DNA from: Salvator merianae
Taxonomy: Eukaryota > Chordata > Lepidosauria > Squamata > Teiidae
Reading direction: 5' to 3'
NCBI GenBank assembly: GCA_003586115.2
Contig: QVOM02000070.1
Span: 1,508,189-1,572,188, forward strand
DNA: 64,000 nucleotides
Below, one piece after another: positions 1-64,000 of the stretch (position 1 is its first letter; every line of letters begins with the position of its first letter). A model generated the notes under the pieces. It ran no database searches, had not been told where the DNA came from, and saw nothing but the letters and a program-made list of their open reading frames with translations. The position numbers were made by a program, and so were the translations under genes.

Positions 1-707
1 ATGCTACAGGGTCATCCTTATCTCTGAAGGAAAGCCACAGTGTTTACTTCCTCTCCCTACCCAAATATTACCTCAGGTTGCTTTCACACTAACTGCTGTG
101 CTTTTCCTCAGAACTTCCCCAGAAAGAAATGTGCAATTTCAATTGAAAAAGTATCTTTATTTAGTTATTCCTAAGGTACTGAAAATTGCAGTAGGGCAGA
201 CGTTGGAGATTGACTTCCGAAATAGGCAGATCTCTCTTGAGCGGTGTTATATGAAGGTGATGTGATAAGGGCGATTGTATCCATTTCATGCAAACTGAGG
301 CAGATGAATGGATTGTTTACATAGCAATTGTAGGAACTGTAGCCAGTATGAAAACAACATACTTCTTATAGCCATGGGTGAGCAGGAATGAACATTGTAC
401 TAACTAGGCGATGCTAAGCTCACTTGTTCATTAGTTCAGAAATTCAACCAAGAGATAGAGTTAGGCCCATGCTAAAAAAACCAGGCCATAGTTTTCTGAT
501 TCACTCAGTTTCCTCTTTCTGGAGTTTTAAAAAACATTTATGAGAAACCTTCACTTTTGAAATGAAACAATTTGTCTAAGAAATTGAACATATGTTTCCT
601 CTTCACAGCACAGAAGAAGTATCTGCAGAGCATAACAATGTCCCAAGGGCCATTACTGTTGACACCCATGCCTTCTAGTTTATCATTGTTCATGACCTTT
701 TTTCCAC

Positions 708-1230
708 TTACTGGTAGTCTGGTATAGCATAGGGCCTGGCCCTCTTCTGGTCCTCCCTCTTACACACTCCTGTGTGGTCTAGAGAGGTCCCGCCCCTGCT
801 ACCATGTGGTGTCTGCACTGAGTCCAGACGCTCATTGGGTGTGTTTGCACGGCCCCACCACCGCAGTGTCTGGGAGCATCTACAGCCGCTCCTGGACACT
901 ACTAGCCGTGGACAACAAAAATGTTGTCCACAGCTTGACTGGGAGCAGCTGGATGGCTCCTGGTCAGCAGCGTTCACACCCTCTTCTTGGTATGAATCTT
1001 GTGAGTGGGCAGCAAGGCATGGCTGCGACTGCATAGTTGCACGCCACATCCCTGATCACCATGGCAATGGCCAGATGATGCCTGCTGTCATGGCGGTTGA
1101 GCCAGCCATCTGCACTTCCAGCACTGGAGGCCTGATACAAGGCTATTCCAGCCCTCGCAGTGTGGATGGCTGCCATGCCGTGAGGTCTTGTACAGCCTAG
1201 AATGCTATTGTTATACCATTCTAGGCTCTA
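708..1230. mobile_element. Degenerate foldback DNA element, family A
   Basis: It shares the core motifs of a family repeated across the window: GGGAGCAGCTGGA, CACAGCTTGACTGGGAG, CACCATGGCAATGGCC and a paired GTCCACAGCT/GTGGACAAC. Both strands contain short false reading frames. Boundaries are approximate because the outer termini are decayed. Confidence 0.5.
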
Positions 1231-1873
1231 TGGCACAAACAGGTTCCTGACAAAGTAGGGAGGGGCCTCCTCTGGAAGATGAGAGTACACAATGAATAGC
1301 CCTGCCTCACTCCAGTTAAAGCCCATCCCCTGGGCAGCGGAGGAGAAGAGAGTCCATTCAGCTTTCTCAACACCCAGAACTCTAAATGTGCTTCTATTGG
1401 GAAAGATGCACCCCTTATCCTGCATCTCCTTTAAGGCAATACTTGCCTTAAAAGGAGCAAGTTTTGGCCAGCTCCAGGGAAAGACATATGGATAAATCAA
1501 GACAGGCAAAAGGATTTAAACAAACAAACAAACAAACAAAAAACATAGCAGATAGTTGCTTTGAAATTTGCTCCCATGAGATGTAGTGCTGGCTACCAGC
1601 TTGGATGGTTTCAAAACAACTTTGGACCAATTCTTCCAAGTCAGAGCTACCAATGGCTACTAGTCCTGGTAGGCAGCAGGAGATGCATGGATGATTCCAA
1701 ACAGAGCAAGCTGTGTGCTTGTGTCCTGTTGGTGGACTTCCTTGGCCAATCACTGTAAGAACAGACTGTTGGACTTAGTAGCCATGAGTTCAATTCAGTG
1801 AGAAACATCTTATGTTCTTGAAGATGGACAAAAATCAGCCTCCAAACACTGTGTAGGTTCCAAATGTTTTATA

Positions 1874-2499
1874 GGCCCTTTCTGCATTGGATTTTATTCC
1901 AGATTAAATCCCCAAATAGGGGGCTGCCTTGTGCTGGTTTCACACATATCAGCCTAGTATGGTATTACAATACCACATTAGGCTGGGTAAGACCCAGCAT
2001 GTCAATTGCCATTCTCATGTCATGTGATGGAACAGCCCCATACTGGGATAGAAGCACATGAGTATGAATGATCCAGGCAGAGCAGGCTGAACCACCATGG
2101 CAATGTACAAAACAACATCCAGCATGCACTTGTATGTTGCCATGGTGATCCAGATGCCACTCACAACTGGGCAGCTGCAGTTGAGCTGCCATGTCCACTC
2201 GCAATGCCACAGCATACCCAGAAGAGGGTGCAGGTGCAGCATCCTGGAGTAAGCTAGTTGCTCCTGGTGAGTGTGCGGATGGCTGAAAAGCAGTCCACCA
2301 CTGGATGACTTTGGGGAAGCCTGCAGCAACTTCTGTTGAGCTGCCATGGCTCCCCGATGTTTACAGGCCTCACCAGTGAGTGGAATGGCATTCACAGGCA
2401 GGTAAGTGTAAACAGGCCCTTAGTCTGTGCCAGCATGTGGATGGCAGGCCCCTTTTTTCATGATATAATCCATAATAAGGCCCAGTGCAGAAAGGGCCA
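1874..2499. mobile_element. Family C inverted-repeat element split by a nested family A element
   Basis: The left end GGCCCTTTCTGCATTGG and right end CCAGTGCAGAAAGGGCC are inverted repeats, flanked on both sides by ATA (1871-1873 and 2500-2502). In intact relatives (4832-4969, 44345-44524) the arms are adjacent. Here about 450 bp of another element lies between them, ending in AAGTGTAAACAGGCCC at 2419 followed by TTA. Confidence 0.6.
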
Positions 2500-4250
2500 T
2501 AATATGTGGCATCTGTTTTACAGGCCAGGTGAGTATTTGACTACATGCCACATTGAACTTGTTATGCAGCAGTGGCCAAAATCTTTACTGCTCTGACTAC
2601 CTCATCAACTTTTACCAGTGCTACATCTGAAAAATGTCTAGATAAGAAACCTGTTGCATATTGTTATACTGGATTCATTCATTCAAACAAAGCAGGCAAA
2701 TGAGAGATCTAAAGTTTAAGAAGAAAATGCTAAATGTTATCCAAACGTTAAAACTGAGGATATTTAAAATTTGGCAATTGTTAACATTTATTGATTTTTT
2801 CCCCCAGCACATAGAGGGAGGAATAGACTGAAGGGGATATTTGGAAATAGCTAAATTATGAACTAAAAATCCAAATTCTGTCAAGTGTAGGCGTTCAGGC
2901 CTCTTCCAAGCTGGCAAATCAGCAAATATTAGAGTGTGTTCAGACTAGTGATTTTAAAAATTGCCTGCATAAAAGGAGTGAATAATTCCTGGGTGCACAG
3001 AAAAAAGCCTTCCACACACAGTTACCTATTGAGCCAATTCAACAATTTGACGCTCACAACCTGCAAAAGGTGCTGCTCACTGATTGGCCACTCCCTGCCT
3101 CTCTGCTGAAACAGTTTCCAAATCCTTAACTCCTTAACTGCCAGACTTTTCTGTTTGCAAAGAAATGTCAAATCTCTCTCTCTCTCCTTACTCTTCGTTA
3201 TGAGAAATCCGGTGTGTTTTTCTAATGTAAAGAAGGCAGGGTAGGAGTTGTTTTTGCAGATTCGTTTAATGGAGCTCAAAAGTTCCCGGTGCTGGCAAGA
3301 GCTTGCTGGTACTCCTCCCTTCCTGTCCTATTATCCGATGGGTTCCTGCAAGGCTGTGATTGGCTGAGGCATTCCCTGCTTAGCTCTAAGGTGACCCAAG
3401 AGCACTGAAAAGGCAAATACGGAAGAGTCAACTCTGGGCAGCCCCAGAGAGACGTGAAGGTGGCTTCTGGGAAAGACTTTGTGGACTCCCCGGCTTAGAT
3501 TCACTCAGAAGGTGACCAAAATAGCCTGTCTGAACACACCCTTAGATTCATTCTGTTGCAAAAGGAGCCCGGCAAAACCAAAAGGAACACGGAGAGTGGT
3601 GGTGAGGAAACCACTGCTGAGAATTGTTTATTGCTGCTAGATGGTGTTAAAAGCAAGCATCATTTTAAGACATTAGCTCTGTCAAATAGCCTTTTTTCAG
3701 CAGGATCTATCAGATTACCAGTTTTTTGTACCATCTAGTGTTGGCAAAACATGCTTGTTGGTGGTTATTATTTTCATCTCCACATTGCAGCACTTTCAGT
3801 TTTGGTGGGTTCCCTTTGTGATAGAGCCAGTTAGGAGGGAGCCAAATGCCCTCTACACAATCCTGCTCGACTGAGTATCGGTATTCTACAGAAGAGACTG
3901 GAATGGCAAAACTAATCAATCAATATGATTGATCAGTGTTTTACAGAGTTCTAGTCCTATTAGTACAGGTCGGGTCTCCACTTACTGGCCAAGGGATCTG
4001 CTTTCCAAGCAGCGGTGGGAAGCTTCCCTGCTTGCTGCTGCAAAGGAAGTGTCTACAGTAGCAAATGGAAGCGCATCCATTAAGGGCATGAATTCACAAC
4101 ATGTTGCCCAACATGATCAAAGCAAGGCACCTCTGCCCTTGCAAATGGAGACAGTATACAAATAGTGGAGCCTGGGCTTGCATGTTGTAGTGTGTGTTCT
4201 ACTCCCAGACTATAATCCTTTCCCTAAACCTGTATCCATCCTTGATTCAG

Positions 4251-4415
4251 GGAGACAACAAACCGGATTATGAGAATGTGGCAAATGAGAAAGAAGAGGA
4301 GCTGCATTATTCGTCACTGGTGAAATTCCCGCTGCAGCCCAAGCCAGCCTGTCCAGACCCAGAGACAGACTCTGAATCAGAGGAGAGCATCCAGTATGCA
4401 TCTCTGAAGCACTGA
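4251..4415 (+). CDS. CD22: CD22 (Siglec-2) terminal exon, cytoplasmic tail
   Basis: Last coding exon of the B-cell inhibitory sialic-acid lectin CD22, encoding 54 residues and a TGA stop at 4413-4415. The exon opens after a plausible acceptor (CCTTGATTCAG, ending at 4250) with GDNKPDYENV, matching the mammalian last exon, which from memory begins at GDYENV. The PDYENV motif is the Grb2-type YxN site. LHYSSL (about residues 18-23) and IQYASL (47-52) are ITIMs of the kind that recruit SHP-1. The protein ends in SLKH, like the ILKH end of mammalian CD22. The linker between the two ITIMs is acidic and Ser/Pro-rich and longer than in human. Lectin, Ig, transmembrane and other tail exons are not seen in 1-4250 and presumably lie upstream of the window. 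The identification rests on motif order, the C-terminus and synteny with FFAR genes downstream. Confidence 0.85.
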   Translation, partial: GDNKPDYENVANEKEEELHYSSLVKFPLQPKPACPDPETDSESEESIQYASLKH

Positions 4416-4831
4416 TCCTCTTGGAAGTAGCAAGGATCAAGGGTTGCTCCCAGACTTTGGGCACCAGAAGATAGTGGTAGAGACAATGGGAGGATTTGCA
4501 TTAAAACCTGTCCTTCACACCTAAGAACAGCAAAGCACTGAAGGTATGAAGGGAGTCTGACTGCACTGGACAAATGGGGTGTCATTTGGAAAAATATTGC
4601 ATCTCATAGCTGACCTTGGAGAAATGCAGCATATGAATAGAAGCAATATGCATCTGTCTGCATATAAACAGAATTATAGATGCTTGGTGTGGCTTCTGCA
4701 TATAACCTGTTGCGTCATTTCCAAAATTGTTTCATCCCCAATGACATTTTCCCACTCCCTTTCATTCTCATGGTGCTTCAGTCATGCTTAAGAATTTCAA
4801 GATAATTTTGTTGTGTAGAGACCCAAACATA

Positions 4832-4969
4832 GGCTCTTTCTGCACTGGGCCTTATTCTGGATGGTATCCGGGAATAGGGACCTGCCATCCACATTCTGGT
4901 TTAGACTACAGCAGACCCCAATCCTATTCCAGGATATAATCTGGAATAAGGCCCAGTGCAGAAAGGGCC
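4832..4969. mobile_element. Family C hairpin element (MITE-like), 138 bp
   Basis: This is an almost complete foldback. The left arm reads GGCTCTTTCTGCACTGGGCC, then TTATTCTGGATGGTATCC. The right arm carries the complement, ending GGCCCAGTGCAGAAAGGGCC. The loop contains CCACATTCTGGTTTAGACTA. It lies in the presumed 3' UTR region of CD22 and has no coding capacity. Confidence 0.7.
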
Positions 4970-5039
4970 ATGCATTATTGCAGAGAAGAGGGTGAAGGTG
5001 GCTACTAGAATGATTGCCTAGAAACTATCAATGGGTTGG

Positions 5040-5218
5040 AGAGATGGACATGTTGCCTCTAAAGGCTGCCTGTAGGGAGTTGAGAGGTGGTGAGGGTTTC
5101 ACCTTCATCTTCTGATTATGACTGTTCAGAAGCAATTGGTGGGTCACTGTGAGATATAGAAGGCTGGACTAGATGGGCTGTGGCCTGATCCAGCCGGCCT
5201 TTTTTCATGTTCTTATGC
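5040..5218 (+). mobile_element. CR1/L3-like LINE 3' end fragment
   Basis: It contains the diagnostic tail AGGCTGGACTAGATGGGCTG, then CCTGATCCAGCCGGCC, ending in TTCATGTTCTTATG. The octamer-like end resembles CR1-type 3' termini. Related pieces lie at 18850-19168, 36470-36690 and 55648-55850. I recognise it as a common reptile repeat; the clade name is a judgement. Confidence 0.6.
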
Positions 5219-5261
5219 TAAGATGCGTGTGTGCATGTGTATGAGTGTGTGTATTTTTTCT

Positions 5262-5267
5262 ATTAAA
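5262..5267 (+). terminator. Candidate polyadenylation signal ATTAAA downstream of CD22
   Basis: An ATTAAA hexamer in T-rich context lies about 850 nt after the CD22 stop. The interval contains a foldback element (4832-4969) and a CR1-like piece (5040-5218), so a 3' UTR ending here would include mobile DNA. There is no independent support. Confidence 0.2.
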
Positions 5268-5455
5268 CATTTCTTTTGTACATTGAAAGGTCCCTGGCTG
5301 TTTGTATTTCCTGATCTGAAAAAAACATTAAGGAGGAGTCTGCCCATGCTACTTTCCCCAGGCTTTAATTAGAGATGTTCCAATCTATAAAGACAGTTTT
5401 GCCTTTCTACCTTCTGCCCTTCGCTTATCTTAATGTATCCTGTGTCTTGAAATAA

Positions 5456-5827
5456 GGGCCTGTTCGCACTTTACACTAGTGAGCATTGGGATGCTCACTA
5501 GTGTGTCTGCACCATGCACAGAGGCCCTGGGGATTGGGAGCAGACTATAGCTGCTCCTGATTGCTTCTTGCTGTGGAGCACAAAATCATGCTCCACAGCT
5601 GTACCAGGAGAAGCTGGACCATTCCTGATATACTGTGTTTGCACCTTCTGGGTGTGAACACAGAGTGGCATGGTGTGGCTGCAAGTCATGCCACATTCCC
5701 AGTCATCGTGGCAGTGGCCAGAAGTTTCCCTGGCTGGTGTCATGATGCAGTCTACAGCATATGCACTGTGAATACTGGTAGCTTGCTGGTATTATCCTGT
5801 TCTAAGGTGGAAAGTGCTAAAAGGCCC
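5456..5827. mobile_element. Family A foldback element
   Basis: It begins GGGCCTGTTCGCACTTTACA after TAA and ends GGAAAGTGCTAAAAGGCCC. Internal inverted motifs include CACTAGTGAGCATTGGGATG with CTCACTAGTG, and GGAGCACAAAATCATGCTCC. The flanking triplets do not match (TAA/AGT). Confidence 0.65.
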
Positions 5828-8167
5828 AGTGAATGGATTTTTAATTTTTTTTCTGTTTCTTAGGTAAGAATGTTTAAGCATTGTCACTTGATTTGATTAA
5901 GTTACGGGGCGATACTTAAGGACCACCAGTGTGGTGAGAAATGGATGAACCTCTGATCAAATCTTTCCCTTTGATCTTATTGAGTCATGTTTTGATCTGA
6001 AGTGGTTTGGGATGATCCAAGGAGGTTTCCGTTCAAAGCATCATCTTCCCCATAGTAAACTTTCAGAATTTAGACTACTTACCATGTTTTAAATGCCCAT
6101 GTTTGCAACCACAAATTGATATCAACTTGCAAAGCCCAGGATAAGAGCCGAGAGATGTTTGAACTTGTATTTGTGACAGTTCAGTTCTAATAGAACCCAA
6201 CTGCCCCTGTGGATGAACCAGTTCCATTGACTGTAGAACTGTTGGGCCTGATTCTGTGAACAGGTCTGGTGGCCTATGAATCGGTTCATGGAAACGCCCC
6301 CCACCATCACATTCTGTGCTTCTTGCTACTGTTTTCCAGTGTGTGTGGCCTAGGCTGATTCCATCCACATGTACCCCGATCACATCAGAGGCCCTTTATC
6401 TTTTTGTGTCCCTTCTCCCAGATGGTCTGAGTTGACTTCTTCAGCAGACTCATTGGCCTGTTTTCCTGAACTTGCCCTACAAGTGCTCCTGAAATGGAGG
6501 AGCATGGTCCTCCCAACATCCCAACTCAATGCCTTTGTGATCTGGAGGTGAGGTGTCCACGGTGATAGGTCCAAATAACCTCATACCACGAGGCCATGTC
6601 AGCTTGCATTTGCTGGTCAACGTGGCCTTCCCATACTGGCTGCATTTGCTTGTGACCAACTGCAGTGTTGGCTCTTCCCAGTTTGTGATGTGATTGGTCA
6701 TGGCACATGTCACTCTTGTCCTTGTGTCAGTGCAATGGGAGTCAATTATCAGGGCATCTGTGTGGGCACATGGAAGCCTAGGGCAACTCCTGGAAGGAGA
6801 AGAACCACCAGAATTCTGCCTTTCTAGTCAGCCGAATTGAGAATTGTGGCAGCTTTGGGGTGTTTACCTGCCCCATCCTCTAATTTTTAAAGAAACCCTT
6901 GACTAACCTTTGCACTTTACCTTGGTGAACAAAAGAGAAACACTTATCTGCATTGATTTGTTTTGGAAGTATAGAGGCTGCCTACCTGTACCATATTGAG
7001 GATGCCAGGGTTAATCTTTGGTCCGTGTAACTTAGGGTGTGATCAAACATAACAAAAAAAAGCCTCTCTGAGGCCGCTCAAATTCGACTTCAAGGTGGGA
7101 TTGTTCACACACCAATCCGCCCCTCTTCTTTCTCATGAACGTTCTATGCTAGAAAAAGTGGATTAGAGATGACTTGGGAACACGAGTGCCACACACTGTC
7201 TCTGTGTGGTGACTCCAAGTCACCCCTTTTATTATGTCTGAACACAGCTTATGTCTGGTCTTCTTTGTAAGTAACTCTCCAAGATTTTAGGAATTAAAGT
7301 GCTTCACTGAAGATGGCCATAAACTAAAGATGGTACTGTCTGGTCTTTGATTCTTGACAATTCTCAAGCTAATCAGGTGGTATATTTGTACATCTGTGAG
7401 CTCACTTTGTTAATGATGAATAAAAGACATACATCCCTGAGTTTTTTTCATGTCATCTTTACCTTCCATTCTCTCAGTGCTAATCCATCGTGTTTTTTAC
7501 AGGCTCTTTGCTTTGGGCTATTGATTGTGTTGAACAAATGGCCTACCTGGTGTTTTGCAAAACCTTAGCCTAGCAACCATGAGCTTATCTGAAAGTAGTT
7601 TATGGCAGTCAGTTTTATATCCCTTATATAATTTAGCTGAAATGCAAACGGATCACAGTGTAGCTTTGATAGTCTTGGTGTCCTTCCTCAACAACCTCAT
7701 AAATTTTGTTCCACAATATTATTGCTAGTATCCTTTTGATACATCCTGCAAATGGCGATTGTAAATCTCTTATTACTCATTTAATCTTTTTTGTCCCAGT
7801 TTAGCTCATTGTGATATAACAGTTTTTCATTTATATACTGCCCTGCAAAATTACCATGTTCCTCTCTATAGCAATCCTGCAATTTGCCAGCTACAGAGAA
7901 TTCCCAGAGCAAGGAGAGGATGGAATTTGCTTAATAAGTGTCCTTAGGGTGAAGTAGTGGCCGCCAACATAACATTTCCTTGAGAGCAGTGGGAAAGGGC
8001 AAGCTTCCTTTGATCTCCCCAAATGGCATTTTGATCTGCTGCAAAGCTGAGCTCAGTTGGTTTGCAAAAAACAATAAAACAAAAACAAAAAGGTGTGCAT
8101 AGATGTATTATGGGGTAGTTTTGTATCCCACTGTGGGGTAATTCTCTTTCCCAGCAACGTTTTTTTT

Positions 8168-8222
8168 CTTCCTTCCTTCCTTCCTTCCTTCCTTCCTTCC
8201 TTCCTTCCTTCCTTCTTCTTCT
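8168..8222 (+). repeat. (TTCC)n microsatellite
   Basis: Tetranucleotide TTCC array of about 12 units followed by a T-rich tract. Confidence 0.9.
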
Positions 8223-8985
8223 TTTTTTTTTAACAGAAAGTCAAACAATTGGACAATGACCTGATTTTTTTAAGTTTTGTTCCCTGACTGGTTTCTTCCA
8301 GTGGCCTAAAAGGAAATGATGGTGGGATTAAACATCAATGTGTTAATATGGATTTTAGGTTACCTGGGGCCTGAGTGGCAACATGTGGAAGGGAGGCTTC
8401 TAGTACCCTTGTTGGTCTGGTATACTGGCCAGTATGGAATTCCCTTAAGAAAAAAGAAAAATGTTGTGCTGATGTCTTGCATGTGGCCTTCCCATGGAAA
8501 ACCAGTTACGCATTGTGAGAACAGGTGGTCTTCTACACTATACAGGTTTGGATGTGGGATAGATGAGGTCCAGTTAATGCATACCCAATGTAAACCATAG
8601 AAGAGGAAAGATGTAGAAGCCCTCTCCTTTTTTTGCATATGTCTATCTTAGATGAGGTCCTCTATGGAAGCAGAGAGTTTTGTAAGCCAGGTCCAACATA
8701 TTCCAGACACTGGGCAACCATTAAGATGTACAACTCTAACTTAATCCCAGGGGTATGGGATTTGGGATGGAGTGTGGAGCTCCTGTTCTAGGGCATAGAC
8801 CTGCAGTCTCATGGAGAATGCTTGAGCAGCATAATACTGGTTGCTGCATCTCCACTACTCAGCCAGAATTACTGTGGGGGACCCCAAAAATTGATGGAAG
8901 CCCCCCAGAGTTTTGATTCATGCAGCAATTGTGCTGCACTTCCAGCCATACTTTGCACCCCTGAAGGCTGCAGGCGGTTTCACCC

Positions 8986-9341
8986 AAGATGTGCACAAAC
9001 TCAAAATATGTGGTTTGGTTTGAATCAAACCAAACCATGTGGTTTTTGGTTTAAATTCGAACTGGATCAAACAGTTTTGACCTCAAACCTGGTTTGACCT
9101 CGAACAGACTAAAAACTGCTCATTTTTTTTTTTAAAAAAAAGCCCTGAAAAAACCCATTGGAAAAAGCCCTTTTTAAGGGTAACTGTGGTCAAATGCAAA
9201 TCATTTTGAATTGAATTGGGTGGTTCAACACATTTGATTCAAATCAACCCTTTTCCAACAGAAGGTGATTAGGTTTGAATGGGAGTGGTAGTTCAGTTCA
9301 ATTTGAACTGGGTTGAACCTGAACCAGTTTGGTACATCTCT
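8986..9341. mobile_element. hAT-like nonautonomous element, family E (decayed)
   Basis: The left end AAGATGTGCACAAAC and right end GGTACATCTCTA are degenerate relatives of the TAGRGATGTGCAC terminus seen intact at 49804-50373. The interior is a run of short inverted motifs (GGTTTGGTTTGAATCAAACC and GAACTGG/CCAGTTTG). Confidence 0.45.
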
Positions 9342-10599
9342 AATTCACATAGTGGCCACGGGGTGAACAAAACGAAGAGGGTATCCCAAGAGTACTTTAA
9401 TTGGGGTCACCTAAAGGCCACCCCTATCATTCCTCTGGGAGACTCGGGGTCAAAAGGACGTGGAAGTCCTTGGTCCATCCAGCCCCTCAGACACTCAGGA
9501 GTCTGTACATTTCATCCACGTAGATAGAGCTCCTTTCTGTGCAACCCATTAGTTTGTCAGTTCCTATTCTTTGCCTCATGGCCTGTCATGCGTTGGGTAT
9601 GTAAATAGGGAACACATATCCTGGGACCCATTTGCTTACCCTTTCTGCGTGGGAAAACTAGATGTTCTCTCAAGCAAATAAGTTTATGGATTGTTAGCAA
9701 AGGCAGCAGTGAACAAACTAGCAAACATTGTAGGAGGGTTGGGATGGGCAGGGAGAAAGGATCCCATCAGTCACTTGAGGGGAATGCAAACAACCGGTAA
9801 ATGCAGGAGGGACGCCAACTGTTACTGAGTCAATATTCCTGTTTCATTGGCTTCACAGGTGTCGCAGGACCACATTAAGACACATCTTTGCCTTCGCCTG
9901 ATCTTGACCTTCAGTCATTTTATCAGATAATGCAGCCATTTTTGTGTTTCAAAGCCTGGCAGCCATATGATATTAAAGCTTGCTCTGGATTTGCCGCAGG
10001 CAAAGCTTTGTTTGTTGACAGAAGGATGAAGGGGAGAAGGAAACCCCACTGAATGTCCCTGGATTAAAGACTTTGTTTGTTGATAGAAGGGGTAAGGGGA
10101 AAAAGGAATGGAGTGGGGCAATACGTTGGGGATCCATAGAGCAAACTGTTAGAGGTTCTTAGCATAGAAGTTTCCAGAAGCTGTGGGCCACTCTTGGTCC
10201 TGTCAGTCTGCCTTTTTACACATATCCGGTGAGATGGGGAGGGGTGTCTTGGTGTAGTGATAAAACTGAAGGAAAGACATCTTTTGCAAAAGCTGAATTG
10301 TAGGAATTTAGTTTGTTTATGATGCCTTCAAAAAATAAATCAAGAGAAAACTGGGTGGATCAGCAGGGAACAAACTGAAGTGTAGTGCAACAAAATACTA
10401 TTGGCGGATATGGAGTCTGGAAGCTTATTGTGGAAGCACCTAAAGTTCAAATTTGCACACTGATGGAGGGAGGCTTTTAGCAATAATGGGTCTACTCTCA
10501 CCTTCCATCTTACAATGGGATAATGATCTCATTCTAAGGCGGAATAGACCCCAATGTGTAGACACTGTCTGCACTATGGGGCCTAGAAACTTACCTGAA

Positions 10600-11120
10600 G
10601 CTGGCTCTGTCAAGTGTGGAAGCACTGGACTAGCAAGCATCCTTGATGCTTGCTAGTTGCAAGCATGAATAGTCACAATAATCCCATACCATACTAGGCT
10701 GGTAAGGTTGGAGAGTGGTGGCAGCCAATTGCATTACAAGCGCTGAACTAGCCCGACACCTAGCCAGCAGTGCTTGTACTACAAATGGCCAATCTGGATA
10801 GCCATGGCAACATTGGAACTGGCATCCAGTGCATGATTGGATGTTGCCATGGTGATTCAGCAGCTGCAAATGACCGTACAGCCACAGTCACACAGCTATG
10901 CTGCCTTGCTGCGCAGCATCCAGAAGAGGGTGCAGGTCTGCAATCTGGGAGCAATTCAGCCACTCCTGGTGAGCCTGTGGATTGGTTTTTGGCAGTCTAC
11001 AGATGGATCATTCCAGGGAAGGCTGCGGCAACTTCAGGTGAGTTGTGGGGGAGCCTTGATGTGCATGGCGTGATCCAGCATGTGGCCTGAATCACTTCAT
11101 GGGCCTAGCGTGAAAAGTCT
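10600..11120. mobile_element. Family A-related foldback sequence
   Basis: It contains AGCAAGCATCCTTGATGCTTGCT, described here as a perfect short hairpin around 10633-10656, plus CCATGGCAACATTGGAAC and CCATGGTGATTCAGCAG, motifs shared with other family A copies. Termini are not clear. Confidence 0.4.
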
Positions 11121-11379
11121 CAAAGTATTCAGAAGCTATGGGTGCCACTGTTTATCTTGATCCTACTGTTCTTCCTTTTCACATATAGCCATTTAGATGT
11201 CTCCCCATCCTTAAACAGTATCAACTCTCTGCTGCTAATCTGAGATGGGAAATAGAGCACTGATCTCACAACAGGATTTCCTAATCCGATGATGTCCTGT
11301 CCCATTGACTTGACTCACCATGGCTCTTGAGGGTTCCTGCCTGCGCCGGTGTGGCATGGTTCGAGTCGATCGATGTTTT

Positions 11380-11489
11380 GGAAATGTGAAAAACTACATT
11401 TTTGTCTTGCTGTGGATATCCGCGAATGCAAAGTATTCGACTGAATTTGCGCATGTGAATTTAATTTTGCACATCTCTAGTTTCAACAT
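11380..11489. mobile_element. Right end of a hAT-like family E element
   Basis: It ends TTTTGCACATCTCTAG. The preceding sequence (AAAGTATTCGACTGAATTTG) resembles the block at 45360-45415, which ends TTTTGCCCTTCTCTA. The left end was not located. Confidence 0.35.
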
Positions 11490-13767
11490 GAGTCACCTTC
11501 ATGTTAGATGTCTGTAATATGCCTTGCACGACTGACCCCTAAAATGTGTTCCAAACCTAAGCTCCTTGTTAGTCAGGCTCTTCCTGCACTTACCTTAATT
11601 CTGGAATATATTCTGGAATAAGGTATGCTGCTGTCCACACACTAGAGTGGAATTTTACAGGCTTTCCCCCCAATCATGTTTGGCTGTATTGGATGAAGTG
11701 GTGGAATGAGATATGGTACCAACATGGTGATGTATCTCAGTCCTGCTGTGGACCTCTTTAAAGAGGTTCACAACCTGGCCAGTGCTCTTATTCCAGACTA
11801 TGGAGGGTGTGCAGACAGCATGGCCCCATAGGCTGGAATTTTTATTTTGCAGCTATGAAGATTTCAGATGCCAAGGTCTGCCATGAGGTGCCAACTGTAT
11901 GCCCAGCACACCTGCTGCCTCAGCAGCAGATCTGAAGTGTCCCACCTCACAGACAGCCAGTCTTCTAGCTACCAGGATGCTACTCTACTCGCGAATGTTC
12001 ACTAGACAATCTTGGATGGTAGTAGAATGATGTGAGCTCTTTTGGACTACTTTCAGATTGAATTACTTCACAGGGTTGTTTTGATGGTAAAATGGACAGT
12101 AAGAGAACATTGGCTTGGACTACTTGTAGGGAAAGCATGTTATAAATGTCAACAACAGCAGCAGCAGCAGCAAATAGACACATCATAAATATCAGAGGCG
12201 CATTTGAGGCAATTGGTGCCACCACATAGAAGGACCAGTTTCAAGCCTCTAAACTCAGAGGTGCGTGTCTTCAAATCATGAGCAGAAGAGGGTTCTCTTT
12301 CTCTTTCCTTTCTCTTTCCTAGCGGCCATCTGATTGGTCACTATGACAAATGAACCACATCTGCCTTTGATCTGAGCTTGCAAATAATGTTTTTTTTTGC
12401 ATTGCTATGGGCTTGCTTTTCTAGTAGCATGCTTCCTTTCTAACCACCATCACTTATAAATTTGTCTTCTCACTACTGTTAGAGAAAAAATGAGACCCAA
12501 TCATTGCAAGCCATTTCCGGTGACAGATTGATTAATTTCAGGTTCTCCTTATTCAAACTTGAGAGAAAATCTAACAGGGAAATGACACTGTAATGGGTGG
12601 CAGCATTACACAAGAATATCTTTTTCTGCTTGGCTTGTTCTACAAAAGAAATTTTCCACTAGTCATCAGAGCATGTTTCCTCACTGAGTCACAGAATTTG
12701 CTTTCTCACTCAGGCAGAAACAATACCATGTGACGTGCAATTGAAATAAACATCATTACAATGCTTTTAAAATATATAATAGCTCATAAAAGATGAAAAT
12801 TGTGGAAAGATCAGGGATCAAGTTTGAAAGTATTCCCTCTTTGGGCTATAGGTCCTTTAATTCTTAATCAAAGTAGAAGTTACAGCTCCCAAACAGAACT
12901 TTTTCAGGTTTTAATTAATATTTTTCTCATACTGATTGGAAGAATCAAAGCGGTAAGTGGCAATCATTTATGAATTAAAGATAGGCTGAGAAATCAGATT
13001 CCATAATAATTAATAAATACTGTGATCCTGTTGAGTGCTTTTCTGGACTAGTTGGTATGCCAGTTCAGCGCAATGTCTAGGTGACAGCGGTGAAGAAAAG
13101 CAAGATAGGAGGCTTTTAGATTCTTATTTTAAAAATTATGTGACACAGGGTTTTTTCCTGCATCCACAAATGTGTTGATTCTTTGTAAACAGGTGTCCCC
13201 CAAAAGCCCAGACTGATCACATCCTTAGAACAGGATTCCAATTGTGAAGGTTGTGATTAGGACAGGAGAAGCCAACCTGAAGGTTGTCATGCAGTTTTGG
13301 GGCTTAATTTCTAAAGAGGTAGAGTTGAGGGGAAGCTCAGTGAAAGCATGGTCTATTTTCTCCCTCTTTATTTGTGGTTCTTCAACGTGGGCTGGTAAAT
13401 GTTGTTGGGCCAGAAAAATCATCCTGGTCTTGATGGCCATGAAAAAGTTCACGTCTGCTTTGGGGCTGGTGTGGAGGCTAGTCAGGAACTCGCTGCCACT
13501 ATGCAGATGATGTTGTTCCTGTCTAAGGGCACTTGTGAGACGGATTGCCTGATCCAGACCGTGTGAATGGGAACAAAGAAGGTAGTGCAGACAGGCTCTC
13601 AGACTGCAGTTGACTTAAGATGGACAAAGAAAAGGAACTAGTTCATTGAGATTTGGTTTTGATTACATCATTTCCCAAAGCCACTGAATCTTATAGTTAA
13701 GAGAAGAAGAACTTTCAGTTCACCTGAAGGTGAAAGATTTCCCAGAAATTCAAATAGTCTCTGTAAA

Positions 13768-14261
13768 GACACCCGTTTGCACTTTGTACCAGCAAGTGTC
13801 TGAGACTCTCAGTAGTGAAGTGCCTCTGCACTCTGTGGAAACCCCCGTGACCAGGAGCAGCATAACACTGCTCCTGATCATGACTAGTTGTGCACCACGA
13901 ATTTACCAGGAGCTGATAGATAAAGTGCATTTGCACCCATTTCTGGACGCAAATGCACAGCTGTGCCGTGCCGTGCTCAGTGACTGCACCTGTGTGATCG
14001 CATGATCACACAGGCGCAACCACACGATCATGTCTGTGCACTGTGTGGCCTGCTGATTGCCATGGCAGTCGCTGGCTGCTTCCCGGCCACTGCCATGGTG
14101 AGATTTGAGAGAGAAGACCAGTATTGGCACTGCAAGTGCTGGTCTCCTGTTCATAATACAGATTAGGGACACACCGCGCAGACCCTGTCTGCACTGTGTG
14201 GTCAATACCACGTTAAAAACGGATAATAATCCTGTTCTAACATGGTAAGGGTGAAAAGGCC
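13768..14261. mobile_element. Family A foldback element, about 490 bp
   Basis: It opens ACACCCGTTTGCACTTTGTA and closes AAGGGTGAAAAGGCCC. It contains the palindrome TGTGATCGCATGATCACA near 13991-14008 and paired CACTGCCATGG motifs. Long frames on the minus strand here are artefacts of the hairpins. Confidence 0.55.
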
Positions 14262-14570
14262 CAAGGAGTTCAGGTCCGTTTGTATAACTGTACTTTGTTT
14301 CCCCATCTGATAGATTTTTATTTCTTCTTCTAATCTCATAAAAGGCCTTAGGGGTTCTTTCATGAAGGTGACAAGAAATGGAAAAGATAGCATGAAGACA
14401 CACTTTCTGAATGTCAGAAAGACACACTCTTAGCTCCAGTTCTATCAACTGCACGTCAGCTGATGAGGGCAGATTGCCCCTAAGGACAGAGATCACTGAG
14501 CTTTTCGGTTTCTGTAGAATTTGCAGATCATGCTATGAATTCCACAGTATTCATGAAAGCCATTGCACAG

Positions 14571-14645
14571 TAGTGGGTGGGGTTAGAACCGAGGAGTCTC
14601 AGTTCAAGTCCTCGCTCAGTCACAAAAACATTGTGGGTAACTTTG
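14571..14645 (+). mobile_element. tRNA-derived SINE fragment
   Basis: A B-box-like GTTCAAGTCC is followed by CTCGCTCAGTCACA and GTGGGTAACTTTGG. This is the same layout as the SINE at 21144-21470, where GGTTCGAGTC is followed by GGGTGACCTTGGG. Only the middle of the element remains. Confidence 0.45.
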
Positions 14646-15059
14646 GTTCTTGAGGGGTTTAGTTATAACTTTCCTCTCCTTCAATCTACAATTTGCTAAT
14701 TTGGGTCCTTAAATGCTGTTGCACTATAGCTGCTGTCATCTCTACCCATTTGTTATGACGACTTTGAATTATGGGAATTGTAGTTTTCTTCTCTCCCTGT
14801 CTGGATATAAATGTAATAGCACACAAAACACAGAGGTCCATATCTGCTTTCCAGATGTTTCTTTCCCCTGATCAAGCCAGGTGTATTCAAAAGCTCTATG
14901 TATCATTAACAATTTACACTGATGCATGGGTTTCCGGAGGTTTATGGCTTTATTGCTTTGGTTCATGGTCTCGCACACTGAACAATCTCTTATGGCCCAT
15001 TTCACCCTAAGAGCTGTTTTCTCCATGCATCCAACCACTGCTGCTCTCACACAAAGTTG

Positions 15060-15077
15060 CTTCGTCCTAAACTTCAG
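15060..15077 (+). other. Possible 3' splice site upstream of the FFAR1 start
   Basis: CTTCGTCCTAAACTTCAG followed by G is a moderate acceptor. It could close an intron from a non-coding 5' exon, which FFAR genes commonly have. An out-of-frame ATG near 15089 would then lie in the leader. A donor-like AACAG|GTAGGC at about 15122-15131 is too close to the start to be used with a visible acceptor. Confidence 0.25.
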
Positions 15078-15188
15078 GCATCCCCAGTATGGCTTGGAGA
15101 ACTTACTGTACGGACGAGGGAAACAGGTAGGCAAGCAACAATAAAACCCAAATGTCTTTGCTTGAACATGCTCTCTGTTCCTGATGCT

Positions 15189-16136
15189 ATGGAAGCCTGT
15201 AAGACCATCTCTTTGGTTGTCTATGGAGCTACCATCTTTTTGGGACTGCCTGCCAATGCTATGGCCCTCTATGTCTTCTACTGCCATGCCAAGACTCGTC
15301 TAACTCCCAACCTCATCTACATGATCAATCTTTGCCTCTCAGACTTGGTATTTGTGCTTTTTCTTCCCCTCAAGATGTTGGAGATGGGCCAAGTGGACTG
15401 GGGCATGCCTGCTTTCCTTTGCCCTCTTTACAACCTGTTCCATTTTGGCACCATCTATACCAGTGCCTGTTTCCTGACTGTTGTCAGTGTGGGACGTTTC
15501 TTGGGGGCTGTATATCCAATCCGCTATCAGGTGTACAAGAAGCCTCTCTACTCATGCCTTATCTCCTTTGGAATATGGAGCTTGGTAGGATTCCATGGCC
15601 TCCTCCTCTTTTTATTGGAGAACTCCAGGGACACCAGTTCCAGTCTCTTTGCTGGGAATGGCACCTCTTGTTATACTAACTTCACCAAAGATCAGCTGTA
15701 CTTACTGGCACCTGTGCGGCTAGAGCTGTCTGTTGTGCTGTTCTTCCTCCCACTGGCAATCACCTCTTTCTGCTACGTGGGCTGCATCCGTGTCCTGGTC
15801 AGCTCACACCTCCACATACGGAAGAAGCGCCGTGCAGTGCGGGTGGCAGTGGCAACGCTTGCTGTCTTCATCTTCTGCTTTGCACCCTACAATATATCCC
15901 ACGTTGTGGGCTACATCTACATGGAGGATGTCTGGTGGAGAACCATAGCTCTGCTTCCAAGCGCGTGCAATGCTTTCCTGGACCCGTTTATCTTCTACTT
16001 CCTCTCCTCTGCCATGGATGATGGGATTGCCCAAGTGTGGCGCTCCTTAAGGGAGAAGTGTACCTCCATTCGACTGAAGATAGCCTCATCCTATGGAAAA
16101 GGATGTAGCCAACAAGGAATATCTGGCATTGCGTGA
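15189..16136 (+). CDS. FFAR1: Free fatty acid receptor 1 (GPR40)
   Basis: Gq-coupled plasma-membrane receptor for medium- and long-chain fatty acids; 315 residues, intronless CDS (human 300). Seven hydrophobic segments are visible. TM5 reads FFLPLAITSFCYVGC, almost identical to human FFAR1. The TM3 end is GRF (102-104), corresponding to the FFAR1-specific GRY in place of DRY. The paired cysteines are C78 and C161. R177 and R251 correspond to human R183 and R258, which bind the carboxylate; Y234 and N235 match Y240 and N241. Position 6.55 is H238, where mammalian FFAR1 has N244. Sequons are N157-GT and N164-FT. The frame is open upstream to 15057. I chose the ATG at 15189 because it gives 23 residues up to the GLPAN motif, exactly as in human, and has G at -3 and +4; an in-frame ATG at 15168 would add seven residues. 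It lies about 11 kb after CD22 on the same strand, as in mammals. Confidence 0.9.
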   Translation: MEACKTISLVVYGATIFLGLPANAMALYVFYCHAKTRLTPNLIYMINLCLSDLVFVLFLPLKMLEMGQVDWGMPAFLCPLYNLFHFGTIYTSACFLTVVSVGRFLGAVYPIRYQVYKKPLYSCLISFGIWSLVGFHGLLLFLLENSRDTSSSLFAGNGTSCYTNFTKDQLYLLAPVRLELSVVLFFLPLAITSFCYVGCIRVLVSSHLHIRKKRRAVRVAVATLAVFIFCFAPYNISHVVGYIYMEDVWWRTIALLPSACNAFLDPFIFYFLSSAMDDGIAQVWRSLREKCTSIRLKIASSYGKGCSQQGISGIA

Positions 16137-16312
16137 AATGACTGGGAGTTCTCCCTTCCTATTGCAACTCACCATTCTGTGGTTACCAGAACCTAAGGGG
16201 AGATGGAAGTCTCGGTCTCACATGGAAGAGCATATAGAAAGGTGTGACTGGATGAGAGAATGCTCTCGGGATCCTTAAAAAGGAAGAAAGAAGAAATGTC
16301 CTAGACACAAAT

Positions 16313-16432
16313 GTGGCATGCTTAGAGTTATTTCAGGTCCTGATTGCACAGAGTTGCAAAAAAATGTGTCATGCTTAAAAAGTTATTTCAAGTTCCGATT
16401 GCACAGAGGTTGCAAAAAATGTGTCATGCTTA
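16313..16432 (+). repeat. Short tandem duplication in the FFAR1 3' flank
   Basis: A unit of about 54 bp beginning TGTGKCATGCTTA and ending in an A-rich run (GTTGCAAAAAA) occurs twice, followed by a partial third copy. It starts about 180 nt after the FFAR1 stop and is probably within its 3' UTR. The units differ by a few substitutions and small indels. Confidence 0.7.
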
Positions 16433-17408
16433 AAGTTATCTCAAGTTATGATCACAAAGAAGCTAAGTGTAGATCCTAAGTGGTTGCACGAAGGGCAGTC
16501 TATCTGGATGGCACATGAGCTTTGAAATCAGGAGCAGTCTTCACTGGTTTAATCCTTTATTTGTGCCTTAAGACTTTCTGTCTCATGTCTTAGCATGGGT
16601 GAAAATATTGGGAACAGAGATCCTCTGCCTCTTCTTCTATACCTGTGCATTATAATCCATTCTGATCTGGAAATCCCTTCACCCTTACATTAACATCAAA
16701 GATGAGGAAGTCCAACTGCATATCTCTTGTCCACATGCAGGCTAACCCTCAATGTGAAATGGCATGATATGCTTGTCCCCTGTAAAGTGTTCTTTTGCAT
16801 TGTATGACTTGGTTCTTGTACAGTCAGTAAACTGTGACTTGCCCTGTGTACAGTGGCTTTTCTACATCATGCTTTTACTCTTAAGTGGGTGGTAAAAGGC
16901 ACCTTCCCTCATTTAACGTGATCATGAGAATTTGCAAAGACACAATTTGAGCTACATCCACACGTACCTCCCATAAGGCATCCCTTTTCAATAAGCCACC
17001 CTGTTTTTCAAGTGCTTTCAAAAGCCTTTCTCACAAATTAGAAGACAGGGATGGCACAAAGAGTCAGTTTGCTTGCAACGTTTTCTTTTGCCTTGTTCCT
17101 TTCCTCCCTTACGTAGTACATCGTCTTCTTCTTAACCTCCTGGACTTCTCGGCCTTTGAAGGGTTGGGTTGGGTGTCATTGTGTTATTTCTCACAATGAT
17201 GTCATGGGGTGGCAAAGCACATTTCAGGCCTTAGGACACTCTCCCTAGTCCACACAGCCCTCTAAAGGCCAAATAACCATTTATTTGGGTAAAGAGGAAA
17301 GGCATTGGTGAGGTATTTCACCTCTATGCACACCTACCAGAGTGCAATATTGTTTGGGAACATTTGGAACAGTATTTTGTATACTTCAAGACCAAAAAAA
17401 CCAAACAA

Positions 17409-17930
17409 GGGCCTGTTTGCACATCCCAGCCTGATATGGCATAGTAATATCATAACTGGTGTTAAGGATCCAGCAGGGTGGTGGCCATCCACACTCTGCG
17501 TGTTGGAAAAACCACATACCAGACCAGCAGCACTCAAAGTGCAGCTGGGCTAGCAGGCCAGGCCAGGCCAGGCCAGATCCACAGCAACATCCAGGTCAGG
17601 CAACATCCACAGCAACATCCAACGCATTCCTGGACTTTGCCATGGCAATCTGGTTGCTGCATGCAACTGCATAGTCACAGCCACAGCCTCATCCATGCCA
17701 CATGCCTGCTCACCACACCACACCTGGAAGTTGGTGTGGATGCTGCTGACTGGGAGTGATCCAGATGCTCCAGTCAAGCTGTGGACTGCTTTTTAGCAAT
17801 CCCCTGCTGAATGGCTCCAGGGCAGCCTGCAGCACTGAAGCTACTGAAGTGTTGCTGTGGCTCCCTGGTGCACGTGCACTTACCCAGTATGCGGACCGGC
17901 ACTCACTAAGAGATACGTGCAGACAGGCCT
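17409..17930. mobile_element. Family A foldback element, about 520 bp
   Basis: It begins GGGCCTGTTTGCACATCCCA and ends ACGTGCAGACAGGCCT. It has an internal GGCCAGGCCAGGCCAG run and GCCATGGCAATCTGGTTGCT. Flanking triplets are CAA and GAA. Confidence 0.55.
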
Positions 17931-18364
17931 GAATTCTCCCACATGGCAATACTTACTATCTCTAGAGAGGAAGAAGGAACTGTTGAATGATTTGGTAATT
18001 AAGCTTTCTATGGACATTTGTGAATCACATGGAAATTAATGACGATGAGAGACTGAAATTCTACTCAGAAACCCTTGCTGAACATGAGGGATTAGACACA
18101 CTAAGCTAAGGAAGACAGGGAGAATGGACTTAAGCTCTGACCTACTGGGCATGACTGGGTGCTGCCTAATTTCCCTTTACGAATAGCTGTCCCTGCTAAT
18201 GGTAAATTAAGTTTCCAGGAAAGCAACGGAGGCAGGGGAAGGCCACCTTGTAGCTTTTCTTAGCTGGATTTTCCTTCTCCTTGCCACTAGGCCATCCATC
18301 ATCAACAGTCCTATAAGAAGGATTCTGGGATAAAGCAGGATACAGAAAGACCCAGGTTGCCTTT

Positions 18365-18840
18365 AATCACAATCCCTTGTAGGCCTCTTCAGGGCCCCAT
18401 TGGTCTGCACTTTAGTGCAGATCAGAGAGGTCCAGGCCACCACTACATTAGTTGGAGCATCATCCAAATCAAGAGGCTTCTGATCTGGATTACTGGTGGA
18501 CCTGATTGAACAGGTTCACTGGTGTACCAATGAGGTTGATCCAGGACATGGAGGTGTGCACCACTGAAATGGTCCCATGTGGGTGCTGAGGCTAGGGATT
18601 TTTGTTTCTAGCCCTTTGGAGTTCCTAGAATCTGGCCCCAAAGCTCTTGTAAGCTTCAGGGCCAGTGTGGGGCTGGTCTGGACCAGCATTGTCATGCAAA
18701 TAGCATGGTTTCAGACCGTATGTCTTGCTATGTGCTGGACCAGAGGGCACTAGAATGGAAGAAGAAACTGTTGATTGGCTGAAATAATTGGTAATTAAGC
18801 TTTTCATGGACATTTTTGAAGCACACAGAAGTTAATGATG
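18365..18840. mobile_element. Family B DNA element
   Basis: It shares with 21593-22037, 28796-29255 and 60354-60859 the blocks TCTGATCTGGATTACTGGTG, CAGGTTCACTGGTG and GAAGCTT/AAGCTTCAGGGCC. It contains the subterminal palindrome TCTGCACTTTAGTGCAGA at 18411-18428. There is no coding capacity. Confidence 0.5.
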
Positions 18841-18849
18841 ATGAGAGAC

Positions 18850-19168
18850 TTTCTTAGGGCATAAGAATATAAGAAGAACACACGAGGAGCCCTGCTGGGT
18901 CGAACTGCAGCTCATCTAGTCCAACATCCCATCTCACACAATGGGCCACTAATTACTTCTGGACATTCTCAAGCAGAAGATGAAAACAAAACCCTGCAAA
19001 TGGCCTTAAGGACATTCTGCCTGTCTCTCCAACGTGGAGGTGGTATCTAGCCATCTCTTCTAACATCCATTGATATAGCTATCCTCCATGAATGTGTCTA
19101 ACTCTTTTTTAAAGCCATCCAGATTAGTGGCTATCACCACTTCCTTTGGTAGTAAATTCTATAGAAGA
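18850..19168 (-). mobile_element. CR1/L3-like LINE 3' fragment, inverted
   Basis: It reads CATAAGAATATAAGAAGAAC at the plus-strand left, then CATCTAGTCCAACATCCCAT, CAAGCAGAAGATGAAAAC and AAAGCCATCCAGATTAGTGG. This is the reverse complement of the CR1-like tail seen at 5040-5218, extended further into the element. Confidence 0.65.
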
Positions 19169-19544
19169 AGAACAGTGTATGTGTGGAGGGAGGAACAGGA
19201 AAAAACAAAACAAAGCAGACACCCAGATAGTCTTTACCAAAATGAAAATTTTGAATTATATCTTTAATTATACAAAATCACCAAAACTCTCTTTATTTGT
19301 TGCCAAGCTGCATAATATAAATCTACTAATATTTCATGTTCTTAATAAAGTTCTAAGAATTGTCTCCTTTCATGTGGTACTATCATAAAGGTGTGGAGAA
19401 AGTCTTTATGGTATAAAATTTTGGCAACGTCGCTGTCTATTCTTCATGGAGACAATATTCTACAAGCTTTTTCTTTGGGCTTTAACTGTAAAAAAATAAA
19501 ACAATGACTATATATACAGGTCTACGGTTTGAACTATTTTAGGG

Positions 19545-20160
19545 TGATTCTGTACTGACTGGTATACCAGACCAGCAAGCATACTTGGAGCCTCCCTTCT
19601 GAACACTGGTATGATCTAAGAGAAGTCCCACCTGGACCTCCCTTAGACTGTACCAGACCTTTCTGCACTTTTGTACCCCAGTATAGTGTGGTGCACGGTC
19701 CTCTTCTGGGCCTCTGTTTTCCACACATTGGTGCAGAACAGAGAGGCCCTATCCCCTGCTAGACCACTCCATCTGCGTTGGATGGAGTGTATACTGGACT
19801 AGGCAGCCCAAAATGCCCAACTAGTCTGGTATAGTGGTAGTCCAGTAGTCTACTCATGAGTAAATTGCTCCATGGATGCTTGCAGAATGGTGTATGTCTC
19901 TGTGGTCTGGTTTAGCAGGGAAATCTATTAGGGTTGTGCACCAAATTGTGCCCTGAAATGGGTCCCCTGGGAACTTCAATTCCTGGCCATTGGAATCCTC
20001 ATATTCCAATGAGTGGAGTGGGGGTGGACCCAGAATAGCTGTCCCATGTGTGCATGGCCTTTTCTGGGACAGTTGGATTGCTCCAGCTGGGAACTGTTTC
20101 ACTAGGAATGGACCAGCTGGAGTGGTCTAAGCCCTGGTAAGTGTGGAAGCAGCCAAAGGC
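19545..20160. mobile_element. Family B-like DNA element(s)
   Basis: It contains the blocks GTATACCAGACCAGCAAGCA, TGATCTAAGAGAAGTCC and CCTGGGAACTTCAATTCCTGG, which recur in other family B copies, and an internal TTTCTGCAC terminus near 19660, suggesting two overlapping copies. Limits are uncertain. Confidence 0.35.
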
Positions 20161-21143
20161 TCCTAGCATGTGTACTGCAGTCATTTACCTGCCAGAGCAG
20201 AATTTCCTTTAGTCTCCAGGTAAATGTGCCTCTGGATGCTGGTAAAGAGTGCTTCAGAAGCCTTCTTATTACAAATTCTCATCAACTACCTGTAATAATA
20301 TAATGCTCTTGATTTTTTTTAAAAATGACAATATTACTTATTGTGGCATTATGTCTCAAGACAGTGATCTAATGCTGCTTGTATTTATGTTTTGAAATGC
20401 AAGATAATACGTAATTGGGCTAAATAAAGTTGAATGAATGACTAATAGCAGCTTCTTATCCTCATTAGATAAACAGTGGTTTGTTCCTGTGGAATCAGCA
20501 AGGGGATGGTGTCCGTTGTGTTGCCCGAAGCTGAATCTTACCAGGTGTTATGGGCTGATTTCTGGTTTCCAGCTGGCATCTGAACAGGAGATTTGGCCTC
20601 TGCGAATGGCATTCTAAGTACCAAAAGGTTTTAGCAGGGCTGGAGGGCCACATTAGAACCAAAGTCATTTGTTCTCTCCTTTCCTGACCCCATGCTGTCA
20701 ACCATGTTGCCACACACGGGCCACCTCTTTTGCCACTGGTGAGGATGCAACTTAGGAACACCCTTGGAGAGTGCAGTCCATCACTGCGTGTGTGATGGTC
20801 CATCCCAGACCATCCACGGTGCATTAAATGTAATATAGAGTTAATTGCCTCATCCTCTGACAATTCTTTGTAATTCCCACTATGCTTACTCAAGTTGTTT
20901 ACGTGACTAAATAAGTGATGGTTATTCTCAGGACTTGTGCATTAATGCTACCTACAAAATTTACTCTCAGTGCCAAATTGCATTCAAGTGTTATCAATTC
21001 TTTATCTATTTGAGGGGCTACGGTTAGGCTATGCTTTAGCTCTTATTGCAGTTCATATTTCAGCATAACCCTTGAAATTGCAAGCATGGGAACCACTCGT
21101 GAAGTAGCATAGACTGCTCCATTTCATTGTGAGGCAGGTGCAG

Positions 21144-21470
21144 GAAGAAGAAGAAGAAGAAGAAGAAGAAGAAGAAGAAGAAGAAGAAGAAGAAGAAGAA
21201 GAAGAAGAAGAAGAAGAAGAAGAAGAAGAAGAAGAAGAGTTGGTTTTTACACCCCGCTTTTCTCACCTGAGGGGACTCAAAGCAGCTGACAAACCTTCTG
21301 TTCTTCTCCCCACAACTGACACCCTGTGAGGTAGGTGGGGCTGTGAGAACTCAGAGCAGAGCTGTGACGAGCCCAAGGTCACCCAGTGGGATTCACGCAG
21401 AGTGCAGACTCGAACCGGGAGAGTTCCAGATAAGAGTTTGACACACTAACCACAAGGCCAAACTGGCTCA
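21144..21470 (-). mobile_element. tRNA-derived SINE with expanded (CTT)n tail
   Basis: Read on the minus strand: a tRNA-like head TGAGCCAGTTTGGCC, an A box near TTGTGGTTAGTGTG, a B box GGTTCGAGTC, a core GGGTGACCTTGGGCTCGTCA, and the end AAAAACCAACTCTTCTTCTT. The tail has grown into a pure 95-bp CTT array (plus-strand AAG, 21144-21239). I recognise the body as a widespread squamate SINE type. The frames encoding poly-Glu or poly-Phe here are the tail. Confidence 0.75.
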
Positions 21471-21592
21471 CTGCAGTTAAATCCGGAAACATTGATAATG
21501 TTATTTAAAACTTAGATTTTGTTTCACTTTCAACTGAAGTTCATAGTCTAATAAAAATAATAAAAATTTTTTTTTGGTTATATATATGTTAA

Positions 21593-22037
21593 GGGCCTTT
21601 CTGCACTTGTTGGTATTCCTTGCCAGAAAGTGCACAGAGGTTTTCCCTTCCACATGGTTGGTGTGGAATGTGGGAGGCCTCGCCCATTGCTGGTTTCGTC
21701 TGTTTGCATAGGATGGAGCATAGTCCAGATCAAGCAGCCCTTGATTTGGATCATCAGTCATCCTCAATCCTTGCTACTGGTGATCCAGAGCAAGAGCTAC
21801 TTGATCTGGATTATGCTCCATCCTATGTGGACAGGGTGAACCAGTGATGGGCAGGACCTCCTGTATTCAGTAGTCCTTGACATCGAGGACTACGACAGGA
21901 CCAACACAGCATAGTCTGGAACACAGAGGCATACAGAAGGGAGGACCAAAGGGTGCCAAAATGGGTTCCCAAGAGACACTGAGGCTAGGAAATTTCATTC
22001 CTAGCCTGGACCATGGTCTTTTAGACCAGCAAAGCCC
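21593..22037. mobile_element. Family B element with TAA target duplication
   Basis: It begins GGGCCTTTCTGCACTTG and ends CAGCAAAGCCC. TAA flanks both sides (21590-21592 and 22038-22040), as for PIF/Harbinger-type insertions. The inside has GATTTGGATCATCAGTC and GATCCAGAGCAAGAGC blocks. Confidence 0.55.
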
Positions 22038-23147
22038 TAAGTTCTCCTTTGTTGAATCAAGTTCTCAAACTTGAGAGATTGATGTTCTATGTCATACCCC
22101 TCATACTAGAGTCTAACATGACTGCACACTCTTTATTCTTGGTGATGGGAATTTTTCATTTGTCCTGCGGTAGGTTTTGTTTTTACCTTAGCGAGCACCA
22201 GGAGGCAATGTACAAAACTTGTTGCATGAACTAATGCAATTCTAGTTTAGGTAAAGCATTGAAGAGTAGCTGAGTTCGAAGAGAGCCAAAGAGAAGAACT
22301 ATACATTCATTGATAGAATTATTCCACCGTGAATGTACTTCTTTTGATTGGTGCTACGTGGATGAACTCATTCCCTATAATATTATTAGTCTCCCAATCT
22401 CTCTCCTGATACTCATGAAGAAAATACATGTGATTCAGCCCGGTTTGCCCCATGCACCACTGCAGAAAGCAATTTATCCTTCAAAGTCATGAGAATGATC
22501 TTTATGATCTACGTGGTGAAACAAATATAGAAAAGTTGAGTTTGATCAGTTTTCTTAGTTCTGGTAGTAGTTGTTGCAGATGACTTCATTGCACTCCAAA
22601 CATTGTCCACATGCTGGAGAGCTGAAAGTTTAACTTCCTACGCCCTTTCAATATCAAACAACATATTACAACGAGGCTGTAATTGTGAAGTGTCTAACTA
22701 AACTCTGAAAATGATGTGCTATCTGACTTTCCAGTTACTGCTGGTTGCCATGGCAGTGGCCAGATACTTCCCGGCCAGTGCCATAGTGAGGATTGGGCAT
22801 GGGTTCAATCAGGCATCATGCAGGCCCGATTGGGGCCAATTGCCCCATCACGCATGCACAATCAGATGATCCCACATGCTCAATTGGGTTCTCGCACCGG
22901 CCTAGAGCACTTCAGGAACAGATAAGTGCAAATGCACCCTACCAGGAGATGATGATCACCTCCTGGTAGGGATGTGGAGCACTAGTTAGTATCCACTGGT
23001 ATCCACAATTGGGAGCAGATGAAGCCTGCTCCCAGCTGCTTGGGCCTCTGCCAAGTGCGGAAGCACTTGACTAGCAAGCACTCCACAGCTATACCAGAAG
23101 CAGCTGGACTATAATTATCCCATTCTAAGGTAGAAAGTGCAGAAAGG

Positions 23148-23580
23148 CCCAGAGTGATCCATCTCAAGGCCCGGACAGATTGCACTGGGCTGGAACAACA
23201 CCATCTGCATGTCGATGACATGTTCCAGCCGAGCCCCTGGGTTGCACGAACTCTGAAGTCTAGGAACTAAAGTTCCTGGCTTTGGAGCCCCCCCCGGGGG
23301 GGGGGGATTTGGGTGATGCAATTAGGTCTCCCTGTAACCGGAACACAGAAGTGTGCACCTTGTACAAGCCTCCATGTTCTGGATCAGGGCTGTTAGTACA
23401 CTGGTAGACCTGAATATCCAGGTCTACCAGTGATCCACATCAAGGGCCTCCATTCTGTGCAGATGGAGCATACCAGCAGTAGGCAGGGTCTCCCCTATTT
23501 TGCACTAATGTTTGGAATGGAGGCCGTTAGTGCATTTGTTGATATGGAATACCAGCAATTGCAGAAAGACCTTTAGGCTG
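23148..23580. mobile_element. Family B element
   Basis: It starts near AGGCCCAGAGTGATCC and ends GCAGAAAGACCTTTAGG. Internal blocks ATATCCAGGTCTACCAGTGA and CATGTTCTGGATCAGG match other copies. 23286-23306 is a CCCCCC/GGGGGG junction that may be assembly-sensitive. Confidence 0.45.
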
Positions 23581-24589
23581 TATTCTTCCCTTCACTTTCC
23601 ACGGTCCTGCTGCAGGCTTGAAGTGTTAGCATTTTCACTCATCATTTCCCTGATATTATTACATGTAGCTGAACTGGGACTACCATTAGAGGTGACTACT
23701 GTGTTACTATGGTAATCAAGCAAGTGGAGATTTTTTTGGGGGGGTTAGGGACTTGCAAATTAAAATTTCATATTGTCATTGTGGAAAAGACTCTTATGAT
23801 AGTGAGAGGCATAATTTGCATTTTGCCTGTTGTTTTTAAAACATTGTGCTTTCAGTCTAATGAAGCATTTATACTACTAAATAATATCCATTTCAGGAGG
23901 GTTTCTCTGACACCTGAAACTTGAGAATCAACTCCACCTCCTCAAGACTCGCAGAATGTTATATGTCCTGCCATAAACGAAAGTTGTACATCTAAGTCCT
24001 TTTTACTCACACAGTAACATCCAGTTAGGCGATTGTGAAACTTGCCACTGTATTACGTGCATTTTTCCTCTTTCCATGTCATTGTATTGGAAGGCTAACT
24101 GGAAGATTTAAAGATTTCAAAAAATACACTACTTCCTGATGTGACATCATAGCTTCCTGTAAGAAAACATTGCTTCAGGAGGGAGAAGAAGTGGGACTTT
24201 GGATTTCAACACATTGACTGTTAAGATCTAGTGAAGCTTAAGTTCAACATCATATGGAGGGAAAAATACTTGTACGTAATTACTGAGCTAGAAATCAAGT
24301 ATGGCTGCCTCCAAATGGCACCTAATAATGCAAAAGATAATGATATTCCAGAGGAAAGCACTTCTGAAATAACCACTCATTGCCCAGACTGCTAGGCAAC
24401 CCTGTGGGGCAAGGGAAGTGACTGATCTGGTCTGGACACTTGCTTCCACGATGTCACTGACACAGTTAGCGCCTTGTGTGCATATGTGGCCATTTTGGGT
24501 CCGGTTTGGCCCCACACATGCATGGTGTCCATTTTCAAAATGGCGGATTGTGGAACTGTCATCCAGATAGGGCAAGTCCTTTCACTTTA

Positions 24590-24735
24590 TAGTAAAACCC
24601 AAGTTGGGTGTTGATTTTCCCACAATAATGATATTGTGGGATATCACCCTAATATCCCAGGGCTATGTTTGGATTGCCATGGACACATGTGGCAATTCCA
24701 ACGTAGCCCTGGGATAATCCTGGGTTTTATACCTC
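24590..24735. mobile_element. Foldback element with an extra internal hairpin
   Basis: The left strand AATATCCCAGGGCTATG...TTGCCA pairs with TGGCAATTCCAACGTAGCCC, and TAAAACCCAA pairs with TGGGTTTTA. The left arm alone carries an additional small hairpin, CCCACAATAATGATATTGTGGG (24619-24640), described here by position. Confidence 0.5.
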
Positions 24736-26948
24736 ATCTGAATGCAGCTTATGTCTCAAAAAAGGCTGATGGTGGGAATTTGTGTTGGGCCTGAATAACT
24801 TCCCAGTAGATCTCCTAGCAGGATTCAAGTTCTAAAACTGCGGTGATGTGCCACCACCATTAGACAGCAAGAGACGACTTCTCTCAATGGTTGCAGAGGC
24901 AAAAGTGATTTATTCATCTCATTTATTTCAGCTCGACCCATTATGCTTGACCAGAGTGACTCTCTGTTCAGAGTGCCTTCATTTATACTCTTTGTTTAAC
25001 AACAGTATAACAAGTTTACTTAATAACTATCCACAACGGCCATTCTACTCTGCGGTTACCCAATTCCCAACTTTCCCTTTTAAATATAACCATTTACAGA
25101 AGTGGTGTCATTTAGCGTGCACAATATTTAAAAGGCTTATGTCACAGTAAAAGTCTCTTTACAAATAAGCATTCTCTGAAAGGCAAGGCATATCTGTGAA
25201 CTGCATTGTCATAATGATTTTTTTTATTTAACACTACAGTAATAGGGCAAGAAAACCACTTGGTTTACTCTCTATAGCAAAACCGTCATCTCAAATGTGT
25301 CTGAGACTTCAAGATAATTCTCTGGCACTTCTGAGGCCATGGAAGAGTGCACAAAAAATGTTGATTTTATGTAGCAAAGTTATGCATTTGTACATGTATT
25401 CTATGATATTGTGTCTAACATTGTATTCTATGGTATTATGTAAAAGTATGCACTGTAGTCAAAAATTGCATAAACAATTGCAAATTGAGTCAAATTTACT
25501 GTGGTTGAGTAGACCCAAAGTGGAACATCATAGTTAAAATCTACAATTTACAATGCATAATCTTAAATACAGAAATTAATGTTTGGAATTAGCTGGTGTG
25601 ATCAAAACACTGTTTAAAATCTGAGATCAATTTTATAATCAAATGCACAAACATGAGAGGGAGAACAGGTGAGGCAATGAAAGACAACCAATATAAAAAG
25701 TGGAAAACTAAAATGGTACAGTCCATTCTAACATGGGAAAAAAGGGTTTAAAGGCAGAGCTGTACAAAGAAGGTTTGGTGCTTATACCTGGCCACCCCAT
25801 CAGACCTTCAGCCCCCCTGCAAGGTATATTATCTATTCTTGGAGGTGACCTACTGGGAAACCCCAGCAAAGAACTCCAAATGGTCTTTTTATCCTCAGTG
25901 CTCCTGCCATCACCATCTATGGAGACAAGAACAGTGGGGTAGAATTACCTGTGGTGATTTCTACTCAGTGCAATTCAGTGAGACAGAAAACAGCCAACTG
26001 TTGGTCCCACTTCCTGTCCAGTGCTAAACTGTGCTGGGTGAAAGCTTTGGGTCTGTTCACAGGGGGTGGCCCATGGAGGTACCCACGCAGTCAACCAGAA
26101 GTCGACCATGAATCAGTGCTCAGCAACAACAACAGAAATCCACAAGTGATTTTTGTTTTTCTCATTCCACATGACCAGGCAGACAACAACGGGCATGCTT
26201 TGCTTTTGTTGACAATTCTGCAGGCTATAAATCACCTATATCAGTTGAAGTGAGTAAATACAACTCTGTTGCTATATGCCTCCCTCTTTATTTTGACTTG
26301 CTGCTATATGTTCCCCTGTATTAAGCAAAGAATGAATTTAATGAGAATTTAGTCTGATCTAGCAGGAGAGAGTAATGCATGAAACTGATGAAGATGTCTT
26401 TGGTGATGCAAAGACATTTTTTAAAGAAAACTGTGGGAGGGCTGACCCAATCCGTCTCTCCCTTAAAGTTGTTTGCAGACTGGAATACAGTGGTATCTGA
26501 GATTATGGCTCCCCCTGTATTATGTAGTGTGGTTTTGGAGCAGACAAGGTGTGCATAAGATTATGTAAATATTGTCAGAATTCCTATTTTACACAAAAGA
26601 CTGTGGAAAAAACATAAGCAGTATTGTGTTAATAAAAGCTTGTATTTTTTCTATTTTTTAAAAAACCAGCTCCACACGAAATGGAATAGAACAGATCTAG
26701 CACTAAACACTAGTAGGAGGAAAAGCTTGTGGCTGAACTTCCTCCTGAAAAATTCAGATAAGTGCATGTGTTTAGACAAAACCACGTTTGGGAGTGAGAA
26801 TAAAGGAGGTCTGTTTTAAAATTAATTTCTTCCTCATCTTGACACCCAATCCTTTTGACTGACTCTACTATTTTTCCAGTCCTCAGGATGAACTTCCCCA
26901 TCTTTTCTCTCGTTCTGATGCATTGTTATAAATTGACTTGAGATCTTT

Positions 26949-27320
26949 GGGCCTTTTCACACTTTACACTAGTGAGCGTCTGGATGCTCACTAGTGAAGT
27001 GAATCTGCACTGCAATTGGGAGCAGACTACAGGGGCTTCTGAATGCTACTAGCTGTGGAGCACAAAATTGTGCTCCCGGTACACTGCATTCACACTGTCT
27101 TCCAGGTGCAAACACAGAGTGGTGCAGCATGGCTGTAGCTGTGCAGTTGCGTCACATTCCTCGTCGCCATAGCAGTGGCTGGAAGTTTCCCCTGCCATTG
27201 TCATGCCATGGGCCACCAGCATTCACACTGCAAATGTTGGTAGCCTGTTGCTGTAATGTTCCAGGCCTTGCAGTGTGAATGGCTTTCGCGCTGTGAGGTC
27301 TGTTCCCCTGTGGAATGTTC
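26949..27320. mobile_element. Family A foldback element (right end truncated)
   Basis: It opens GGGCCTTTTCACACTTTACA. It has a CACTAGTGAGCGTCTGGATG / CTCACTAGTG hairpin, GGAGCACAAAATTGTGCTCC at about 27057-27076 and paired gene-free blocks shared with 5456-5827. No clear right terminus. Confidence 0.55.
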
Positions 27321-27654
27321 ACTGGCTTGAATGATGACAGAGAGAAAACACAATCAGAACCCAAGAACGAGGACAAGGTTTTCAGAAAAAAATGTATTTT
27401 TATTTTGTGATTTGTATTTTTATCATAGGCTGGGACCTGCCTAGGGATCTTCAGGTTAAGGACAAAGATACAAATGTAAAACAAACGAACAAGCAAATGT
27501 AAAAGCAAACCAACTAACCAAGTGTTTCTTTATCATCTGGGATCACAATATAAAACTCCAGAGAACACTTGCTCACACACATTTGTACCTCATTGAGCTC
27601 ATAAAATCAGGCATATCTGGGAGCTGAAAAGATAGCTGGATTGTTGCAAGATTG

Positions 27655-27950
27655 CTGATGCTATTTTAAAAAAGTGAGAAGGCCTTTTCTGTGGTGGTCC
27701 CCAGCTTTGGAATTGCCTCCCAGTGGAGGTACACCAGGAGCCAACTTTATATGACTTTCGGTGCCTGATAAAAATATAGCTCTTCACCCAAGCCTTCGAT
27801 TGTTACTTCCTCTGAATGTAGTCCTGACAGGGAGGGTGGGTAAGAGCGAGGTTGGATGGTTTAATGCTTGTTTTATCATATGTTGTGGGATCTTCAAGTG
27901 AAGCGTAGGACATAAATGTTATGGACAAATAAATAAATAAATAAATAAGG
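27655..27950 (+). mobile_element. LINE/SINE-type 3' end with (AAAT)n tail
   Basis: It contains AAGGCCTTTTCTGTGGTGGT, CTTTGGAATTGCCTCCC, CAACTTTATATGACTTTC and a terminal (AAAT)n at 27930-27948. I recognise this combination as a common reptile LINE 3' region (L2/CR1 type); the family name is uncertain. Confidence 0.5.
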
Positions 27951-28795
27951 ACACATTAGAGAGACTTTCTCCCAGGTGTCTCTCATCTTTCTTTATCTTT
28001 GGCCAGGTTGATCTACCAATTTATGGTCCTCTTCAATTTGCTAACATTCTAAATTCTTCTTACTTAGTCCAACAGATCTGGTTCAAGGCATGGATCTGGG
28101 ATCTTGGGGAAGGATCTCTTCACTTCCATCCTTCACTCCCTTCTTGTGCACCATGTCTGTACCTCCAATCACTCATTATTCATGTGTTGCCTGTCTATAG
28201 TACATTTTGAGGTGGCTCACAGTCATAGCAAAATACAATTTCAGTTTCAAGCATCAATACAAAAGTGCATTAAAGAACACAGATGAAATGTAATATAAAT
28301 TTTTTTAAAAAACTATATTAAAAAAAGGACGTTATAAATCTTCTGGAGTCTCACTCTCCTTCTAACCTCATTCCCCTGATGCACATCATCCAACATAATA
28401 AGGTACCTTTTTTTCAGTTTTCCTCAAAAGAACAACAGTAATAACAAGTAAACCTTTTCAGACACACTACTTCCTCTGTCACTGGTGGTTTGAGTTTTCA
28501 ACCAACCTGAACGTTTTCATCTTGTCTGTTTGGCAGGAAGGCTTGAGATTGAGGAACCAACCAGTCAAAACAATTCTGAGAGTGGAGATATGTTGTACAC
28601 TATAAGCTCTTAAATCCGCAGGATGAGGCCTGGAGGATGGCACTCTTTTAAAAAATGGAGAGGATGGAGACATTTTGGTGAAGGACTCATCAATATCTAG
28701 CACTCCAGAGGCCCCATCATTACTTGCTGTTATCTCCATTGCATGATTGGAATCATGGGCCTTTCTGAAGTTAGCTTAGTTCTAGATTGGATACT

Positions 28796-29255
28796 ACATA
28801 GTCTTCTTCAAGATCTCTTTAGTCTGCACACTAGTGCAGTTTAAAGAGCCCCCCCCCCCATCTGCTACTACAATCCACCTGCATTAGATGGAGCATGATC
28901 CAGATCAGGAGGCTTCTGACCTGGATCACCAGTGGGCCTAATTAAACAGGTCCACTGATGAACTAGCAGGGCATGATCCAGATCACAGAGGCATGTAGAA
29001 GGTGCATGCCTCCACATTCCAGTTTATTAAGGGCCATTTAAGCAGTGCAACAAAGTTCCTGGCCATTGGAACTTGTGGAGGCCAGCTCTGAAGCTCGTGT
29101 GAGCTTCCGAGCTGTGAGGCGGCTGGGCTGGAGCAGTCATCACCACACTGACAGTGTTGTTCCAGTCCAATCCTTGCCATGATCCAGACCAGAGGGCATC
29201 ACTTGGTGCGGAGCCACTGATCAGCCTCACAGCAGATAAGTGCACAAAGGCCCAT
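28796..29255. mobile_element. Family B element
   Basis: It contains the blocks GGAGCATGATCCAGATCAGG, CTGACCTGGATCACCAGTGG and CAGCAGATAAGTGCACAAAGGCCC at the right end. A poly-C run lies near 28851-28859. Confidence 0.5.
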
Positions 29256-29637
29256 AGTTCAACTCCCACACGTTAGACATTCTTTTCTTCCTGTAGTATT
29301 CTGGCACATTCTTTAGCGTACCTGGAGGTTTGGGAGGGCAGTGTCAAGAGCAAGCAGGCTAGCGAGTGATCTGAGCTTTGTACCTCCCTTCATGCCCCAG
29401 AAATCCACAGACATGTGCAAGGACTGCTCAGCCTGCAAGCTGAGGTCTGTAGAACAGGTTTTATGAAGGAAGAATACAGTAAAGCTGCTGGTAAATCTAA
29501 TTTGAGGCTTGAAGTCTGAGAGAAGCCCTGTCAGTCAACCCACAAACCACCAACAGGTTTCTAAACAGCCAAGAGTGAATGTTGCTTGACCCTGGCATGC
29601 GATAGATACTTTGAATGGAGATAATGTCTCACATTTC

Positions 29638-30660
29638 TCAGGAATCAGTTGTGCCCGATCTTTGTTGAGTTGCCAAGGCATTGGGGTTGCTAGCTTCTGT
29701 CCGTCCATTTTGTAGATTTAACCCCCCTGCTGAGCCAGCTCCTGCTTCTGCGACATTGTTTCCACAAACAGCACAAAGTTTGTGGTACATACCAAGCCAA
29801 CAGTCTCGAAAGATTCGCCGGAAGGTGGTGGAGGAGAAGTAGAAGATGACCGGGTCCAGAACAGTGTTGAGGGTGGTGAGTGTGAAGGTGATCTCTCTCC
29901 AGGAAGGGCTTTTTTCCTGAATGTATCCCGCAATGTGGGAGATATTATAGGGTGCAAAAGCAATGGCAAAATTGAGCACGGTGGCCACCGCCAGGCCCAC
30001 GGCCCTTTTCTTCTTATGGGGTGGGATGTTCGGCATTGTAGTCAAGCGGTAGATCACGCTGATGTAACAGAAGAGGGTAATGAGTAAAGGCAGGCAGAAG
30101 AGGACGATGCACAGTTCCAGTCGGAAAGGCAGTAGGATTTTCAGCTGATCCTTAGAGAACTCCACATAACACGTGTCTTTATGGAATGAAGCAGTTACAT
30201 TGTGGTACTCCACAGCGTAGACGATGCTGCCGCAGTGGGCACAGGCCAAAAACAGGAAGAAAACACTAGCTATGATGGTATAGGTTGGCTTACGGTTTAG
30301 TTTGTACTTGACAGGGAAGGCAATACAGAGGTAGCGCTCCACACTGATCCCCATGAGGAAGAGAGTGCTGAGATAGATGCTGCTGTAGAAGAAGAAGTTG
30401 GTGAGGGGGCAGAGAAACTTAGGGAGAGGTTCAGGCCATGTCATGTTGGATGCAGCTTCCACTATCTTGAAGATCAGGAAGAACAGGAGGAGGAGGTCAG
30501 ACACGGTCAAGCTGAACAAAAGGATGTCTGTGGGAGTTGGCTTCTGGCGCACTTTCTTCAAGAACGCATAACAAGCCACAAGGTTGAAAGGGAGGCCAAC
30601 CAGGAAGCAGATGATATACACAGTGAGTACATATTCAATATCCTTGACTTTCCCCTCCAT
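29638..30660 (-). CDS. FFAR2: Free fatty acid receptor 2-like (GPR43-like), proximal copy
   Basis: Class A GPCR of 340 residues, predicted receptor for short-chain fatty acids. FFAR2 hallmarks: FYSSIYLSTLFLMGISVERY around TM3 with ERY at 108-110, then AFPVKYKL; RLELCIVLF in TM5; RAVGLAVAT entering TM6; APYNISH in TM6. Ligand-site residues R180, H242 and R255 fall at the same numbers as in human FFAR2, and H142 aligns with H140. The disulphide pair is C84-C164. Sequons are N72-MT and N154-VT. ECL2 reads CYVEFSKDQL, closer to FFAR3 (CYLEFRKDQL) than to FFAR2, so V166 replaces human E166. The C-terminal tail is Gly/Ala/Asn-rich and poorly conserved. The CDS is a single exon. It shares orientation with the copy at 56071-57090 and is opposite to FFAR1. 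FFAR3 orthology is less likely because most of the TM core matches FFAR2. Confidence 0.88.
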   Translation of the reverse strand: MEGKVKDIEYVLTVYIICFLVGLPFNLVACYAFLKKVRQKPTPTDILLFSLTVSDLLLLFFLIFKIVEAASNMTWPEPLPKFLCPLTNFFFYSSIYLSTLFLMGISVERYLCIAFPVKYKLNRKPTYTIIASVFFLFLACAHCGSIVYAVEYHNVTASFHKDTCYVEFSKDQLKILLPFRLELCIVLFCLPLLITLFCYISVIYRLTTMPNIPPHKKKRAVGLAVATVLNFAIAFAPYNISHIAGYIQEKSPSWREITFTLTTLNTVLDPVIFYFSSTTFRRIFRDCWLGMYHKLCAVCGNNVAEAGAGSAGGLNLQNGRTEASNPNALATQQRSGTTDS

Positions 30661-30662
30661 TT

Positions 30663-30682
30663 CTGAAAAAAGAAACCAAAAA
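30663..30682 (-). other. Splice acceptor 2 nt before the FFAR2-like ATG
   Basis: Read on the minus strand: GGTTTCTTTTTTCAG, then AA, then ATG. The pyrimidine-rich tract and CAG make a strong 3' splice site, so the transcript should begin in a non-coding exon at a higher coordinate. That exon and its promoter cannot be placed by eye. Confidence 0.7.
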
Positions 30683-30757
30683 CAGAGAGGTTATTAGATA
30701 AAAAGGAAATTAGAAGAGGTGCCTCTTATCTCAAAAACAAGGTCTAGTAGCACCTTA

Positions 30758-31170
30758 GGAACTTTTTGCACTTTACACTAGTGAACGTCAAGGACTCTTG
30801 CTAGCAAAGTGCCTCTGCTCTTTGTGGAGACCCTCATGACTGATCATAGATAGCTGTGGAGCACTAATTTGTGGTCTACAGCTTTACTAGGAGTTGGTAT
30901 CTAGCTCCTGGTAAAGTGCATTTGCACTTCAAATTTGCACTTAGCAGCTGTGCCTGCACGTGCTCATGCACTATGCAGCACTGTGGGTGCCATGGCAGCA
31001 GCCAGTGAAGATTGAGCACAGGACACCAACATTTGCACCGTGAATGCTGGTATTTTGCTGATGGTCATGGATTCAGCCATGCAGTGTGGTTGGTGTCCAC
31101 GCTGCATGATGAATTCCACAGTGGGACGTTCGCTGGCAAACATTCAATGATGGAAAGTGTGAACAGGTCC
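30758..31170. mobile_element. Family A element, 413 bp, TTA target duplication
   Basis: The left end GGAACTTTTTGCACTTTACA and right end AAGTGTGAACAGGTCC are inverted. Both flanks are TTA (30755-30757, 31171-31173). GAGCACTAATTTGTGGTCTAC and AGGAGTTGGTATCTAGCTCC are internal hairpins. It lies just upstream of the proximal FFAR2-like CDS, inside its presumed 5' intron. A 3-bp TTA duplication and GG-starting termini suggest the PIF/Harbinger superfamily. Confidence 0.65.
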
Positions 31171-31182
31171 TTAGAGATTAAT

Positions 31183-31551
31183 GTCTTGTTTCCACTTTAG
31201 TGCTAGTGAGCGATTGGATGCTCACTAGCACAGGGCCTCTGCATTTTGTGGTGCCCCAAGTGATTGGGAACACCTGCTCTCAGTAAGTAGCGTTTATACC
31301 TACTTCCTGGTGGGCAAAGGCTGCAGGCTGTGGCATGACTTGGCTGTGGCTGCACACTGGTACACCATGTCCCCAGTCGCCATGGCGTTAGCTGGACATT
31401 TTCATGGCCACTGTCATGGCAGGTAGCTGCTAATCACACGGTGAATGCTGGAAGCCTGGTTCTGGGTTGTTCGAACCCTCACGATGTGGATGCCTGCCAC
31501 CCTGGAATGTTCAGATTTGACTGTTCTATGGTGGAAAGTAAGAAAAGGTCC
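31183..31551. mobile_element. Family A element adjacent to the previous copy
   Basis: It opens GTCTTGTTTCCACTTTAGTG and closes GAAAGTAAGAAAAGGTCC. It has a CTAGTGAGCGATTGGATGCT / CACTAGCA hairpin and is separated from the copy ending at 31170 by only about 12 bp. Confidence 0.5.
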
Positions 31552-31764
31552 TTGGACTCTGCAATGGCTATCCATTCCAACCATTTGCATTTTGCTGATG
31601 CTGGAACAGAATGGGGATGTTTCAGCATGCAAAGTCCGAATGGCCCTAACCCACCTTGATATTGACCTGCTTGGATTTGTCTGTGTAGAGAATTCTAGTC
31701 TGGTAAGTAAGAACCCGACCTTAATCTACGAAACCTCATGCTACCAACTTCTTTCTTTCTGTTA

Positions 31765-31870
31765 GGCCTTTTCTGCACTGGGCCTTATTCCGGATTATAT
31801 ACCAGAATAGGGACCTCCATCTGCATGCTGGTGCAGCTTATGGCACGTGCTATTAGACCATTATGCTTAC
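31765..31870. mobile_element. Family C element, left arm only
   Basis: It reads GGCCTTTTCTGCACTGGGCC, then TTATTCCGGATTATATACC and AGAATAGGGACC, the left arm of the family C hairpin, preceded by TTA. The right arm is missing. Confidence 0.55.
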
Positions 31871-32114
31871 TGATCCAGGCTAACACATGTTTAAATCTTA
31901 TCTCTAAAGGAAAATGCCACACGGATGAATAAACCAAGCATTGTTTTGCTTCTGTCATTCTCCTCTCCCGTCTCTGTTGAAGCTCTGAGTTCCTGCCCTC
32001 AGCGAACAGACAAGATATTTCTTCAGTGGTGAAGAAGGGAGAGGGATACTTATATCCCAGGAGAAGCCATAGCAAAATCTGCCCTGGTTGCATTTGTCAA
32101 ATACAGGGAATTCA

Positions 32115-32315
32115 GGGCCTGTTCACACTTTGTGATAGTAAACGCCAGGGACACTTGCTAGCAAAGTGCACCTGCACTTTGCAGAGGCCTAAGTGGCTGG
32201 GAGCAGCATAACACTGACTGCTCCTGATCGCTCCTAGCTGTGAAGCACAAATTAGTGCTTCACAGCTTTACTGGGAGCTGATAGACAGCTCCCAGTAAAG
32301 TGCTTTCACACTTTG
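32115..32315. mobile_element. Family A element (partial)
   Basis: It begins GGGCCTGTTCACACTTTGTG and includes two strong hairpins: GAAGCACAAATTAGTGCTTC at 32238-32257 and GGGAGCTGATAGACAGCTCCC around 32273-32293. Confidence 0.6.
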
Positions 32316-33019
32316 TAAGGACAACCTTGGCTGCTGTCCTGCAGCCAGGCCTGCGCGAACACCCGATTGTGCCTGTGTGTCAGGATAGGTGGACTGTTCC
32401 AGGCAAGGTGAAACAGTCTCAGACGCTAGTGAAAAACTAGGAAACTCAGTCTCTTTCCACACTGTCCTTTATTCCAGAAGAAATTCCAGAATAAGGGGCA
32501 GCAGTCCATACACTACGACAGACTAGATCAAATCCTGCACCCCGTCACACTTTGTCCTCATTGGGCTAAGTGCGGACTGGGCTAGGGCACCAAAAATGAT
32601 ATAGTTGTAGACCTCAATGGTGAGGTCCACAACTAGATGGGGGAGTAGTATATCAGACCATGGAATGTGTGGGTGGCACCATCCTTTGGTCCAGTATGCT
32701 ATGGGGGGCCCTTTTTAGTGGTGCACCAGAAATCGCTGCCAAAAATAGGTCCACCACAAAACCAGCTAGGTGGGAAACTCCAAAGGCTGGGAACTTGTTG
32801 CTCCTTCCAAGAGCTCTCTAAGGACTGTAGTGGAACAGGCCATCTGAATGTGAATGGTGCCGTTCCACTCTACTGCACTCTATCCCAGCTTAGGATAGGT
32901 AGCTTGTTCCAGGACAGAGTAGTCTGTGCTGTCCTGGAACACTGCGTGCAAGCGTACAAAGGCCCTGGTTGATTTAGCAAGATAAACAGTTTACAAGCTC
33001 ACACGAGTTTTGCTGCTGT

Positions 33020-33165
33020 GGTATGGGGTAATCTGGATTAGAATTGTCGGTGCTGATGCCGCTGATCCTGCTCAGGCCTGCCCATGGTCCAGATCAGTGG
33101 GCCGGGCAAGTCTGGACCCACTGATCCAGATTTGGACCTGTTAAAGGCAGAAAGGGCCATCATCT
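33020..33165. mobile_element. Family B fragment
   Basis: It contains GTCCAGATCAGTGGGCCGGG and CCACTGATCCAGATTTGGAC, ending GCAGAAAGGGCC. It is similar to the fragment at 58130-58282. Confidence 0.4.
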
Positions 33166-34892
33166 GAGCAAAATGGTGCACCTTGGAACAGCATCCCAGA
33201 GACAGCATGGTTTTCCCTTGTGGGGGATTGCTGGAGGGACCAACAGCCTGAGGAATTCAAAATGGGGCTTTGGTGCTGCTGTGGAGCACACAATTAGTAT
33301 TCCCCTGGGAGGAGAAAGATTGCATTCTGCCACTTACTGGGCAGTGCTGAGAGTCAGAGCTGATTCAATTGGCAAGCTGTGCACACGGAGGAATGGGAGG
33401 GTAATAGTGTAGGCAGTGTTGTACGGATTTTGCAGGTCCCCTCAAGTGCAGCAGAAACGCAGGCGGACAATTGCCAAGAGTATTCTTGCTTTATTATCAG
33501 GATCCTTACTGTTACATGCTAGACTGGTTGCTATATACAAGACCTCAGTCTCAGAAAAAAATACTTTCGGTTACATGTTGGGTTGATTAATGAACAAAGG
33601 AGATAGACAAAGCAGAAACTGTTCTACCGCCCTTTTTAGTTTCTCAGGAGCATTTTTCACAAAACCGCTTGGTCTGTGAATTTGCTTGTTACATTACAAG
33701 GTTATAATGACGTTGATTTGCCTAATATTGTTACATTCTCATAGAAAATCATACAGTGGGAAAATCACACGGTTACAGTCTCAGCAGAAATTATATGTGG
33801 GAAAGGTGATCAGAATTTCAATATACTCTTCCCTTTTTCCCACCCATCATCGATTAATTGCATTAAGCCATCATATAGTGTTATATTCAGGAACAAGCAC
33901 TACTAGCTAAGGTATCTATTTCATCATACAAGGCATTATACAAGGATAAAGATGGGAAAGGATCAGGAAAAGAGTCAAATATTAGTGAGGATGAGGAGGA
34001 CTCATCCAACAGGCAGTGACTGGTTGCTGGCACAACCACTTTAAGAACACAAGTTGTAGGGACCACCAGCATGTGGAAAGGCGGCCTTTAGACCCTTTCT
34101 CGTTTCACTCTACTGGCAAGTGGAGAAAGCCCTAAGACTCTACTGGAGCTAATATGTCACGTCAGTGTCAGAGGGAAGAAACTCCCTCAGTTCATAAATA
34201 TTGAAGCATAGAAAACCAGGATGTGCAAAACATCTCAAAAAGTGCTCAAAACAGGACTTTGGTGCTGCCATGGAACACACATTTAGTATTCTCTTGGGAG
34301 GGGAAAGGTTGCAGTCTGTCACTTACTGAGCAGTGCTGAGCTGAACTGATTGGCAAGGTGTGCATCCTTTGTGGAATCCGGTATTCCTAGATGAACAGCA
34401 GATTGTGGGTGTCCTTAGAGTGTGGTCTTGATAGAGGTGGCAGAGTGATCATTTGGGAGCATCTGGAGGTATATTGCACATCCTAGTAGATGTTATTACC
34501 TTAAAATTCCCCCAGCAGAGTTAAAATCTAAGGGTTTTTTTTATTAAGTATCTCTCTTGGATAAATTCAAATATAACATTTGGATGAGCCGGAGCTTTGC
34601 CTATTTTTTCAACTTTGGGCTTCAGTTCTGAAATATCACTGAATTGTTAAGTGTGCACAAATTTTCATACAGACTCTTCTGCTTTGAATGATGGAAAAGG
34701 AACTCTGGAAGGAATTCCTCAGGGAAAAAACCAATCTACTCCACAACTTTCGCATAATGTGCTTTTTTGGATTCTTGCCCGCCTTCTTTCTGTGTCCATA
34801 TAAGTCCTCCTCTGAGAGCTATGAATGTCAGCCTAGGTCACCATTCTTGCTCTCACAATTGCAGCTATGTGAAACCTACAAGCAGAGACTAA

Positions 34893-35305
34893 GGGCCTTT
34901 TTGCACTGATTCTAAGCTGGTCAAGACCCAGAACTGCAAGAGTGGCCCTGTACTGGACCTCCAGCACTCACAGTGCAAATGCATACCTGCTCGCTAAGAC
35001 AGTGGCCATGGAAACATCCAGCTGTCGCCGTGGTGACCAGGGATACAGCATGTGGCATGAGATGCTGCAGCCATGCTACACTGCAGCCTCACCACATTCA
35101 CACCTTGAAACAGGTCTGAATGCTGGTGACTGGGAGCAATCCAACTGCTCTCAGTCAAGCTGTGGACCACAGTTTTGTTGTCCACAGCTAGTAGCATCCA
35201 GGAGCATCTGGAGATGCTCCTAGATGCTGCAGCTGCCATGGAGTGCAGACGCTCTTCATCAATGAGCATTTGCACTCTGACTAGCAATTAAGTATGAACA
35301 GGTCC
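34893..35305. mobile_element. Family A element, 413 bp, TAA target duplication
   Basis: The left end GGGCCTTTTTGCACTGATTC and right end AAGTATGAACAGGTCC are inverted repeats, flanked by TAA on both sides (34890-34892, 35306-35308). It includes AGCTGTGGACCACAGTTTTG and GGAGCATCTGGAGATGCTCC. It has the same length as the copy at 30758-31170. Confidence 0.65.
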
Positions 35306-35384
35306 TAAGAGCAAACCTAATCTTTTAAGTTACTCATCAAGTGTTTTTATTTATTGACAGGCTGCTTTTAGTTCTTGGAGGCAT

Positions 35385-35600
35385 AGACTGATGGTGTTCA
35401 TTTGCTACCTGCCTTAGGAAGCAAGATGTTGGCAAGTTTAGGTACGATTGTGAATGAAAAGAACACTCCCCTGGTAATAAAGAACAGAATCATTAAAGCA
35501 ATATTTTTTCCTGTGGTAATTTATAGCTGTGAAAGCTGGCTCTTGAGAAAGGACAAGAGAAAGGATATCTATTTATCTATAACATATGGGCACAAATGTG
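35385..35600 (+). mobile_element. Bov-B/RTE-like LINE reverse transcriptase fragment
   Basis: The conceptual translation includes NRIIKAIFFPVVIYSCESW, the RTE/Bov-B signature in which KAM-FPVVMYGCESW is usual. It is preceded by LGSKMLASLGTIV, matching the LGRKAMTNLDSI region. The frame ends soon after. Old fragment. Confidence 0.65.
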
Positions 35601-36038
35601 TAACTGTTCACTACATCTTGTGGCAACAAATGCCAGCATTTCACAAGCAGTATATAAAGACGAAGAGAAATTTGACTGCCCCATTTCAGTATATGTGGTA
35701 TTTTTCTCCAGATTAGAATACAATTAGTGCTCATTTTATATCTATTCTTAGATGCTGACTAGAAAAGTGCACAAAAATGCATGTTTTGCTTGAGAAAAAA
35801 AAAAGCATCTTTTAAAAAAATAAATATGGAAATGTGATAGACCAGAAGTGACATTGATGTCATTAATATCAATGAAATGAAAACAAATTCTTTCCTATTT
35901 CTAAGTTCTTGTAAAAAAAGCTTTTCAGTGTCCTGTATTTTTAAGGCCCTATCTACATGAGAAGGAAGCAGAAGTTCCAAATTACCTGAAAGACCAATAA
36001 AAATAATCTTTTTTCAAGCTTTTTTTCAAATCAGTTTG

Positions 36039-36056
36039 GTGTGTGTGTGTGTGTGT
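36039..36056 (+). repeat. (GT)n microsatellite
   Basis: Nine GT units; a similar array lies at 38036-38052. Confidence 0.85.
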
Positions 36057-36469
36057 CACATTTTATAGCAAGTATCTCAAACTATTGTGCACCCATCTGG
36101 TGTGCACAATAGGATTATCTTTGCTACGAGAAAAGTAAAGTAACATTCACCTATTTTCCTGTCTCTCAAAAGCTACTTGGAGCAGGAATGGGTACCAATG
36201 CCATGTTTCCCTCATCCCAACTGTTTGCCAGTCTTTTTCTACTGAAAATGATAGGCAAAAATTGGAGAAGAGTGGAGGGAAAGTGAATACCATTTCCTCC
36301 CTGTCCCAACTTTTCCCATAAATACCCTCCATTGCCCCATATGTAAAGAAGAAAAAAGGGAAAAAAAAGTTTCTGCAAATGGGGCAGATGCAGAGAAGAC
36401 TGTGCCACTGCCACAGAAGTCCTTTTCAGCTTCTTTGAATAACTGCTCTTTCTAGTAATATGTAGGAGT

Positions 36470-36690
36470 GCTATAGTAGTGAATGTCTGCAGCTCAGGGT
36501 TAGAGTACTGCAGGTATTTGTCCACCAGGCTATCATCAGTGGTCCAGCAGTTGCTTCTGGGTATTCTCAAGCAGAAGATGAGGGAGAAACCCTCACCTTC
36601 TCTTAACTCCTTGCAAATGGCATTTAGAGACATCCTGTCTGTTTCTCCAATCCTGGAAGCAGTAACTAGTCCTTGATACACTTCTAATAT
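36470..36690 (-). mobile_element. CR1/L3-like LINE 3' fragment, inverted
   Basis: It contains CTGGGTATTCTCAAGCAGAA, ACATCCTGTCTGTTTCTCC and GCAGTAACTAG, collinear with 18850-19168 and complementary to 55648-55850. Confidence 0.55.
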
Positions 36691-36828
36691 GATCCCCTTT
36701 CTGTAGCCTTAAACAAAAGAAATCAGAAAGCCCCAAACAACATAATATTTCCTTGTAAGAAATATGCTTTAGTCCCCAGCCATAGCTATCAGGTTTTCTG
36801 TACATTTGTTTGTCACACTATAAGAAAC

Positions 36829-37161
36829 TAGAGATGTACATAAATATTTTTTTCCTGTGTTCAGTTCAAACGGAACCAAACAGGAGCCAGTTTGGTTTGA
36901 ATTTGAACTTTTTTTTCTTCTAACAGTAGGGTGTTTGGTCCAATCTGAACACCTCTGAACACCTGTGAGCCATAATCAAACGGGGTGTGTTCGCTAGGTT
37001 CATTACAACGACCCCTTTCTTCGGTTTTAATTTGAATACTGTTTTCGAACAGGTGTTACCGGGCTCACCCCAGGCAGGGGGTTGGTTCAAATTCAAACTT
37101 TTTTGAACATCCCTGTTTGATTAGAACCACTTTGAACCCGAACCAGTTCAGCACATCACTA
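36829..37161. mobile_element. hAT-like family E element
   Basis: The left terminus TAGAGATGTACATAAA and right terminus CAGCACATCACTA are imperfect inverted repeats. The inside is rich in GGTTTGAATTTGAAC and its complement. The flanking 8-mers do not match. Confidence 0.5.
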
Positions 37162-38074
37162 TTAAACCATTTTTTTTTTGGTGCAAAATTTTCTCAATCC
37201 TAGCAGGATTTTTTTTTAGTCTTACTTGTCATGTTACTGGATCAGTCCTTTGCCTTGATGTCCGCAGTGGGAGAGAATCACAATCTTTTAAAGAATCACA
37301 ATCTCTTAAGAGATGGAGAAGATACTGTTCTGCAGTCTTTCTGACAAAATCATATGGAAGTATATGATCGCATGCCCACCAAGACTACTGAAGCGTTTTG
37401 TCTAATATAGGAGAGTCCTTATGTGATATCTTGGAGGATGTGAAGTCATCAGTAGAAAAAGGAACCACTGACCACACATTTATTTGGAAACCACTTTGCA
37501 GACTTGGAGGAAGTCAATTTTGAGACTGTAAAAGTCCAGAGTTTCAAAGAAGCTTCCAGATAAAAAACCTATCTCTTCCTTTACATTCAAGATTTTCGTT
37601 TTCTCTCGCCTTGCCTTTCACAACATCACAGAATGGTTGTTCCCACAATTGATTTTAAAAGTGCAGCGAGACAAACCTTCCTATTAGCATTTGAAAGGGA
37701 AATGACTCTCAGTTTATTCCGGCACATCCTGCAACCATTCAACCCCCCCCCCCCCATATCTACATGTCTCACCTCACCTGTACATATCTCACCTTACTTC
37801 ACCTGTGCTGTCATACATTCCCATTATACATAGGTTTTTATTCTTGTTTTATTGAGTTGCTACATTTTGCTCAAAGGTCCCTGAGAGGATAACAAGGTTC
37901 ACAAGAAAGTTACAGCAAAATGATCTTGGGGGGCAAAAAAACATCTCAAAAACATTCCAGTGCTATAAACAGACAAATCCAAAATGAATGGCAGTAAAAA
38001 AGATTATAGCTGAAATCTAAACATTTGATAATGGTGTGTGTGTGTGTGTGTGGATAAACAGGGGTGATTATGGT

Positions 38075-38485
38075 TGTTTAATCATTCAATTGTGTCCAGC
38101 TCTTCATGACCCCATGGACCACAGCACACCAGGCCTCTCTGTCCTCATTTGTCTCCTGGAATCTGCCCAAGATCATGTTTGTTGCTTCCATGACACCATC
38201 TATCCATCTTAGCCTGCATCCAGACATTGCTTATTTATTCCGCTATGACTGGATACCCATGCTTCATTCCAGAATATCCAAATATAGAGGAATAAGAGAT
38301 GTCTGGATGCAGCTTTAGTCTCTCTCATCCCCTTGTCCTTTTCCCTTCCATCTTTCTCAGCATCAGAGTTCTTCCCCAGTGAGTCCTGTCTTTTCCTTAT
38401 GTGGCCAAATTATTTGCACTTCAGCTTCAGTATTTCTCCTTCCAATGAACAATCAGGGTTATGCCCATTGAAATGTGGGTTGCAG
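38075..38485 (-). mobile_element. Bov-B LINE 3' region, interrupted by a MITE
   Basis: The plus strand shows CAATTGTGTCCAGCTCTTCA, TGACCCCATGGACCACAGCA, TCTTTCTCAGCATCAGAG and CCAGTGAGTCCTGTC, recognisable as the reverse complement of the Bov-B 3' region common in squamates. The sequence is split at 38212-38314 by a short inverted-repeat element. Confidence 0.7.
38212..38314. mobile_element. Family D MITE inside Bov-B, TTA target duplication
   Basis: The left terminus CCTGCATCCAGACATTGC and right terminus GATGTCTGGATGCAGC are inverted; TTA flanks both sides (38209-38211 and 38315-38317). The element interrupts otherwise collinear Bov-B sequence, so it is younger than that LINE insertion. It is related to 54605-54724. 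Confidence 0.65.
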
Positions 38486-39589
38486 ATTTTTACGTATGTA
38501 TGTATGCATGCATATATGTATGTATTGGACTTATAACTCACATATTTTTGTATGCTGTTTACAGGTAAAACGTAGACCCAGAACCACTGCATAGAGACTT
38601 TTTGCACTTTGAGCATCAGGGGTGCTCACTAGCAAAGTGTCCCCCCAGGAAGAACTGCTCCTTCAGTTATTTGAAGCTCCAAATAAGCCAACATCAGCAA
38701 CTTGAACTAGGCTCAGAAATGGGTTGGCCTTCCAAGACCAGAAATATGTGCATTCAGCTAGAAGCTTCTGTCAATAGCCTGGATGCAGCATTCTGTATTA
38801 GCTCCAGCCCCTGAACAGTCTTCAAAGGTAGTTCCCCACATGACACAGTACTGCAGCCTAGTTGGGAAGCATGGATCACTGTGACCGAGTTACCTCTGGC
38901 TGACAAGGGTGGCTGCAGACAAATATGTAAGTCCCTACACCTAATCAGTGTGCAAGTGTTTATGTGCTATTTATAAAGACTGAGCGGTAACAGCTATGGA
39001 AAAAGTGCCTTCATGATAGGAACCAAAACCTCATCCGCCTAAAGTTGTGATTGCAAGCACATAAAACATCCCACACTGCAACCACATACAAACATCACAC
39101 TGCTCTTATCTGCAGCACATGTACTTGCAAGCAAACCACAAACCCACATACCTTCAGATACCCAATCCAGATTGGGATATGGGTGCATGCATTTTTGTGA
39201 GTTGGGAAAGGTGTATTCCTATTCCTTTCACCTGAAATTGTCCCCTGTTATATTTTGTTATATTCAGAAAGCTTCTGAAATAAAAGGAGTGGCCCTGGGT
39301 GTTAACCGATATTATGATTTCTGAATCTGTTAGCTGTTTGGTTCTGTTTTGCACGTTCAGAATCAGCTTTCATATTCCCTGCTCCATGTCCTAGGAACAC
39401 CTGCACTTTCAACTATCTTCAGGTATTCAGAAGATGGAAGGATGTTGATAACGTTATTATGCTCAGGCCCCTGTTACCATTGCAGGGGGAAAATGCACTT
39501 AAAAAACAAAATGCACTTAATGGTCTTGTATCCCTGACACAGGGAATACAGCTTATCATGGATGGAATGTGAATTGGATTCCTTTCCAC

Positions 39590-40070
39590 AAGTTCTTTTT
39601 TCCCATTTTTATTTTAAACATATAAAATTTACACTAAGCTCAAAAATTCGTACTCTGGTATTTTTATTATTGACTACCTCCTTATTTCAAAGTTTCTTCT
39701 ATGTTTCATGTTTCTTGTTCCTCCTGATCACTTTCAAATCTTTTCTTCCACCGATTGTCTTCTTTCCTCCTCATTCTTCGAATCCAGCAATCACAAGACC
39801 ACTTTCCAATTCTTCCAGAAAGTCAATAAAGGGTTTCCAGTTTCTATAAAACCTATCAACTGCCTTATTTCTCAATAAGTTGGTCAGTTTGTCCATCTTG
39901 GCAAGGCCCATCATTTTGACCAACCAATCATCCACTGTTGGAATTTTGTCTCCTTTCTATTTCTGTGCATATACAATTCTGGCCACAATTACCATATTTT
40001 GCAATAACACATTAATACCCTCAAACTTATTTTCTATTATCCCCAATAAGAAAAATTCTGGTTCCCTTCC
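39590..40070 (-). mobile_element. L1-like LINE ORF2 C-terminal fragment
   Basis: On the minus strand it encodes pieces such as [19 protein letters not shown] and a WKPFIDFL block, the end of an L1-type ORF2, followed by 3' UTR. It is collinear with 46978-47375. Confidence 0.65.
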
Positions 40071-42116
40071 ACAAGTTCAAAACTAGATAGAATGAATGCA
40101 CCTTTCTGCCCTTGCCAGAAATCCAGACCAAGAAGTGTTCCATGGGTTTCCTTTCCACATGCTGTTGTGCCTTAAGGAAGGCCCGGCACCCTCCTAATGC
40201 CCCCCATGTACACAGGATGGAGCATAGGCTGGATGAGAGTGCCAAAAATGGTGTCTGGGTCTGGTCTATTGTTGGACCTCTTTTTGGAGGTCTACCAGCA
40301 TAGTCATGAAGACAGCATGTCTCCATGAACTGGTATACTGTGGGGACCTACTTTTGTGTTGCAACAAAGTGTGGTGTGAACCCCCCCCCCCCGAGAGCTC
40401 TGAAGGGTTTCAATATTCAGAGTGAGATGGTGCTGGCACAGAACTCTTCTGTAAAAATAAAAGAAAATACATTAAATGTACATTACAGGTGGTATATGTA
40501 CTTTCTCATATTTTGAAATTTTTTTCATCGTTATGTTGGTATGGACGTGAAGAAACCAGCTCTTGCTGTCATCTATGGTGCTCTTATCCCAAAATTAATG
40601 GGAAAAAGTGGAGAACAAGATAAATCAAAATAACAAGAAGCTCAGTTATACTTATTCCAGCACTCTGTTTCTGTAATCTTTTTCCTGGACAACATACAAG
40701 TCTTCCATACAAGGAGCTTTTCGAATTCTTCTTAGCAGCAGCTAAATTATTAATCGTGCAGTAGATCACAAAAGATCACAAGAAATTGTCTTAGATACGT
40801 GGTATGATAAAATATGGGATTTTACCATCAACAAATTCCTTACTTGGAGACTTAGGAAAATGAGTAACCCAAGATGTCGGATTCCTTCAAAAACAGATGG
40901 ACTCAGTTGCTGATTGCTCTGCCAAACTTACTACCATCAAACTGGCCTGATCCCAAAGGGATGAGTTGGTGGTTTGAACAATATATCTGTACTTGAATTA
41001 ATGCTAATGGAATGAGGTTTAATGTTTCAGTATTTCTATTGAACACATGGAATATTGTTATGTTTGCATTGCTGTTCATGTTATTTATCTGAAAATAGAT
41101 AGAAGAGTGAGGGAATAAAGAAGAACAGACCATCCCAATGCAGGTGGCCTTGTTTGGCACCAGAAGTAAACTGTTCCAGTTTGGGATGGATTGCTTATCC
41201 TGAACCAGGGCATCTTACTCTGGTTTGGTCTACAGGAGGCAGGTGTGAATTCAATTTGACGTTGCACTAGGCACTATCTCCCTCTAGTGGAAGAGTGAAG
41301 CTATCAGATTCTACATTGTTTCTACCATTTAGCAGACTGAACCCAGCAAAGGTCACATTCCCTTGTGGGCTGGATTCAACTGGGGTCCAGGATGGGAGAT
41401 GCAAGTTATATGTGAGCAGGTTCCGGGTTGAGGGCTGTGGTCAGTGCATGCTATTAACCTTAACACAGCTGCTGCTCCTCAACAGGAAGTATTTGCAAGG
41501 ATAAATCTTTCTCACAGCTGCACTGTTTTTTTGCCGGTTGGTCTCCCGTGAATGAAAAGGGCCAGCTTCCTGGCATGCTTCTGGTCTGTTGGAGAACTCT
41601 TCAGTATGGAAATGGAAGCAGGTAAGTTACACCTTTACCCTGCATATCTCCACCTGGTAGGGATAGGTGATCTAAACTGCCCCAAATTAATTGCTTGTCA
41701 CTTCAGGTGGTGGGAGGGGGTGGGACCATATAGATGCCCCACCCCTGGGTGGGTTGAGAGGATGCCCTGGACATCCATGTGGATGCATCCTAAGTTGATA
41801 GATCTTCAGAAATGAGGAACAATTACTCCCAATTAGTGTCCTCTGGAACTGATTAAAATGATTAGCTTTGTGGAATTGTCCCTCTATCAAAACTGTTGTC
41901 CCTCTGCCAAAACTCACATCTTCTGAATATCTCAAAATGATTTTTTAAGTATATACTGTACACATCGTTATTATTTAAATACTAGAATATGTACATCAAA
42001 AAATATCAACATCAATAGCAGTAACAACACAGAGAAAATCAACAAGGTTACTATGGAACATTATGGGAACTGAGCCAGAATGGCAGAGGGTGATATTTTG
42101 GTGGAGTAAGGTCCGA

Positions 42117-42405
42117 GGATGATGGTGCATAAATTGGGAATGGATGCCAGGTGGGGTAGAAGGATGACTCATCAGTTTGTCCCTAGAGATCTCAGATCTG
42201 GGCATTGATACAGTCCCATGTTGCTATTTTTAATGAATAATTTTGCCAAATAAATATTTGGATTGGTGTACTTAGGCAAAATTATTCATTAAAAATAGCA
42301 ACATGGGATTGTATCAATGCCCAGATCTGAGATCTCCAGGGACAAACTGATGAGTCATCCTTCTACCCCACCTGGCATCCATTCCCAATTTATGCACCAT
42401 CATCC
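42117..42405. repeat. Near-perfect palindrome: 131-bp arms, 27-bp spacer
   Basis: The left arm 42117-42247 and right arm 42275-42405 are reverse complements with two mismatches that I can find (CCCTAGAG/CCCTGGAG and CAGTCCC/CAATCCC). The spacer 42248-42274 is AT-rich. No coding content. Confidence 0.85.
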
Positions 42406-42523
42406 TTGGGAAATGGCTTCCACTTCCACTCACCCAGTGTCGTAGCTACTGTTGTGCTATGGGGTGTGTATGAAAACTAGACAGGTTCATTTTTCACAAT
42501 TTGTCCATTTGTCTCAAAGCCTC

Positions 42524-43880
42524 TGTAGCCATCAGATGTTACCAAACACCTGAATGTGTAGCTCTGCCATAACAGGAGCACATATAATATACAAATTGTA
42601 GCCATCGTTTACCCAGAATGCATAGCCTTGCCATGCAGAAGCAGGAGCACCGACATTCTTACTATATACAAATGGACATGGATCCCATGAAATATAAATC
42701 AGAAAGATTTCAAATACAGGGAAACTGACCAGAATGCTACAATCTCGGACCCTGCAGAATTGCTTGCATCCATTTTAAAAAGGAAAAAGCTGTCTTCAAA
42801 AGTACCAGCATTTTCCCTTCAGCTCTTGAAGAAGCTCAGGAAATTATGCTTTAATGGTTAACAAAAGATTGGGCAAGTATCTGGCCATCAAATAGTCCTA
42901 TTGTTCAAGCCTACATCTTGAGAACTTCTCATTAAGAATGTAAACAGCACAATTTAAGCTCATCAACCAGTGTAGTTATCTGTTTATCTCTCTACGTGAC
43001 CAAACACGCATCTTTGCCCAACTAAAAGGAAGCTTGTTCCTTTTTCTGCTTGGGAAAAATAATATAAAAAGTTCAGGTTTTTCTACTAGGAAGAAGAGAG
43101 GAAGAAGAAGAAAAGAGAAGAAACATTATAGGGAAGACTGATCATCTATCTCAGCCCCATTTTCCCTGGCTGAGAGCTGTTTTTACCTTCCTCCTGAAAT
43201 GGGGAGGGAACAGATTTTTTGAAGGAGCTGCTTGATCCTACTGCTTGCTTGCAGTTTCCTTTTTTTTTTTTTCCTTTTTAGCTGATTTCACTTGATGAGG
43301 GATTTCTATATCTCTCTCCATGCCCCTTGGCAAAAGAGCTGGTTTTTTCCCCCGAAAGGAGTAAGGGTTGTGGAGTCTCTTCTACTTCCTATTCTCTGAT
43401 TTTTAACCCATTTTTCTTGCAAGAGACCTATGCATCTTTTCCCCCAAATTTTCCTTTTTGGAATGATGAAGATTTACCTGGAGAATGTTTCTAGTCTCCA
43501 TTGCTAGCTTTTTCCAGACTCTCTCTCTCCCCCACCCCCCTTCTCCCCCTTTTACACAAACTAACTAGGTCTCCTTACTTAGTTTGGAGCCAAGCCTTTT
43601 TCTTTTCCTTTTCTAAATGCCAAACTACCTATGCTACCTATGAAACTGGCTGATTCTAACAAGTTACATTGTTTATTGCTATTTCTTTGGATTTCAATCT
43701 TTTTGCTGGGTTCTAATAAAGATGCACCATTATTTCCAAGGATTACCTCCTCTTTCTTTGCATTTTCTGAGTCAGTTTATCGTTATTAAAACCAGCCCTG
43801 AAAAATTGATCCCTAAAAAGGTTTAGTGCCTGGGGGGCTAATTTTCCCAAAACATTTTCCCCAGAGCATGGCCTGTAACA
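42524..43880 (+). mobile_element. Solo LTR of an endogenous retrovirus-like element (empty hAT site)
   Basis: 1357 bp starting TGTAGCCATC and ending TGTAACA. It is flanked by a 4-bp CCTC duplication (42520-42523, 43881-43884). A TATA-like AATATAAAAA lies at 43071-43080 and AATAAA at 43715-43720, the U3-R-U5 order. Its sister lies at 49162-51006. No internal viral genes adjoin it, so it is a solo LTR. The 4-bp duplication suits a gammaretrovirus/ERV1-type integrase. At 43244-43251 it carries a single CTTGCTTG, the site that is occupied in the sister copy. Confidence 0.8.
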
Positions 43881-44344
43881 CCTCTGAACCTTCTGAAAGT
43901 CAAAATGGACAAGGTTCTAATTGGTGCAATTGGATATTTTAACAGGGTTTTCAAACACAGTGGGATGTCATGGCAAACAGAGTTGGCATTGGAAGTTGTG
44001 TGGCTCAATGTAGAGTCATAGTCGTAAGAAGTTGAATTCAACTTGAGAACAGTTTTACCTGTCATAATATGCAGAGCTTTGTTTTCCTGTTATCTTAACA
44101 TGATTTCTTCTTCTTCCTCTCCTCCTCCTCCTTCCAGCTGCCTCCCACCATTTCAACACTTTCATTGAACCAACTACCACTGCACCATAGCTGAGATCCC
44201 ATTAATGCACTTTTTTCAGTTCCTGCCATCTTGATGCCTCATCCTCCAGTGTGCAGACATGGGAGGGTCATTTCCTTTCAAACAAATCAGTCTAACTTTA
44301 TGTTTTCCAAAACCTTTTTGATGTCCTGGCTGAAGCGTGACAAT

Positions 44345-44524
44345 GGGCCTTTCTGCACTTGGCTTTATTCTGGACTATATCCCAGAATAGGGACCTGCTA
44401 TCCACACACTAGTGCAGATTATAGCAGGCCCCAAGTGGGGCCTGCCATAGTTGATAGTAACATACAGATGGCAGATCCCTATTCCAAGATATAACCTGGA
44501 ATAAGGCCAAGTGCAGAAAGGACC
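44345..44524. mobile_element. Family C hairpin element, 180 bp
   Basis: The left end GGGCCTTTCTGCACTTGGC and right end GCCAAGTGCAGAAAGGACC are inverted repeats extending through TTATTCTGGACTATATCC. The apex contains AGGCCCCAAGTGGGGCCT. It is the longer relative of 4832-4969. Confidence 0.7.
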
Positions 44525-45349
44525 TTTGATGTCCCCTGCAGTTGCTGTGAGTGGGCAGAACAGAGCCTCTCTGTGCCTGTCAAATCATTGTGAACAAAGG
44601 GCACCTACCTTAGTAACATGTGTTTCAAATTATTTTGGTTGCATCCATGTGACCTAAAATGGCCACTATAGGGTCAATTGGGGGTAGGGTGGCAGCACAT
44701 TCCCACACAAGTTTCAGAAGCCTTCTGTCCGAGTGGTGATGGCCAAGTCGGCATGGGATTGGCTTCTGCACATTACATCACCTTGATGCCATCTCTACAC
44801 CAGACTGGCCACAGAAATTGCCAAACCAATTAACCTAGTCATAGAAAAAGCTGTAAAAAAAAAAAGCCCAGGTATATCTGATGTTTGGCAGATTTTCTAC
44901 AGCTTTTGGCAGCCCTGCTCTGCACCAGAGTTTTAGGCATCATGCAGTGTATGTGACCTGACTTCTGCATCCATTTCTGGTCTCTACCTGGCCTCCTAAG
45001 CCAGAGAATTCACATTGTAAAAGTTCTAGGTCTACTTCAAAACTTCAGCTGTTTGGCCGTGTCTTCCCATTAAGAAAGTGTACAAATTTGTATGTTTGCT
45101 TTGCCGCCGACACAAAACCCCGTTTGTTTTGTCATTGAACCATTTAATCAAAAAAACAGTTTCTTACATTCATTTTAGCACTTTTTTGCAAAGAAAAAAA
45201 AAATCATTTTTTCCATTAAAAAAGTCCTTTTCCTAGATAAAATTGCAGAGAAGCATGAATGTTTGATCAAATTGTTCATTTTTACAAGCAGAACACTTGT
45301 TCGATTTGACTGAAGTTTTGGAAATCCCAAGAACCACATTTTCATTTTG

Positions 45350-45420
45350 ATGTGAATCTTTGCAAATGTGAAATATTTGATTGAATTTGCAAATGCGAAT
45401 CGAGTTTTGCCCTTCTCTAC
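45350..45420. mobile_element. Right end of a hAT-like family E element
   Basis: It ends GTTTTGCCCTTCTCTA and resembles 11380-11489 (AAATATTTGATTGAATTTGC versus AAGTATTCGACTGAATTTGC). The left end was not found. Confidence 0.3.
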
Positions 45421-46977
45421 TCCCTACTGTGACATGCAATCAGTCCTGATATGGAAGAGGCCAGAGACATAAGCTGTTTTGAAAAATGCTCTATTATTCT
45501 TCCCCCCCCCCCCCGCCATATAGATTATGAAACAGAGGAAAGCCCGGTAATTCCAAAAACAACACTTTGGTAAATTTCAGTTGTTATGAACATAGCAAAC
45601 TTCATCAATGCATTCTGCTGCCTTTGCTAAAGTCATTTGATGAAGCCTGGGAACTTCTAAACAAAAAGAGAAACAGAAGCTGGAAAATTATGTAGGCAGT
45701 CGGCACCAAATGTCTCTATGACGACTTAGTAACAACATTTGCACAATAAGATGATACTTGAAGCAATGAAAAGCCGTCCAGAGAAGAATGTTGCACCAGC
45801 TTTTCAAGGAAAACAACATTCATATTTGCAATCAAATCTAGGTTTAAGTTTGAGTTCTGCAGGGATTTTAAACGTCCAAAGAATTTTCTCTCTGTGTGTG
45901 GGAGGGTTGGATGTCTCATTTTAAAATTTTATACTACATCATTTTTTTAAAAGAAAAGTGATAAATGTTAATGATGTGATGATAATGACAACAACAACAA
46001 AAAAAGAGTCAGGAAGAAACTTCCAAAGAAAGAGGAAATCAATATGTAAATAATGTTAATCTATATTTTTTTCCCCCTTCAGATTAAATCTATGTTTTAT
46101 ATTCTTTGAATTAATGAGATGATATTCTGTTAAAGAAAAAAAACAATAATGACAACATTGCCTAACATGCCTTCTTATTATTGATTATCGACTATTGATT
46201 TATTTGATTCATCTATATACCACCCTGAATCCTAGAAAGATTCTTGGAGTTGCTCACAATACGTATTCTTAGATAAGTTCCTCCTCTCAGTCTTACCTTT
46301 TTTTCCCCTTTTTTAACAAAAACACGACCCATGAGAAAAAGGTGACTGAGAGGGAACAGGACAGTTTATTAGAATTAGAAGTGAAGGAACTTGCTAGGCT
46401 AAGGGCGATCCTGCACTGGCATACTGGGAGTGTCCCTTCTGCATGCTGGATTAGTCTAAAGGAGGTCCTGCTCCAGGGTGGGCTAAGGGGTGGGGTCTAA
46501 GGTACAGGGCCTCCCTTCAACTGCACCGGCATTTGGCAAATGGCTGTAGAAGCAGGTGACTGTAAGGTCCTTTAACTCATAGTCCTGGCTCTCTCTGAAA
46601 GCTTTACACAACCCCTGATTCATGAGTTGTGTCCAGGAGGTGAGAGAACTTACCCCTGTTGTATAATGTGGCCTGGAAACCATTTTAGTCCCTTCTGTGG
46701 GCAGGGTTGTAGCACACATTGGTGCACATCAGTGCACGTGCCTGTGATATCACAGACAGACACTTATATGTGCAATGGTGCACCTTCTTGCACTGATGTT
46801 GTCGTGCATGTGTGTTGTTGCATGTGAAGCTGTGTGCATGTGTGATGAAGTGTGCCTATATGTGCTGCAGTCCCATCTGTGGAGGGGCTAAAATGGCCGC
46901 TGAACCATGCTACATGAAAGACATGAGTTTCCTCACCTCCATGGATGTGACTCCCTACGCAGGAATTGTATAAAGCT

Positions 46978-47375
<398 letters not shown>

Positions 47376-48115
47376 AATTGTATAAAGCTTTCAGAGAGAG
47401 CTGGGATGGTGGGTCAAAGGCTCTTACAGTCTTGTGCCTCTACAGTCATTCACCAAAGAGTGAACGGCCTTTTGGTACAACTCCAGTGACCTTGCTTCCC
47501 CTCTGTCTACTGACTGCAGCTATCTGAGATGACAGTTGAAGGGGAGAGACTTGCTCCTGGAGGGCAGATGGCGTGGCATTGCTTACCCTCTGTCTTGCTT
47601 CTATAGCTAGAGCTGCCTTTGCAAAGCTTGTGTCCTCCAAATATTTTGGAGTACAATTTCTATCACTGCCAGTACAAATATGTTAGCTAGAGTTCATAGG
47701 AATTGTAATCTAAAACATCAGGGACACTGCCATACCCCACATTCCTTTGCTGCATCCTTACTGTACCACCGATTCTTAAAAGGGCAAAGCATCTTAAATC
47801 GGTCCTATTTATTTCTTCATTTCCTCTGTAACTATGGGATCGTGTAAATCACACCACTCCCCTTTCTTCTAAGAGCAAGCCAGGGGCGTGCCTTATATCC
47901 TCGAGCCACTTCACTTTGAAACCCACCTAGGAAAAATAATTAAGGGATGGACTAATGTGTGCAAACCACTCCTTTAAAATGAATAACATCAGCCTAGAGG
48001 TGTGTAGAGCGCTATTCCAACTAGTTCAGTACAGCTGCACCCACTCCTAAGCATTGTTTGCTCAGCTAATTCATCCTGTATGAAAAACAAAGTAAACAGC
48101 GGCAGCCTGTTGCCT

Positions 48116-48266
48116 TAAGGGTGGGTGTTTGGAACCCGCAGGAAGGGGGCGATTGCTGTTATCGGGGCCTCCAGGCCTCCGTACTGCTGCTGCAACAGTA
48201 CAAAGGCCTGGAGGTCCCACGAACAGTGATTGCCCCCTTCCTGCAGGTTCCAAACACCCGCCCTTA
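48116..48266. repeat. GC-rich inverted repeat: 70-bp arms, 11-bp loop
   Basis: The left arm 48116-48185 (TAAGGGTGGGTGTTTGGAAC...) pairs with the right arm 48197-48266 with about ten mismatches, around the loop GCTGCTGCAAC. It is CpG-richer than its surroundings. It may be the core of a MITE, but I see no outer termini or target duplication. Confidence 0.7.
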
Positions 48267-48607
48267 CAGTGACGGGCCGCGGCTGGAAGCAAAATGGTGT
48301 CCGCTCACACACAGAGAAAACACTGTTGGTGAAAGATCCTCATCAGTGTCTGGACATCATGGCCACATAATTTCAACAACAGAACTCAACCATCTGCCAT
48401 ATACTAGGTGTTTCTAGCAATATCTAGGTTGGGTTACCTACTCATCATCAGCAATCATTTTTGATCCGCTACGGAATGAAAGCCTCCTCAAGCTTCTTCC
48501 GTCATTCCCAGTCCTTGGCAGTTCTTCTCCTGAATTTACTGGCATGCTTTTAATTTCATCCATCCATTTTTCACAGGGGCGGGTCTTTGGTCCTTTCTGG
48601 TCCCTTT

Positions 48608-49095
48608 GGGCCTGTTTGCACTTAGCAAATGGTACGTTTCAGGATGCTTGCTAGAATGCAGGATCCGCACTTGCGAACAGCCCCAGCTGACCTGAAATCT
48701 ACCAAAGCCCACCTGATGCTTACCTGAATCCAACCAGCTGTGGTCAACTAAATTGCAATCTCCAACCCGACCTGCATGATCAGATGAGGATCAGGAGCAG
48801 GGTTGCCCAGGTGCAGTCTGCCAGTTTGTACCCCAGTTTGGACCTTGGGGTCGAGACCCTGGTGGCCTTTTTGGACACAGATTTGAACACAGACCCTCTG
48901 TGTTCGAACGCAGACCCTCTGGGTTCAAACACAGCTACCGAACTAGTGCGATCCCATTCGCACTATGTCCAGCACTGGTTGACTTGCAGAGTGTTCCAGT
49001 GCTGACAGATGCAAAGACCTCTCTCCCTACCCGAACCTGACTGGCCCAAACTGTGTTAGTTAGACTGTTAAACTGTCGTAAGTGTGAACAGGCTC
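48608..49095. mobile_element. Family A-type element, 488 bp
   Basis: It begins GGGCCTGTTTGCACTTAGCA and ends TAAGTGTGAACAGGCTC. The interior differs from other copies and includes a direct repeat, ACAGACCCTCTGTGTTCGAA / GCAGACCCTCTGGGTTCAAA. Confidence 0.5.
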
Positions 49096-49161
49096 TAGGT
49101 ATCCAGTTGAGCGTTGCTGCTGCCTACTGGTCTTCAGTTTTTTTCTTTTATCAGTGCCTTG

Positions 49162-51006
49162 TGTAGCCATCAGTTACCCAGAATTGTAGCCCTGCCATAA
49201 AAAGAGCACATAACTATATACAGATTGACATGTATTCCATGAAATATAATGATAGGTTTCAAATACAGGGAAACTGATCAGGATCCTGGACCCTGTAGAA
49301 TTGCTTGCTGTCTGCAAAATGTACCAACATTTCCCCTTCAGCTCTTGAAGAAGCTCAGGAAATTACACGTTAATGGTTAACCAAAGACTGGTCAAGTATC
49401 TAGTCCTATTGTTCAAACCTACATCTTGAGAACTTCCCATTAAGAATGCAAACAGCACAATTTAAGCTCATCAAACGGTGTAGTTGTCTGTTTATCTCTC
49501 TACGTGACCAAACACACTTCTTTGCTCAACTAAAAGGAATTTTGCTCCTTTTTCTACTTGGAAAAGGAATATAAACATTCAGGTTTTTCTATTAGGAATT
49601 AGAGAGGAAGGAGAAGAAACATTAGAGAGCAGAAGAAACATTAGAGAGAGAGCGAAGAAGATGAAGAAACACACAAGAAGTCAGGAAGAACGATAATCTA
49701 TCTCAGCCCCATTTTCCCTGGCTGAGAGCTGCTTTTACCTCCCTCCCGAAATGGAGAGGGAACAGATTTTTTGAAGGAGCTGCTTGATCCTACTGCTTGC
49801 TTGTAGGGATGTGCACGAAGCCACTTTCCCCTCTTTGCTTTGCAGTGTGCGCGCTGACAGACTGGGGGGGGGGGAATGAGAGAGAGCGCGATCGGAAAGA
49901 GAGAAATCAAGGCGAAGGGAAGACCTTCGCCTTGATTTCTCTCTTTCCGGTCGTGCAGCGCTCTCTCATTCCCCCCCCCCTAGTCTGTCAGTGTGCGCGC
50001 TGACAGACATGGGGGGGAATGAGAGACAGCGATCGGAAATGGAGAAAAATCAATGCCGAATCCGATCGCTAAAGTTAAGTGCTGCCTGTCACAGAGGCAG
50101 CACTACTTTAGCGATCGGATTCAGCATTGCTTTTCTGACGTTTCCGATCGGTCTCCCTCTTTTAGGCTGCGTGAAGCTTCTACGCTCCGATGCAGGAGCT
50201 TCTCGTGGCCAAAAACAGGGAGCTCGCGGCAAATGGCGAAGGTCTCGAAGGTCGCCGGGACCTTCGCCATTCGCATTCGCGAGCCCCTTTTGTCTTTGCA
50301 TTTCGCGCGAAGATGGTGGAAACGCCATCTTTGCGCGAAATTCGAAGTGCACGAAGCTTCGTGCACATCCCTACTTGCTTGCAGTTTCCTTTATTTTCCT
50401 TTTTGAGCTGATTTCACTTAAAGAGGAATTCCATATCTCTCTCCATGCCCCTTGGCAAAAGAGCTGTTTTTTTTCTAAAGGAGTAAGGGGTGCCTCTGCC
50501 TCTTCCCATTCTCTGATTTTTAACCCATTTTTGCCTGCAAGAAACCTATGCATCTTTCCCCCCAAATTTCCCTTTTTGGCATGATGAAGATTTACCTGGA
50601 GAAGACTACAGATGGGTGAGATTTACCCTTAAGCTTCTCCCAGACTCTCTCTCTTTCTTCCCCCCCCTTCTCCCCCTTTTACACACACTAAATAGGTCTC
50701 CTTACTTAGTTTGGAGCCAAGCCTTTTTCTTTTCCTTTTCCAAATGCCAAACTACCTATGCTACCTATGAAACTGGCTGATTCTAACAAATTACATTGTT
50801 TATTGCTATTTCTTTGGATTTCAATCTTTTTCCTGGGTTCTAATAAAGATGCACCGTTCTTTTCAAGGACTACCTCCTCTTTATTTGCATTTTCTGAGTC
50901 AGTTTAGTGTCATTAAAACCTGCCCTGAAAAATTGATTCCTCAAAAAGTTTAGTGCCTGGGACACTAATCTCCCCAAAACATTTCCCCCAGAGCACGGTT
51001 GTAACA
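49162..51006 (+). mobile_element. Solo LTR interrupted by a hAT-like insertion
   Basis: Sister of 42524-43880. It starts TGTAGCCATC, ends TGTAACA and is flanked by CTTG (49158-49161, 51007-51010). Without the 570-bp insertion and its 8-bp duplication it is about 1267 bp. TATAAA lies near 49570-49575 and AATAAA at 50842-50847. The two LTRs have different target duplications, so they are independent integrations rather than a segmental duplication. Confidence 0.8.
49804..50373. mobile_element. hAT-like foldback element with four tandem hairpins
   Basis: 570 bp with termini TAGGGATGTGCACGAAGC and its exact inverse, flanked by an 8-bp CTTGCTTG duplication (49796-49803, 50374-50381). 8-bp duplications and TAGGG termini fit the hAT superfamily. 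Inside are four consecutive hairpins at about 49854-49990, 50030-50150, 50218-50286 and 50300-50343, then a perfect 20-bp palindrome at 50348-50367. It is much richer in CpG and GATCG motifs than the host LTR. Frames of up to 197 codons across it are by-products of the hairpins. No transposase is encoded, so it would need a factor supplied in trans. Confidence 0.85.
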
Positions 51007-51327
51007 CTTGCCAATCCATGCCACACCAGTTTGGCCAGCTTCAGGCAAGCCAAAGAGCTCCATCGATGACTTTTGCATGGAGCCAGCCCCACCATTCAAA
51101 GAAATGCAGTCGTAAAGACCAGCAGGGAAGAGGTGAGGCTCCAACAGGAATCTTTCCTATAATCTCCCCCAAACAGTTTTTGATCTGCTACAGAGCAAAC
51201 ACATCTTGGGAAGATGAAAGGAATACTTCCATTTGGTTCCTTGCTCCTTCCTTCTTAGAAGCCGCTGCTGCTGAAGAGGTTAGGAAGATGTGGAAGCCAC
51301 TGCAGTATTGTAACTTGCTGACATCCT

Positions 51328-51425
51328 GGGCATTTTCTCACTTGCCACCTTAGAATGGGATAATGATCCCATTCTAAGGCGGTATTGACCAGGCAGTGTG
51401 AACAGTGGTCCACACTGAGTGGTCA
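51328..51425. mobile_element. Short family A remnant with terminal palindrome
   Basis: It contains GGGCATTTTCTCACTTGCCA and the hairpin CCTTAGAATGGGATAATGATCCCATTCTAAGG, given here as positions 51348-51379. The same hairpin motif recurs near 10508, 58048 and 62770. Confidence 0.5.
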
Positions 51426-51786
51426 TAATCTGCACTACAACCAGGCCACCAGCATTCATGATGTGGATGCTGCTAGCCTTGCTGGTGCTTTACCATGGCA
51501 TGCAACTTAAGCTGCAAACCTAGCACAGTAAATTCTGACCACCACTAGAGACACGCACAGAACAGATTTGGTATTTTGTTCTGGCCACAGAATTACAAGC
51601 AAAGAGTCCCAAATGTTCTGTAGGAACAGCTAGACAACCAGTTATTCCAATGAAACACTTGGAAAGTTCTCATTATTCCAGCCATAGGGGAGAATGGAGG
51701 AATTGTGTAGAATCCTTTCTTCCTATGGAACCCAGAAGTGGGTTGAATAGTATAGTGGGTATTATAGTGTCACCCAAGCCACAAAT

Positions 51787-51992
51787 GGGGAGTGGCTATA
51801 ACTCAGTGAAAGAGCAAATGGACCAAAAAGCAGAGGGTTGCTGGTTCGATCCCCAGGCTCTGCCTGGAAGTAGGCAGTGGCAAACCACTTCTGCATCTCT
51901 GCCAAGAAAGCTGCATAGAGGTGCCCATGAAGGTGTCCATGCAGCAAACTAGGAGCTGGCCACAACTTGGTGGAGCCCAACAACAACAAAAC
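51787..51992 (+). mobile_element. tRNA-derived SINE with (CAA)n tail
   Basis: It has an A-box-like region TGGCTATAACTCAGTG, a B box GGTTCGATCCC at about 51842-51852, the body GTGGCAAACCACTTCTGCA, and the end CAACAACAACAAAA. It is not a functional tRNA: the anticodon arm is not well formed and the sequence continues into a SINE body. Confidence 0.65.
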
Positions 51993-52916
51993 CACAAATG
52001 AAGTTGTCTATCAGGTAAACTTTTAAGGAAATGATGTAAATTGAAATTTTCTTTGGCATCTCAAGTCTCCAATATGTCTAGGTTCTTGACTCTCTATGGT
52101 GCATAATCTTTTTTGGCTGGCCTGGTGGCTAAACTCTCTAGCCTCTTTGGTGTCTACAGGTTTTTTAAAAAATTAAACACATTCAGCAATGATACTTCAG
52201 GAGATAAAGGTCAACGGAATCATAGTAACTCTAAAAATACAAGACAGCAATTTCAAGGTGAGGTTCAGAGAGTTCAAAGCAAAGCTTCCAGCTGGAGCCT
52301 CATCTTGCAGTTTTTAACCCATGGATCCCAAGGTGCAAGTGGTAGATGTCTCCTGTCCATAAAACCAATGATGTTCGGCAGCATTTTTAACCATGGTTGA
52401 CCCAGATGGACTGATGGCATGACCATCAGAGATGTCTAAAATATTTTTTCTCCAGAATTAGCTGCATCAACCTTTTAGATAGCCCTGAGAACAGTCAGTA
52501 GCATAACATAATTTGGATAACCCCAACACCCCTACAGGTCAGGACTTATACAGCATATGCTGGTATCTTATAACATGTCTATCATGTGTGATTCTTCATT
52601 AATCAGGTGCAAAATACCTGTAAAAATCCTAAGATGCAATAAGAATACAATTGCAGAGTTCTTGGTGATACAGTAGGAGAAGACAGTCTATACAGCATCT
52701 CTATTAGACGCTACTGTATTTTCAGAGTTAGACCAGAGACATTCTCTGCTGTTGTGTAAAAGGAAATTCTCTGCAGACTCTATTATGTTTCCCTATTGCC
52801 CAATCAAGTTTTTTTTTTAATCGAGACAGAACATTTGAGTAGGAAAGGAAACTTTGTCTAATCTCCTTATCAGTTACTGCAGTCAAACATCTCTCTCCAG
52901 CATCTGAATTTGTCAG

Positions 52917-53280
52917 TTACAAATATGGGCCTTTCTCAGTGCATCTGGACCACAGGAGGTCCTCTAGAGCTGATCATGGCAAGGCTCACTCTGGAACAGC
53001 ATCATCTGTATGATGTCACTTTTCCAGCTCAGACCCTGCACAGGCCCCAAAGTTCACAGGACCTTTGGGGTGGGATCCTGAGGGGTGTGACGACTGGAAA
53101 TGAAAGTTCCCTATTTTGGTGGTGCAATATGGTATGACACCAAAATGGGTTCCTCTGGAAATCGGAACACAGAGGCGTGCATCTTCTGCATGTCTCCATG
53201 TTCTCGATTAGGCCCTGTTAGTTGAGGTCCACCAATGATCCAGATCAGGGGGCTCCTGGTCTGCTTTGTGCTCCATCTTG
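52917..53280. mobile_element. Family B element
   Basis: It contains GGAACAGCATCATCTGTATG, CAGGACCTTTGGGGTGGGAT and CACCAATGATCCAGATCAGG, shared with 28796-29255 and 60354-60859. Confidence 0.45.
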
Positions 53281-53304
53281 TGAGGTTGGAGCATACTAGT
53301 CGTC

Positions 53305-53315
53305 ACATATATATA

Positions 53316-53353
<38 letters not shown>
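53305..53353 (+). repeat. (AT)n(GT)n microsatellite
   Basis: A short AT run passes into about 20 GT units and adjoins the minus-strand L1 poly-A end. Confidence 0.9.
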
Positions 53354-53359
<6 letters not shown>

Positions 53360-53361
53360 GA

Positions 53362-54160
53362 TTTTTTTAAAATTTTATTTATACAAAATGAAATGACAAA
53401 AATAATAGATCATAGCAACAACAACAAGAAAAATAGTGCTCCCTTGATAAAAAATAATATATTCTTCTATATATTCTTCTATAAAAAGAATACATATTGA
53501 AAAAGAGAGAGATAGAGAGAAAACAATAACTACTACACCACCACCACACTACCCAACTTCACTTTGTCCACACTGGTTGACAACTTCTAGATTATTTCTT
53601 CCATCTTTCTCTTTCATTTTAGCTGTACCAAAGAGTTAGTCTTGTTATTTCGTCTCTCAGTTCTTCCAGAGCTTGGGGTCTTGTGAAAAATACAATAAAT
53701 CTTTCCATTTTTATTCTGTTTTAGAAAGCAATTTCATATCTTGACTTTTAAATCTTATTTCCCACATTTTATCAAATTAAATCTTACCATTTTTCCTGTG
53801 TTTTAGAAAGCAATTTCATATCTTGACTTTTAAATCTTATTTCCCACATTTTATCAATCTATATCATTCCATTACGTATCAGTTATCTAATGACCATTTA
53901 TTATTTTCCCTCCATCCCAATACAGTTGTTGATTGTGCTGTATATATCATGTGAGCAAATAAATACTGTTTTTTCTCCCTTATTTTCCCTGTTGTCACAT
54001 TAAAATATCCTTAGTTCAGGTGATAAATTCAAATTTATATTTAAAATTTCATTAATTTTATTTTGAATATCTCTCCAAAACAGTTTAATGATATCACATT
54101 CCCACCAAAGGTGGAAATATGGACCTCCCTGTCCACGCCCATGCCAGCATTGCGGTGGCA
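53362..54160 (-). mobile_element. L1-like LINE ORF2 C-terminus and 3' UTR
   Basis: The minus strand encodes YFHLWWECDIIKLFWRDI, matching the conserved HxxWxC region near the end of L1-type ORF2, then continues to an A-rich end at 53362. A tandem duplication of about 82 bp lies at 53717-53856. Confidence 0.75.
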
Positions 54161-54604
54161 TCGTAGATATGCAAATAGATAAATATATCTGGCTCACAGC
54201 CCATGTTCATCTTTTGCCAATCCTCCATAACAATGTGCTAGTGCTGAATGTGGCAAACAGTGAGTATAAACATACTTGCCCAAGACCTGTGCGCTGATTA
54301 GCCAGAGGAGAAGATTCTTGCCTATCTCTGTTAGTACAGTAATTTCTTTCATGTCCAGAGAAAGAACAACTTGTGTCCACACCAAAGAGCTGGCATGGTG
54401 TCTATTCTCCCTTCCATTTGCTGTCACTCCCCAAATTAATTCTCAGATGATGGAAGGGAATGCTTCTAAATGCACACCAGACTGCCAAACAAAGAAGGGT
54501 CAAGCCATTTCAGTCTCCAAGTCTCCTGGACCCATGGCAAGGGCAACCCTACCCTACAGGTAAGTCTCTTTAGAGTGCCATGAGGCCACCCCCATTGTGG
54601 GAGT

Positions 54605-54765
54605 TATCCAGACATCACTTACTTGGTCCACTATATTTGGATATTCTGGAATAAAATATGGATATTCCAGAATATCCATGCTTTATTTTGGAATACCCAA
54701 GTATAACTAAGTGATGTCTGGATACCACCCTGGAATACCCAGAATAAGTAAGTGATGTCTGGATA
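54605..54765. mobile_element. Family D foldback plus duplicated right arm
   Basis: TATCCAGACATCACTTAC at the left pairs with AAGTGATGTCTGGATA at 54709-54724. A second right arm, GTAAGTGATGTCTGGATACC, follows at about 54747-54766 within a direct repeat. The centre has the ATATTCTGGAATAAAATATG / GATATTCCAGAATATCC hairpin. Confidence 0.6.
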
Positions 54766-55647
54766 CCACCCTGGTTACCAAGTGGACATGCGCAGTGGCC
54801 AGGAGTCAAAGACCAACACCACAGTGGGGATCACTGCCACAGGCTGAAAATGCAGCAGACTTCCATGTGCACTTCCAGTGTGCAGCAGAAATTCTGGGCT
54901 GTGCTTTTTGGTTGTTGGGAGTGGTGTCCTCCAGGGTAACACATGGTCTGAAACCCATGCATATAACCCCAAGGTGGCAACTTCACGTAGAGGCACAGAT
55001 CCTGCACTGATGTAGATGAAGCCTTACATTTGATCACATCGGAGTGGGATTAGATTGCAAAGTTCTCAGACATTAGCAAAATCCACATGTGCTGTAGGGT
55101 GCAAACAAAGGACATCACTGCTGGGCTGGAGTGCTTTCTTTGGTCCAGAAGCAGGGTGGACACCCATCCTCTCAGTACTACATTCTGACTTTGAAGTTTC
55201 CATGTGGAGACATTTTGCCAGACACTGGAAATAGCTTCAGAAGTCAGTCATTTTCAGAGCCTCCTGGGATGCCTCAGGACTCCAGTGCAGGATGTAGGTT
55301 GGTCCTGCCACCATCATCCTTCTTTATAGCAGCAGAAGGAGCAAACCTGGTCTGCACCATTGTTGCGAGTGGGTTTTTTTCATTTTTCAAGTGGAGCACT
55401 CCAAGGAGCAGATTCTGCCCCCAGGAGCACACTGATGGCAAGCAGTCCCTGTATTCCAGGCTCTCTTTTGGCAAGTCATAATGTGCCGTCACCATGCAAC
55501 AGACCATTTTTGTGTTGCCCCTTTGGACCATGCAGATCTTTCCTCGGAATATGAACAATTTTGCTTCAGACACTCGCATATTAATCTTTCATGGTTCGAT
55601 TTCCAGTTCAGAATTTATGCCACACTTGATTGATGGCTACTAGAACT

Positions 55648-55850
55648 GATGCCTCAGTACTGCCTCCACGTTGGAGAGACAGGCAGGAAGCCTCTAAAGA
55701 CCATTTGTAGAGAGTCAAGAGCAGGTGAAGATTTTGCCTTTGCTTTCTGCTTGAGATGCCCAGAAGCAATTGGTGGCCCACTATGTGAGATGGAAGGCTG
55801 GACTAGATGGACTGAGGCCCAATCCAGCAGGGATCCTCTTATGGTCTTAT
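55648..55850 (+). mobile_element. CR1/L3-like LINE 3' fragment
   Basis: It contains CCCAGAAGCAATTGGTGGCC, AAGGCTGGACTAGATGGACT and CCAATCCAGCAGGGATCC, ending TCTTATGGTCTTATGA. It lies just downstream of the distal FFAR2-like stop codon and may be part of its 3' UTR. Confidence 0.6.
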
Positions 55851-56070
55851 GATTTTGAGAAATAGTAAATATTTGTTTTAGGCATTTTTGACAGCAGAAG
55901 TAGCCAGCACTGTACCTCCAGATGTTGCTGAACTTCAACTTCCTTCCTATTGGAAATGTTGGCTGGGACTGAAGATAAATGAATGTTAGCAACATCTGGG
56001 AGGCTACATGCTTGTCACTCTTGTTTTGCAGTTAAATGAGTTGATCTGTGCAGTGAATTTGTGCAAGGGT

Positions 56071-57090
56071 TCAGTCTTCTGAGCTTTTCTTACAAACAAT
56101 GGAGTTGCCTCCCGTTGCCAAACTATTTGGGAGATTTGAAGCAGATAGGTTCCCTACTTCATCTTTTGCTTTAGAAGTCTCATAGCAATGGAGACATCTT
56201 GGGGATACAATAACTGGGAATCTGCAGCCCAGGGAAGGATGGCAAGTAACAAAGGTCCGTTGGATGGTTGTGGTGGAGAAGAAGAAGATGATAGGATCCA
56301 AGGTGGTGTTGAGGGAGGTAAGGAAGAAGGTCTCCACTCTCCAGGAAGGACTCTGTTTCTCAAAAAATCCCACAATGTGAGATATATTGTAGGGTGCAAA
56401 GGCAATGACAAAGTTGAGCAGGGTGACCACTGCTAGACCCACTGCCCGTTGCTTTCTGTGGGAAGGGATGTTGGGCATGGAGGTGAGGATCCAGACCACG
56501 TTGACGTAGCAGAAGCAGGTGATGATGAAAGGGAGGCAGAAGAGCACGAGGCAGATTTCGAGCCGCAATGGAAGGAGGATGTGCAGCTGGCTAAGAGAAA
56601 ATGTCTCGAAGCATGTGGAAAAGTTGTCAACCTTCACAGAGGTGGTGTTGTGGTATTCAACCACATAGATGACAGTGGCACAGTGAGAGCAGGTGAGCAG
56701 CCAGAAGAAAACGCTAGCCAAGATTGCATAGAGTGGCTTGCGATGCAACTTGTACTTGACAGGAAAGGCAACGCAGAGGTAGCGCTCCACACTGATGCCC
56801 ATGAGGAAGAGTGTGCTGAGATAGATGCTGCTGTAGAAGCAGAAGTTGGTGAGGGGGCAAAGGAAGGCAGGGAGAGGCCACGTCATGTCCAGGGCAACCT
56901 CCATCATCTTGAAGGGCAGAAAAAGCAGGCAGAGGAGGTCAGACACGGTCAAGTTGAGCAAAAGGATGTCCATGGTGGTTGGCTTCTGGGACATTTTCCT
57001 CAGAAAGGCAGAACAGGCCAAGAGGTTGGAAGGAAGACCAGCCAGGAAGCAGAAGGTATATACTGCAAGAGCAACAGTTTTCACGACCAT
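56071..57090 (-). CDS. FFAR2: Free fatty acid receptor 2-like (GPR43-like), distal copy
   Basis: Class A GPCR of 339 residues, paralogous to the copy at 29638-30660, with near-identical stretches such as FYSSIYLSTLFLMGISVERY. ERY lies at 102-104. The ligand residues H136, R176, H238 and R251 correspond to human FFAR2 H140, R180, H242 and R255. The disulphide pair is C78-C160, and sequons are N148-TT and N156-FS. TM6 enters with RAVGLAVVTLLNF, identical to human FFAR2 over that stretch. ECL2 differs from the other copy: CFETFSLSQL keeps a Glu next to the aromatic residue, as in human FFAR2 (CYENF). TM2 contains DILLLNLTVSDLL, resembling FFAR3. The cytoplasmic tail is Cys- and Ser-rich (CLHCYETSKAK) and unrelated to that of the other copy. 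No frameshift or premature stop is present, so both copies look functional. Assignment to FFAR2 rather than FFAR3 is from motif comparison, not a tree. Confidence 0.88.
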   Translation of the reverse strand: MVVKTVALAVYTFCFLAGLPSNLLACSAFLRKMSQKPTTMDILLLNLTVSDLLCLLFLPFKMMEVALDMTWPLPAFLCPLTNFCFYSSIYLSTLFLMGISVERYLCVAFPVKYKLHRKPLYAILASVFFWLLTCSHCATVIYVVEYHNTTSVKVDNFSTCFETFSLSQLHILLPLRLEICLVLFCLPFIITCFCYVNVVWILTSMPNIPSHRKQRAVGLAVVTLLNFVIAFAPYNISHIVGFFEKQSPSWRVETFFLTSLNTTLDPIIFFFSTTTIQRTFVTCHPSLGCRFPVIVSPRCLHCYETSKAKDEVGNLSASNLPNSLATGGNSIVCKKSSED

Positions 57091-57101
57091 CTTCCTCAGG
57101 T

Positions 57102-57121
57102 CTATAAAGAAAGGAATAAAG
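57102..57121 (-). other. Splice acceptor 10 nt before the distal FFAR2-like ATG
   Basis: On the minus strand TTTATTCCTTTCTTTATAG precedes ACCTGAGGAAG-ATG. As in the proximal copy, the CDS exon seems to start just before the ATG, implying a spliced non-coding leader further right. This is consistent with duplication of the gene together with its 5' intron boundary. Confidence 0.65.
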
Positions 57122-57344
57122 AATGATACATTAAATAGACCACCAGTAGCTCTCTTTCTATACTAGTGTGATGTAAGAGCCATTGCATTAGAGCAATCCA
57201 TTTCTGCTGATGGTGAAAAGGCATTGACTGTGTTTTCTGGTGTGCTGCCAAACCTATTGGCTGTTTTTGTGCTTCTGTTTTACCAGAGAAAAGTGTAGTG
57301 ACTGCTCAGTCTCTTTTCTTTCCATGGCAAGTTCCCACTATACC

Positions 57345-57702
57345 TTTTTCCAGGTTTTTGATCGCTCCTTGAGAATGATCAAGTAGGACAAACTGACAAA
57401 TTTACTAAGGGATAAAACTATGTCAGACTTCATTAAGAACTGGCAACCCTTCATTGACTGTTTACAGACATCAGAGAAAGAACTACCATTGGCAGGCTTG
57501 AAGAATGATGGGTAACAAAGACATTGGGACACTAAAAGAATGAACAAGAGGAGCGGAAGGTTAAAGATACCAATCAACCTTTCAGAAGAAGAACAAAAGT
57601 AATCAATTAGCAGTAAAGTGTAAATGGTATCAATTGCTGTTTTTAGAATAGCTTTATGTAAGAAGAGGTTTTATATTTAATAAAAATTCAATTGAAAAAA
57701 AG
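57345..57702 (+). mobile_element. L1-like LINE 3' end, plus strand
   Basis: The translation [19 protein letters not shown] continues QPFIDCLQTSEKELP, the L1-type ORF2 C-terminus. A 3' UTR follows with AATAAA near 57679 and a short A-run. It has the orientation opposite to the L1 pieces at 39590, 46978 and 53362. It lies upstream of the distal FFAR2-like gene. Confidence 0.7.
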
Positions 57703-57916
57703 AGAACAATCAAGTTGGAGTTTGTATGCTTGCTTCAGAAAAAGCTGATTAGGCTACATTCATGGGTAGCAAAAAAAGTGTCTTAAAAGCACTTTAGAGA
57801 GTGGTGTGTGAACAATCTCATCTGCAAGCCATCTCTAAGCCATCCCCCAGGCTGCCTTCACACATAGTAAAAAATGTGACTTAAAAGCACCTTAGACTTA
57901 GTAGCATGTGGTCCTT

Positions 57917-58083
57917 GGGCCTATTTGCACTTGCAACTAGCAAGCATCAAGGATTGGGTACGGCTACTGGCGTTCGGTAGCCAGCTTCAGGTAAGTCCGT
58001 AGGCCCCATAGTGTGGACAGTGGTCGCACTTTGGGGTCAATTCCACCTTATCCCATTCTAAGGTGGAAGGTGTGAATAGGTCC
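57917..58083. mobile_element. Short family A element, 167 bp
   Basis: It starts GGGCCTATTTGCACTTGCAA and ends AAGGTGTGAATAGGTCC. It keeps only subterminal motifs (CTAGCAAGCATC, ACCTTATCCCATTCTAAGGT), an internally deleted form of the longer copies. Confidence 0.6.
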
Positions 58084-58591
58084 TTTGTGTTCTCATCCCA
58101 GCTCTAATCCTTGTTTGCTAGCCTAGAATGTCCATAAGAGGGAACAGGGGCAGACAGTGAGCCATCTCTCTTTCTGTAAGCTACTGATCCTATCCATGCC
58201 TTCCTGTGATCCAGATCAGTGGGCTGTGCTAATCCAGAACCACTGATCTGAATCATTATCAGGTAAGTGCACAAAGGGCCAAAGACTTCCAGTGCTAAAA
58301 ACTTTGAGCTACTTCTAGAACCAGTGACAATAAAGCCAATATATGCGAACAAAACAAAATAAAAGCCTAGCACTTTCCATTAATAGCTGTAAGTGATACA
58401 TTTACCACCAGAATTCAGTCCAGTTCAGAAATGTAGCCATTTTTTTTTTTTTGCTCACACCATCGCTACAAGAAAACTGTCCCGAGAGCTACTATAACTG
58501 TATTCAAGCACTACACTTATTTTACTCAGACTGTGAATATTTATATCTTATCACTGAATTTTTTCATCTGTAGTTTGGGGTTTGAACGATA

Positions 58592-58965
58592 CAGGATGTT
58601 TCAAAAAGATGGACCTAATTTCAAAGTAGTAGATAGTATTTCACGATGGCAACATGTTATAATTACACAAAAAGTTACAAACGATTTAATGAGTGATCAA
58701 GTTTTACTAACCATTTTATAAATACTCGATGTGCCCTCCACCTGCAGTACGGACAACATCGAGGCGGTAGTTCAGTTCATCCCAAATGCCTCTCAAAGTG
58801 TTTTCTTCCACTGAAGTTACCGCTGCCATGATTCTGGTTTTGAGGTCTTCCAGATTTGAAACTCTACGCCTCGCCCTTTCAAGTGGTAAGAGTTTCATTC
58901 ATGGGGGTTCGTGGTTGCAGAGATTTAGCAATTTCAAACCGAGTCCATCTTTTTCAAAGATCCTG
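58592..58965 (-). mobile_element. Internally deleted Tc1/mariner-type element
   Basis: 374 bp between TA dinucleotides (58590-58591, 58966-58967). The termini CAGGATGTTTCAAAAAGATG and, inverted, CAGGATCTTTGAAAAAGATG differ at two of 20 positions. On the minus strand 58716-58898 encodes RVSNLEDLKTRIMAAVTS, then LRGIWDELNYRLDVVRTAGG and GHIEYL-stop, the usual C-terminus of an IS630/Tc1-type transposase family common in arthropods (x-RLDVCRxxxGxHIE-x). The catalytic domain and DNA-binding N-terminus are missing, so the copy cannot move itself. Confidence 0.75.
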
Positions 58966-59544
58966 TACATTAATTTGTTAGTGCATTTACTGTAGGTGTT
59001 ATGTTAATATTTCTTGGAGAACAGAGCATATCAATTCATGCTGTACTTCTGAAAACCTTACTTGTATTCCTAATACTGACTGTCGCTGCTTGATCCCTAT
59101 GGAGAAGAGGAACTCCAGTCTTTCAGAGGTGATTTAGTGGTCAGCTAGAAGTCTGCTGTCCAGAAGCAAAGCAAGATTCACTCGCAGAGCAAATTAAAAC
59201 CATGTCTCCAGAAGCAAACCTTGAAGCTTCTGTCTAATATAGGAAATATTGTGGGCTGCTGTGGTTTCGTGGAGGAAGTGAGGATAGAGCTGATTCCTTA
59301 AAACTGAAAAAGGCGATTTCATCAAACTGAGAGTAAATTACCTGGAAATTGTGCAAAAAGAAACAAGATATAAACTGTGATAACTGTACAGAAAAAAACG
59401 TTTCTTTTTGTTTAACAAAAAAAGAGCATTCAGCTTTTGAACATACGTGTTTTTCTTTTCTTCCCACATTAGTTTGGGAAACCTTCTTTTTTACCCACTT
59501 TGGAGAACAGGCTCTCTTTATCTTCAAATCGGAATTGAAGCTAT

Positions 59545-59740
59545 GGGCCTGTTCGCACTTTAGTTCTAGTGAGCATCTTATCGCAAACTGGCATAGTGCG
59601 TCTGCACTCTGCAGAGGTCCTAGCTTTTGGGAGCATCTATAGACACTCCTGAATGCTGCTAGCTGTGGACAACTAAATCATTGTCCACAGCTATACCAGG
59701 AGCAGCTGGACATACATGCACTTTAGCTTGACCCCAAATG
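59545..59740. mobile_element. Family A element, left part
   Basis: It begins GGGCCTGTTCGCACTTTAGT and carries GTGGACAACTAAATCATTGTCCAC. The right end is lost before the next copy at 59773. Confidence 0.55.
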
Positions 59741-59772
59741 TCTTTTCCGCTGGTTGCAGATGAGAACCTTCA

Positions 59773-60140
59773 GGGCCTGTTCACACTTTCCACTGTGGAA
59801 TGTTCATCAGCAAACATGCTCATTTGTGAACCATGACAACGGCCAGGAATTATCCGGCCGCTGCCATGATGACTGGCAGTGCCATGCAGCATGCAAGCAT
59901 GATCATGCAGGTGCAGCTGCTGCGTGCATCAGGACTGTGAATTCCAAGTGTGGATGCACTTTACCAGGAGCTGGCTATCTGCTCCCAGTAAAGCTGTGGA
60001 GCACTAATTTGTGTTCTACAGCTACTTGTGATTGGGAGCAGCAATATGCTGCTTCTGCTCACAAGGGCCTCTGCAAAGTGTGGAAGCACTTTGCTAGTGA
60101 GCATCTCTGACGTTTACTAGTGAAAAGTGTGAACAGGCTC
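59773..60140. mobile_element. Family A element, 368 bp
   Basis: It runs from GGGCCTGTTCACACTTTCCA to AAAAGTGTGAACAGGCTC. Internal hairpins include CCAGGAGCTGGCTATCTGCT / CCCAGTAAAG and GGAGCACTAATTTGTGTTC. It is adjacent to, and in the same orientation as, the partial copy at 59545. Confidence 0.65.
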
Positions 60141-60353
60141 TTTGATCTCTAATTATGAAGCACTGGTCTCTATCACCCTGAAAAACTATTAGTTTGTATT
60201 TACATATATTTGGCTTGTTTTTCACAAAAGTCCCAAGAAAAGCATGTAAAGCATAAGTGAGATGAAAATCAACAATTAGTTTGGTGTATCAGTATCCACA
60301 TGCACTCTAAACTGGATCTGCATTGTGACCTGAGTCTTCATAGGATATATTTT

Positions 60354-60859
60354 GGGCCTTTCTGCATTTACCTTGCCTTGTCTTTGGCCAGTGGGTTAGG
60401 ACCACAGAGGCCCGCTGTTGCAGAGCATGGCAATGAATGGTCTGGAAAAGCACTGTCTGCCCAACAGCGCTAGTCCGGACCGGTCCTTGCACCAACCCTG
60501 AAACTTGCATGAGCTTCAGGGCAAGTGTCTGAGGGCTCTGAAGAGCTAGGAACCAAAGTTCTTAGCTTCAGAGCCATTGGGGATCCATTTTAGTGGCATG
60601 CTTTGTTGTGCCACCAAAATGGGTTCTCTGGTAGTCCTGGAAATGAAGGTGTACCTTCTGCATGCTTCTGTAATCCAGATCCCCTTCGTTGGTCTGCTGG
60701 TAGACCTAACAGATCAAGGACCTCATGATCTAGACCACACTCTGTCTAAAGTGGACAGAGAATATCAGTGGTATTCCGCACTCATGTGCACACAGATGAG
60801 ACCCAGAGGAGGACTATAAGTCCTTGTGTTCCAGAACAAAGGTAAGTGCAGAAAGGCCC
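60354..60859. mobile_element. Family B element, 506 bp, TTT flanks
   Basis: The termini GGGCCTTTCTGCATTTACCT and AGGTAAGTGCAGAAAGGCCC are clear inverted repeats; TTT lies on both sides. It is the best-preserved family B copy and can serve as reference for 21593, 23148, 28796 and 52917. Confidence 0.7.
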
Positions 60860-61261
60860 TTTGTTAGCCTAACCACATGGAAAATGACCATCCCCTTTTA
60901 TGTTCCTTTAGATAGTAGAACACTGTGGTTTGTTACAAGACAGAACGCTTCCTGGGAAAAACAGATATCCCCTAGCATATGTGAATACCCAATTTCATTT
61001 TGTTTTGTTTGCTGTTATTATCTCCCTTTCCTGTTGATTAGGAAAAGTGAAAGTGGTGGTAGTGGATGCCCATTTGGTGTAGGTGGGGCAGAGAGCAAGG
61101 CAGCTTAAAGGAACTGGTAAGCGAGACACTATAAGTGCCAATTCCATGCAACTCTTCATTAAAATTGACCCCAGTGGACATGGTGAATCATGCACACATT
61201 AGCCAACCCTGAAATGAAACTGTATGAATGGGAAAGGGTGAGTTGTCTCAAGCTCTGAGCA

Positions 61262-61500
61262 CTGGATGTGGTGGGTCACTGCCCACATTTCCCCAGGGCA
61301 CCACCATCCCTTCAATATCTTCATAAATGACCTAGACTAAGGAAGGGAGGAGATGTTTATGAACTTTTCTAATGACACTAAGCTAGAGGAATTGGCTAAC
61401 ATTTTAGGGGGCAAAGGCATCTCAAAAGAACTTTAACAGGCTTCTGCATGGGCCAAAATAAACAAGATAGAATTCAGTGAAAGTCTAGGACAAAGTCCTG
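61262..61500 (+). mobile_element. CR1/L3-like LINE reverse transcriptase fragment
   Basis: The translation shows SNIFINDLD, then a stop, GREEMFMNFSNDTKLEELAN and later SAWAKINKIEFS. This is the LFNIFINDL...FADDTKLGG...WAxxNKMxFN block of CR1-type reverse transcriptases. It has in-frame stops and a degraded FADD. Confidence 0.65.
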
Positions 61501-62457
61501 CCTTCAAGCAGAAACTTTAACAGAACAATTGTAAGACGGGGAAAGCTGGATTTCCAACAGTGCAAATAAAAAGATTTTAGGTGCTGAGGTGCTTAAGGAG
61601 TGTCTAGAGTTGTGTTCAGATGTTCTGCCTACAAGGAACACTTTCTCCGTCAGCTTACCCTACATAGAACCATACAGTGTGGCAGAGGATTTAGGTTATG
61701 TTGTAGCACATTTTCTTAGTTCACAAGGGGCATTGAAAAAGCCTGTTGGGCCTTGTCTCTGTCCCATTAACTTATAAGTAGAACTAGAATACATAGTCTG
61801 CATCTCCCCTATACAGCCCAGATGTCTTTGATGGGCCTTTAAGGTGACCAGGCCCCACACCTGCCTCCACCATGGAGTCTGGGGCAGGTGGTAGCATCCT
61901 ACAGATCCATCAAAGGCACCCAAGATGCAGTGCATGAAGAATGGGTACAAAGCCATTACTTTGTGCACCAATAGGGCCCTGTGGTGTGGTAAAATGGCCA
62001 CCAAAAGCTCAAAAGGTTGCTGCCCCTGACAGAGGCTCCTTCTAAAGTGGCTAGACCTCAGGCAGACCAGGGTGAAGCCACTCTGGCAGAGACTGCTGCC
62101 CCAGCTGTCTTCTACAGCAGAAAAGGTAGATGATTATCTTCCATCAAAGTAGCACGTATCTTAAGTATCACGAATGGCAAGGGAGTAGGATTTCCCCAAA
62201 CCTCACAGATTTTTAGGATCTAACTTGTGAGTGTGCCAGACATCAGCTGCCTATGCCTTCTTTTAGAAAGCAATATTGTTCCAGAGCCCATAGGGAAAAA
62301 GTCCTTAAGGCACATGCCCATCTGAAGAACACCAAACAAACAAACAAACAGGTGAGGCAAAGGGCAAGGCAGTAAAAAGAAGTGGTACCAGAGGCCAGAA
62401 CAGGTAGAGCTAATGGTAACTGAGAGCCTATTAAGGATGCAGTTCTATTTAGGCACA

Positions 62458-62811
62458 GATTCTGTTTACACTTCAGTGCTAGGGAGCGTCCGGAAGCTCA
62501 CTAGCACAGTGCATCTATTAAAACGTTGTCCACAACCATACCAGGAGCAGCTGGACTGCTCCCGATACCCAGTATTTGCACCTACTGCCAGGTGCGAATG
62601 CTGCAGGCCACACCACAGCTGCAACTGTGCAGTTGCACTCCACTTCCCTGGTTGCCATGGCAGCAACTGGATGTTTTGGGGGCATTCGCACTGCAAGTGC
62701 TGGTGGACTGTTTCCGGGCTATTCTAGCCCTTGCAGTATGGATGGCTGCTGCACAGCGGGGACTGTTCCACCTTAGAATGGGATAATTATCCCATTCTAA
62801 GGTAGAAAGCA
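62458..62811. mobile_element. Family A element
   Basis: It begins near GATTCTGTTTACACTTCAGT and ends GGTAGAAAGCATGAAAGAACC. The right end holds the palindrome spanning 62769-62803 (CCACCTTAGAATGGGATAAT and its inverse). Confidence 0.55.
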
Positions 62812-64000
62812 TGAAAGAACCCCCAGATTAAAATTGACCTAAGTGAACATAGTGGACTATTCCATACCCCAATTTATCCAGAATTGCAACATGCATGAAG
62901 GAGAAGGGAAAGCAGACACAAGCTCAGAACTACTGGGTGTGACAAGGCACTGTCTGCTTTGCCCCTAAGGGCCAGCTGCCCCGACAAACAAACTACCTTA
63001 GATTTCAGCATTTCAAGTTATATTACTCCATAGCAACTGTAATTGCTTCCATACCTTGATTTCAGCCTGCATGGACCATTATTTATGCAGTCAAATGAGC
63101 ATCTTTCACACAAACATACACACATAGATGTGTATGAATAAACTAGATGCATCAAGAAGGCAGATGGACTCATGTCCACACTGGATTAATAGACAGACCC
63201 AGTGGGATGGCTAGATCTCTCTGTCCTCTCAGGTTGGAGCTTTAGAGTGGGCTATGGTAGAAAAATAGTGCCGTAACCCACTCCAAGCATGGACTACTTG
63301 TGGTCTACACAGTGACTTAGCTGTGGAGGCCTGGACCAGTATATCACACCTGGCGCCATTTTGTCAGGCACCTGGAAGCAGCACATGGACACTTGGCCAA
63401 AACAGGCCCAATGGCAACTTCAGAGGCTAGGAACTTTTGTTGTGAGCCAGTGAGCCAGGTTGCCCGGTCTGGGTCGGGGCAGCATGGGATAACTGGTGCT
63501 GTGCAGAAATGCCCTGAGAAATGCACAGAGAATCTGGGAGGAGGAAGCAGAAAAAAAAACCATTTCAAAGTTGACATAGTGCAACTTGAGAGAGGACCAT
63601 TGACTGGATATTTGCAAAATTTCACTGCCAAGCTTAACATGGAAGAGGAATCTATTCCAGACAAAGACAGTTTACCTGCTGACATTTTGCAATTATTTCA
63701 GTCTCTGTTTAAAAAAGGAATATCAATTAATTGCAATCAGATTCCATTCATAAATTTAATTCAGAATTCTATTTTCTCTTTCTGCTCCCCCCCCCGTTAA
63801 ATGCCTTTAAACAAAGAACAGAAAAGAAATATTAATCCCAGAAACAGTCATACTTGCATATTAGATGAGAAAACCCACTTTTCTAAATTTCCAAGAAGGA
63901 AAAGAATAGTCTTTTCTAGATGTCCCTGAAGATGCTCCAGAAGGTATGCATTTCTCTCTGATAGGAAGCCTTTTGTGTTTTCTCCCCGTCATCTGTTTGA

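Follow-up and report, generated by a model that had tools for sequence, protein, structure and literature searches.

The window analysed here, the whole 64-kb stretch of DNA, contains a 570-bp element (49804-50373) that has perfect inverted termini, is flanked by an 8-bp duplication, lies in a solo LTR whose sister copy provides a paralogous empty site, and folds into five hairpins, the two largest of which reuse the same unit. We consider it likely that this is a non-autonomous hAT-like element mobilised in trans, inserted recently into an old solo LTR, with an interior that arose by fold-back template switching. On present evidence this is a DNA transposon of the non-autonomous type, young and well preserved, for which a paralogous empty site exists. 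It clearly exemplifies a type already known and is ordinary in that respect; what is unusual about it is the completeness with which serial hairpins make it up. Its extent agrees with the original prediction, as does its description as a hAT-like element in a solo LTR, which draws its support from the termini, the 8-bp target duplication and the empty site in the paralogous LTR, and not from a transposase or a second copy.

Table 1. Positions of the element's parts, its host LTR and the sister LTR within the window.
Feature	Position	Strand	Remarks
Host solo LTR (570-bp insert included)	49162-51006	+	CTTG/CTTG flanks, TG...CA ends, aligned to sister LTR
Sister solo LTR without insert	42524-43880	+	CCTC/CCTC flanks, TG...CA ends, alignment
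Paralogous empty site, single CTTGCTTG	43244-43251	.	Sister LTR
Left target-site duplication CTTGCTTG	49796-49803	.	
Left terminal inverted repeat, 18 bp	49804-49821	+	Perfect match to right end
Hairpin H1	49826-50019	+	90 pairs, apical loop 5; units A1 (49843-49918), A1' (from 49924), runs into A2
Hairpin H2	50023-50155	+	57 pairs, apical loop 7; unit A2 (from 49989) and partial A2'
Hairpin H3	50160-50215	+	22 pairs, apical loop 6; weakest
Hairpin H4	50217-50288	+	29 pairs, apical loop 8
Hairpin H5	50289-50355	+	29 pairs, apical loop 4
Perfect 20-bp palindrome GTGCACGAAGCTTCGTGCAC	50347-50366	.	Extra inverted copy of inner terminal repeat, right end
Right terminal inverted repeat, 18 bp	50356-50373	-	Perfect match to left end
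Right target-site duplication CTTGCTTG	50374-50381	.	

Target site and host LTRs

Both ends of the element carry TAGGGATGTGCACGAAGC without a mismatch, and the duplication CTTGCTTG flanks it on both sides, as had been predicted. Alignment of the two LTRs revealed that the sister LTR has a lone CTTGCTTG, around which it otherwise matches the host LTR of the element. This site had been taken for the pre-insertion sequence; it does hold the single copy, but it belongs to a paralogous LTR and is neither the pre-insertion allele nor the ancestral locus. A TA-target (mariner-type) reading was rejected, the sister site having no TA there. Regarding the length of the duplication, CTTGCTTG is (CTTG)2, and the figure of 8 bp hinges on the sister LTR holding two CTTG units; 8 bp appears to be the simpler reading, as a 4-bp duplication would need the loss of a unit in the sister LTR.

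The solo nature of the host LTR was supported. Since each of the two copies has its own 4-bp duplication in addition to TG...CA ends, both look solo, and a reading of them as the LTR pair of a single provirus was ruled out by the distinct duplications (CCTC vs CTTG). Aligned with some flanking sequence included, the two copies have 1145 matches and 150 mismatches and are therefore both old. Two similar sequences, about 70 bp from each other, could each serve as the start of the sister LTR, and one of them was chosen. A local duplication (42524-42600) has doubled this start, TGTAGCCATC occurring at 42524 and again near 42594, about 70 bp further on.

Superfamily assignment

Target-site duplications of the Ac family have the pattern nTnnnnAn; CTTGCTTG, a single site, has T at position 2 and T, not A, at position 7. 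The consensus for hAT termini is YARNG, and the TAGGG at both ends of the element fits this start, which argues against placing it in a different terminal-repeat superfamily that duplicates 8 bp, such as P, Merlin or a Mutator-like one, or reading it as an element that duplicated 4 bp within a (CTTG)n tract, an alternative that we regard as unlikely. The two CTTG units in the sister LTR speak against the 4-bp version, and of six ungapped Buster1 terminal sequences given in PMC4298943, five have CAGGG. The alternative gains from the absence of any transposase linking the element to hAT, from the composition of CTTGCTTG as two CTTG units and from the occurrence of 8-bp duplications outside hAT, as in Galileo of the P superfamily, which duplicates 7-8 bp (PMC4168063).

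Regarding the preferred assignment to hAT, CTTGCTTG is present twice at the element and once in the sister LTR, the 8-bp length being subject to its (CTTG)2 structure, and the perfect 18-bp inverted repeats lie within the 5-27 bp given for hAT elements in the pertinent passage of PMC3517528. The same passage gives nnnTAnnn as the duplication pattern of the Buster family, which differs from CTTGCTTG, one site only, in that its centre is GC. The element is short and non-coding like a MITE, having 570 bp and no transposase, and none of 248 candidate proteins matched, at E 0.01, the one reading frame that runs through 49880-50371. That it works like a hAT MITE is well supported: a MITE-like, non-autonomous DNA element would be moved by cut-and-paste transposition in trans, through a transposase supplied from another source that would recognise the TAGGGATGTGCAC termini, with insertion duplicating 8 bp.

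Among known systems, Mar, a hAT MITE of Drosophila willistoni, is likewise non-coding and about 600 bp long (610 bp in Mar), with short terminal repeats and an 8-bp duplication, whereas it differs in being AT-rich, in its 11-bp terminal repeats starting with CAG and in the Buster site nnnTAnnn; the passages on Mar in PMC3517528 do not mention a hairpin array. The non-autonomous Buster1 and Buster2 hAT elements of invertebrates and bats are similarly short (246-908 bp) and have mostly CAGGG termini, differing from the present element in the first base (C vs T) and in the inner part of the terminus, and serial hairpins are not mentioned in the portion of PMC4298943 that describes them. Galileo/Foldback-like elements resemble it as inverted-repeat-rich DNA elements with 7-8 bp duplications, and gap repair with template switching has been invoked for their structure; however, Galileo, as portrayed in the relevant part of PMC4168063, belongs to the P superfamily and has long terminal repeats, whereas the element found here has an internal series of hairpins between short termini.

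Copies and relatives

A scan of the 64-kb window for YANNG termini flanked by exact 8-bp duplications, which allowed elements of 80-4000 bp and up to 3 mismatches in 14 terminal positions, had the element as its sole candidate. It was also the only hit when pairs of near-matching 12-mer termini (no more than 4 mismatches) were sought in the window together with a near-exact duplication of 8 bp. No second copy of the element was found in the window. A terminus with two mismatches at 19929 was discarded, having no convincing partner there.

Outside the window, the 16-mer terminus had two exact matches in viral contigs and the 18-mer terminus had one in bacterial and archaeal genome contigs, on a Streptomyces contig. 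Near-match partners of the terminus in these three contigs were about 8 kb apart in one (L002) and in the same orientation in the other two; with no second terminus making such an element, all three matches were taken as chance. No match to the 27-mer right end exists in the viral contigs, and a distant search of phages and a protein search were also negative; these viral, bacterial/archaeal, phage and protein absences say little, because none of these is an animal-genome collection. In a text search of the literature the terminus string TAGGGATGTGCAC was not found, shorter strings gave no transposon paper by title among the matches listed, and no paper was found that combined 'multiple hairpins' with MITE. 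A paper on turtle hAT elements (PMC11008031) contains, in its excerpted text, hAT definitions and no matching terminus.

Hairpin structure and folding

The original prediction had four consecutive hairpins; the minimum-energy fold gives five, inside a closing stem of 18 bp, with 245 pairs involving 490 of the 570 bases. The predicted 20-bp palindrome is present and overlaps the last of these hairpins, and the 5' arm of H2 contains a further inverted repeat (50028-50037/50061-50070). The RNA fold of the element has an energy of -419.4 kcal/mol against a shuffle mean of -206.05 (sd 6.96; z -30.65), and the DNA fold has a z of -29.75; 0 of 100 shuffles were as low in either case. When the window was cut into 112 consecutive 570-nt pieces, the best fold was that of the piece from 49591 (-320.0), followed by -253.8, the mean being -166.6. 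Exact inverted-repeat centres (arms of at least 9, spacer of at most 70) number 10 in the element, whereas 300 sequences from a first-order Markov model had 0.18 on average and never more than 2. At the right end, the extra inverted terminal motif (50347-50356) may be a product of the same template switching that is proposed below for the interior; as a matter of speculation, it is also a putative second transposase binding site.

Nested insertion of separate palindromic elements, one into another, could in principle give such a series, and several other palindromic repeats do occur elsewhere in the window. It is nevertheless very unlikely: flanking direct repeats of 4-9 bp were absent for all five hairpins under eight choices of boundary, on which ground this origin was rejected, H1 and H2 have unit A in common, and none of the hairpins has a further copy in the window.

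A function in RNA had been offered as another reason for the hairpins; in such a reading, selection would keep the same element as a small-RNA or miRNA-like precursor read from the + strand. Both strands were folded, the check asked for with the original prediction, and the better fold is that of the + strand (-419.4 vs -372.1 for the - strand); among 221 aligned arm columns, stem mismatches are G.T in 14 cases and A.C in 3 (binomial p 0.013). However, a single alternating TGTGCGCG repeat, which pairs with itself, accounts for 4 of the 14 G.T cells; without these the ratio is 10 to 3 (p 0.092), and seven control inverted repeats in the window have G.T:A.C ratios of 2:1, 9:7, 8:7, 10:2, 4:6, 4:0 and 0:0, so that the skew is not special, given the 10:2 (and 4:0) among them. 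Rfam gave no match at gathering score anywhere in the window. The proposal that the hairpins are kept for an RNA function thus did not hold up, as the G.U excess loses significance without one repeat and a control repeat has such an excess too, and we judge this explanation distinctly improbable.

Origin of the hairpins

Repeated template switching, the other origin put forward in the original prediction, is supported by the order of units in H1 and H2 and by the distribution of variants between their arms, and is not proven. The two hairpins reuse unit A in the order A1-A1'-A2-partial A2', and the first 20 nt of A1 and A2 are identical (CAGTGTGCGCGCTGACAGAC). At the junction with the start of CAGTGTGCGCGCTGACAGAC, A1' ends in CAG, a 3-nt microhomology that, taken alone, is weak.

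In the 45 columns common to all four units, there are 41 matches between A1 and A1', 35 between A1 and A2, 34 between A2 and A2', 34 between A1' and A2, and 27 each for A2' with A1 and with A1'. Six columns divide the units two against two as A1=A1' vs A2=A2', grouping arms by hairpin, and none supports either other grouping; H1 and H2 therefore differ by matched changes on both arms. In total matches A2 and A2' (34) are no closer than A1 and A2 (35), which leaves some doubt about the order of the units and is a point against a simple fold-back story. Serial fold-back copying with later repair of the arms would explain the unit pattern economically, and duplication of a hairpin followed by arm repair is an equal variant of it.

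Under serial fold-back copying, the growth of the interior would go back to an ancestor, in which template switches by fold-back occurred repeatedly while DNA was replicated or a gap repaired: A would have been copied and folded back to give A', re-priming on A would have given A2, and a second fold-back would have followed, and events of this kind would later have matched the arms of each hairpin to each other. PMC8794818 describes stems created and mended by template switching; there, hairpins of RNA genes likewise arise as reverse-complement copies off the nascent or complementary strand with arm repair; those hairpins are single stems in RNA genes, and the words transposon and transposable are absent from the excerpted text of that paper.

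A broader and tentative proposal, for which we would claim only a modest chance, is that a hAT-like family grows by serial fold-back template switching, that its stems are kept matched in the same way and that its copies record when each hairpin was added, the extra terminal motif possibly strengthening transposase binding. Should the number of hairpins vary among copies in the host genome, the family would provide dates for one fold-back event after another, and such copies would test whether template switching or selection keeps the arms matched.

Base composition and age

As predicted, the interior is CpG-rich (46 CpG, GC 0.549) within an AT-richer LTR (GC 0.398). The CpG observed/expected ratio of the element is 1.07, with TG at 0.94 and CA at 0.89, compared with CpG ratios of 0.16 and 0.14 in the two LTRs and 0.72 in the highest other 570-bp stretch of the window. 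The high CpG ratio, together with the perfect termini and the perfect duplication, would fit a rather recent insertion, into an already old solo LTR, of an element with stems that had diverged beforehand. High CpG could instead come from an unmethylated or CpG-rich source rather than from youth.

Other features of the window

The next CpG-richest stretch of the window (CpG observed/expected 0.74) is a 378-bp element at 58590-58967 with TACAGGATGTTTCAAAAAGAT-like inverted ends, which may be mariner-like. Just upstream of the sister LTR lies a near-perfect palindrome of 297 bp (42113-42409), with 138-bp arms that are 97% complementary, a 21-nt spacer and a CpG ratio of 0.08. A further inverted repeat at 48097-48285 (GC 0.62, CpG ratio 0.54) has 94-bp arms that are 80% complementary and a 1-nt spacer, and members of another repeat family, whose inverted ends are GGCC/TTTCTGCACTGGGCCTTATTC-like, lie at 1874-1924, 2448-2498, 4832-4969 and 44341-44528.

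A perfect GAA repeat of 31.7 copies was detected at 21144-21238. Regarding coding potential, the window looks vertebrate: three of the ten reading frames scanned, from 27 listed, are long frames that match rhodopsin-like receptors (14982-16136 on the + strand, 29638-30690 and 56071-57162 on the - strand), which suggests a putative receptor gene cluster; among solved structures, those nearest to the frame at 29638-30690, the one for which this comparison was made, are free fatty acid receptors 2 and 3.
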